Shown here: piece by piece, positions 1-39,750 of the stretch
Numbering within the stretch: position 1 is the stretch's first letter
Layout of the letters: each line of letters starts with the position of its first letter
From: an uncultured Lachnospiraceae bacterium
GTDB taxonomy: Bacteria; Bacillota; Clostridia; Lachnospirales; Lachnospiraceae
Assembly (NCBI GenBank): GCA_947169235.1
Contig: CAMVOY010000018.1
Location: forward strand, 1 to 39,750
Length of the DNA: 39,750 nt
Reading direction: 5' to 3'
Notes under the pieces: model-generated
What the model saw: only the letters and a program-made list of their open reading frames with translations
Told to the model about the DNA's origin: nothing
Database searches by the model: none
Made by a program: the position numbers and the translations under genes

Positions 1-393
1 CCTGTGCTCAAACAACCCCAGCGTATGCAAAAGATCATCGATATCAAGCGGATTATCACTGAGATACGCCCCAACCTCGATATTTTCCTTTACATTCAGA
101 TTCGGGATCAGGTTATACATCTGAAAAATATACCCGAGATGGTTTCTCCTGTACGCCGTGAGCGCCTTTTCGCTCATATCGATAGTCTTTTCCCCGCCTA
201 TCGACACGTAACCCGAGTCAGCATCGTCGATCCCTCCTATTATATTAAGAAGCGTAGACTTTCCCGAACCCGATGGCCCGAGGAGCACACAAACATCGCC
301 CTTCTCAATCGAAAACGATATCCCCTTCAGCACCTCCACACGGTTATCTTCGTTTCCAAAGCTCTTGTGTATGTCGTTAATCTCAATAAACAT
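1..393 (-). CDS. ABC transporter ATP-binding protein (MacB/LolD type), 5' part only
   Basis: The first 131 codons are present; the rest runs off the left edge. The product is the nucleotide-binding subunit of an ABC transporter, which hydrolyses ATP on the cytoplasmic face to drive a membrane partner. The Walker A motif GPSGSGKST is at about residues 40-48, and the Q-loop region (IFQMYNLIPNLNVKENIE) follows near residue 90. The N-terminal pattern, with a short strand and then VEVLKGISFSIEKGD, is typical of the MacB/LolD/FtsE-like group that usually pairs with FtsX-like permeases (family knowledge). The ATG at 391-393 follows a GGAGG site five bases upstream. A good promoter and a small palindrome lie just upstream. 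The signature motif, Walker B and any permease gene are outside the window, so the substrate is unknown. Confidence 0.9.
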   Translation of the reverse strand, partial: MFIEINDIHKSFGNEDNRVEVLKGISFSIEKGDVCVLLGPSGSGKSTLLNIIGGIDDADSGYVSIGGEKTIDMSEKALTAYRRNHLGYIFQMYNLIPNLNVKENIEVGAYLSDNPLDIDDLLHTLGLFEHR

Positions 394-420
394 GTGCACC
401 TCCGTATTGACTTACCAAAA

Positions 421-434
421 TTAGTTTGCACTAA
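421..434. promoter_or_regulatory. Palindrome TTAGT-N4-ACTAA, possible operator for the ABC gene
   Basis: A perfect 5-bp inverted repeat with a 4-base spacer lies between the promoter -10 and the start codon of the ABC ATPase gene. The position, just downstream of the expected transcription start, and the TTAG/CTAA shape resemble sites for MarR-type repressors. That assignment is inference; no regulator gene for it is seen in the window. Confidence 0.35.
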
Positions 435-444
435 CCCCTTGAAC

Positions 445-473
445 ATAATACTCCTTAGCCGGAAAAAAGTCAA
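445..473 (-). promoter_or_regulatory. Promoter of the ABC ATPase gene
   Basis: TTGACT (468-473) and TATTAT (445-450) on the minus strand are separated by exactly 17 bases, a strong sigma-A-type promoter. It points at the ATPase start 52 bases away. Confidence 0.7.
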
Positions 474-505
474 CCCCTATGTCGACCAAATTTAGCAGGT
501 TTTTC

Positions 506-551
506 AAAAAAAAGAGATATGCATGCGTATCGATATACACATACATATCTC
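506..551 (-). terminator. Intrinsic terminator of the flavodiiron gene
   Basis: A 17-bp stem (arms 514-530 and 535-551, 4-base loop) pairs completely if two G-U wobbles are allowed in the minus-strand RNA. Eight U residues (A506-513) follow. It lies 24 bases past the flavodiiron stop codon. Confidence 0.85.
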
Positions 552-574
552 ATATTTCTTATATTAAGGAACGG

Positions 575-1747
575 TTATTTTGAGAGCAATTCCTCCGCAA
601 GAGCCTCCATCTGCGGAATGTCATCCGGCTTCATCTTTGACTTGATCGACACTGTGGTATCACAAATCGTGATATTTTTCATAGCCTCGAGTTTCTCTCT
701 GATCTTCTTTCCTGCAACCGGCGCCCAGCTTCCGTTATCCATGATCGCGACCTTTTTGTTCTGGAAATTTTTATGTCCGAGACGATACAGGAAGTTTTCC
801 ATTGTCGGGAAAAGTCCTCCGTCATATGTCGCGGATGCAAATACGATCTTGTCATATCTGAATGCATCCTCAACGCTCTCCGCGATATCCTCGCGTGACA
901 GATCGGTAACAACTACCTTCTTCGCACCCTTTGCGGTAAAGATCTCTCCGAGCTTCTCACAGGCCTTACCGGTGTTTCCGTGGATCGAGGTATACGCGAT
1001 AAACACACCATCATCCTCAGGCTCATACGCTGACCAGATCTGATATTTTCCAATATAGTAAGAAAGGTCCTCTTTGTCAGGAAGAATAGGCCCGTGGAGC
1101 GCGCAGATCTTCTGAATATCAAGTCCTGCAGCCTTTTTGAGGAGAGCCTGCGCCTGCGCACCGTACTTACCTACTATATTAAAGTAATATCTTCTCGCCT
1201 CACAAGCCCAGTCCTCATCCGTATCCAGAGTTCCGAACTTTCCGAAAGCATCAGCAGCAAAGAGGATCTTCTCGCTCGACTCGTAGCTCACCATCACCTC
1301 CGGCCAATGAACCATAGGCGCCATCACAAAGGTAAGTGTGTGACTTCCGAGCTCGAGAGTCTCACCCTCTCCCACCGGCTTCACTTTCTCACTATAATCC
1401 TTCTCAGTAAACTGCCCAAGCATTCCGGCTGACTTCGCACTTGTGATAATGGTAAGTGACGGATATTTCTCCATCACCGCTTCTATCGAGCCGCTATGAT
1501 CAGGCTCGAGATGCTGCACAACCAGATAATCAGGCGTACGTCCGGCGAGCTCTGTTTCCAGATTCTTCATCCATTCTTCCGTACCCCTCGGATCGACGGT
1601 ATCCATGATCGCAACCTTATCATCCAGGATCAGATATGAGTTGTATGCCATACCGTTGGGAACGATATACTGGCTCTCAAAAAGGTCCAGATCATGGTCA
1701 TCAACGCCGATGTAACGAATTGCTTCTGAAATCTCAATCTTGCTCAT
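575..1747 (-). CDS. fprA: Flavodiiron protein (A-type flavoprotein, O2/NO reductase)
   Basis: This 390-residue cytoplasmic enzyme reduces O2 to water and/or NO to N2O and protects anaerobes from oxidative or nitrosative stress (family knowledge). The N-terminal metallo-beta-lactamase domain carries the diiron motif H79-L-E81-P-D83-H84, followed by HWPEVM, AADAFGKFG and LHGPI segments that supply the remaining ligands. A flavodoxin domain starts near residue 247 with the FMN-loop sequence YTSIHGNTGK. There is no C-terminal rubredoxin or flavin reductase domain, so this is the minimal class A form and needs a separate electron donor. The ATG has an AGGAGAT site. The GH27 gene is 78 bases upstream with no clear terminator between them, so co-transcription is possible. 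A strong terminator follows. Confidence 0.93.
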   Translation of the reverse strand: MSKIEISEAIRYIGVDDHDLDLFESQYIVPNGMAYNSYLILDDKVAIMDTVDPRGTEEWMKNLETELAGRTPDYLVVQHLEPDHSGSIEAVMEKYPSLTIITSAKSAGMLGQFTEKDYSEKVKPVGEGETLELGSHTLTFVMAPMVHWPEVMVSYESSEKILFAADAFGKFGTLDTDEDWACEARRYYFNIVGKYGAQAQALLKKAAGLDIQKICALHGPILPDKEDLSYYIGKYQIWSAYEPEDDGVFIAYTSIHGNTGKACEKLGEIFTAKGAKKVVVTDLSREDIAESVEDAFRYDKIVFASATYDGGLFPTMENFLYRLGHKNFQNKKVAIMDNGSWAPVAGKKIREKLEAMKNITICDTTVSIKSKMKPDDIPQMEALAEELLSK

Positions 1748-1825
1748 AAGTTGTATCTCCTTTTAATATATTCTAGTCATTCCAACTATGTTTCTCTATA
1801 CAATCGTATAACCGAAAATATCTGT

Positions 1826-3079
1826 TTACTCCACTCTTATCAGTATACATCCATGTCCCGGTATCTCATCAGTCGATCGGATATTGATCTCTGTTCCCTT
1901 CCAGAGATCTATAGCCATACCATCCTTTTTGCTGATGAACGGCTTCGGACAAATAGGTGTTGCCGCGGTAGATATATTGAACATCGCCACATACTCTGCC
2001 TCGTCATAGCGATCCTTCGCTCTCCACACGATCACATCCGTATCGCGATAGGCTTCTCTCGCACCCGTAGACACCTCAGTGAGCCTCAGTACCTGCAGGT
2101 TTGTCAGTAACCCTATGGTCTCCTGATCAAGCTTGTTCATCTCTGAGCCTATCATAAGCGGAGATCTGAAGATACTCCACAATGCTATCATACTTTTCTC
2201 TTCTTCTATCGTAAGACTTGTTCTGTGCTCATTGCCAAATCCGATCCCCAGAAGTCCTACCGGAAGGTCTCCACAGTCCGGGAACCCCTCATCAGACGGC
2301 TTTCCCATCCAAGACTTACATACATCGAACATCGCGCGAAGCTCTTCCCAGCTGTCACCGATCGGCTCAGCCATCCTCCACAATTCAGCATTCGATCTGT
2401 AAAAATCACACAGTTCCAGATCTGCCGGTCCCGGAGCCAAAGACAGGATCATGTCACGAGAGCATTTGTCCATCGCCTGACGGATCATCTCAGCCTCTGC
2501 CTTTTCTTCTTCCGTCTCCAGTCTGCAGATATCCTCACACTTAACAAAATCCACTCCCCATTCGGCATAAAGCTCGAAGAGAGAATCGTAGTATTCCTGA
2601 GCCCCCGCTTTTTTGATATCAACTCCATACATATCGGGATTCCATGTGCTTATCGAGTATGGATTCGCGATCTGATTGGCAGTTATCTCAGTGTTCCACA
2701 ACTTACTATGTGTATGCGCAGCCACACGCGGGATACCTCTCAGCATCGTGATACCGAACTTCAGTCCCAGTCCGTGGATATAGCTCGCCAACGGAGCAAA
2801 CCCGGCTCCTGCAGCAGCCGAAGGGAACTTCTGAACACACGGAAACGGCCTCGAATACTCATCTATCTCCATTCTGTTGAACGGAACATAGATATCCTCA
2901 CCGGGCTCCGGTACCGATGTATATGAATACCAGTCCGCATCAATAACGATATACTCCCAGCCGAAATCCTTCAGATTTTCAGCCATGAAGTCTGCATTTG
3001 CACGTACCTGGTTCTCGTTGACATTCACACCATAACAGCTGAAGCTGTTCCATCCCATAGGTGGTCTGATCAGATCCAT
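1826..3079 (-). CDS. GH27-family protein (alpha-galactosidase-like) with altered catalytic positions
   Basis: The 417-residue protein has the GH27 (beta/alpha)8 layout: PPMGWNSFSCYG at the N-terminus, VIDADWY, GLKFGITMLRG, WGVDFVKCEDIC, a middle WRMAEPIGDSW segment, and ALWSIFRSPLMIGSEM before a C-terminal beta domain. No signal peptide is seen, so it is probably cytoplasmic. The nucleophile position (K-x-D in the family) reads K-C-E182-D183. The acid/base position (R-x-x-x-D in the family) reads R-M-A-E238-P239. Both therefore deviate from known GH27 enzymes, and activity cannot be assumed. The ATG at 3077-3079 was chosen because GGGAGGA lies seven bases upstream; a longer TTG-started reading would begin only six codons earlier, inside that ribosome site region. 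Confidence 0.85.
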   Translation of the reverse strand: MDLIRPPMGWNSFSCYGVNVNENQVRANADFMAENLKDFGWEYIVIDADWYSYTSVPEPGEDIYVPFNRMEIDEYSRPFPCVQKFPSAAAGAGFAPLASYIHGLGLKFGITMLRGIPRVAAHTHSKLWNTEITANQIANPYSISTWNPDMYGVDIKKAGAQEYYDSLFELYAEWGVDFVKCEDICRLETEEEKAEAEMIRQAMDKCSRDMILSLAPGPADLELCDFYRSNAELWRMAEPIGDSWEELRAMFDVCKSWMGKPSDEGFPDCGDLPVGLLGIGFGNEHRTSLTIEEEKSMIALWSIFRSPLMIGSEMNKLDQETIGLLTNLQVLRLTEVSTGAREAYRDTDVIVWRAKDRYDEAEYVAMFNISTAATPICPKPFISKKDGMAIDLWKGTEINIRSTDEIPGHGCILIRVE

Positions 3080-3158
3080 ATCGTATCCTCCCTGCAAGTG
3101 TTTGTGTAGTCGAACTTACTGAATATTTATTTTACCATAAACCGATAAAAAAAACAAC

Positions 3159-3210
3159 AAAAAAAGCGTGAGTCATACGTGCCAAACTCAGCACGTCGGA
3201 CTCACACTTT
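3159..3210 (-). terminator. Terminator of metY-cysK
   Basis: A two-segment stem (GTGAGTC 3168-3174 with GACTCAC 3199-3205, and ACGTGC 3177-3182 with GCACGT 3191-3196) is followed on the minus strand by seven U (A3159-3165). It starts 22 bases after the cysK stop. T residues on the other side could make it work in both directions. Confidence 0.85.
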
Positions 3211-3231
3211 TTAAAGTCTTATTCTCGCGTA

Positions 3232-4158
3232 TCACTCAAAAAGCGGTGTGGACAGATATCTGTCTCCCGTATCCGGGAATACTGCAAGTATCGTTTTTCC
3301 TTTATTCTCAGGTCTCTTTGCAAGCTCAGTTGCAGCCCACAACGCAGCGCCTGCGGAGATTCCGGTGAACACGCCGTCAGTACGTACGACCTCTCCTCCG
3401 GTAGCAAATGCATCATCGTTTTCCACGGTGATTATCTCATCATATACGCCGGTGTCAAGTGTATCAGGAACAAATCCCGCGCCGATTCCCTGAATCTTGT
3501 GCGCACCGCTCTCTCCCTTTGAAAGAACAGGTGATGAAGCAGGCTCTACAGCCACTACCTTCACGTTGGGATTCTTTTCCTTAAGATATTTTCCGACACC
3601 GGAAAGAGTACCTCCGGTACCGACTCCCGCTACGAAGATATCGACCTTTCCATCTGTCTGCTCCCAGATCTCAGGTCCGGTTGTCTCGTAGTGCGCCTGA
3701 GGATTCAGCGCATTTACGAACTGTCCCGGTATAAAGCTTCCCGGAAGCTCATTTGCAAGCTCCTCAGCCTTAGCTATGGCACCTTTCATACCCTGTGAAC
3801 CATCTGTCAGCACGAGTTCTGCGCCATAAGCCTTCATCATGTTACGTCTCTCCACACTCATCGTCTCCGGCATCGTGATGATGATACGGATACCAAGTGC
3901 GGCAGCGATCGCAGAAAGACCGATACCGGTATTTCCGCTTGTCGGCTCTATGATCACGGAATCCTTATTGATCTTTCCTGTCTCATAAGCATCGAGAAGG
4001 ATCTTTTTTGCGATACGATCCTTGACGCTTCCCGCCGGATTGAACGCTTCCAGCTTTGCGAGAACCGTTGCCTCAAGTCCGAGTTTCTTCTCATAATTAA
4101 CCAACTCCAACACAGGCGTGTTTCCCACAAGATCCATTATACTTTTGTTGATAGCCAT
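3232..4158 (-). CDS. cysK: Cysteine synthase (O-acetylserine sulfhydrylase)
   Basis: This 308-residue PLP enzyme makes cysteine from O-acetylserine and sulfide in the cytoplasm. The PLP lysine is K46 in NPAGSVKDR. The substrate loop TSGNTG and the phosphate-binding loop GTGGTLSG are both intact, and the length matches the family. The ATG follows an AAGGAGG site. The gene starts 18 bases after metY and shares its terminator, so the two form one operon. In Bacillus, CysK also binds the Rrf2 regulator CymR to sense O-acetylserine (established knowledge). The Rrf2 gene two genes upstream makes the same arrangement plausible here, as an inference. Confidence 0.95.
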
Positions 4159-4176
4159 AATATAAACCTCCTTGCT

Positions 4177-5484
4177 TTAGTTTACTGCTTTAAACGCCTC
4201 TTCCAGATCCTCGATGATATCATCGATATGCTCTGTACCGATTGAAAGGCGAATAGTGTTTCTCTTGATACCGACACTCAACAACTCCTCATCACTCATC
4301 TGAGAATGTGTTGTGCTGGCCGGATGTATCACGAGTGATTTCACGTCGGCAACGTTAGCAAGCAGAGAGAAAATCTCAAGATTGTCAATAAAGTCCTTTG
4401 CTTTTCTCTCATCACCCTTAATCTCAAATGTGAAGATAGTTCCTCCTCCGTTCGGGAAGTATTTTTTATAAAGCTCCTGCTCTTTAGGATCGGTAGATAC
4501 CGAAGGATGATGAACAGCCTCTACCTGAGGATGCTCGTTCAGATACTTGGCAACCTTCAACGCATTCTCAGTATGACGCTCTACTCTGAGTGACAGAGTC
4601 TCCAGTCCCTGCAAAAAGAAAAATGCATGGAACGGTGAAAGTGTCGCACCGGTATCTCTAAGCAGGATCGCTCTGATCTTAGTAACAAACGCAGCCGGTC
4701 CAACTGCCTCTGTAAAGCTGATCCCATGATAACTCGGGTTCGGCTTGGTCAGAGAATCAAATCTTCCACTAGCTGCCCAGTCAAACTTTCCGCTGTCGAC
4801 GATCACACCACCGATCGTAGTTCCATGACCACCGATAAACTTGGTTGCCGAATGAACAACGATATCAGCGCCCCACTCGATCGGACGAACGAGATAAGGA
4901 GTAGCAAATGTGTTGTCCACTACCAAAGGCAGTCCGTGCTTATGTGCTATCTGAGCGACAGCCTCGATATCAACAACATCTGACTTCGGGTTTCCGAGAG
5001 TCTCGATAAATACGCCCTTTGTTTCAGGCTTGATAGCACCTTCGAGTGCACCCAGATCATCGGGAGATACGAATGTTGTATCTATACCGTAGTTCGGAAG
5101 TGTGTGCTCAAGAAGATTGTAAGTACCTCCATATATATTGGAAGCTGATACGATATGTCCACCACCCTCGCCGAGAGTCTGGAAAACATAGCTGATCGCA
5201 GCCGCACCACTCGCTACACCGAGCGCTGCCACACCACCCTCTAAAGCTGCAATTCTCTTTTCAAACACATCCTGTGTCGGATTTGTAAGTCTTCCATAAA
5301 TATTACCTGCATCAGCCAGACCGAAACGTGCCTCAGCATGATCACTGTTATGGAATACATAGGATGAAGTCTGATAGATCGGAACCGCTCTTGAATCAGT
5401 AACCGGATCAGCCTCCTCCTGGCCTACATGTAACTGTAATGTCTCAAAACGTAAGTTTCTGTCCTTGTACTCTTTCTTGCTCAT
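4177..5484 (-). CDS. metY: O-acetylhomoserine sulfhydrylase (aminocarboxypropyltransferase)
   Basis: This 435-residue PLP enzyme of the Cys/Met-metabolism family makes homocysteine from O-acetylhomoserine and sulfide. The PLP lysine is K215 in HSATKFIGGHG. The long form, with the GVASGAAAI start of the cofactor domain and the C-terminal VKSLVIHPASTTH segment, is typical of MetY rather than the shorter MetB/MetC. The ATG at 5482-5484 follows a GGAGGG site; an in-frame ATG 20 codons upstream lies in the operator region and lacks a ribosome site. It is the first gene of the metY-cysK operon, under a strong promoter with an inverted repeat at the start site. Cystathionine gamma-synthase activity cannot be excluded from sequence alone. 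Confidence 0.93.
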   Translation of the reverse strand: MSKKEYKDRNLRFETLQLHVGQEEADPVTDSRAVPIYQTSSYVFHNSDHAEARFGLADAGNIYGRLTNPTQDVFEKRIAALEGGVAALGVASGAAAISYVFQTLGEGGGHIVSASNIYGGTYNLLEHTLPNYGIDTTFVSPDDLGALEGAIKPETKGVFIETLGNPKSDVVDIEAVAQIAHKHGLPLVVDNTFATPYLVRPIEWGADIVVHSATKFIGGHGTTIGGVIVDSGKFDWAASGRFDSLTKPNPSYHGISFTEAVGPAAFVTKIRAILLRDTGATLSPFHAFFFLQGLETLSLRVERHTENALKVAKYLNEHPQVEAVHHPSVSTDPKEQELYKKYFPNGGGTIFTFEIKGDERKAKDFIDNLEIFSLLANVADVKSLVIHPASTTHSQMSDEELLSVGIKRNTIRLSIGTEHIDDIIEDLEEAFKAVN

Positions 5485-5534
5485 TTTTGCGCCCTCCTTT
5501 TTCTCTTGTCTTCTTTTATGGATATTCGGAATTC

Positions 5535-5579
5535 TATACTCCATAATTCATAGCGTTTCGGTATGAATTATCAAGTATG
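5535..5579. promoter_or_regulatory. Inverted-repeat operator at the metY transcription start
   Basis: Perfect 10-bp arms ATAATTCATA (5543-5552) and TATGAATTAT (5562-5571) flank a 9-base spacer. The outer TATACT (5535-5540) and AGTATG (5574-5579) extend the symmetry with one mismatch. The repeat begins six bases downstream of the metY -10 box and covers the expected start site and early leader. It is probably the site of the adjacent Rrf2 regulator. In RNA it could also form a leader hairpin, though no U-run follows. Confidence 0.6.
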
Positions 5580-5584
5580 GGCAT

Positions 5585-5613
5585 ATGATACAACAAAGAA
5601 TACGCATTGTCAA
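5585..5613 (-). promoter_or_regulatory. metY-cysK promoter
   Basis: Minus-strand TTGACA (5608-5613) and TATCAT (5585-5590) are spaced by 17 bases. The expected transcription start falls at the edge of the inverted repeat described just downstream. Confidence 0.8.
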
Positions 5614-5702
5614 GAGTTATTTTCATATTTTCCTATCTTTTTACTAGGATATTGTCAAAAGTGCCGAAAATCCGAACCTTTCAGGGGTATAGGCTTTTCT
5701 TA

Positions 5703-6137
5703 TCATATGCAATAATCTCCGTTTATCGAGGTCTGCCACTCCTTTATATCCTGAAGCGTGATCCCATCGACAACTTCATTCACTGCATCGTAGATCTTTT
5801 TCCATATGATAACGGTCGAGCATTGATTCTTTCTCGGACAGTCATGGATGGACTCATCTGCACAATCCACCGGCGCAAGGCTCCCCTCCGTCAACCTGAG
5901 GATATCTCCTACCGTATACTCAGATGGTTTTCTGGTGAGCAGATATCCACCCTGCGGACCCCTGATACTACGTACAAATCCAGCTTTATTAAGTATTGAT
6001 ATAATTTGCTCCAGATACTTTTCAGAGATGCTCTGTTTCTCCGCAATCTCTCTAATCCTAACCGGCCTGTCACTTTCGCGCATACTGATCTCCAGCATAA
6101 GCCTGAGTGCATATCTTCCCTTAGTTGATATCTTCAT
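5703..6137 (-). CDS. Rrf2-family transcriptional regulator, CymR/IscR-like
   Basis: This 144-residue DNA-binding protein begins MKISTKGRYALRLML, the hallmark of the Rrf2 winged-helix family. SEKYLEQIISILNKAGFVRSIRGPQGGY matches the recognition helix and wing. Three cysteines follow in C-x7-C-x5-C spacing (ending PRKNQC), which in some relatives bind an Fe-S cluster; whether they do here is unknown. The start at 6135-6137 follows an AGGAGG site; an upstream in-frame ATG lacks one. It lies just upstream of metY-cysK in the same direction, with its own promoter, so the likely role is sulfur or cysteine control like CymR. IscR-like Fe-S regulation is the alternative, but no isc genes are present in the window. 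Confidence 0.9.
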   Translation of the reverse strand: MKISTKGRYALRLMLEISMRESDRPVRIREIAEKQSISEKYLEQIISILNKAGFVRSIRGPQGGYLLTRKPSEYTVGDILRLTEGSLAPVDCADESIHDCPRKNQCSTVIIWKKIYDAVNEVVDGITLQDIKEWQTSINGDYCI

Positions 6138-6217
6138 TTCAACCTCCTCATTTATCAAACGACATGGTCTCGGATTCATAGACTCCCACTATCCATCGGA
6201 CCATCATACCCTTAACC

Positions 6218-6268
6218 AAAAAAGAAATCCCGTATATCCTACTATGTCAGTATGATAATACGAGATTT
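6218..6268 (-). terminator. Terminator of the sortase gene
   Basis: 11-bp arms (6225-6235 and 6258-6268, one G-U pair) are followed on the minus strand by C and six U (A6218-6223). It lies 31 bases past the sortase stop and physically overlaps the rrf2 promoter. Confidence 0.65.
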
Positions 6269-6280
6269 ACTCTTTGTCAA
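6252..6280 (-). promoter_or_regulatory. Promoter of the Rrf2 gene
   Basis: TTGACA (6275-6280) and TATCAT (6252-6257) are separated by 17 bases on the minus strand. The spacer contains one arm of the sortase terminator. Transcripts starting here begin inside the terminator loop and so lack the 5' arm. Confidence 0.7.
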
Positions 6281-6299
6281 GTTATTTTTATTCGGATCG

Positions 6300-7100
6300 T
6301 TACTCTTCTATCTTTCTGGCAACTACCACGAATCTTCCTTCGTCGGTGTGATACGCACATGTGACCAGCGATAACAGCTGCTCGCCATACTTGGGCTTGA
6401 CACCCGTTTTGTAAGCGGAAAGCTTCATAATTCCCTTCACGTATTCATCAAAACGCTTTTCTGTGAGCTTTCCTATATACTCATAATACTTAAAAGCCTT
6501 CTCGGTCTCCTTAAATACCTTGGAACGGAAAGCCGCAACGATCTCATACTTGCCCTTTTCATAAAGAGTGTCGAACTTGATGATCTTGTGCTTTTTATAG
6601 AAGCTTTCCTTCTCGAAATCCATCAGATGAGCAAACATCATTCCGCTTCTCATATGATGCCCGTATATCAGGAGGTTATTGTTCGGATCATCCGGGTCAC
6701 AAGCTGCATCCAGGAACGGAAGGCCGTTGGAATCCTCTTTTTTATCGAAGTTTCTGTGAATATAGTATTCATTATCCAGAGGAGTATACATAACAGGATA
6801 GTTGATCGGCGTATCATCAATCTTTATCCACCCCATTACATCGTTATTCTTTTTATAGAGCTTTTTGTACTTTTTAAGAACGTGCTTCTTCTGGCCGGAC
6901 GGAGCCACGATCTCGATATCCTCAGCGATGTCCGGCGCATCCTCGGGCTCTGCTTCCGTCTCATCGACCAGCTGCTCGAGCTCCTCTATCCTGTCGCTCG
7001 CCTCACCTGCATCACGATAGTAACTATAAAGGAACCATCCACATCCGATAAAAATGGCGGCAAACACGACGATAAGGATATTCATAACTATTTTTTTCAT
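6300..7100 (-). CDS. srtB: Class B sortase
   Basis: This 266-residue membrane-anchored transpeptidase cuts sorting motifs and joins surface proteins to the peptidoglycan. An N-terminal membrane segment (about residues 5-25) is followed by an acidic spacer (ELEQLVDETEAEPEDAPD). The catalytic histidine is in LLIYGHHM, the cysteine is C248 in SLVTCAYH, and the arginine is in DEGRFVVVARK. The spacing and the helix between histidine and cysteine fit class B. The ATG at 7098-7100 follows GGGAGAGAG. Class B enzymes of some clostridia use (S/P)PxTG motifs (known for Clostridioides difficile SrtB). The 2086-residue protein encoded at 14303-20563 ends with SPQTG, which makes it the obvious substrate. 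Confidence 0.92.
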   Translation of the reverse strand: MKKIVMNILIVVFAAIFIGCGWFLYSYYRDAGEASDRIEELEQLVDETEAEPEDAPDIAEDIEIVAPSGQKKHVLKKYKKLYKKNNDVMGWIKIDDTPINYPVMYTPLDNEYYIHRNFDKKEDSNGLPFLDAACDPDDPNNNLLIYGHHMRSGMMFAHLMDFEKESFYKKHKIIKFDTLYEKGKYEIVAAFRSKVFKETEKAFKYYEYIGKLTEKRFDEYVKGIMKLSAYKTGVKPKYGEQLLSLVTCAYHTDEGRFVVVARKIEE

Positions 7101-7150
7101 ACGCAACTCTCTCCCGCTCTCTACACAGTTCAGCCTACCGTTCCCTTTAT

Positions 7151-7618
7151 TCAGTCTTCCAAGGATCTTCTCATCGGCGTATACCTGATCCCATCTCTCT
7201 TTTCCTCAGGTCCCAAAGCCTTAAAGCCCACTGCTTTATAAAACCCGACCGCATAAGGTGACGAGTTTACGGTGATCTGAGGTATCTCCGGCTTTTGTGC
7301 CTTCACATCCGATATCGCGATACGAACAAGCCTGCTGGCGATACCCAGATGATGAAATCTCTTCCTGACAAAAAGAAGACTTATGTGCTGCCCCTCTCTG
7401 AGGGCCACCACTCCGACCAGGTAGCTGTTCTGATAACAGCCCCACAACTTCATCTCTCCTTTGTCAAGTCGATCCCTCATCGAATGATACTCAATAAAGT
7501 GTTGAAAAGTCTTTACGCCCATCTCCTCATAGTCAGGCGCCTCAAACTCATCAAAAACCTCCCACACCAACTCGAGAGCATCACGGAGTTTATCCTCTCT
7601 AAGCCTGCATATTTGCAT
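7151..7618 (-). CDS. GNAT-family N-acetyltransferase
   Basis: This roughly 155-residue protein has the GNAT acetyl-CoA-binding core: LLFVRKRFHHLGIASRLV (motif A with a modified R/Q-x-x-G-x-A loop) and NSSPYAVGFYKAVGFKALG near the C-terminus. It transfers an acetyl group to an unknown small molecule or protein amine. The ATG at 7616-7618 is preferred, because GGGAG is ten bases upstream; a GTG three codons earlier would be only one base from that site. It sits between icd and the sortase gene in the same direction. The substrate cannot be predicted. Confidence 0.85.
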   Translation of the reverse strand: MQICRLREDKLRDALELVWEVFDEFEAPDYEEMGVKTFQHFIEYHSMRDRLDKGEMKLWGCYQNSYLVGVVALREGQHISLLFVRKRFHHLGIASRLVRIAISDVKAQKPEIPQITVNSSPYAVGFYKAVGFKALGPEEKRDGIRYTPMRRSLED

Positions 7619-7676
7619 ATATTTCACGCTCCCAACCTATTTACAATCACTGTACATTCCCACAGCACAATTTTCA

Positions 7677-8882
7677 TCACATAGCATCAAAGGTTTCTCT
7701 GATCGCCTTGATAAAGTTCTCGCTGTTAAGCACCGTCACATTCTCCATGGAAGTGATGAGCGCTAAGTCCTTAGTCATCTTTCCGGACTCGATAGTTGAC
7801 AATGTCGCCTTCTCTAACTTATCAGCAAAACTACACAATTCAGAAATGCCATCGAGCTCACCGCGCTTTCTAAGGGCTCCCGTCCACGCAAAGATTGTCG
7901 CAACTGAGTTCGTAGAAGTCTCCTCACCCTTCAAATGCTTGTAATAATGCCTCTGAACGGTGCCATGTGCAGCTTCATATTCATACACTCCGGATGGTGA
8001 AACCAAAACCGAAGTCATCATAGCGAGTGATCCGCATGCGGATGAGACCATGTCACTCATGACATCGCCGTCATAGTTCTTGCAAGCCCAGATAAAACCA
8101 CCCTCAGTCTTCATCACTCGCGCAACGGCGTCATCGATCAATGTGTAGAAATACTCAAGTCCGTTTTTCTCGAACTTTTCTTTATACTCGTTTTCATAAA
8201 TCTCTTCAAAAATATCCTTGAATCTGTGATCATATGTCTTTGAGATCGTGTCCTTTGTGGCGAACCAGAGGTCCTGTTTTGTGTCCAGCGCATAGTTGAA
8301 ACACGATTTAGCAAAGCTCTTTATCGACTTATCGGTATTGTGAACGCCCTGAACCACGCCCGGACCATCGAATTCCTGTATGGTCTGGCGGATCTCCTTG
8401 CCGTCCTCACCGGTGAAAACAAGCTCAGCTTTGCCGGCTCCGGGCACGCGGATCTCGACATTTTTGTATACGTCACCGTATGCATGTCTGGCCAAAGTGA
8501 TCGGCTTTTTCCAATTCTTTACACAGGGATCGATACCCTTTACCTGTATCGGGGCTCTGAACACGGTTCCGTCCAGGATAGCTCGGATCGTTCCGTTTGG
8601 AGACTTCCACATTTCCTTCAGCTTGTACTCTTCAACACGGGCTGCGTTAGGTGTGATGGTCGCGCATTTGACAGCGACTCCGTACTTCTTTGTCGCCTCC
8701 GCTGAGTCGATCGTGACCTGATCATCAGTTTCGTTACGATGCTCCAGCCCGAGATCATAGTACTCTGTTTTCAGTTCAATGTACGGTGTGAGCAGCTCAT
8801 CCTTTATCATCTTCCAAAGGATCCTGGTCATCTCATCTCCGTCCATTTCCACCAAAGGTGTCTTCATTTCAATTTTTGACAT
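7677..8882 (-). CDS. icd: NADP-dependent isocitrate dehydrogenase (eukaryote-like type)
   Basis: This 401-residue cytoplasmic enzyme oxidises isocitrate to 2-oxoglutarate, CO2 and NADPH. The N-terminal [21 protein letters not shown], the substrate loop [16 protein letters not shown] and the C-terminal [17 protein letters not shown] are typical of the roughly 400-residue homodimeric class found in eukaryotes and some Firmicutes. The ATG at 8880-8882 follows GGGAGGAG. It starts 17 bases after the upstream CobW-type gene and probably shares its transcript. No aconitase or citrate synthase gene is nearby, so here it serves mainly 2-oxoglutarate and NADPH supply (inference). Confidence 0.95.
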
Positions 8883-8899
8883 TTTGTTACACTCCTCCC

Positions 8900-9853
8900 T
8901 CATGAAAAATATACAGTTTCTTCTGCCGGCGGCTCCGCCGGAGAGACATTATCTGCCCATAGCACGGGGTACAATTGTTGATATTGCGGATTGAACTCCG
9001 GCTTCACCTTGATCGAAACCGTAACCCACGAGTCAACCTCAAGCGACTCCGCGCCATCCCAGTGACACAGAAAACCGATCTTCTGGATATCGTCTGCACA
9101 ACAGGTCATCGCAGCACGCGCCGGAACGAATGTCCCACTTGGGAAGTTCGGCGAACGATATACCTGACCTTTGAACGTGATAGTCTTTCCTTCATATCTC
9201 TCGGGGTTCTCCGTCACATCTATATACCACAGTCCGAAATCATCATCCTCAAGCGTGATCTCAGCCGCGTTTATGTCGTATGGAAGCTCTTCTTCTATGT
9301 TGTTCTCTACCGTTCCGTCCTCTGACTCAAATATAACCTGCGTCATCCTGTTAATGCCCTTTACGGCACGGCGCATGGACGGTTTGTCCATCCCTGAATT
9401 GCATCTGTTAAAAATAACAAGATCCGCCATCTGGAACTGTGGCATCATCATTGATTTCATGTTGTTCACATACATATCGAAAGTCTGAGCATTCACCGTG
9501 GTGAAACACTGGATGACAACCCAGTTTTCAGGGAGAACCTTGTTATATATATTGTCAACGTCCCACATACCATTGACCTCGATGATAACACGGTCAGAAC
9601 GGTATTTCTTCAGGTTGTGCACACACACGTTCTCGGTAAACTCTTCCTCATTCTCTACCGTGATCACGTCTATCTTGTGCATACGAAGAAGGGCTTCGTC
9701 GAGTTCAGCCTCACCCTGCTCAGTCAGGATGAGCAACGACCTTTTCCCGTCAGAGAAGTTGCCCTCCTCGATGATCTCGCGAATACAGGTCGTCTTTCCG
9801 CTCTCCAAAAAGCCCATAAATAAATATACAGGTATGTCCTTATTACCAAACAT
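8900..9853 (-). CDS. COG0523/CobW-type GTPase fused to a DUF1980-like C-terminal domain
   Basis: The predicted cytoplasmic protein has about 317 residues. The P-loop GFLESGKTT is at residues 14-22 and a Walker B-like IIEVNGMWD follows. The G4 position reads NRCN. The CxCC metal motif expected after the second strand is absent. From about residue 205 the sequence changes to [22 protein letters not shown] and then [18 protein letters not shown]. This resembles the C-terminal domain of DUF1980/TIGR03943 proteins (YcgQ type), which are often encoded beside COG0523 GTPases. The ATG at 9851-9853 fits the family start but has no clear ribosome site. The only AGGAGG nearby serves a GTG that opens a ten-codon reading frame in another phase. 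A role in metal, probably zinc, handling is inferred. Confidence 0.85.
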
Positions 9854-9924
9854 GCAAAATGAACCACTATGTCGCTTATCCGGCAGCAAAAATGCGCAGC
9901 TGCGGCACCGTGGCGACCTCCTTT

Positions 9925-11103
9925 CTAGCTAAACAGACCGCGAATCCTATCCTCGTTGAGCTCAGCACCGATGACACACAGTCTTCCTGTATAGTCAGCC
10001 GAACCTCTGCGGATCTCATACTCGCCCGGTACCAGATCAAAGTGGAACCACTCACCCTCTGTTGCAGGCACGATACCCTTTGCACGGAGAATACGCCCAT
10101 ACTCACCGGCAGCATCGCCGTCAGCTCCGACTTTAGAGAGCTTCTCAAGGATACTCTTAAGCTCGCTCTCATCATACTTCTTCGGGCTCTCGATACCGAC
10201 ACTCGCAAACACCTCATCCGCGTGATGATGATGGTGATGATGGTCATGGTCATGATGGTCGTGATCATGGTCATGATGATGACAACAGCACTCTCCGTCC
10301 TCATGGTGGTGATGCTCATGCTCATGGTCATGCTCGTGCTCGTGATGTTCATGCTCGTGATCATGATCATGATGGCAGCACTCGCCGTCATGGTGATGAT
10401 GTCCGCACTCAGGACATACATCCTCTTCCTCCAGAAGCTCCAATCTGAGAGAGTCCGCATCATCAAATGCACTTACTATCTGCTTACCATCTATCTCCTC
10501 CCACGGAGTAGTGATTATCTTGGCATTACTATTCTTCTCGCGCAATAAACTTAAACATTCATTCAACTTTTCGTCATCAATATCACCCGTACGTGACAGA
10601 ATTACGGTCTTTGCACTCTGTATCTGGTTATCATAGAACTCTCCAAAGTTCTTTATGTACATCTTGGCTTTCTTTGCATCAGCTACCGTCACAGCCGCTC
10701 CAAGTTGAACCTCGATTCCATTTTTATGTCCTGTGAGCACCAGGTCCTCATCATGCTCGACCCCCTGATTCTCATCAAGTATACCGGCTACCGCACGGAT
10801 AACATCAGAGAGCTTTCCTACGCCCGAAGGCTCGATGATGATACGGTCAGGTGAGTACTTCTCGAGCACTTCTCCAAGCGCTGTTCCAAAGTCTCCGACC
10901 AGCGAACAGCAGATACAGCCCTGATTCATCTCAGTGATCTCGATACCCGCATCCTTCATGAATCCGCCATCTATTCCGATCTCACCGAACTCATTCTCGA
11001 TCAGAACGATCTGTTCTCCCGTAAAAGCCTCACTTATGAGCTTTTTGATGAGTGTCGTTTTACCGGCACCCAGAAATCCCGATACAATATCAATCTTAGT
11101 CAT
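9925..11103 (-). CDS. COG0523/CobW-type metal-chaperone GTPase with His-rich insert
   Basis: This 392-residue cytoplasmic P-loop GTPase belongs to the CobW/YciC/ZNG1 family, which delivers metal (often zinc) to client proteins. The P-loop is GFLGAGKTT (residues 9-17) and the metal-binding GCICC is at about residues 62-66. The usual NKxD is replaced by SRTGD, an odd feature. Residues 231-295 hold a stretch with more than 30 histidines mixed with Asp/Glu and two CC clusters, preceded by CPECG; it is a likely metal store. A CobW C-terminal domain follows. The ATG has a GAAGG site. A second GTPase of the family lies directly downstream. No regulator-binding site was identified. Confidence 0.93.
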   Translation of the reverse strand: MTKIDIVSGFLGAGKTTLIKKLISEAFTGEQIVLIENEFGEIGIDGGFMKDAGIEITEMNQGCICCSLVGDFGTALGEVLEKYSPDRIIIEPSGVGKLSDVIRAVAGILDENQGVEHDEDLVLTGHKNGIEVQLGAAVTVADAKKAKMYIKNFGEFYDNQIQSAKTVILSRTGDIDDEKLNECLSLLREKNSNAKIITTPWEEIDGKQIVSAFDDADSLRLELLEEEDVCPECGHHHHDGECCHHDHDHEHEHHEHEHDHEHEHHHHEDGECCCHHHDHDHDHHDHDHHHHHHHADEVFASVGIESPKKYDESELKSILEKLSKVGADGDAAGEYGRILRAKGIVPATEGEWFHFDLVPGEYEIRRGSADYTGRLCVIGAELNEDRIRGLFS

Positions 11104-11120
11104 TTTTACGCCTTCTTTCT

Positions 11121-11456
11121 CTATATTAGTTCTCTCTGTTTACCCTCCAGCCACTCATTGGCGGCCTTAAGCCCGTCATCAGAGTACTCGAATTGCTCGG
11201 TAAACACCTCTTCCTCCGTTTTTTCAAGGATATATGGACCCTTCCATGCCTGCACGCGCAAAACGGTCACAGGCTCGGCTGAGCCGCCATCAACGGCACC
11301 GCCCGTAATCCCCTCAGATGCATCCTCGGACGCATCCCAGGGCTCCTCAGGCTCTATCTCCAGCTTTCCTATACGGAAACACAGGCCTTTGTAGCTCCCC
11401 TTAAAAACGGTCTTTTTATAGTAATCAATCGAATACAGATTGATCCCATCCATCAT
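11121..11456 (-). CDS. Small protein of unknown function in the metal-GTPase operon
   Basis: This 111-residue acidic protein resembles no family I can name. The N-terminal LYSIDYYKKTVFKGSYKG and C-terminal VLRVQAWKGPYILEKTEEE segments look like beta strands. Between them is a low-complexity Ser/Asp/Gly stretch, and the end (YSDDGLKAANEWLEGKQREL) looks helical. No signal peptide or membrane segment is seen. The gene lies 21 bases after lysC and 17 bases before the His-rich GTPase gene, so it is probably co-transcribed. Two adjacent ATG codons (11454-11456 and 11451-11453) are possible starts; the GAGG upstream is 12 bases away, so initiation may be weak. Confidence 0.7.
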   Translation of the reverse strand: MMDGINLYSIDYYKKTVFKGSYKGLCFRIGKLEIEPEEPWDASEDASEGITGGAVDGGSAEPVTVLRVQAWKGPYILEKTEEEVFTEQFEYSDDGLKAANEWLEGKQRELI

Positions 11457-11477
11457 AGATACTCACATCCTCAATAA

Positions 11478-12797
11478 TCACAGTCTGGCTTCTACAAAAA
11501 TGTTGTAGATCGCCTTTACAGCCTCTTCGAAGTCAACCGAAGCCACACCGATGATGATATTCAACTCGGATGAACCCTGGTCGATCATCTTTACATTGAT
11601 GTGCGCATGTGCAAGCGCCGAAAACAGGCGTCCGGCTGTACCACGCGTACTCTTCATACCACGTCCTACCACGGCGATCAGCGCGAGGTCAGACTCGATA
11701 TCCATATGATCAGGCTCGCACAGCTCCTCTATACGGGCGATGACCTGCTGCTCCTTGTCCGCGAAGTCTTCCTGACGAACGATCACGGACATGGTATCGA
11801 TACCCGAAGGCATATGCTCCACGGAGATACCATACTCCTCAAAAGCAGTCAGCGCCTTCCTGCAGAAACCTATCGCCGTATTCATCTTGTCCTTCTCCAG
11901 TGACAGTGAAACAAAGCCCTTCATACCTGCGATACCGGTGATCGTGTACTTCGGAATGCGTGAAGTCCTCTCCACGATAAGCGTTCCCTCAGCCTCAGGC
12001 TCATTCGTATTTCGGATATTGATGGGGATACCCACCTGACTTACCGGGAATATGGCGTCCTCATGCATTACGGACGCACCCATGTACGCGAGCTCCCTAA
12101 GCTCCGAATACGTGATCGTATGGATAACCTGAGAACCCTTTACGATCCTCGGATCAGCCACCATAAATCCTGACACATCGGTCCAGTTTTCATATATATC
12201 AGCCTTCACGGCACGAGCCACGAGCGATCCCGTGATATCAGATCCTCCTCGTGAAAAAGTTACCACCTCTCCGTTTTTCTTTGAACCGTAAAAACCGGGG
12301 ATAACCGCTCTCTCATGCGCGTCGAGGTGCTTTTTCATAAGCTTGTATGTCTCCTCGGCATCGAGAGTCTCATCATCATTGAAACGGACCACATTCGCAG
12401 CATCGACAAAATCAAAGCCAAGATAAGCTGCCATGATCTTTCCGTTGAGATACTCGCCACGGGAGATCACATACATCTCACCGGCGCCCTTCTCGAGCTT
12501 TTTGCGGATCTCATCGAACTCCTTCGCCAGAGATACCTTCAGATCCAACCCGCGAATGATCTGCGCATAACGCAGTTTGATCTGCTCCAACACCTTCATA
12601 TACGGCTTGCCCGCCTTCATCAATCCGTAAATCTTGAAAAGCAGGTCGGTTACCTTGGTATCATTTGAATCACGCTTTCCGGGCGCACTCGGCACCACAT
12701 ACACGCGTGACTCGTCCGAACGGACAATTTCTCCAACCTTACTGAACTGCTCAGCACTTGCCAACGAGCTTCCACCGAATTTTACTACTTTTTTCAT
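11478..12797 (-). CDS. lysC: Aspartate kinase
   Basis: This 439-residue enzyme phosphorylates aspartate, the first step toward lysine, threonine and methionine. It starts MKKVVKFGGSSLAS, the family signature for aspartate kinases, and has the SRGGSDITGSLVARA segment in the kinase domain. Two ACT domains follow (KYTITGIAGMKGF, and LALIAVVGRGMKSTRGTAGR near the end), so feedback control by an amino acid is expected. The ATG at 12795-12797 follows GGAGAAG. The leader upstream has two hairpins. The link to metY is metabolic, since both feed methionine synthesis. Confidence 0.95.
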   Translation of the reverse strand: MKKVVKFGGSSLASAEQFSKVGEIVRSDESRVYVVPSAPGKRDSNDTKVTDLLFKIYGLMKAGKPYMKVLEQIKLRYAQIIRGLDLKVSLAKEFDEIRKKLEKGAGEMYVISRGEYLNGKIMAAYLGFDFVDAANVVRFNDDETLDAEETYKLMKKHLDAHERAVIPGFYGSKKNGEVVTFSRGGSDITGSLVARAVKADIYENWTDVSGFMVADPRIVKGSQVIHTITYSELRELAYMGASVMHEDAIFPVSQVGIPINIRNTNEPEAEGTLIVERTSRIPKYTITGIAGMKGFVSLSLEKDKMNTAIGFCRKALTAFEEYGISVEHMPSGIDTMSVIVRQEDFADKEQQVIARIEELCEPDHMDIESDLALIAVVGRGMKSTRGTAGRLFSALAHAHINVKMIDQGSSELNIIIGVASVDFEEAVKAIYNIFVEARL

Positions 12798-12829
12798 TTT
12801 CTTACTTCTCCAATCGTGTTTATTGCAAC

Positions 12830-12885
12830 GTGCCAACCGGGCACATCGCTTTTCGGAACATTACACATGTTCCTATAGTATTATA
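12830..12885 (-). promoter_or_regulatory. lysC promoter and two-hairpin leader
   Basis: On the minus strand an extended -10 element (TG-T-TATAAT, box at 12880-12885) precedes a leader of about 75 bases. The leader contains GGAACAT/ATGTTCC (12855-12861 with 12867-12873, 5-base loop) and GTGCC/GGCAC (12830-12834 with 12840-12844). No -35 at the right distance is convincing. The leader is far too short for a lysine riboswitch, and neither hairpin has a U-run. Confidence 0.45.
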
Positions 12886-12891
12886 ACAGAC

Positions 12892-12934
12892 GTGTCAAGC
12901 CCCCGGGAACGATCGCCCCGGGGACACATTTTTT
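12892..12934. other. GC-rich hairpin between fabV and lysC
   Basis: CCCCCGGG (12900-12907) pairs with CCCCGGGG (12916-12923), and outer GTGTC/GACAC arms extend the stem. Six T follow on the plus strand (12929-12934), but no plus-strand gene precedes it. For fabV, which ends at 12957 on the minus strand, the hairpin is correctly placed but lacks a U-run after it. It may slow polymerase or act as an inefficient terminator. Confidence 0.4.
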
Positions 12935-12956
12935 CGTGCTATTTTTCGAAAAATAC

Positions 12957-14153
12957 CTAGATCGTGACATCCTCACTGTAGTCGACATTGTCGTACTTAA
13001 AGCCGAACATCCGGTAGAAATCCTCCCAGTATCCGTCGATATCACCGTACTCGCCGATATTCTCCGTACTGACATCCTCCCAAACCTTTTTAACTTCATC
13101 CTGGACGCTCTGTGCCATCTCGAGATCATCCATGCGGATATATCCCTCCGCATCCGTCTCTGCAGCAGGGAGCTTCTCGGTGTACAGTCTCACCATCTGC
13201 TCGATGCAGCCCTCGTGCACACCCTGCGCCTTCATCACCTTGTAAAGGATCGAGATATACAAAGGAACGATAGGTATCGCCGCACTGGACTGCGTTACCA
13301 ACGCCTTGTTTACGGATACATACGCCTTTACTCCCTTATCAGAAAAATCCTCCGATATCCGCTTAGACGTCTCAAAAAGGTCCTTTTTCGCCTGTCCTAT
13401 AGACCCGTCTTTATAGATCGGATGAGTCATCGTAGGGCCGATATAGCTGTAGGCAAGAGTCACTGCTTTGTCAGCCAGAACCCCCGCATCTGACAGTGCG
13501 TGTATCCATTTTTCCCAATCATCACCACCCATTACGGTGATCGTGTCACGGATCTCGTCATCATTCGCAACAGGCACGGTAACCTCCGTGATCTCGTTTG
13601 TTCTGAGATCGAGAGTCCTGTTCGTATACGGCTCTCCTGTCGTCTTCAACACGCTCGTTACCACCTTTGACTCACCTGTCTCGGGATCAACAACCGTTCG
13701 ACGAGGAGCCGCCAGCGAGTACACCACCAGGTCTACCTGACCGAAATCGGCTTTGATGGTCTCGATAACCTGCTGTTTCATCTCATCCGAGAAACCGTCT
13801 CCATTAAAGGACTTTGCATACAGACCATCAGCTTTTGCCTGCTCTTCGAAGGCCAATGTATTGTACCAGCCTGCAGACGCCGTGCGGTTTTTCTCGGGGC
13901 GTCCCTCCTTCTCAAAAGCCACACCTATCGTAGAAGCCCCGTATCCGTACGCTACGGCGATCCTGCTCGCCAGACCGTATCCTGTGCTCGATCCGATCAC
14001 CAGGGCCTTTACGGGGCCGTCACCGGCCTTGTTCGGGTACTCTACCTGTCCCTTCGCCTTCGCTACAGATATCTGCCTACGAACACTTTCAGCGCATCCT
14101 TTCGGATGCGCTGTAGTGCAAATAAATCCTTTCACTTTTGGTTCAACTACCAT
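12957..14153 (-). CDS. fabV: Trans-2-enoyl-CoA/ACP reductase (FabV/Ter family)
   Basis: This 398-residue cytoplasmic enzyme uses NAD(P)H to reduce enoyl thioesters. It belongs to the FabV/Ter group, which acts as enoyl-ACP reductase in fatty acid synthesis or as crotonyl-CoA reductase. The cofactor loop is GSSTGYGLASRIA, and the active-site Y-x8-K is seen in PIYKDGSIGQAKKDL. The N-terminal VVEPKVKGFICTTAHPKGC matches the family start. The ATG at 14151-14153 follows GGAGGAT. The bcd-etf genes at the right end encode another crotonyl-CoA reduction route, so a role in fatty acid synthesis is at least as likely here. The upstream gap contains two long hairpins. Confidence 0.93.
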   Translation of the reverse strand: MVVEPKVKGFICTTAHPKGCAESVRRQISVAKAKGQVEYPNKAGDGPVKALVIGSSTGYGLASRIAVAYGYGASTIGVAFEKEGRPEKNRTASAGWYNTLAFEEQAKADGLYAKSFNGDGFSDEMKQQVIETIKADFGQVDLVVYSLAAPRRTVVDPETGESKVVTSVLKTTGEPYTNRTLDLRTNEITEVTVPVANDDEIRDTITVMGGDDWEKWIHALSDAGVLADKAVTLAYSYIGPTMTHPIYKDGSIGQAKKDLFETSKRISEDFSDKGVKAYVSVNKALVTQSSAAIPIVPLYISILYKVMKAQGVHEGCIEQMVRLYTEKLPAAETDAEGYIRMDDLEMAQSVQDEVKKVWEDVSTENIGEYGDIDGYWEDFYRMFGFKYDNVDYSEDVTI

Positions 14154-14181
14154 TGCTTGATATCCTCCTCTTCCGCTCGCT

Positions 14182-14280
14182 CTAACATCAACTCGGATTC
14201 TTTCAGAATCCTCGTTGTCTGTTAGGCTCAACTGCCCTTGGATGTATGCCACTGCATGCAAGCATGCGTGCCATACATCC
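14182..14280. repeat. Intergenic two-hairpin element
   Basis: The gap between the giant surface gene and fabV holds two long hairpins. The first (14182-14225) pairs CTAAC, CAAC and GGATTC segments with GAATCC, GTTG and GTTAG across small internal loops. The second (14240-14280) has GGATGTATG/CATACATCC arms with GCATGC repeats inside. Neither has a U-run in either direction, so they are not ordinary terminators. A GGCAG-T-TGAG linker (minus strand, 14227-14236) resembles one in the element at 31578-31718. Confidence 0.6.
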
Positions 14281-14302
14281 TTCGGTCAGCGCTCGCTCTT
14301 TG

Positions 14303-17300
14303 TCACACATCCTCGTACTGGCTCGGATCTACCGGATTACCCTTACGGTCATAATAGTTTCCGGCATCATCCACATATACCCACTCATAATCAAGTTTCT
14401 TTTTCAGTACAAGAACTGTTATCATACCTATGAACGACAGACCGAATCCAAGGACTGTCGGAAGTATCGGTGCGCGGTCCCCGGTCTGCGGGGATCCATC
14501 GATGATCCCGTCAGTCTCTACGCTTACACCTCTGCTTCTGACACTTCCGTATCCACCGCCGGATCCGCTACCCGAACCGCTTCCGGATCCGTTTCCTGAT
14601 CTGCCTGATCCACTCGGACTTCCATCCGACTTTGATTTGCCGGAGCCGTTTGATCCGCTGTCAGATTTACTCTTTGCCGAGCTGGCATCAACATCTCTGT
14701 ACGCCAGGGCATATACCGAGTAGAGACTTGACGATACTGTGATCGTATTCGCCGAGCTGTCCTGATCCTCAAGTACCGAAGCTGCTCCTCCATGAACTCG
14801 CACAAACGCGAACTCTCTGACCTTGCCCGACTTTACAGCCTTCCTGAACTCTGACGGGATAGTCACCGTCATGGAGATAGCCTTCTTCGTCTTCGCGATC
14901 GGTCCGACCTCCTCACCGCTTCCGACCGTCTTCCACAGCGTTACATCCAGATATTTCGCTACCGTGTAATCACCAAGTGCCGCTATCACGAGCTCTTTAT
15001 CCGCCTGCGATACGCTTCCGTCGATATTCTGTACACGAAGCTTGACATTTACATCCGATCCTTCCTTCAGTACTTCTCTCTCAGAAGTGTTCAATACGTA
15101 GTTTTTGAGCTCTTTGTTTGACGATGTAAACGTAGTCGCCGGCGCACCGTCCACGAGCTGTACCTTCTTTGTGAACGAGCCGAGATCACCGTCATCGCCA
15201 CCGTCTGTGTCATCCTGGATCATATCGTCATCCGGATCTTCATCGTTATCATCCTCGAATCCGTCTTCATCAGAACCATCCTCCTGCATGAGCGTAACTG
15301 TGGCCGTCGAGATATTACCTGCATAATCCTCCGCTACGATGAAACATACCTTTTCTTTCTGTGTCGCCAGCATATCAAATACCGACTGACCTGACGCGAT
15401 ATTCTGACGTTGTCCGTTCACCGAAACTCTGCACAGATTCTGATCCTTGACGGTAACTTGCTTCTTATTCGCCTTGTATGTCAGGCCGTCGACGATTCCG
15501 GAGATCACAGGCGCCTGAGTGTCTTTCTTGTAAACAAATACGCACTGTTCATAAATCTCTCCGGTCTTGCTTTCCTTGATATAGAAACGCTTCTCACCCG
15601 CCGATGTATCCTCTGTAATAACGATGTTATTCATGGTCAGCTTGCCGTCAGCGTCGGAGCACATCACATACCCTGTCTTAGGCGCCAGAGTAATGTTTGA
15701 AGTATACCATCCTGTATCAGACAGCGTTCCGCTTACCGTGTAGTGAGTATTCTTCACCGCCTTATTTGTAACGACGGTCACTATACCACCAACATATTTA
15801 AAACTGTAATCCTTTGCGCTACCACCCTGAGGAGTTATAACCGTGGTCGCCTTCAGTGACGCCGGAATAACAACATAAGGCTTTGTAAAGTTCGCTGCAG
15901 TAGTCTCCGTCTCACCATTCACAAATCCACTCGCGTCTATGACGACCTCCGACTTCGCTGCAGTTCCCTGCTTGATGACATCACCCGGATACCTGGCGAT
16001 CAGCTCCTTTTTGTTAACATGGAGATGAACCGTCGCGGTGACACTCTTCTGAGTTGAAGGAGGCGTCGCCCCCATATCGGTATTATCATAGTTTACGGTA
16101 AGTCTTGCATCATAGTCTCCGGCATGAAGCCCCTCAACCGGCTCGATTTTCCACGGCGCAGACGTCGAAACCTTAAAATAGTTCTTTCCTTCCGAATCAA
16201 GAGTAATCGAGGTTACCTTCGCGTCAGCATTTGCGTTAGCAGTGTTTTTCCAACCCGCATTTATCTGATCATCCTTTTCCAGTTGTTTCAATGTCGTAGC
16301 TTCAGGATTCTTGTAACCATAAACCTGTGGCTTCAGCGTCACATCTCTCATGCTGATATCATAAACAGGTTTTTTAATCTTTATATTTTTTATTGTCACG
16401 AAACCCGCATCATCCCTGGCAACAATCGTGTATTCCTTGATAAATACTCCGATCTTAAAGCTCGGATCATTGTACTTGTCGCAGTTCAGTACAAATGAAT
16501 GCTCTACTTTTGCGCCGGTGGCAGTTGCAGGCTTGTCGTAATCCCAATAGTGTACCAGCTTTGAACTGTCATTTATATTATGCCCTTCAAATACTTCTAT
16601 GGTGTGGTACGTTGCTGTATCCGCAGGATCGATAAAGTTTGTGTCATAAACATTAAAGTTCACCGTTTCAGCTGTATACACATCCTCATCTTCGACCACA
16701 TGCATATCAGAGCCCGTGATAGGTACGGAACTGTTGTTATCATAGTTTGCCTCTATAACAGGTCCCTTATCATCAAATATAATCTTGTTATTGATGGTAA
16801 GGTAGGTCTTCAGTCCTGCACCATTGATGATCCTTACATACAGGTATCCCTCAGTCGTCTTTGCTTTCTCTATAACGTCTTTTGTTACATTGAACTGGGT
16901 TTCTCCTGTGGCACCCGGTAAAGCGCACGGCTCCCAACCTTCAGATGACTCTATCTCGCTCTTCCATTTGTCTTTATCACCGTCTGCATAGTCCTTACTC
17001 GTATCGGTAATAAGGTAATGAACGGCTACTATACCACTCTGATCATCAAGTGCTTTTTTGATTCCGACTGTAGTTCTGGCGTTGAAATACATTCCAAATG
17101 TGATGGTATGGAGAAACTCTGCCCACTCGTCGGCATTTACGTTTAGGTAAGGGCGTTCTCCTGATGTACCTGACCCTTTTGTAGCAAGAGTTCCATCTGT
17201 CTCATTTCCGGACGTATCGGGTGTACCGTTTGTGTATACCTGATGTGCCGCCGAACGATCAATCTTTATATTCTCATGCATCAACAAGGATATCTCATCT

Positions 17301-20300
17301 GTTTCTTTATTGTGAATATAGAAATACTTATTAATACCGGCAGCTGTAGTCTCATTATAGTATGTAACTCCGTCCCGGCTGAATCCACTGACATCTCCGG
17401 ATGGTTTGTATGTATTTGCATCAGCCAAATCCTGAGCTCCCTTTTTATCTGTTCCGGCTGTTACTTCACTTGTGTGATCTAAAATCTCATATCCTTTATT
17501 GACATCAGTAGTTGTTATAGGCTCAAGTGTTACACCTGAGGTATACCATCCCGTCTTATTCTCGCCGATCATTCCTTCTGTTCCGATTATCTTATATCCG
17601 ACATCTCTGCCCAATTCACGACGAACACATTTCAGATTTCCCTGTTCCGTAGGATAAGTGAACTTGTAGTTCTTCGCAACCCCGGTAGTTATTCCGTCTC
17701 CGGACGCAACTTTTGGCGCAGTTGTCGCCTGAGGAACACCGTGTCGAGTACCTCTACCTGTAATGTCGGGATCTTTGTAGGTTGTATCCGTCGTGGATAT
17801 GGTAGCAGCCTGTCCATATACAAAACCACTAACCTTTATAGCCAGTTCATCCTCTCCGACTTTCGCCCACTTTTCATTTTCAGCCAAATTCGGCTTTTCA
17901 TCTCCATCCTTAAACTGATATGTCGCCTTTGCATGGTAGTACTCAGTGGTTCCGACATATGTTGCAGTGAGCTCTGCAGGTGCAACCTGGAAAGAGACCT
18001 CAATATTTGCAGTATGCTCAGATAAAAACTCATTATCTGTCGACTGAACCAAATCATAAGTCAATTCAATTACATCTGTATGTATTCCAACATCCAAAGG
18101 GGTGTCGATAGGCCTGACAGTAAACCCGGAGGCCTTATCTCCCTCAATCATAAACTCCGTTCCTGACTGCAAAGTAGCATTAACCACCTTCGCAGTAAGC
18201 GTATTCCCCGCTTTAAGCGTCGGTGCTATTCTCTTCACTACATCTGCGTCTTCAGATCCGTATCCATAAACACGCCCCTTGATAGTCGCGTCATTCGGAT
18301 CAATCGATTCATCACCCAGCACAATCTTCGATAAAGGTTCATCAACATTCGTTTCAGCTCTAGCAATAGTAATGTTTATAGAGCTAGACTTACCCGCTTT
18401 ATCTGTTGCGGTAATGGTATAAGGAACAGGGTTATTATTCGAAGGAGGAGCAAATGTTACTTTGCATTGTCCATCTGCAATTTGTCCGACTGTTTCCGTG
18501 TTTCCAATGGTTACTCCGGTCGAAGGACTGCATGTCACAGAAGCTAATCCGGTATCACCCAAATCAGCGTTCGAATCGCTTACAGTTATAACCTTAGTTT
18601 TCCCATCTTCAACATAGTACGTCTTTGAACCCTCTATCTTACGTCCACTGGAATCACTTGTGAAAATAGGTGCGTTCGTATCCATTGTAATAAGCTTGTC
18701 TTCGATATAGGCAATATTTCCCGCTTTATCCTTAAGTTTAACATACACATAAACTTTTCCCTTTGGATAATCTGTAGAATTAATAGTCCCTGATTGGCCA
18801 AGTGTCCAATCAGATATACTCGTTCCTGATGTTTGTGACGATGAGATATGATACCACACAGAAGTAGCTGCATTGATGCCGGCACCAGTATCAGGATTAG
18901 TTGTTATTTCAAATGTAACATTTTGATTTTGAATAGATCCGGGATTTACCTGAGAACCATTCACCTTGAATATAATATCTGCAGTAGGCAGGGTCTTATC
19001 CAAGTAGATAATCTGTCCAACCTCATACTTCTTTCTAGTGTTATTATCATCAAAAACCGGATACTTTCCCTCATACTTGAAATACAGTTCATTTGGCCCC
19101 TGTCCAACGGATTTGGTTTCGTCATATTCTATTGAAGCTGACGAGTACGTGTCAGGGTCTGTTCCAGGTGCAGTTTGAGACATCGTAAATGAAGATAATG
19201 GAGTAATCTTTACTTTCCCCTCGGTTCTATCAACATCATCTTTTGTGTACCATTTCAGGTTTGAATGACCGTCAACCTCCGATCCACTAGCCGACGGAGA
19301 TATAGAATACGGATCTCCGTTATACTTGTAACGCTCTACCGTAAATGTATGATTACCATTGAAGAATAGAGTGTTAATTGGATCATAATTGTCCGCCGCA
19401 GTAACACGAACTACAGCATAATACGTATCCGGGTTTTCCCATGGATCAGTAACCAAGTCATTGTTGCTATTTTTATAATAAACGTATTCTGCAGTTATAT
19501 TACCGACTGTTCCTACCCATGCACCTTCCGGAACAGGCTTCGGAATATCACTGTCAGCCTCTCTGTCCGTAACATAGTACGACGAACGAATCCCACTTTC
19601 ACTCCACGACAAATTATCACTTGTAAGCGTAAGCGGGGTTATTATAATAGTAATATCTGTACTGGATACAAAAGCGCTATTGCCGGCACGAACATCACAG
19701 TGAAGCTTATACGTACCTGCATACAACGAGGTGCTCGCAGGAAGAGAGTATTCACGTGTTGTCTTTACGACGGTACCATCTCCGGCCTCTCCAACCTTTT
19801 TCCATACCCACTTGTAGCTCAAAGCACTTTGTGGAACCTCATCATTGCCTATAACAACATCCACTGAAAACTGTTCACTCGAACCCACTGCTCCAAAAGC
19901 GTAAGTATAAGGACCAACTGCATCTTCTCTATTAGTGCCTGATAGTTTTTTGAGTTTTATGTTATCTTGGGCGATGTTATAGTCTTCGTTCACCCTTCTC
20001 GCAGCGATCCCACTATTCTTCACCTTTTCTCCCGTCTCAGGATCGATCAGGTTTCCTTCATCATCTACATCGTATGTTACTCCGTCATTGGCGCTATTAT
20101 TTGTATTGTTTGCATCGGCGGTCGGGGCGTTGGCATCTCCCTGACCGTCGTTGCTGTCAGTCTGATCATCATAAATCTGATCGTCATTATCATCTTCCGG
20201 TTCAGCCTGGTTGGCGGTAGGCTCCTCCGGTTGTTCATTCTCGATAATGGGAGCTTGCTCGACCGGCTCAGCCGTAGGCTCCTCCGAATCGAGGATCTCT

Positions 20301-20563
20301 ATCTCCGTTCCTATCTCGAACACCTCATCGGCTATCGCAGGTATCACAAATAAAGTGAACAGCAAAGCCACACACATGGCACCCGTAATGAGGCGCATAC
20401 GTGCAGTGTGATACTTCACGTCAAAAAACAGCTGGCGGATCAAATGGTGAATGCTGACGCATACAACCGCGATCACCATCAGCGGTTTTCTGAGAAACCT
20501 TACCTTTCCTCCGAGCTTACCGAGAAGTCGGATAAGTCTGCTCTTCTTCTTTTCGTTATCCAT
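14303..20563 (-). CDS. Giant cell-wall-anchored surface protein (SPQTG sorting signal)
   Basis: The protein has 2086 residues. The N-terminus is long and basic, with two hydrophobic stretches (about residues 27-48 and 57-77). The second ends FVIPAIADEV, a likely signal-peptidase site. An acidic, Thr/Pro/Asn-rich spacer (about 85-160) leads into a series of Ig-like and MBG-like beta domains. A module of roughly 280-370 residues occurs twice (about 740-1110 and 1406-1690), with shared landmarks VYGY, ASGF/VSGF, GWYTS and FYI. An Asp-rich patch (about 1755-1785) and a Ser/Gly linker precede the sorting motif SPQTG (about 2021-2025), a membrane helix and KKK. A further 30-residue hydrophilic tail follows, which is unusual for a sortase substrate. 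It is probably an adhesin or scaffold anchored by the sortase encoded at 6300-7100. The start has AGGAGG. Confidence 0.93.
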   Translation of the reverse strand: MDNEKKKSRLIRLLGKLGGKVRFLRKPLMVIAVVCVSIHHLIRQLFFDVKYHTARMRLITGAMCVALLFTLFVIPAIADEVFEIGTEIEILDSEEPTAEPVEQAPIIENEQPEEPTANQAEPEDDNDDQIYDDQTDSNDGQGDANAPTADANNTNNSANDGVTYDVDDEGNLIDPETGEKVKNSGIAARRVNEDYNIAQDNIKLKKLSGTNREDAVGPYTYAFGAVGSSEQFSVDVVIGNDEVPQSALSYKWVWKKVGEAGDGTVVKTTREYSLPASTSLYAGTYKLHCDVRAGNSAFVSSTDITIIITPLTLTSDNLSWSESGIRSSYYVTDREADSDIPKPVPEGAWVGTVGNITAEYVYYKNSNNDLVTDPWENPDTYYAVVRVTAADNYDPINTLFFNGNHTFTVERYKYNGDPYSISPSASGSEVDGHSNLKWYTKDDVDRTEGKVKITPLSSFTMSQTAPGTDPDTYSSASIEYDETKSVGQGPNELYFKYEGKYPVFDDNNTRKKYEVGQIIYLDKTLPTADIIFKVNGSQVNPGSIQNQNVTFEITTNPDTGAGINAATSVWYHISSSQTSGTSISDWTLGQSGTINSTDYPKGKVYVYVKLKDKAGNIAYIEDKLITMDTNAPIFTSDSSGRKIEGSKTYYVEDGKTKVITVSDSNADLGDTGLASVTCSPSTGVTIGNTETVGQIADGQCKVTFAPPSNNNPVPYTITATDKAGKSSSINITIARAETNVDEPLSKIVLGDESIDPNDATIKGRVYGYGSEDADVVKRIAPTLKAGNTLTAKVVNATLQSGTEFMIEGDKASGFTVRPIDTPLDVGIHTDVIELTYDLVQSTDNEFLSEHTANIEVSFQVAPAELTATYVGTTEYYHAKATYQFKDGDEKPNLAENEKWAKVGEDELAIKVSGFVYGQAATISTTDTTYKDPDITGRGTRHGVPQATTAPKVASGDGITTGVAKNYKFTYPTEQGNLKCVRRELGRDVGYKIIGTEGMIGENKTGWYTSGVTLEPITTTDVNKGYEILDHTSEVTAGTDKKGAQDLADANTYKPSGDVSGFSRDGVTYYNETTAAGINKYFYIHNKETDEISLLMHENIKIDRSAAHQVYTNGTPDTSGNETDGTLATKGSGTSGERPYLNVNADEWAEFLHTITFGMYFNARTTVGIKKALDDQSGIVAVHYLITDTSKDYADGDKDKWKSEIESSEGWEPCALPGATGETQFNVTKDVIEKAKTTEGYLYVRIINGAGLKTYLTINNKIIFDDKGPVIEANYDNNSSVPITGSDMHVVEDEDVYTAETVNFNVYDTNFIDPADTATYHTIEVFEGHNINDSSKLVHYWDYDKPATATGAKVEHSFVLNCDKYNDPSFKIGVFIKEYTIVARDDAGFVTIKNIKIKKPVYDISMRDVTLKPQVYGYKNPEATTLKQLEKDDQINAGWKNTANANADAKVTSITLDSEGKNYFKVSTSAPWKIEPVEGLHAGDYDARLTVNYDNTDMGATPPSTQKSVTATVHLHVNKKELIARYPGDVIKQGTAAKSEVVIDASGFVNGETETTAANFTKPYVVIPASLKATTVITPQGGSAKDYSFKYVGGIVTVVTNKAVKNTHYTVSGTLSDTGWYTSNITLAPKTGYVMCSDADGKLTMNNIVITEDTSAGEKRFYIKESKTGEIYEQCVFVYKKDTQAPVISGIVDGLTYKANKKQVTVKDQNLCRVSVNGQRQNIASGQSVFDMLATQKEKVCFIVAEDYAGNISTATVTLMQEDGSDEDGFEDDNDEDPDDDMIQDDTDGGDDGDLGSFTKKVQLVDGAPATTFTSSNKELKNYVLNTSEREVLKEGSDVNVKLRVQNIDGSVSQADKELVIAALGDYTVAKYLDVTLWKTVGSGEEVGPIAKTKKAISMTVTIPSEFRKAVKSGKVREFAFVRVHGGAASVLEDQDSSANTITVSSSLYSVYALAYRDVDASSAKSKSDSGSNGSGKSKSDGSPSGSGRSGNGSGSGSGSGSGGGYGSVRSRGVSVETDGIIDGSPQTGDRAPILPTVLGFGLSFIGMITVLVLKKKLDYEWVYVDDAGNYYDRKGNPVDPSQYEDV

Positions 20564-20582
20564 AATGCCAACCTCCTTTTAT

Positions 20583-20604
20583 GGCGCGTCCCACCGACGC
20601 CGCC
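20583..20604 (-). promoter_or_regulatory. Strong hairpin just before the ribosome site of the giant gene
   Basis: GCGTC/GACGC with outer GGC/GCC pairs ends eight bases upstream of the AGGAGG of the surface-protein gene. The leader between the promoter at about 20730 and this hairpin also contains CGTCA/TGACG. It may stabilise the 5' end or tune translation. No known riboswitch consensus was recognised. Confidence 0.4.
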
Positions 20605-20727
20605 TACGCATGTCCTCCATGACACGCGGTGAATGTACGTAAATACGTCATTTGACGGCATTTTTTCGCACGCAAATAAACACCGTCCGGGCATAGTTAC
20701 CCCATACCCATCATCACAGTTATAGTC

Positions 20728-20757
20728 ATTATACCACATCTTGTTTCCAAAATGCAA
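20728..20757 (-). promoter_or_regulatory. Promoter of the giant surface-protein gene
   Basis: TATAAT (20728-20733) and TTGCAT (20752-20757) lie on the minus strand with an 18-base spacer. The transcript would carry a structured leader of about 160 bases. Confidence 0.5.
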
Positions 20758-20777
20758 GCATTTTTGCCGAAAATACC

Positions 20778-20814
20778 CTATGATTATTTGACACATTTCT
20801 GTCAACAATCATAG
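20778..20814. other. 14-bp stem hairpin in the divergent gap
   Basis: CTATGATT and TTGACA (20778-20785, 20788-20793) pair with TGTCAA and AATCATAG (20800-20805, 20807-20814). It lies two bases beyond the stop of a doubtful minus-strand reading frame (20817-21110) and could be that frame's terminator, although only a short TATTTT follows. Each arm contains a TTGACA-like hexamer, but neither has a fitting -10 box. Confidence 0.4.
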
Positions 20815-20816
20815 TT

Positions 20817-21110
20817 TCACGATGTTTCACGGAAAAATATCCCTTCACTAGATGTTGTGAGGCGCTCCTCCAAAAACTCCGTGCACGGCAAACAGACCTT
20901 CCGTCTCTCGGAAGGTATCACAAGAAAACCATCACCGATACACTGTTTTTCGCCGGTTACAGCCTTCTTCCCTTTATATCGGACGATCCGGGCGAGATGT
21001 TCACCCTTAAGGCAAAAAGAAATCGGAGCGAGAATATATTGTGCTTTCTCTTGACAGACCCCACATAATGTAGTACAATGACTTTGAGTGAAGGGTCTGG
21101 TTCCAGGCAT
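20817..21110 (-). CDS. Doubtful small reading frame, possible remnant gene
   Basis: A 97-codon frame has coding-like composition in its 3' two thirds (for example LARIVRYKGKKAVTGEKQ, then IPSERRKVCLPCTEFLEERL), with CLPC and other cysteines. I cannot name a family. The ATG has no ribosome site, and its first 20 codons overlap the plus-strand promoter of the hydrolase gene, so either the start is wrong or the gene is decayed. A hairpin follows the stop codon directly. It may be a remnant or chance frame; the rest of the 20564-21156 gap holds only promoters and hairpins. Confidence 0.25.
   Translation of the reverse strand: MPGTRPFTQSHCTTLCGVCQEKAQYILAPISFCLKGEHLARIVRYKGKKAVTGEKQCIGDGFLVIPSERRKVCLPCTEFLEERLTTSSEGIFFRETS
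21051..21079 (+). promoter_or_regulatory. Promoter of the metallo-beta-lactamase-fold gene
   Basis: TTGACA (21051-21056) and TACAAT (21074-21079) are separated by exactly 17 bases on the plus strand, 77 bases before the start codon. Confidence 0.8.
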
Positions 21111-21156
21111 ATGATCTTGGGATTATGCCCGGTATAAAGGTGCGGAGTTATACAAA

Positions 21157-21999
21157 ATGTTACACTACGAATTAATAATCTCAGATATCGAACGTGCGAA
21201 GAATATCGATATTTCGATATTTCCCATGCCCGTGCTGGATTCAAGGATGTATATCATTCCGTGCTACTCCATTGAAATAAATTCAAACAAACATGAACTT
21301 CTGATCATCGATCCCTGCCTTTGGGATGAAGATGACGAGGACGCCGTGAGAAAGATCTGCAGTGAGGCCGATCATGCGACCGTGTTGGTGACACACTCCC
21401 ACTACGATCATATCGCGGGAGTGAACAGGTTGCGTGAACTCGTGCCCGTAACGCTGTATACCACCGATCTGTGTGATCGAAAAATGCAGGATTCGCACAA
21501 GAACTTAGCTGCCTACTCCATGGCACTTGTTATGGATAAGACGGAAGAAAGACAGGCATACTGCCAAAGATGCTTTGATTTCAATTATGGATGCAAAGCT
21601 GATGAGATATATGAAGGTGAACTGATCATAAACCTGCCCTCTCCAATCGGAGAGCGTGCAGAAAACAGCGCCAATCTGATGATAAGAACAGTTTACGCCC
21701 CAGGGCATTCGGACTGCAGCCAGTGCATAGAGCTTCACTACTCCCCAGCCGGAGAGCCGGATCAGGGTACAGGAGCAGATGATACAACAGCTGCCGAGAC
21801 GTCTCTTCTTGCCATATTTACGGGAGACAGCTTGGTAAACGGTCACGATGTCATCACACGCTTCCCTACGGGCAGCAAAAAGGTGTTCAGAGAGACTACT
21901 GAGCCATATCTCAGATCTCTGCCGGATGATGTCACCATCCTCCCGGGACACGGAGACCCGGCATTATTCGATAGCCTGAAGGAATACGCGATAATATGA
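21157..21999 (+). CDS. Metallo-beta-lactamase-fold hydrolase
   Basis: This 280-residue cytoplasmic protein is the only clear plus-strand gene. The metal motif H-x-H-x-D-H is seen as VTHSHYDHIAGV. Further ligands come from YAPGHSDCSQC, FTGDSLV and the C-terminal LPGHGDPALF, so both metal sites look complete. The layout is that of glyoxalase II-like or general thioester/phosphoester hydrolases, but a Cys-rich middle (YCQRCFDFNYGCKAD, residues about 130-145) is unusual for them. The substrate is unknown. The ATG follows GGAG at nine bases, a modest site, under a strong promoter. After the stop there is a gap of 486 bases without a gene. Confidence 0.85.
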   Translation: MLHYELIISDIERAKNIDISIFPMPVLDSRMYIIPCYSIEINSNKHELLIIDPCLWDEDDEDAVRKICSEADHATVLVTHSHYDHIAGVNRLRELVPVTLYTTDLCDRKMQDSHKNLAAYSMALVMDKTEERQAYCQRCFDFNYGCKADEIYEGELIINLPSPIGERAENSANLMIRTVYAPGHSDCSQCIELHYSPAGEPDQGTGADDTTAAETSLLAIFTGDSLVNGHDVITRFPTGSKKVFRETTEPYLRSLPDDVTILPGHGDPALFDSLKEYAII

Positions 22000-22351
22000 C
22001 TGCCATCACCGAGTCACAAATGCACTCAAGCATGACGGCGAGGTGTGTATAAAAATATCAGTTTCAAAAGCAAGAACCGTCAACTCCACATTTTGTGTAG
22101 TAACGTTTGCGATTTAGGTCGCTGAAATGCTAAAAATTGCGCAAATACTGCGCAGAAAATAGACGTAAATTCTGTTGAATTACGATTCAACTATCTTAAA
22201 ATCGCCATTTTTGGCTTCTTAAACCTGGATCCCCGGATTCTTGAATCGCGGATTCATCATTTTTTGACTCCAAATTTTTCAAATGTAGTTCCGAGGTTCA
22301 ACTTTTTCTTGATATACCCTTTCACTTTTTCTTATATCCAAAACATGTGTA

Positions 22352-22398
22352 AAATAAAATGATGAGCCCTCATATTTTGTTGACTCATCATTTTATTT
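22352..22398. terminator. 15-bp perfect stem, bidirectional terminator in an AT-rich gap
   Basis: Arms 22352-22366 and 22384-22398 are perfect complements, running through A/T-rich ends that give U-rich tails in both directions. It could end the plus-strand hydrolase transcript and the minus-strand Fic transcript. The rest of the 22000-22485 gap is AT-rich, with small hairpins (such as GTTGAAT/ATTCAAC near 22173) and no supported gene. Confidence 0.65.
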
Positions 22399-22485
22399 CA
22401 TTTCAAAATATCGATTTTTCGCTATCCCATCTCGGTTATATCGTAATCAAACATTTTTATGAATTTATAAATTCATTTTCGAAAA

Positions 22486-23529
22486 TCATTGTTTTCTTTT
22501 GTATCTCGCGTCACGGAAACTTCCTACTTTCATGATTTTTTCCTCATCCAGAAGTCTTTTCAGTGTAACTTCCACTGTTCTAACACTCACATCCGGGAGC
22601 CTCTCCATGATCTCTGATTTTGACATCGGAACGTAAGTATTCATCAAAATCGCTTCGATCCTTTCCTGTTTTGAGGCCTTTTTACGCGTATCCTCCATGA
22701 AATGGTCGTCTAATTCGTGGTAAGCACGCACGATTACTCGCATCATATACTCCACAAATGGTACGTAATTGTTCTCTCCTTCAGGCCACTTTTCCGAGGA
22801 CTTTTCTAACGCAGTGTAATAGTCGTCTTTGCGCTTTTCTATTAACTTCTCTATTGAGATGTATCCGGCCACATCTAACCCCGTTTTGTACATCAAAAAT
22901 GATGTCACGAGCCGGGAAATTCTTTCGTTCCCCTCCCCGAACGGCTGAATTTTTAACAAATCGAGCACAACACACGGAATCAACAGTATTTTCGGTATCT
23001 CTTCGTCCTTCATCGCTGCATTATACGCTCTTATCAGCTGCTCCAACGCCACCGGAATGTCCTCTGCGCTGATCGGATTCAGTCTCACGCGGTCTGAACC
23101 CTCCTGTCCCATTCCAAAAATGAAGATATCACTCTGCTTATAGGTACCTGCCTCCTGGGGAGTCGCCTCGCTGAAGATCATTTTATGAAGATTTCTTATG
23201 AACTCCTGGTCAAATTTTACCTTATCGTTCTGGATATTGATCAGATTCAGTGCATCCTTATATCCGTTTATCATCTGTTCGTCGGTATTTGCGGCGTAGT
23301 CACCATCGATGATACCCTGGATCCTCGCATCCGTCGCCGTTATACCGTCGATCGCATTACCCGAGCATACGGAATCAAAGACAACCTTGTCCCTTAGCGC
23401 CTGAAAAGTACCGCTGTTCCGGTCTTTGTTATAGACCTCCTTTGTTTTCAGGACCGCGATCTCCTCTGCCAGATGAACAAGACGTCCCGGCACCGGTCCC
23501 TTCAGAAAAGTGTAGTCAAACTTCCTCAT
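22486..23529 (-). CDS. Fic-domain protein with catalytic His replaced by Gln
   Basis: The protein has 347 residues. Fic proteins transfer AMP or related groups to target proteins using an HPFx(D/E)GNGR motif. Here the aligned motif reads I-Q195-P-F-G-E-G-N-E-R203. The base histidine is thus Gln (codon CAG), and the second Gly of GNGR is Glu. Surrounding sequence (LVTSFLMYKTGLDVAGYISIEKLI) is well conserved with active relatives, so it is not a random wreck. An N-terminal SGNAIDG resembles the SxxxE(G/N) inhibitory helix with Asp for Glu. A C-terminal winged-helix-like domain (MSKSEIMERLPDVSVRTVEV) suggests DNA binding. The start has AGGAGG. The gene has its own promoter and palindromic operator, and lies 137 bases after the HTH-DUF3990 pair. 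Confidence 0.88.
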   Translation of the reverse strand: MRKFDYTFLKGPVPGRLVHLAEEIAVLKTKEVYNKDRNSGTFQALRDKVVFDSVCSGNAIDGITATDARIQGIIDGDYAANTDEQMINGYKDALNLINIQNDKVKFDQEFIRNLHKMIFSEATPQEAGTYKQSDIFIFGMGQEGSDRVRLNPISAEDIPVALEQLIRAYNAAMKDEEIPKILLIPCVVLDLLKIQPFGEGNERISRLVTSFLMYKTGLDVAGYISIEKLIEKRKDDYYTALEKSSEKWPEGENNYVPFVEYMMRVIVRAYHELDDHFMEDTRKKASKQERIEAILMNTYVPMSKSEIMERLPDVSVRTVEVTLKRLLDEEKIMKVGSFRDARYKRKQ

Positions 23530-23575
23530 AAACTGTTAACCTCCTATATTTTTTCTGCATTATAATAAACAACAA

Positions 23576-23614
23576 AATTACTCTACAAATCATATCATAA
23601 TTTGTGGAGTAATT
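23576..23614. promoter_or_regulatory. Promoter and inverted-repeat operator of the Fic gene
   Basis: 15-bp arms (23576-23590 and 23600-23614) with one mismatch and a 9-base spacer overlap a minus-strand promoter, TTGAAT (23612-23617) and TATGAT (23589-23594), spaced 17 bases. A second -10 (TATAAT) lies nearer the gene. A dimeric regulator bound here would block transcription; the Fic protein's own winged-helix domain is a candidate. Confidence 0.6.
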
Positions 23615-23666
23615 CAAGTCATTTTTGCTGATTAGTCAGACTTCTTGGCATTTTTATGCGCGAAAA

Positions 23667-24323
23667 TCAAGGCTCGATCCCAGAAAAGTCATATTCCATA
23701 ATATCAGCTTCATTACACCTCAAAACCCTCGCCAGTGCAGTTAGATACATTATCCTTGCGTGGTTGATATTCTTCTGTCTCTGTTCATACTGCTGGATGG
23801 TACGTACCGGGATATCTGCTTTCTTTGCGAGCTGACTTTGACTCAGTCCCATTTCCTCTCTCCTCTCCTTTAAACGGGAAACCTTCCCGGACGAGAGCAT
23901 TCTTTCAATAACATAGTCCCTGAACTGCTTTACATCCATCTCGTGATAAGGATGATATGCCTCTATGACCTTTTCGATAGGGAACACTTCCAATATATCC
24001 TTGAATGTACATCCCAGCTCCCACTGCACATACGCAAGAGCCCAGCCCGCCCAGAACTCAGGTGTCCTGTCCGGTCTGAACTGCTTTTCAATAAACACCC
24101 ATCCTTTATCCGTCTGAATCATAGCCTCTTCCATGATCTCAACCCCGGATCTGCCAACAGTATATGTCGAATCGCCCTTTTCATACCTGTTTGCGATCCC
24201 CGAGATCATAAACCTGTCAAATGCATCCCTCGGGGATATTTTTACGTCATATACTGCGTATTCAAGCATATATCCAAGAGTATTCATGGCACTATCCAGG
24301 TATAGTTTGCTGTATGCGTGCAT
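23667..24323 (-). CDS. Helix-turn-helix protein paired with DUF3990 (antitoxin-like)
   Basis: This roughly 218-residue cytoplasmic protein has two parts. Residues 1-140 are helical with no named family that I can be sure of (MHAYSKLYLDSAMNTLGYML, and ...YVQWELGCTFKDILEVFP). Residues 145-218 form an XRE-type helix-turn-helix (RREEMGLSQSQLAKKADIP followed by RTIQQYEQRQKNINHAR). The ATG at 24321-24323 follows GGGAG. It is translated after the DUF3990 gene, 54 bases apart, on the same transcript. The order toxin-like then HTH, with a palindromic operator over the shared promoter, suggests autoregulation and an antitoxin role. This is inference from layout. Confidence 0.8.
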   Translation of the reverse strand: MHAYSKLYLDSAMNTLGYMLEYAVYDVKISPRDAFDRFMISGIANRYEKGDSTYTVGRSGVEIMEEAMIQTDKGWVFIEKQFRPDRTPEFWAGWALAYVQWELGCTFKDILEVFPIEKVIEAYHPYHEMDVKQFRDYVIERMLSSGKVSRLKERREEMGLSQSQLAKKADIPVRTIQQYEQRQKNINHARIMYLTALARVLRCNEADIMEYDFSGIEP

Positions 24324-24377
24324 TTGTCTCCCTTCCGGATCTGATCTCCTTGTCAGATACCCCAAATGTTTCGAAAC

Positions 24378-25049
24378 TTACTTCAATCTCTCATCTCCCG
24401 GCTTCATCTGGTCGTCAAGAATGGTTGTTATATAGATATCACCCGGTTGTCTTCTGTTCCTTTCCAGATCAAAATACTGCTCCCTTGCATCATTATCCCT
24501 CTTTTCACGAAGAGGATACCACTCATCCGATGATACAGATTCATAACCTGAAAAAGTGATCTTCTCAAAACTCTTTTCTGATTTGATCACTATCTGTGTG
24601 CCGAGTTTTCCAAGGTGCATGGCACTTCCAAGCTGTCTGTATGATATCGCGCCGTTCAAAAAATCTCTTGCAAACGAAAAATAACTGTCATCCGCCCTAT
24701 AGCCCACGATAATATCATAATCATCGTAGTCAGGTCTGAAATACGCTATCAGATACTCCTTCGCCTCATCCGCCAGAACCGAAGGCATCTCAAACGTCCT
24801 GTTTTCAACCAATATTGTCAGCCAATGAAGGATGGTGTATTCATCCGAAAGCAGATCGAGCACACTAAGTCCGGATGTATCAAGTTTATATTTATTAAGA
24901 AAACCATCTTGATCCTTCCTGACCGCCCACTCTCTGCCCATATCAGGACTTTCCGTACAATAGAACCCGCTTCCGTAGTCGTTGTGCGGCTTTCCACCGC
25001 CGTATATGGGTTTACGCACGATTTCCTGTGATCCGTGATAAAGAACCAT
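24378..25049 (-). CDS. DUF3990 protein, ADP-ribosyltransferase-fold, toxin-like
   Basis: This 223-residue protein starts MVLYHGSQEIVRKPIYGGGK and continues NDYGSGFYCTESPDMGREWA. This is the DUF3990 signature, which sequence analyses have linked to the ADP-ribosyltransferase fold (His in YHGS, Tyr in GFYCT). The usual Asp-Phe-Gly of the family reads Asp-Tyr-Gly. A QIVIKSEKSFEKITFSGYE strand near the end may hold the third active-site position. No signal peptide is seen, so it acts inside the cell, possibly modifying a protein or nucleic acid. It is the first gene of a two-gene operon with the HTH protein. The ATG follows GGGAGG. Toxic activity has not been shown from the sequence; it is inferred from the family and arrangement. 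Confidence 0.82.
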   Translation of the reverse strand: MVLYHGSQEIVRKPIYGGGKPHNDYGSGFYCTESPDMGREWAVRKDQDGFLNKYKLDTSGLSVLDLLSDEYTILHWLTILVENRTFEMPSVLADEAKEYLIAYFRPDYDDYDIIVGYRADDSYFSFARDFLNGAISYRQLGSAMHLGKLGTQIVIKSEKSFEKITFSGYESVSSDEWYPLREKRDNDAREQYFDLERNRRQPGDIYITTILDDQMKPGDERLK

Positions 25050-25073
25050 AGCCGCTCACCTCCCTTTGGTAAT

Positions 25074-25102
25074 ATTATACTCCTATAGGAGTATAGTGTC
25101 AA
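25074..25102 (-). promoter_or_regulatory. Promoter of the DUF3990-HTH operon with embedded palindrome
   Basis: TTGACA (25097-25102) and TATAAT (25074-25079) are spaced 17 bases. A perfect 20-bp palindrome (25076-25095, half-site TATACTCCTA) fills the spacer and overlaps the -10. A bound dimer would exclude RNA polymerase, as in autoregulated toxin-antitoxin operons. Confidence 0.8.
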
Positions 25103-25104
25103 TC

Positions 25105-25142
25105 AAAAAAATATCGCGGACGAAATAACTCATCCGCGATAT
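25105..25142 (-). terminator. Terminator of the AMP-ligase gene
   Basis: Perfect 10-bp arms ATATCGCGGA (25111-25120) and TCCGCGATAT (25133-25142) are followed on the minus strand by seven U. It ends two bases before the -35 box of the DUF3990 promoter, so the island is insulated from its neighbour. Confidence 0.85.
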
Positions 25143-25184
25143 CCGATCTTTCTTTTATAATCGACTTACATCAGGTAAACGCCG

Positions 25185-26795
25185 TCACTCCAGCTCCCCA
25201 TATGCGACCTTGCCGCTCCCGCTCCTGGGGATCGCTTCGATATGCTTCACTACGAACGCCTTCGGATTCAGTCCGGTCTTACCTGCGATAAACTCGGAAA
25301 CAACCTCACTTCCGACCTTTCCGGTGATATAGATATGCATCTCGTCGTCCTTACCCGTGCAAGCGCACTCAAGTGAATACTTCTTGGCGATGAGATCCTC
25401 ACACTCATCGAGACTCACACGGTTCCCGAATATCTTTAAGAATCTCTTCTTCCTGCCCGTGATGAAGAAATATCCGTCCTCGTCCATCTCAGCCATATCG
25501 CCGGTATGAAGGACTCCGTTATTCTCATCGTCCTTTGCCAGATCGGCAAGACAGGTCGCATAGCCGTGCGTTACATTTCTTCCATGATAAACAAGCTCGC
25601 CCGCAACATGCGGCTCCTCTATCTGATTTCCGTTTTCATCCTCAAGGAAAAGCGCTCCGCCGGGTATCGCCACACCGATACTTCCGACCTTCTTAAGTGC
25701 ATGTACATACGGCAGATAAGACATCCTCGCCGTCGCCTCAGTCTGACCGTACATAACATAAAACCTCTTTCTCGAGTTCTCGGCAAACTCAGCGAACTCC
25801 TTATGCAGATCCTTGCGAAGCCTGCCGCCCGCCTGCGTCATGTATTTGAGCGACGGGAGCATCATGTCGGTGAACTTAAGCCTCTTGAGCATCTCGTATG
25901 TATACGGCACTCCCGCGATCGACGTCGCCTTCTCCTTCTGGAAAAATGTCCAGAACTCCCTCTGCATTATACTTATATCCGTAAGCAGAAGCTCCGCTCC
26001 TGCCAAAAGATGCGAATTAACGATAGATAGTCCGTATGTATACGACATCGGAAGAGTCGTGATGGCACGGTCAAACTCTCCTATCTCAAGATAGTCAACG
26101 ATAGCCGCCGCATTAACGAACACATTTGTCGCACTCTGACGTACGAGCTTCGGGCTGCCCGTAGAACCTGAAGTTGTCATAAGTAACGCAAGCTCAGGAT
26201 GCAGACGTGGCCTTTTCCCATCCATTAACTCCTTATGCGTAGGCATCTTTGCCTGCTCCACGATGGTATCCCACGGCTTTAAGCGGACAAGATTGTAATC
26301 ATATCTGTCCATCCTGACTTCACCTGAAGTCTTTTCCGTCACCTTCACGGTCTGACCGATATGCGTGTTTGCCTTCGCCTGAGCTGCCTTTTTGGACGCC
26401 TCAACCTGCTTCCTTGTCTCCTCGTCACGTTCCGCGATATCCTTAGCACTCGTCCCGGTAACCTTCGTAGACGACCAATGATCGATCGCCGGAGCGGCAT
26501 CCGCGTTAGGGCACCATATATAATCAGGATCATATGTATCGATGAGTGTCTGCAACAGCTCCTCGTCTATATCCGCGGACAACATCAAAGGCACACAGTT
26601 CGCAGACATCGCTGCAGCGTATCCGGCTACGGACGCGATATTATTCTTACAGAGAATAAAAATAAGCGCACGCTCCGGAAAGCCATTGATAGCCTCGCGG
26701 CAGAAGCCTGTCAGCTCGCCGTAGGTCACCATGGCACCGTTGTCCTGGATCATGGCCGGGTTCATTTTTCTTTTGTTTTCGATGTCAAGAAACAT
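25185..26795 (-). CDS. AMP-dependent acyl ligase (ANL superfamily)
   Basis: This 536-residue enzyme activates a carboxylic acid as acyl-AMP, then usually as a thioester. The core motifs are present: TTSGSTGSPK (ATP loop), MYGQTEATARM, HTGDMAEMDEDGYFFITGRKKRFLK (hinge region) and the terminal lysine in PRSGSGKVAYGELE, only six residues before the end. Residues about 115-160 form a Lys/Ala/Glu-rich insert (DIAERDEETRKQVEASKKA), probably helical, that is not usual in this position. The ATG at 26793-26795 follows GGAGGAG. The gene stands alone between its own promoter and terminator, so the substrate cannot be read from context. It could be an acyl-CoA synthetase or a ligase loading a carrier protein. 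Confidence 0.85.
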   Translation of the reverse strand: MFLDIENKRKMNPAMIQDNGAMVTYGELTGFCREAINGFPERALIFILCKNNIASVAGYAAAMSANCVPLMLSADIDEELLQTLIDTYDPDYIWCPNADAAPAIDHWSSTKVTGTSAKDIAERDEETRKQVEASKKAAQAKANTHIGQTVKVTEKTSGEVRMDRYDYNLVRLKPWDTIVEQAKMPTHKELMDGKRPRLHPELALLMTTSGSTGSPKLVRQSATNVFVNAAAIVDYLEIGEFDRAITTLPMSYTYGLSIVNSHLLAGAELLLTDISIMQREFWTFFQKEKATSIAGVPYTYEMLKRLKFTDMMLPSLKYMTQAGGRLRKDLHKEFAEFAENSRKRFYVMYGQTEATARMSYLPYVHALKKVGSIGVAIPGGALFLEDENGNQIEEPHVAGELVYHGRNVTHGYATCLADLAKDDENNGVLHTGDMAEMDEDGYFFITGRKKRFLKIFGNRVSLDECEDLIAKKYSLECACTGKDDEMHIYITGKVGSEVVSEFIAGKTGLNPKAFVVKHIEAIPRSGSGKVAYGELE

Positions 26796-26842
26796 ATCTG
26801 TTCTCCTCCAAGAAGTATTTACCTTTCTCACACACCATTTTA

Positions 26843-26871
26843 ATTATATCATAATACGCGATATAAGACAA
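26843..26871 (-). promoter_or_regulatory. Promoter of the AMP-ligase gene
   Basis: TTGTCT (26866-26871) and TATAAT (26843-26848) lie on the minus strand with a 17-base spacer, 48 bases before the start codon. Confidence 0.7.
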
Positions 26872-26954
26872 CCACAAAAACACGACACTTATATCATGAT
26901 CATACTTATTATATCAAAATCTTCCTCGCAAAAATTATAATAATCTTACGATTT

Positions 26955-28469
26955 TTAGCCCTTATGACCGCCCACCTGACCGTTCCTCTCGATCGTCATC
27001 GCGCCTTCTTCGAGATTCATGCCCTTTAACAGGGCATTTTTGCCATAGCGATCCTGGATGTCGAGGATGGCATGCTGCAGACGTCGTTCCTTCATCTCAG
27101 CCTCATACGCCTGCTCGCGCTTTTTCTGCTCTTCCTCGACATCATCAAAAATAGTAAGCTGTCTCATCTTCAGCTCGGGCTTTTTTACCTCGCCCTCATA
27201 GATCACATGATTCGCCGTGATGTTTACCCTTCGTATCAGCAGATCCGGATTCACTATCCTCTCATACAACTCCATCACCGCATCCATTATCTGTCTGGTT
27301 GATGACATGTGATGGTCGAGATTTGCAGTCCCATGTGCGTGCTTTGGGACCTTACGGCCATAGTGATCCGTCGTGACCTCTCCATGATATTTTTCCCTGA
27401 TGGCAGGGTTCGAAAGATTCGAAACATCATATGCTATCGTCAGCACCATCTGGTCCGTGACAAGCCTTTTTTTCACGAGATCGAGTACGAGTAGCTCCGT
27501 CATCTCCCTCGTGATCAGCCGACCTTTTTCGTACGTATACGGCTCTTTTAGGACCTGTCCGGAGCCTACGCTGTTATTCTCCGGTCTGTAGGAATGGATG
27601 TAGCTTATCTCAGTAGGCTCATATCCCCATGCATGGTCAATCAGAAGCTCCGCATTCACTCCGAAAAGCTTGAAGAGAAGCTCCTCGTTTTCGATAGAGC
27701 ACCTGGCCACATCTCCCATCGTCTTCATCCCGTACTCGGCGAGACGTCTTCTGTAACCTCTTCCGACGCGCCAGATATCAGTTATCGGTTCATGATCCCA
27801 CAGCTGCTCTCTGTAACTGATCTCATCAAGCTCAGCGATCCTGACACCGTCCGCATCTGCGGCCATTTTTTTCGCTACGACATCCATCGCCACCTTAGCC
27901 AAAAACATATTGGTTCCGATACCGGCTGTCGCGGTCACTCCGGTCTCCGAAAGCACTTCTCTCACCATCTTTATCGCCAGTTCTCTCGGGGTCATATGAT
28001 AATTCTTCAGATACGCCGTCACATCCATGAACACCTCATCGATCGAGTAAATATGGATATCCTCCGGCGCGATATACTTCAGATAGATAGAAACAATATT
28101 GTTTGAAAACTCCATGTATCGGCGCATCTGTGGCGGTGCAACGATATAGTCAAGCTCAAGCGAAGGGTCGGAGTCAAGCTCGGTCGCGAAGTAGCTTTTT
28201 CCTGAGAACGTCTCCCCGGCCTTCGCCTCCGTAAGCTTCCTCTCACGCTCTTTGTTCACCTCTTCCACTCTCTGCACAACCTCAAAAAGCCGAGCCCTCC
28301 CGGGAATCCCATACGCCTTCAGCGACGGCGTCACTGCCAGGCATATCGTCTTTTCCGTTCTGGAAGGATCGGCTACAACTAAATTGGTCGTGAGTGGGTC
28401 TAACCCCCGCTCGATACACTCTACAGACGCATAAAACGATTTCAGATCAATACAGATATAACTCTTCAT
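26955..28469 (-). CDS. Y-family DNA polymerase (UmuC/UvrX-like)
   Basis: This 504-residue translesion DNA polymerase has a palm start MKSYICIDLKSFYASVE with the first metal Asp at residue 8. The second acidic cluster is in YSIDEVFMDVT. A helix-hairpin-helix segment (WRVGRGYRRRLAEYGMKTMGD) and a little-finger domain follow. It is longer than DinB (about 350-420) and resembles the UvrX/ImpB-type proteins of Firmicutes. The C-terminus (MRQLTIFDDVEEEQKKREQAYEAE) may include a clamp-binding QLTIF peptide, as in related polymerases. The ATG follows AAGGA, 28 bases after the DUF2207 gene, so it may be co-transcribed with the membrane trio. No LexA box was recognised upstream. Confidence 0.92.
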   Translation of the reverse strand: MKSYICIDLKSFYASVECIERGLDPLTTNLVVADPSRTEKTICLAVTPSLKAYGIPGRARLFEVVQRVEEVNKERERKLTEAKAGETFSGKSYFATELDSDPSLELDYIVAPPQMRRYMEFSNNIVSIYLKYIAPEDIHIYSIDEVFMDVTAYLKNYHMTPRELAIKMVREVLSETGVTATAGIGTNMFLAKVAMDVVAKKMAADADGVRIAELDEISYREQLWDHEPITDIWRVGRGYRRRLAEYGMKTMGDVARCSIENEELLFKLFGVNAELLIDHAWGYEPTEISYIHSYRPENNSVGSGQVLKEPYTYEKGRLITREMTELLVLDLVKKRLVTDQMVLTIAYDVSNLSNPAIREKYHGEVTTDHYGRKVPKHAHGTANLDHHMSSTRQIMDAVMELYERIVNPDLLIRRVNITANHVIYEGEVKKPELKMRQLTIFDDVEEEQKKREQAYEAEMKERRLQHAILDIQDRYGKNALLKGMNLEEGAMTIERNGQVGGHKG

Positions 28470-28497
28470 TCTCTATTCCTTGCCGAGTGCGTACAGG

Positions 28498-30369
28498 CTA
28501 CCAGCTGCCGCCACCTCCTCCGCCTCCTCCGCCGCCGGAGAACCCTCCTCCGCTGCCGGAGCCCCCGGGCGTGGACGTCATCGCGGTCTGCGTCGACGAC
28601 ATCGTCGATCTCATAAAACTGTTAAACGCGTGATAATCAAACGTCGAAGGTCTGTAACCATAGCCATGGTACCAGTGCGGAGCCTCCATCGCGATACTCT
28701 CAAACTGATCCACCCACGCATCAGTGATACCAAGCACATAAGTATACGGAAGTATCTTGTAATAATACTCCGGATCCTGATCGACCAACGCTACCAGATG
28801 CGGCCTCTCCGCAGTCTCCAGATAATTCTTGAAGCCGTTTATCCTTCCAAGCAGATCGATACCATAATCCGTTCTCTTATCAATGATCCTGAAAAACAAC
28901 ATCTGCGCGATATTCGCAACAACACATGCTGCATAAACAACCCAATAGATCATGCCCATGTAGTCAATTATATCTCTTAAGAAAAATGAGAAGAGCCATA
29001 TTCCAAAGATGAACGCAATACCCAGAATTATTCGCAATGGCAGCTTCGTTTTTTTCGAGAACAATACGATCGATAACACGGAAACTGCAGCACAGTGTAT
29101 AGCCGGAAAAAGAAACGCCAAGGCAGGTTCACCGGTCGCCCACCTTATCGTGGATGAAAGGCCTACAAAATAAGGGATCGCAGCAAACGGGAACGTGATC
29201 AGTCTCCACCACAATGAATTCTTGAAGAATATCTTTTTGCTCCAATCATACTTGATATTTTTGACAACCTCACCAAGTGTTTTATAGAAGCTGTTTTCCA
29301 GTTCTTTTTTTGTAACAACTTTACCGTAACTCCACAGACCATCAAGGAATATCTTCTCCGACTCGTCGGTCCCCTCGTAACGACGCAGCAGCTTAAATGA
29401 GAATGTTTTACCTTTTTCGTCGGTCTGCACGATCTGAATATAGCCTTTTTCCGCGAGCGTGATGATCATCGGCACGCAGTCTCTGTTTGATATCTGTCCG
29501 TAGTACGCATACGACATCTCCGCGCAGTTGATCCCGTCCGGCGGATAGAACTCAACGATATCGATAACATCCTTATCGCGTCCGAACAGAATCCATATAA
29601 CGAGCGACGCCGTCAAAAATACACAGCACAAAACAAGTGCGATCACGGCCGCTACCGGAATCTCGCTGTTCTTTTTGAAATACTCATCCGGAAGCTGTAT
29701 CCTTGTTGTGAAAAATGCTCCGGGCTCGATCTGATAACCGATGAGCGCACCCCTGATTATTTTTCCGTCAAATGAATAACGTATTCCCTCTATCTTTGAC
29801 TCTTTGTACGGACCGTAATAGAAACCGATATTGTCCCCGTTATCCTCGAACTCCTTTGGCAACTCAATGGTGAACGTGAGGTTTTTCACGGGTACATCCC
29901 AACCGTCGCCGATCAGGTTCATATAGAACTCGTCTTCGCCATCTACGCGGTCATTCCCCCACTTCACGTCGTATACGATCGTGTAGGTATGATCTCCGAT
30001 TATCTCTTCGTCAGGATCTCCTATTTTGATCTCTCTGTCGTTGCCGACTCTCTCATCTGAATACTCATCCGAGCACGACCTGACATCTACCTGCGCGACT
30101 ATAGTGTCCTTGGACCCATCGAGTCGCTCGATATAATTCACCTCAGGGATCTGCCTGTAGATACCATGTCTGTACTCATTGAAGGTGACATCGATCGTCT
30201 CGACAACATGGTAGACATTGTCCTCAGTAACCTTGTAATAACAGTCATAAGAGTTGATCTCATAACCACCGCGGCTGCCGGCCTTGGCATCGGTGCCGCA
30301 CGCGAAAAACAGGCACACTAAAGCCAGTGTGCCTATCATTATTAAACGCAGCTTTTTAACAAAAAGCAT
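28498..30369 (-). CDS. DUF2207-domain membrane protein
   Basis: This 623-residue membrane protein has an N-terminal hydrophobic signal (MLFVKKLRLIMIGTLALVCL) and an extracellular DUF2207 domain (DCYYKVTEDNVYHVVETIDV, then ...YRHGIYRQIP). A membrane helix lies near residue 240, a cytoplasmic winged-helix-like part follows, and two or three further helices occur around 390-480. The C-terminus is almost pure Gly/Ser (GFSGGGGGGGGGGSW), a common ending in this family. The exact function is unknown. DUF2207 genes commonly accompany lemA, as here, and a role at the envelope is likely. The ATG has GGAGGAG. It lies 43 bases after lemA. Confidence 0.9.
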   Translation of the reverse strand: MLFVKKLRLIMIGTLALVCLFFACGTDAKAGSRGGYEINSYDCYYKVTEDNVYHVVETIDVTFNEYRHGIYRQIPEVNYIERLDGSKDTIVAQVDVRSCSDEYSDERVGNDREIKIGDPDEEIIGDHTYTIVYDVKWGNDRVDGEDEFYMNLIGDGWDVPVKNLTFTIELPKEFEDNGDNIGFYYGPYKESKIEGIRYSFDGKIIRGALIGYQIEPGAFFTTRIQLPDEYFKKNSEIPVAAVIALVLCCVFLTASLVIWILFGRDKDVIDIVEFYPPDGINCAEMSYAYYGQISNRDCVPMIITLAEKGYIQIVQTDEKGKTFSFKLLRRYEGTDESEKIFLDGLWSYGKVVTKKELENSFYKTLGEVVKNIKYDWSKKIFFKNSLWWRLITFPFAAIPYFVGLSSTIRWATGEPALAFLFPAIHCAAVSVLSIVLFSKKTKLPLRIILGIAFIFGIWLFSFFLRDIIDYMGMIYWVVYAACVVANIAQMLFFRIIDKRTDYGIDLLGRINGFKNYLETAERPHLVALVDQDPEYYYKILPYTYVLGITDAWVDQFESIAMEAPHWYHGYGYRPSTFDYHAFNSFMRSTMSSTQTAMTSTPGGSGSGGGFSGGGGGGGGGGSW

Positions 30370-30412
30370 TATTACTCCTCCAGTATTCGGGTCTGTCCTT
30401 TTATGATTGTTT

Positions 30413-30970
30413 TCAATCGAAGCTTACCTTCACGTTCTCACGCTCTGTCTCGTTTGAAACCTCGTACATCTTTGCTTCCTCAAAATGGAACATGCTCGCT
30501 ATCATCCCGCTCGGAAATGCACGGCATGCGATGTTGTAATTCTTCACGCAACCGTTGTAATACTTGCGCGCATTCGCGATGTCCTGCTCGACCTGCGAGA
30601 GCTCACCTGAAAGCTGCATGAAGTTCTCATTTGCCTTAAGCTCCGGATAGCTCTCTGCCAGCGCCATGATATTCGGGATCATGCGGGAGATGTTCTGCGA
30701 TGATTCGATCTTCTGCTCAGGTGTCATGTCCGCATAATTCGCCCCGCGCGCCTTGATGATATTATCAAGAGTTTCTTTCTCATGTTTCGCATAACCCTTG
30801 ACCGTCTCGACGAGATTCGGTATCAGGTCATAACGCTTTTTCATGTACACATCCATCGTCGAGAATCCCTCCTCGACGGCGGCTTTTTTATGCACGAGCC
30901 CGTTATAGCATGCTATAAAAATGACAAGCAGGAGAACTACTATTCCACCTATTATCAGTCCTACAACCAT
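30413..30970 (-). CDS. lemA: LemA family protein
   Basis: This 185-residue protein has one N-terminal membrane helix (GGIVVLLLVIFIACY) and then the family core: NGLVHKKAAVEEGFSTMDV, the KRYDLIPNLVETVKGYAKHE segment, and NSARxYN-like NARKYYNGCVKNYN near the end. The N-terminus faces outside and the helical bundle lies inside in related proteins. The exact role of LemA is unknown. Its pairing with DUF2207 and a PH-domain protein is recurrent and points to an envelope complex. The ATG follows AAGGAG. Confidence 0.95.
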   Translation of the reverse strand: MVVGLIIGGIVVLLLVIFIACYNGLVHKKAAVEEGFSTMDVYMKKRYDLIPNLVETVKGYAKHEKETLDNIIKARGANYADMTPEQKIESSQNISRMIPNIMALAESYPELKANENFMQLSGELSQVEQDIANARKYYNGCVKNYNIACRAFPSGMIASMFHFEEAKMYEVSNETERENVKVSFD

Positions 30971-31044
30971 TGGTTTTCTCCTTATATTCTTGCGTGAGCC
31001 GGACTCCCGGACGATATCTCTCGGGAAGTACTCATGCAGTTTTC

Positions 31045-31536
31045 TCAGTTAATATCATCCGCTTCCACATCATCACCGATATCGTCAATACCGGCCATGA
31101 TCTCGCGGTTTACAACACGTTTTTTATCACGCTGTTCCTCAACCTTTGCTGCGATCATTTCCTTGATCTGACGCGCTTTTTTTACGGAATGCAGCTCGAC
31201 GTTTCCTGCAGTCTTGTCAGATGTCTCGAGGATAACCGAACCCACACCGAAAAGCCTCTGTCCGAGAGATGCCTTGAATGACACATCGAGAACGCGGTAC
31301 AGACGTATCTCCTCCTCATGCATACTGAGAAAACCTGACTGAACGAAGATGCGATCTCCTGTCAGCTCGTACAGCGTAAATGACCACGGAAGACCAAAAA
31401 TAGTCCTCTTGCGGTCATGCCACAGCGAGTCCTCGTGTGGTTTCGCCGATTTGATAGCGATGACCAGGATCAGGATCGCTATAGCAACCAATACACCCAG
31501 TACTACCAGGCACCAGCCCCAGAAATTAAGTCCCAT
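31045..31536 (-). CDS. Membrane protein with bacterial PH domain
   Basis: This 163-residue protein has one strong N-terminal helix (FWGWCLVVLGVLVAIAILIL), followed by a bacterial PH domain of the DUF304 type. The domain shows TLYELTGDRIFVQSGFLS, then EEIRLYRVLDVSFKASLGQR and GSVILETSDKTAGNVELHSV, a typical strand pattern. The C-terminal 25 residues are acidic. It starts the PH-lemA-DUF2207 cluster, 74 bases before lemA. The start has GGAGG. An envelope role with the two neighbours is inferred. Confidence 0.88.
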   Translation of the reverse strand: MGLNFWGWCLVVLGVLVAIAILILVIAIKSAKPHEDSLWHDRKRTIFGLPWSFTLYELTGDRIFVQSGFLSMHEEEIRLYRVLDVSFKASLGQRLFGVGSVILETSDKTAGNVELHSVKKARQIKEMIAAKVEEQRDKKRVVNREIMAGIDDIGDDVEADDIN

Positions 31537-31577
31537 GATATTTCCTCCATTCTGGAGCGTAGCGACAGAGAGGCGAC

Positions 31578-31718
31578 GAGAACTTCATAGGAACTGTTTA
31601 CAGTTCCTTGTTCTCAGTCTGCCATCAGTGGCTATTTGTGACGCTCCTACACAAATAGCCATGTGAAAAATCAGCGCATCAGCGTGATTTTTCACATTAT
31701 CCTCCTTACAAGGATAAT
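31578..31718. repeat. Four tandem intergenic hairpins
   Basis: Four hairpins follow one another between aroB and the PH gene. They are 31578-31615 (GAGAAC/GTTCTC outer and AGGAACTGT/ACAGTTCCT inner), 31630-31660 (perfect 11-bp arms), 31663-31695 (perfect 10-bp arms GTGAAAAATC/GATTTTTCAC) and 31696-31718 (ATTATCCT/AGGATAAT). They fill nearly the whole 186-base gap. None is followed by a proper U-run, so they are not simple terminators. A GGCAG-AC-TGAG linker on the minus strand recalls the element at 14182-14280. Confidence 0.7.
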
Positions 31719-31722
31719 TTGT

Positions 31723-32835
31723 TTACATATTCTCTATTACATCTTTTATTTCTTCTTCCGCTATCGGTTTCGCATATCTGCCATCATCGAACTGCATGAC
31801 GTCGCCTATACCTTTTTGGAAAACGAAACGGAGTTTTCCGTCTCTGACTTTTTTATCGGTATAGAGTTTCTTTACTAATTCATCTTTGTCAATGTAGTCA
31901 GGTATGGTGACAGGCAGGCCTATTTGTTTAAGTAAGGCAACCAGTCTGTCCACCTCAGCTTCTGTCATGTATCCGAGCTTACAACCCAGTTTGGCCTGCG
32001 CGACTAAACCGATGGATACCGCTTCGCCGTGAAGGAGTCTGTAGTCACTCACCGTCTCTATGGCACGGCCGACCGTATGACCGAGGTTAAGCACCTCTCT
32101 GAGATTCGCTTCGCGCTCATCCTTCATGACCACTTTGTACTTTACATCGCAGTTGCGCTCGCTGATATATGTGCAGGCATCAGGATCGCATGCAAGTATC
32201 CTGTCGGTGTATTTTTCAAGGTATTCAAACAGCTCGATATCCGCCAGACATCCGTGCTTCACCGTCTCTGCGAGGCCGTTTATCAGATGCTCCTTTGGAA
32301 GCGTCTTCCATGTATCTATATCCACATATACCTTTTTCGGCTGGTAGATAAGCCCGATCAGGTTAGTCGCCAGAGGCGTGTCAACTGCTGTCTTTCCACC
32401 GATAGCCGCATCGGCAGCCGCAAGTAATGTCGTCGCATAGTTGATGAACGGCACCCCTCTTCCAAACGTACCCGCGAGAAATCCGGCCAGATCAGATACC
32501 ACTCCGCCACCGACGGCGATCACCATGCAATCGCGTCTGTAGCCCTGCGCGAGCATCGCATCCTCGAGCATCTCTTTGACGCTGCGCACCTTGCTCTTCT
32601 CCCCTGCCGGGAACACAAAAAGCTCCGCCTGATATCCGGCATCCGATAACGCCTGGCATATCGGACCGCCATAAGGCTCCTCTACATTTGAATCAGTTAT
32701 GACAGCGAGCTTTTTCACGCCCCCGTCAAGCCCGTTTTTCAGATCGTCGATAAGCGCAGGTACCAACCCCTGTCCAATCTCGACGTCATACGTATCGTCG
32801 ACGACCTTTTTTAATTCGACATGAAATTTGCTCAT
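31723..32835 (-). CDS. aroB: 3-dehydroquinate synthase
   Basis: This 370-residue enzyme makes 3-dehydroquinate from DAHP, the second step of aromatic amino acid synthesis, using NAD and a divalent metal. Key segments are GGGVVSDLAGFLAGTFGRG, TTLLAAADAAIGGKTAVD, IYQPKKVYVD, and the metal-binding NLGHTVGRAIE and LLHGEAVSIG. The length is normal. The GGAAGGG upstream is about 14 bases from the ATG, further than usual. A TATAAT box lies only six bases before the ATG, so a leaderless transcript is conceivable. No other aro genes are adjacent in the window. Confidence 0.95.
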   Translation of the reverse strand: MSKFHVELKKVVDDTYDVEIGQGLVPALIDDLKNGLDGGVKKLAVITDSNVEEPYGGPICQALSDAGYQAELFVFPAGEKSKVRSVKEMLEDAMLAQGYRRDCMVIAVGGGVVSDLAGFLAGTFGRGVPFINYATTLLAAADAAIGGKTAVDTPLATNLIGLIYQPKKVYVDIDTWKTLPKEHLINGLAETVKHGCLADIELFEYLEKYTDRILACDPDACTYISERNCDVKYKVVMKDEREANLREVLNLGHTVGRAIETVSDYRLLHGEAVSIGLVAQAKLGCKLGYMTEAEVDRLVALLKQIGLPVTIPDYIDKDELVKKLYTDKKVRDGKLRFVFQKGIGDVMQFDDGRYAKPIAEEEIKDVIENM

Positions 32836-32882
32836 TTAAATATTATATACCCTTCCTACGAATACATTTTGAAGTGTTCACG

Positions 32883-32959
32883 CGCGAGCGGCGTGGTTTT
32901 GCTTCCGAGGAGTCCTTCATATGGACGAGCGAGGAAGCAAACACCACATAGCGCTCGCG
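32883..32959. repeat. Long nested intergenic hairpin
   Basis: Three stem segments lie in line: CGCGAGCG/CGCTCGCG (8 bp), GTGGT/ACCAC (5 bp) and TTTGCTTCC/GGAAGCAAA (9 bp), around a 26-base loop that itself holds TCC/GGA pairs. It lies seven bases after the cellulase stop. There is no U-run in either direction, so it is unlike the window's intrinsic terminators. Confidence 0.65.
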
Positions 32960-32965
32960 TTTAGT

Positions 32966-34588
32966 TTACTTTAGTTTACTAATAAACCATTTACCCGCGG
33001 ATGTCAGATCGCTCTTCTTAAAACCACCGGTCTTATTGCACGACGACTTAATAAGCGCCGAGCTCTCCGCTTTGTTACAAAGACTCCACGTAAAAAATCC
33101 GATCTTAAGCTTTTTAAAAAGCTTGATCCAGGTGTTCGCACTGGTCTTATCAAGTGCTCCGTTTCCTGACGCATCGCAGATCGAGAATTCCGTGCAGAGG
33201 ATCGGAAGCTTTTTCTTGAACGCGTACTTAACCTTGTCTCTGATGTTATCCTTATGAGTAGCCGCATAAAAATGTATCGTGTAGCAGACATTTTTAGCAT
33301 ACTTTCCGGTCAGTCTGTCATTCGCTGCCGTGTCAACGTCCTGTGACCAGGTCGGCGTTCCGACAACTATTATATTCTTGGAATACTTTCTGATGATCGG
33401 TATGATCTTCTTTGCGTATTTCTTTACGTCCTTCCATTCACAACCGTTTGGCTCATTACATATCTCGAATATAACGTTTTTGGTCTTGCCGTATTTTTTT
33501 GCAAAATGCTTGAAAAACTTCTTTGCTTTTGATGTGGTCATCGTTGGATTGTTTTCCATGAGGATGTGCCAATCGATGATGGCATACATACCAAGCTCGG
33601 TCGCTGCTTTCACGCCCTTGTCGATCGTCTTCCAGTCCTTGGAGGGGTTATACATCTCACCGCCCTCACTGGTATAGCAGGCAAGTCTGACTGCGTTTGC
33701 TCCCCATTTTTTAAAGCTCTTAAACGCTGACTTATTTACGTACTGAGGGAACCATGCGATACCATGCGTGCTCACGCCTTTTAGCTTGAAAGATTTGCCA
33801 CTCTCATCTACTATATATCTTCCTTTTATCTTCAGTCTGCCGTGCTTTTTGAACTGATTTCCGCCCGTGACTACGGCATCCTCGATCTCATCGTCCGGAT
33901 CAACCTCAGCATCCTCCGCTCCGGGCGAAGCTGATGCATTCGGATCATCTTGATTCGGGTTCTTTGTTGCGGCAGGTGCCGGTGTTGCATCAGCATCAAC
34001 AAGCTCACCTGACAACTTGTATGCAGCCGGGAAGCCGTCAAAGTTTTTCTGCCCGTTGAAACCGAACTCTACTGTCTTTCCGACCTCGATATCACGATTC
34101 CAGTCCTCACTGCTCTTAACTACATATCCTCCGACATCAGTTCCCGAAAACTGTGCATTCCATATGGACATGATGCCGCACGGAAGGCTGAACTCAACCT
34201 CCCAGTTTCTGATCTTTTTTACACCGGTATTCTCAATAACAACATTGGCAGTAAATCCGCCCTCCCATGTATTCTGCAGCTGGAAGGTGATGTCGAATCC
34301 GTCTCCCTTAAACGTGTTTTCTTTGGTCTTGCCGTCCCACGGTTCAGCCTTCTTACTCTCGGCTGTCTCGTCGCCGCCCAGACTTACCGTCTCAGGCTTT
34401 TTCTCCCCAAACGTTGCAGACTTGGGAGTGTCCTCGTCCTCAACGACCGTGATCGGCTCAGGCAGCTTGTATGTACCGCCATTCGACTCACCGCTGAGCG
34501 CCTCAGACTGCTGACCGCAACCGGTTACCACCATCGCTACGATCAGTAGCAAGCTCACCCGTCCGGCAAACCTTCTACCTTTACTCAT
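32966..34588 (-). CDS. GH5 endoglucanase lipoprotein with CBM2-like domain
   Basis: The protein has 540 residues. The N-terminal lipoprotein signal ends VTGC with C24, so it is exported and lipid-anchored. A CBM2-like domain spans about residues 90-200 (NTWEGGFTANVVIENTG, IRNWEVEFSLP, and NGQKNFDGFPAAY). An Ala/Pro/Asp linker follows, then a GH5 catalytic domain from about 255. The acid/base is E379 in ICNEPNG and the nucleophile is E467 in CTEFS. RLACYTSEGG and HFYAATH also match subfamily 2 style cellulases. The substrate is beta-1,4-glucan. The ATG at 34586-34588 follows AAGGAG. The catalytic domain is very lysine-rich. The gene shows no linked transporter. Confidence 0.93.
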   Translation of the reverse strand: MSKGRRFAGRVSLLLIVAMVVTGCGQQSEALSGESNGGTYKLPEPITVVEDEDTPKSATFGEKKPETVSLGGDETAESKKAEPWDGKTKENTFKGDGFDITFQLQNTWEGGFTANVVIENTGVKKIRNWEVEFSLPCGIMSIWNAQFSGTDVGGYVVKSSEDWNRDIEVGKTVEFGFNGQKNFDGFPAAYKLSGELVDADATPAPAATKNPNQDDPNASASPGAEDAEVDPDDEIEDAVVTGGNQFKKHGRLKIKGRYIVDESGKSFKLKGVSTHGIAWFPQYVNKSAFKSFKKWGANAVRLACYTSEGGEMYNPSKDWKTIDKGVKAATELGMYAIIDWHILMENNPTMTTSKAKKFFKHFAKKYGKTKNVIFEICNEPNGCEWKDVKKYAKKIIPIIRKYSKNIIVVGTPTWSQDVDTAANDRLTGKYAKNVCYTIHFYAATHKDNIRDKVKYAFKKKLPILCTEFSICDASGNGALDKTSANTWIKLFKKLKIGFFTWSLCNKAESSALIKSSCNKTGGFKKSDLTSAGKWFISKLK

Positions 34589-34698
34589 ATAATCTTTCTC
34601 CTTATTTATGTTTTTAGATCTTGCCACATCTTATTCGTACAGAACTGCTCCAACGCTCCGTATGCCCTCACAGATATACACTTTCATCACGCAGGCTA

Positions 34699-35976
34699 CT
34701 ACGTTCTCAGTTTTTTAACCGAATCAATAAGTATATCCTGATTCATATAGACATAGAGCAACTTACTATAGTCATATTCACGTAAGGCTTCTATGTCCTC
34801 ATCATCCATCACCGCATTCCTGAACGTATCGATATAGACCTTCTCGAGGCTCAGATCCTTGACCTGAAAAATATTCTCACACAGTTCGAATACGACATCG
34901 GCATCATCCGGTTTGTCGCACGGGATCATCTGCGGGGCTTCCTTTTCAAAGAAGTTCCGCAGATACTGCGCATCATCTTCGAATCCTGTATCAACCAGAT
35001 AGTAGCTTTTTTTATTTCTGATGAACGCGATCAGTTTGTCATCATTTGCATCATTCTCAAGTATTCGTCCCTCTCCGGCCTTGCCTCTCACACCGGTCAA
35101 TGCATCCTGATAAGCAAGAGCTATAGACGTTTTGATATTGTGCTCATTTCTGTACATGCACTCATACATCGCGTCAAAAAACGCACTGAGTATCTGATAG
35201 CTCATCTCATCGAGCTTCTCCTCCGGCGTAAACCTGAGGAAAAAGTTCGTCCTGTTTCTCCACATATAATAATTGATAAAGGTATTCGGTCTGCGAACGA
35301 TAGCACCCATCTGGTGTACGGCTTTTGCGTCTGCCAAAGTCACAACCTTAAACCCTGCAAGGTGGATCCTGTGACCCCACTCCATATCATCCCAGTAAAT
35401 GAAGTTCGACTCCGGCATGATACCGACCTCAGGTTTTCTAGCCACGTCGCCTCGCACCATAACCGCGCATGTAGCCACGGTATCACAGTCTATGATATCC
35501 GGCAAAGATCCATCCTCCGGCTGATCCGCCCCGATGGTCACCGCCGAGCAGTGATCAAAATCGATCTTCAGTCCGCTCTGCTGTATGACACCCGGCATCT
35601 GCATGTGATAGACTCTGCATCCTGCCATCCCGACATCGGGATTTGCTTCCATATAATCATATAAAACTTTCAGCGCATTCTCATCAACCTGCGCATCATC
35701 ATCCAAGCAGAAAAAGTATTTATATCCGTTATCCCTTACGTACTTAAGCCCCGTATTAAATCCACCCGAACCGCCGAGGTTCTCACTGTTCTCAAACAGA
35801 GTGATCTCATCGCCGTAGGTAGACTTTAGTGCGTCTGCACTTCCATCCGAAGAAGCATTATCGACAACAAAAATATCCGGAGTCACACCCACGCTCTCCT
35901 GAACACTCTTCACACTCTCCAGCACGAAGTCTTTTTTGTTGAAATTGCAGATAACAACAGCGATATCTTTGCTCAT
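34699..35976 (-). CDS. GT2-family glycosyltransferase
   Basis: This 425-residue cytoplasmic or membrane-associated enzyme transfers sugar from a nucleotide donor. The GT-A fold starts MSKDIAVVICNFNKKDFVLE. DNASSDGSADAL, NLGGSGGFNTGLKY and the metal site FCLDDDAQVDEN follow, and WGHRIHLAGFK and a late INYYMWRNRTNFFLR segment complete the core. The layout resembles rhamnosyl- or galactofuranosyltransferase-like GT2 proteins such as GlfT2 (family knowledge); the donor is not determined. The roughly 140 C-terminal residues have no family I recognise. The start has GGAGG at four bases. Confidence 0.88.
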   Translation of the reverse strand: MSKDIAVVICNFNKKDFVLESVKSVQESVGVTPDIFVVDNASSDGSADALKSTYGDEITLFENSENLGGSGGFNTGLKYVRDNGYKYFFCLDDDAQVDENALKVLYDYMEANPDVGMAGCRVYHMQMPGVIQQSGLKIDFDHCSAVTIGADQPEDGSLPDIIDCDTVATCAVMVRGDVARKPEVGIMPESNFIYWDDMEWGHRIHLAGFKVVTLADAKAVHQMGAIVRRPNTFINYYMWRNRTNFFLRFTPEEKLDEMSYQILSAFFDAMYECMYRNEHNIKTSIALAYQDALTGVRGKAGEGRILENDANDDKLIAFIRNKKSYYLVDTGFEDDAQYLRNFFEKEAPQMIPCDKPDDADVVFELCENIFQVKDLSLEKVYIDTFRNAVMDDEDIEALREYDYSKLLYVYMNQDILIDSVKKLRT

Positions 35977-36033
35977 AAGCCCTCCTGATATGCATAGTGT
36001 TATTTGATGTTAATTATAAGACTATTCTTACTT

Positions 36034-36062
36034 ATTTTATCACATTTACGCCATTTTTACAA
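36034..36062 (-). promoter_or_regulatory. Possible promoter of the GT2 gene
   Basis: TTGTAA (36057-36062) and TAAAAT (36034-36039) on the minus strand are spaced 17 bases. A TATAAT box at 36013-36018 is an alternative -10 with a weak -35. Confidence 0.5.
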
Positions 36063-36072
36063 TAAAAACTTA

Positions 36073-36331
36073 GCGGAAGCAGAGTCAGTTCCGACCAAAC
36101 TCCTCTTTTTTGTTGTTTGGTCGGAACAATTTCATTACTTATTTTTTTCTTTCACATCTCAAAACAGGGTGTTTTCCGACCAAAACAGACAAAAACCATT
36201 TTAGTCGGAACTGACTCTGTTTCCGCGTTCTCCGACAACCGGAACAAAGAATCAAATCTCCGACCAAACTCGTTAAATCCCGCATTTGGTCGGAATCGAC
36301 TCTGCTTCCACCCTTCCACCCCGACCAAACC
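36073..36331. repeat. Cluster of inverted TCCGACCAAA repeats
   Basis: Seven copies of a CCGACCAAA-type core occur in this 259-base stretch, alternating in orientation: 36090-36099 (+), 36116-36126 (-), 36172-36185 (+), 36199-36210 (-), 36259-36268 (+), 36285-36295 (-) and 36320-36329 (+). Three of them (36075-36099, 36199-36224, 36285-36309) carry an extra GGAAGCAGAGTC-type arm. The first and fourth copies match over 23 bases with one mismatch and could close an outer stem around the inner ones. There is no real gene in the 35977-36500 gap. Confidence 0.85.
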
Positions 36332-36404
36332 ACCCATACTTGCCTGACCCGACCCATATTGCAGCAAGAGTGATCTGGAGCTGCGCGTTGCGCATGAATT
36401 CAAG

Positions 36405-36438
36405 ACCGGAGGTGCTTAAGCACCTCCGGTTTCCTTTT
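36405..36438 (+). terminator. 26-bp perfect palindrome with T-rich tail on plus strand
   Basis: 36405-36430 is fully self-complementary (half ACCGGAGGTGCTT). On the plus strand it is followed by TTCCTTTTC, giving a possible terminator for a plus-strand transcript from the repeat cluster. It lies next to the etfA terminator. Confidence 0.5.
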
Positions 36439-36439
36439 C

Positions 36440-36473
36440 AAAAAAACGGGATGCTCATACGAGCATCCCGTTT
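36440..36473 (-). terminator. Terminator of the butyrate operon after etfA
   Basis: CGGGATGCTC (36447-36456) and GAGCATCCCG (36461-36470) plus three A/T pairs make a 13-bp stem with a 4-base loop, followed on the minus strand by U residues (A36440-36446, three of which pair). It lies 27 bases after the etfA stop. Confidence 0.9.
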
Positions 36474-36500
36474 AATAGCTTATTCAGACTAAAGACTCGA

Positions 36501-37550
36501 TCAAGCCTTCTCCATCTCTGCCTTAACCATGTCAGTCATCTGCGGAAGAATCTTGTTCAGGTCTCCTACGATACCATAGTCGGCAACGTCGAAGATCGGA
36601 GCATCCTCGTCCTTGTTGATAGCGATGATGAGGTCAGACTCCTCCATACCGGCTACGTGCTGAATAGCACCTGAGATACCGATAGCGAAGTAAACGTTCG
36701 GGCGAACAGTCTTACCTGTCTGTCCTACCTGACGCTCCTGTGGAAGCCAGCCGTTCTCTACGACTGCACGTGAGCAACTCACAGTTCCGCCGATAACCTC
36801 AGCGAAGTTCTCAAGGAGTTTGAAGTTCTCTGCAGAACCAACTCCACGTCCGCCTGATACGAGTATCTTTGCATCCATGATATCAACAGTGGAAGCAACC
36901 TTCTTAACCACATCCTGGATCTCCACATAACGATTATTCGGTGTGAATCCCGGATTGAACTCGATGACATCAGCCTTAGCGCCCTTTTTCGGCTCGATCT
37001 TCTGCATAACGCCCGGACGTACTGTAGCCATCTGAGGACGGTTGTACGGGCAGGCGATCGTAGCGATCGTGTTACCGCCGAATGCAGGACGGGTCATGAG
37101 AAGCTGTTTCTCGATGTCCGTGTTAGCTGCGTTGTCATGGAAAGTACCGATCTCGAGTACTGTACAGTCAGCTGTAAGACCTGTAGCCACACGAGCTGAA
37201 ACCGTAGGACCTAAGTCACGACCGATCGGTGTAGCACCTACGATCATGATCTCCGGCTTGTACTCCTTGATAACAGAAGCCAATGCATGAGCATACGGCT
37301 CTGTACGATAATCCTTAAGCTCAGGATCATCGATAACGATTACATGATCCGCACCGTACTCTGCGAGCGAATCAGCTTTATCTTTGATTCCGGATCCGAT
37401 AAGTACAGCTGTCACGTCCTGTGAAAGATCAGCTGCCAGATCCTTTGCTTTGCCAAGTAATTCAAAGGCGATACTTCCGATAACACCGTCGACCTGCTCA
37501 GCAAAGACATAAACGCCCTTATATTCTTCAATATTCGGTGTATTAGCCAT
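36501..37550 (-). CDS. etfA: Electron transfer flavoprotein alpha subunit
   Basis: This 349-residue FAD-binding subunit forms a heterodimer with EtfB and, with Bcd, couples crotonyl-CoA reduction to ferredoxin reduction (electron bifurcation, known for clostridial complexes). The C-terminal FAD domain shows LVSGGRGVGS, SRAVVENGWLP, VGQTGKTVRPNVYFAIGISG, and AIQHVAGMEESDLIIAINKD. The N-terminal domain has GATPIGRDLGPTVSAR. The ATG has GGAGGG. It is last in the hbd-bcd-etfB-etfA series, 13 bases after etfB. Confidence 0.96.
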   Translation of the reverse strand: MANTPNIEEYKGVYVFAEQVDGVIGSIAFELLGKAKDLAADLSQDVTAVLIGSGIKDKADSLAEYGADHVIVIDDPELKDYRTEPYAHALASVIKEYKPEIMIVGATPIGRDLGPTVSARVATGLTADCTVLEIGTFHDNAANTDIEKQLLMTRPAFGGNTIATIACPYNRPQMATVRPGVMQKIEPKKGAKADVIEFNPGFTPNNRYVEIQDVVKKVASTVDIMDAKILVSGGRGVGSAENFKLLENFAEVIGGTVSCSRAVVENGWLPQERQVGQTGKTVRPNVYFAIGISGAIQHVAGMEESDLIIAINKDEDAPIFDVADYGIVGDLNKILPQMTDMVKAEMEKA

Positions 37551-37563
37551 TATATGTCCCTCC

Positions 37564-38352
37564 TTAGATTACATGCTTTTCTTTCAACTTGTCAACGATG
37601 ATAGTAGCACCCTCTGTCGGATCAGCCGGTACAAACTTCTCGCCTGCACCCTTTCTAACCTTGTCAGAAGCCTTTGCGATCTTGGTCGGTGAACCGTTAA
37701 GACCGATGTTAGAATCATCAACATCCTTAAGGTCTGCACGTCCCCATGTTGTGATCTCCTTGTCATAAGCATCCCAGATGCCGCCCGGGCTCATATAACG
37801 CGGTTCGTTAAGCTCTGAAAGTGCTGTGATAAGGCAAGGCATCTTAGCCTTGAGCACATGATAACGATCCTGATACTGTCTCTGAACGATAACAGAATCA
37901 CCCTCAACCTTGATATCCTGTGCATAAGAAATGACAGGAAGTCCAAGATGCTCAGCGATCTGAGGACCAACCTGAGCGGTATCACCATCGATAGCCTGAC
38001 GACCTGTGATGATGAGATCATAATCGATATTGCGAAGAGCGCCTGCGATCGTTGTTGATGTTGCCCAAGTATCGGCACCACCGAGAACACGATCTGTTAC
38101 AAGGATTCCCTTGTCAGCACCCATAGCCATAGCCTCACGAAGTACATCCTCTGCCTTCGGAAGGCCCATTGTAAGAACCGTAACTTCTACATCGTCTTTT
38201 TCATCCTTGATGCGAAGCGCTGCCTCAAGGCCCGCTTTGTCATCCGGATTCATGATAGTGAGCATCGCTGCTCTGTTAAGTGTACCGTCCGGGTTGAAAA
38301 CAACGCCGCCTGCTGTATCCGGTACCTGTTTGATACATACTACGATTTTCAC
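37564..38352 (-). CDS. etfB: Electron transfer flavoprotein beta subunit (GTG start)
   Basis: The protein has 262 residues. The N-terminus MKIVVCIKQVPDT, the GADKGILVTDR and TGRQAIDGDTAQVGPQIAEHLG segments, and the length are standard for EtfB of the clostridial bifurcating type. The start is a GTG at 38350-38352, with GGAGGG seven bases upstream and no better ATG. It carries the flavin that splits electrons in the Bcd-EtfAB complex (family knowledge). It lies 16 bases after bcd. Confidence 0.96.
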   Translation of the reverse strand: MKIVVCIKQVPDTAGGVVFNPDGTLNRAAMLTIMNPDDKAGLEAALRIKDEKDDVEVTVLTMGLPKAEDVLREAMAMGADKGILVTDRVLGGADTWATSTTIAGALRNIDYDLIITGRQAIDGDTAQVGPQIAEHLGLPVISYAQDIKVEGDSVIVQRQYQDRYHVLKAKMPCLITALSELNEPRYMSPGGIWDAYDKEITTWGRADLKDVDDSNIGLNGSPTKIAKASDKVRKGAGEKFVPADPTEGATIIVDKLKEKHVI

Positions 38353-38368
38353 TGCGAACCCTCCTTTC

Positions 38369-39544
38369 TTATCTCAAAAGACTACCGGAGATGACCATAC
38401 GCTGAACCTCAGAGGTACCTTCATAGATCTCTGTGATCTTAGCATCGCGCATCATACGCTCTACGTCATACTCACGGATATAACCGTAACCACCGTGTAA
38501 CTGAACAGCCTTGGTAGTGACCTCCATAGCTGTCTCTGCTGCAATGAGCTTAGCCATAGCTGCTTCTACCGAGTAGCTTACCTTGGCTCCGTCAGCAAAC
38601 TGCTGCTTCTTCATGGCAGCCTGGTATACCAAAAGCTTCGCAGCCTCGGTCTTTGCAGCCATATCAGCAAGCTGGAACTGTGTGTTCTGCTGCTGTGCGA
38701 TAGTGCGGCCAAACTGCTTTCTCTCCTTGGTATACTCGATCGTTCTTTCAAGAGCACCCTCTGCAAGACCAAGTGCCTGAGCAGCGATACCGATACGTCC
38801 GCCGTCAAGTGTATGCATGGCGATCGGGAAGCCCTTGCCTCTTGCTCCGAGAAGATTCTCCTCGGGGATCCTTGCATCCTCAAATATCAGCTCGTATGTA
38901 GATGAACCGCGGATACCCATCTTCTTCTCTTTTGTTCCGAATGAGAATCCCGGTGTATCTTTATCTACGATAAATGCGGAGAAGTTCTTTTTCTTGCGTC
39001 CCTTCTTATCCTCTACCACATCAGTAACCGCGATGATGATATAAACATCGGCAACCTTTCCGTTGGTGATAAAGCACTTTGAGCCGTTCAGGACCCACTC
39101 ATGAGTCGACTCATCAAGGACAGCCTTGGTCTGAGCTCCCTGAGCATCAGTACCTGCCATAGGCTCGGTCAGGCCAAATGCTCCGAGCTTCTCACCGTTG
39201 CAAAGCGGAGGAAGATATTTCTTCTTCTGCTCCTCGGTACCGTATGTAAGGATCGGATCAACACAGAGTGATGTATGTGCCGAAACGATAACTCCGGTAG
39301 TACCGCAAACCTTTGACATCTCCTCTACACACATGATATATGTGAGGATGTCACAACCCTGGCCGCCGTACTCTTTCGGTACCGGTATGCCGAGGAAGCC
39401 GTACTTGCCCATCTTCTTTACGGTCTCCATAGGGAACGCTTCGGTCTCGTCGGTTTCCTGTGCCAGTGGCTTTACTTCATTTTCTGCGAAGTCCTGAAAC
39501 AGCTGACGCGCCATCTCATGCTTCTTATCTAATGTAAAATCCAT
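38369..39544 (-). CDS. bcd: Butyryl-CoA dehydrogenase
   Basis: This 391-residue FAD enzyme of the acyl-CoA dehydrogenase family catalyses crotonyl-CoA to butyryl-CoA with EtfAB. It has the LTEPMAGTDAQGAQTKA flavin-binding segment and the C-terminal LHGGYGYIREYDVERMMRD. The catalytic base is E375 in IYEGTSE. The ATG follows AAAGGAG. It sits between hbd and etfB in the usual order, so its role in butyrate formation is well supported. Confidence 0.95.
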   Translation of the reverse strand: MDFTLDKKHEMARQLFQDFAENEVKPLAQETDETEAFPMETVKKMGKYGFLGIPVPKEYGGQGCDILTYIMCVEEMSKVCGTTGVIVSAHTSLCVDPILTYGTEEQKKKYLPPLCNGEKLGAFGLTEPMAGTDAQGAQTKAVLDESTHEWVLNGSKCFITNGKVADVYIIIAVTDVVEDKKGRKKKNFSAFIVDKDTPGFSFGTKEKKMGIRGSSTYELIFEDARIPEENLLGARGKGFPIAMHTLDGGRIGIAAQALGLAEGALERTIEYTKERKQFGRTIAQQQNTQFQLADMAAKTEAAKLLVYQAAMKKQQFADGAKVSYSVEAAMAKLIAAETAMEVTTKAVQLHGGYGYIREYDVERMMRDAKITEIYEGTSEVQRMVISGSLLR

Positions 39545-39568
39545 TAGCTTTACTCCTTTCGGTTTATT

Positions 39569-39750
39569 TTAGTATTTAAAGAATCCTTCTCCTGACTTGC
39601 ATCCGAGCTTGCCGTCTGCTACCATCTTCTCAAGAAGCGGTGCCGGCTTATACTTAGGATCATTGTTGGTGCCTGCATAGATAACGTTCATGATGGCAAG
39701 GCAGATATCAAGGCCGATGTAGTCGCCCAGGTGAAGCGGCCCCATCGGAT
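39569..39750 (-). CDS. hbd: 3-hydroxybutyryl-CoA dehydrogenase, C-terminal part
   Basis: The last 59 codons are present and the start lies beyond the right edge. The sequence [20 protein letters not shown] and the ending [13 protein letters not shown] are characteristic of the C-terminal dimerisation domain of 3-hydroxyacyl-CoA dehydrogenases. The enzyme reduces acetoacetyl-CoA to 3-hydroxybutyryl-CoA. It is directly upstream of bcd with a 24-base gap. Thiolase and crotonase genes probably lie further right; that is inference. Confidence 0.93.

Follow-up and report, generated by a model that had tools for sequence, protein, structure and literature searches.

The window, by which we mean the whole stretch of 39,750 nucleotides that was analysed, carries a cluster of three palindromic units of 37-38 bp between a glycosyltransferase gene and etfA. 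The units have the form TTCCGAC-N23/24-GTCGGAA, with CTCCGAC in the third, and are accompanied by a lone degenerate half-site (Table 1). A family 5 cellulase with a CBM2 module is found at 32966-34627. Past etfA there are two perfect inverted repeats (36405-36430 and 36444-36473); the terminator scan called none here, yet in sequence these repeats resemble terminators for the acyl-CoA dehydrogenase-etfBA genes.

Table 1. Features at the array and on its two flanks, in window positions
Feature	Positions	Strand	Remarks
Glycosyltransferase family 2 gene	34699..35976	-	One flank of the array
Sigma-70-like promoter match	36034..36062	-	Weak (1 vs 0.7 in shuffles); 5' of the glycosyltransferase gene, immediately left of the array
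Outer box GGAAGCAGAGTC, exact	36075..36086	+	Starts 14 bp ahead of the first heptamer
Unit 1, palindromic site TTCCGACCAAA..TTTGGTCGGAA, 38 bp	36089..36126	.	
Unit 2, TTCCGACCAAA..TTTAGTCGGAA, 37 bp	36174..36210	.	Starts 85 bp (about 8 turns) past the start of unit 1
Outer box GGAAACAGAGTC, one mismatch to GGAAGCAGAGTC	36213..36224	-	
Unit 3, CTCCGACCAAA..TTTGGTCGGAA, 38 bp	36258..36295	.	Starts 84 bp (8 turns) past the start of unit 2
Outer box GGAAGCAGAGTC, exact	36298..36309	-	
Degenerate lone half-site CCCGACCAAA	36320..36329	+	No recognised partner
etfA (electron transfer flavoprotein alpha)	36501..37550	-	Other flank of the array

Allowing one mismatch, the window contains seven matches to TCCGACCAAA, five of them exact and two with a single mismatch (TCCGACTAAA at 36200-36209 and CCCGACCAAA at 36320-36329), and all seven lie within 36090-36329. 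Their number per se is not extreme, as shuffles of all 39,750 bases held 2.76 on average and reached seven in 3 of 100 cases; what is striking is their confinement to 240 bp and their orientation, + - + - + - +, much as the first-pass annotation had described. The three GGAAGCAGAGTC-type arms that it reported are present as well, two exact and one with a mismatch. Because 29 of 100 shuffles had as many copies of GGAAGCAGAGTC at up to two mismatches as the five in the window, these arms are meaningful through their position only; a flank similar to the box at 36075..36086 is the consensus next to units in the window's species group. The outer stem proposed for two of the arms corresponds to a real long pairing, of 36075-36099 with 36285-36309, which extends over 25 nt at 92% complementarity rather than over 23 bases with one mismatch, and a second long pairing joins 36073-36108 with 36191-36226 (36 nt, 83% complementary). 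Unlike CRISPR arrays, the cluster has no near-identical repeats with unique spacers of constant length: its units are palindromic, their cores vary, and their spacings fall into several helical classes. The annotation had set aside both a CRISPR array and a known riboswitch; the window has no Rfam match at the gathering score.

Dispersal of the unit and the copy in the window

A unit confined to this one place would have refuted the first-pass annotation; instead, the unit proved to be dispersed both in the window's genome (G000) and in other genomes. The pattern TTCCKAC-N12..40-GTCGGAA has 43 forward matches in G000, at 14 places on 11 contigs, against a single match for the reversed control pattern; at least two units occur at 13 of these places, and a single unit, at the end of contig C32, at the remaining one. 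Strict-pattern scans were positive in 4 of 39 genomes of the genus; of 397 genomes sampled across the family, G000 itself was the single positive. A scan of one genome per species recovered 42 stretches with the TTCCGAC unit pattern in 20 genomes, of which 14 have arrays by the unit scan and 6 have lone matches only. The array genomes comprise the Lachnospiraceae P6B14, RUG381, SRR8387714_bin.5, RGIG4530 and RUG258, together with Mageeibacillus UBA1193, Eubacterium Tb.RUG.1 and seven Treponema/Spirochaetaceae MAGs, four of which bear the source labels rumen, reticulum or omasum.

The arrays of G000 lie partly at the same places as those of P6B14 (7 alignments), with numbers of units that are sometimes unequal (4 vs 1 at L064/L085). 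Over all 7 alignments, identities amount to 324/378 in heptamers and 231/295 in spacers; heptamers are better kept than spacers in five alignments, equally in one and less in one that is badly aligned, and the bad alignment at L064, with four units in G000 and one in P6B14, weakens this comparison. At one place in G000 (L061, C24:29121-30747), a single gene, which we take to encode a PHP-type phosphoesterase, is bracketed by an array and its inverted copy, and a corresponding layout is found in P6B14 (L119, L122). Near other Lachnospiraceae TTCCGAC arrays (L071/L074) are genes of DAHP synthase and prephenate-dehydratase type that are about 72% and 55% identical to their equivalents beside a TTCCGAC array in Treponema RGIG8218 (L101), a sequence similarity that hints at transfer between phyla.

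Examination of the same gene order in related genomes bears on the origin of the window's own copy. Of 29 etfA loci from other genomes of the genus, 14 have a glycosyltransferase match adjoining etfA as in the window; the match is more distant in 3 and was not found in 12. In the 14 syntenic genomes, whose glycosyltransferases are 48-83% identical and are considered orthologous by position, the gap between the two matches is 85-185 bp long and free of units, as compared with 528 bp in G000; nor were units detected at any of the 29 etfA loci. Homology with G008 stops near the left edge of the array, and the alignment with G008 and G009 defines no target-site duplication. The nearest relatives by etfAB identity, G019 (97%) and G001 (94%), have different DNA on the array side of etfA. 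By sequence comparison the window array looks like an insertion, its gain being favoured by parsimony and undated.

A nuclease-like protein family beside the arrays

An all-against-all comparison of the ORFs neighbouring arrays in different lineages singled out one protein family, which adjoins arrays in P6B14, G024, RUG381, Treponema RGIG7872 and RGIG9695, Spirochaetaceae RUG13457 and Lachnospiraceae RGIG4530. The protein is a stand-alone one of about 280 aa with an N-terminal region of its own; it matched no Pfam family (six members) and no NCBIfam (five members) above cut-off, and a profile search returned no relative in the PDB. Its C-terminus matches the PADLOC PDC-S68 and PD-DEXK models, with best-model E values of 2e-23 to 1e-30 in five proteins, the PDC-S68 alignment covering only about the last 100-170 residues of the models (the PDC-S68 candidate has 1221 aa). 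Nine residues are invariant in 74/74 sequences (S171, K172, E174, D205, F206, E220, H221, G223 and Y230 in P6B14 numbering), and the C-terminal domain has the motifs S-K-x-E, PDF and EHxG. Set against the active-site residues of the PD-(D/E)XK superfamily (E; PD; D/E-x-K), the invariant E174, D205 and E220 are candidate equivalents, but the active-site lysine is not evident, as E220 is followed by H221 and there is no conserved lysine at that motif. From these motifs and the profile similarity, on which the fold assignment rests, we infer a PD-(D/E)XK-like protein with histidine at the expected position of the lysine.

In a sample of the family, matches at E <= 1e-15 occur in 97 of 299 genomes, eight of which have 5-8 matches each, and in a sample of the phylum (398 genomes) there are matches in 11, full-length in four, all from the same family, and domain-only in seven. 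One member searched against phages returned three partial matches, in short unannotated records, and another searched against plasmids returned nine matches to the nuclease domain, eight in records annotated as AAA ATPase/helicase and one unannotated. In both P6B14 and G024 the nuclease-like gene lies between two inverted arrays. The arrays at L075 (P6B14) and L080 (G024) flank an island of about 3.4 kb that holds a DUF362 ferredoxin-type gene, a second gene and the nuclease-like gene; relative to its flanks, the island has opposite orientations in the two genomes, suggesting from the sequence that it has been inverted between its arrays.

If the protein and the arrays belong together, distant homologues in genus members without TTCCGAC arrays would be predicted to adjoin arrays of other heptamers, and this is the case at five of eight loci: GGGCATG x15 (L137), TTACGGG x4 (L138), TACGGCC x10 (L139), TACGGCT x2 (L140) and GACGTGT x3 (L141). 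No array was found at L134, L135 and L136, two of which are near contig ends. An array was defined as at least two units of 30-45 bp within 450 bp, the heptamer arms being exactly inverted and the units differing from one another by no more than one mismatch. By this definition, 26 of the 46 gene loci that protein similarity had recovered have an array, as against 0 of 46 in each of three shuffled rounds; the 46 are the best matches listed from the genus (8), the family sample (30) and the phylum sample (8, six of them from G244). Arrays also occur at 19 of 23 further gene copies in array-positive genomes, which had been chosen for their TTCCGAC arrays; the 23 remain from 30 loci (26 with an array) after seven were dropped as array-known. 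In total, arrays adjoin 45 of 69 gene copies among the best matches listed, as against 3 of 40 control regions placed at round coordinates in the genomes of the first 46 loci, spirochaetes excluded (Fisher p = 1.5e-9). Further controls were all negative (0/29 etf loci, 0/8 RAYT loci and 0/7 domain-only relatives). One of the array-bearing control regions, in G244 (L206), has the heptamer TTACCTG, close to the TACCTGC of an array 797 bp downstream of one G244 gene (L185), and apparently represents a dispersed copy. Of the 45 arrays, 33 are upstream of the gene, 9 are downstream and 3 overlap it, the median distance being 107 bp; 24 of the 69 gene copies have no array by our definition, and larger windows around 20 of these 24 still yielded none.

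The similarity of motifs rises with that of the proteins (rho 0.215, a value reached in 0 of 2000 permutations, for 44 arrays with motif-fetched loci excluded), and in the two pairs with more than 75% protein identity the motifs are closely similar. The link to specificity is loose: TTCCGAC is common to proteins merely 32-34% identical, and unlike motifs occur in some pairs at 57-60% protein identity (L258/L266 and L156/L169). Several gene copies with different heptamers can occupy one genome, as in G834 (TTCCGAC, TTCCCAT and CCCACTT), G835 and G839. In the cases examined, the heptamer beside a gene is also dispersed in that genome: G014 contains 46 units of TACGGCC, the heptamer of one of its genes, on 11 contigs, and the unit is absent from the genus's 38 other genomes. 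Protein matches number 1 to 10, fragments included, in 13 of the 14 TTCCGAC-array genomes, the exception being Tb.RUG.1, and none of the six genomes with lone matches has the protein. In G000, whose draft assembly consists of 106 contigs and has arrays close to the ends of several, no nuclease-like gene was detectable despite units at 14 places; in draft assemblies such as G000 and Tb.RUG.1, loss of the gene is indistinguishable from an assembly gap.

Geometry of the units

Arrays frequently consist of four units in a symmetric layout, with spacings such as 84-105-84, 85-116-85, 85-126-85 or 83-116-83. When unit spacings from five lineage groups are pooled (n = 130), they are periodic at 10.5 bp (R = 0.894, with the best fit at 10.54), and since these spacings are partly kin by descent it is relevant that R is 0.78 (p about 2e-10) when each of the 37 distinct values is counted once. 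Taken one by one, four of the groups have best periods of 10.50, 10.50, 10.75 and 10.30 and RUG381 (n = 17) has one of 9.95, and single values of 37.5, 132 and 200 bp depart from the 10.5-bp period. The 45 gene-linked arrays of other heptamers again show 10.5 bp (R = 0.731, p about 1.6e-16; n = 68 after similar values within each array were merged). The array at L137 (G038:C9) has 15 closely similar units, mostly 73-74 bp apart; such a long homogeneous array, as against the diverged units of G000, perhaps reflects recent amplification.

Within a unit the heptamer starts are 31 bp apart, and A/T tracts occur at about 8-11, 18-21 and 28-31. The tracts flanking the heptamers consist of AAA or TTT with unmatched halves: they are identical in only 17 of 49 G000 units, and they belong to the same class in 41% of these, vs 53% predicted by independence. 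Measured from the centre of the unit across the 45 arrays with differing heptamers, A/T content is above the locus mean (0.58) at distances of 0-2, 7-11 and 20-25 bp, but below that mean at 12-18 bp, the position of the heptamer. Because a stem needs matching tracts and these are unmatched, we read them as signals of bendability in duplex DNA; palindrome arms co-vary under protein dimers too. Taken together, the phased spacings and the unpaired A/T tracts suggest sites for a protein on duplex DNA rather than RNA hairpins.

These features help to choose among the three options that the first-pass annotation had offered. A multi-site protein-binding array is best supported, with spacings of n x 10.5 bp and A/T tracts about every 10 bp; a structured RNA is disfavoured by the unpaired tracts beside the heptamers, though the strand would fold strongly (z -10); and a dispersing element is supported by presence/absence and species-specific expansion, though no MITE hallmark such as a target-site duplication was detected. 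The partner gene family, which is our main finding, lay beyond what that annotation could have seen.

A proposed repeat-and-enzyme pair and its alternatives

We propose, with a probability of roughly 0.7, that the cluster in the window belongs, as one of several dispersed copies, to a repeat family specific to its genome, and that the units of this family are binding sites, on duplex DNA, of a dedicated PD-(D/E)XK-like protein of about 280 aa. Whereas the structure, phasing, gene linkage, diversity of heptamers, dispersal and presence/absence are observed, we infer binding, bending, assembly, autoregulation, cleavage and movement as the steps of its action: a protein dimer would read both heptamers of one bent unit, several dimers would assemble along a single face of the helix, arrays next to the gene would autoregulate it, and nuclease activity together with host repair might spread or maintain copies in intergenic DNA. 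The protein and its repeats would then be a selfish or semi-domesticated pair, comparable to RAYT and REP except that it acts on duplex DNA. The proposal is weakest at G000, in which the gene was not found, and at the 24 gene copies that have no array. The odds are slightly better than even that this is an undescribed two-part system, in which a stand-alone PD-(D/E)XK-like protein and dispersed, phased duplex arrays, with diversified heptamers and a constant architecture, form self-propagating mobile repeats of a non-transposase kind in Lachnospiraceae and host-associated spirochaetes.

RAYT proteins are HUH tyrosine transposases (PF01797), and the BIMEs of E. coli are clusters of palindromic units in alternating inverted orientation that have been proposed to bind DNA-bending proteins and gyrase. 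The ends of Tn7 and Mu carry several phased protein sites that are brought into one nucleoprotein complex. The accessible portions of two papers describe REP/REPIN-RAYT systems as short intergenic palindromes, often in inverted doublets or clusters, with related copies beside the gene of a dedicated enzyme (PMC3116915; PMC3733652). The present repeats are similar in being dispersed between genes and also adjoining their partner gene. A RAYT as the partner was rejected: of the 39 genus genomes, 10 carry PF01797, but none of the 4 with TTCCGAC arrays does, six partner proteins had no PF01797 match, and such arrays are absent from the eight RAYT loci mentioned above. By inspection, the half-site profiles of four TTCCGAC groups have no GTAG/CGTC tag as in REPs, and the phasing and unpaired tracts argue for duplex sites instead of the single-stranded hairpins that RAYTs recognise. 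The clusters resemble BIMEs in their alternating inverted palindromes but differ in sequence, in having a partner gene family and diversified heptamers, and in spacings near n x 10.5 bp. Unlike the ends of Tn7 and Mu, the arrays mostly stand alone, and no transposase is among the listed families of 116 array neighbours. The literature searched, in which subscription journals and preprints are poorly covered, yielded no published description of such a repeat-nuclease pair; this looks like a repeat-and-enzyme system of an undescribed kind, and its novelty is provisional.

Several features would be expected if the arrays were host sites for regulation or chromosome architecture, i.e., operators on which the nuclease-like protein, or some other protein, acts as a domesticated global regulator or organises the nucleoid, and which spread slowly, driven by the host. 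The arrays are intergenic, those beside the partner gene lie upstream of it in 33 of 45 cases, as would an autoregulatory operator, a weak promoter match lies directly beside the window array, and G000 shares array places with P6B14, with heptamers better kept in 5 of 7 alignments. We nevertheless consider this explanation unlikely: the residues of active-site type are invariant in 74/74 sequences, gene copies within a single genome (G834, G835, G839) have different heptamers beside them, and the window array is missing from 14/14 genomes of the same gene order. A Pfam search of the 116 array neighbours recovered ordinary genes; of 119 families, the 25 commonest have no more than four members each and include no obvious shared mobile or defence gene, transposase or cas gene.

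An improbable alternative is defence against phages or plasmids, in which a nuclease held or oriented on the arrays attacks DNA with the wrong sites, or is freed upon infection. The resemblance of the C-terminal domain to the nuclease domain of PDC-S68 would suit such a role, and an arms race would be in keeping with the patchy distribution, the multiplicity of copies and the diversified specificity. The resemblance, however, is confined to the last part of the 1221-aa candidate, the partner being a stand-alone protein of about 280 aa as opposed to a full-length one of about 1200 aa; the gene looks solitary, any one neighbour family being present at 6 of the 69 loci at most; and one pattern scan of viral_contigs found no TTCCGAC unit.

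We give little credence to an ordinary MITE mobilised by an unrelated transposase, with the nuclease-like gene as a frequent passenger or preferred target. The copies are dispersed and intergenic, have inverted outer boxes and vary in presence/absence, including the absence from the 14 syntenic genomes; the comparison with G008 and G009, as noted, defined no duplication. This account leaves aside that arrays accompany 45 of 69 genes found by protein similarity and that their heptamers tend to track the protein. Moreover, any other family adjoining the gene does so at no more than 6 of the 69 loci, and the number and spacing of units vary in near-whole helical turns, not as they would in one mobile sequence. 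Least probable is a structured RNA or terminator-type repeat with REP/BIME-like hairpins acting in transcripts, for which the strong fold and palindromic units would speak, but which is at odds with a 10.5-bp period between units that extends over about 4 to 16 turns and has, to our knowledge, no known role in RNA, with the unpaired A/T tracts, with arrays located also between divergent ORFs (L064, L071) and with the lack of Rfam matches in the window.

In the literature searched, as far as its sources were accessible, REP and its RAYT transposase are one main paradigm for interspersed palindromes with a dedicated enzyme. On our preferred reading, in which the arrays are duplex sites of the nuclease-like protein, an unrelated family would have arrived at a REP-like pattern on apparently duplex DNA, with many DNA words and a geometry of helical turns. 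The dozens of natural pairs of protein and site would serve for learning the specificity of PD-(D/E)XK proteins, and how repeats and a nuclease coexist without destruction of the chromosome is now testable. The pairing would also account for one kind of intergenic repeat found in treponemes and in the Lachnospiraceae of the gut.
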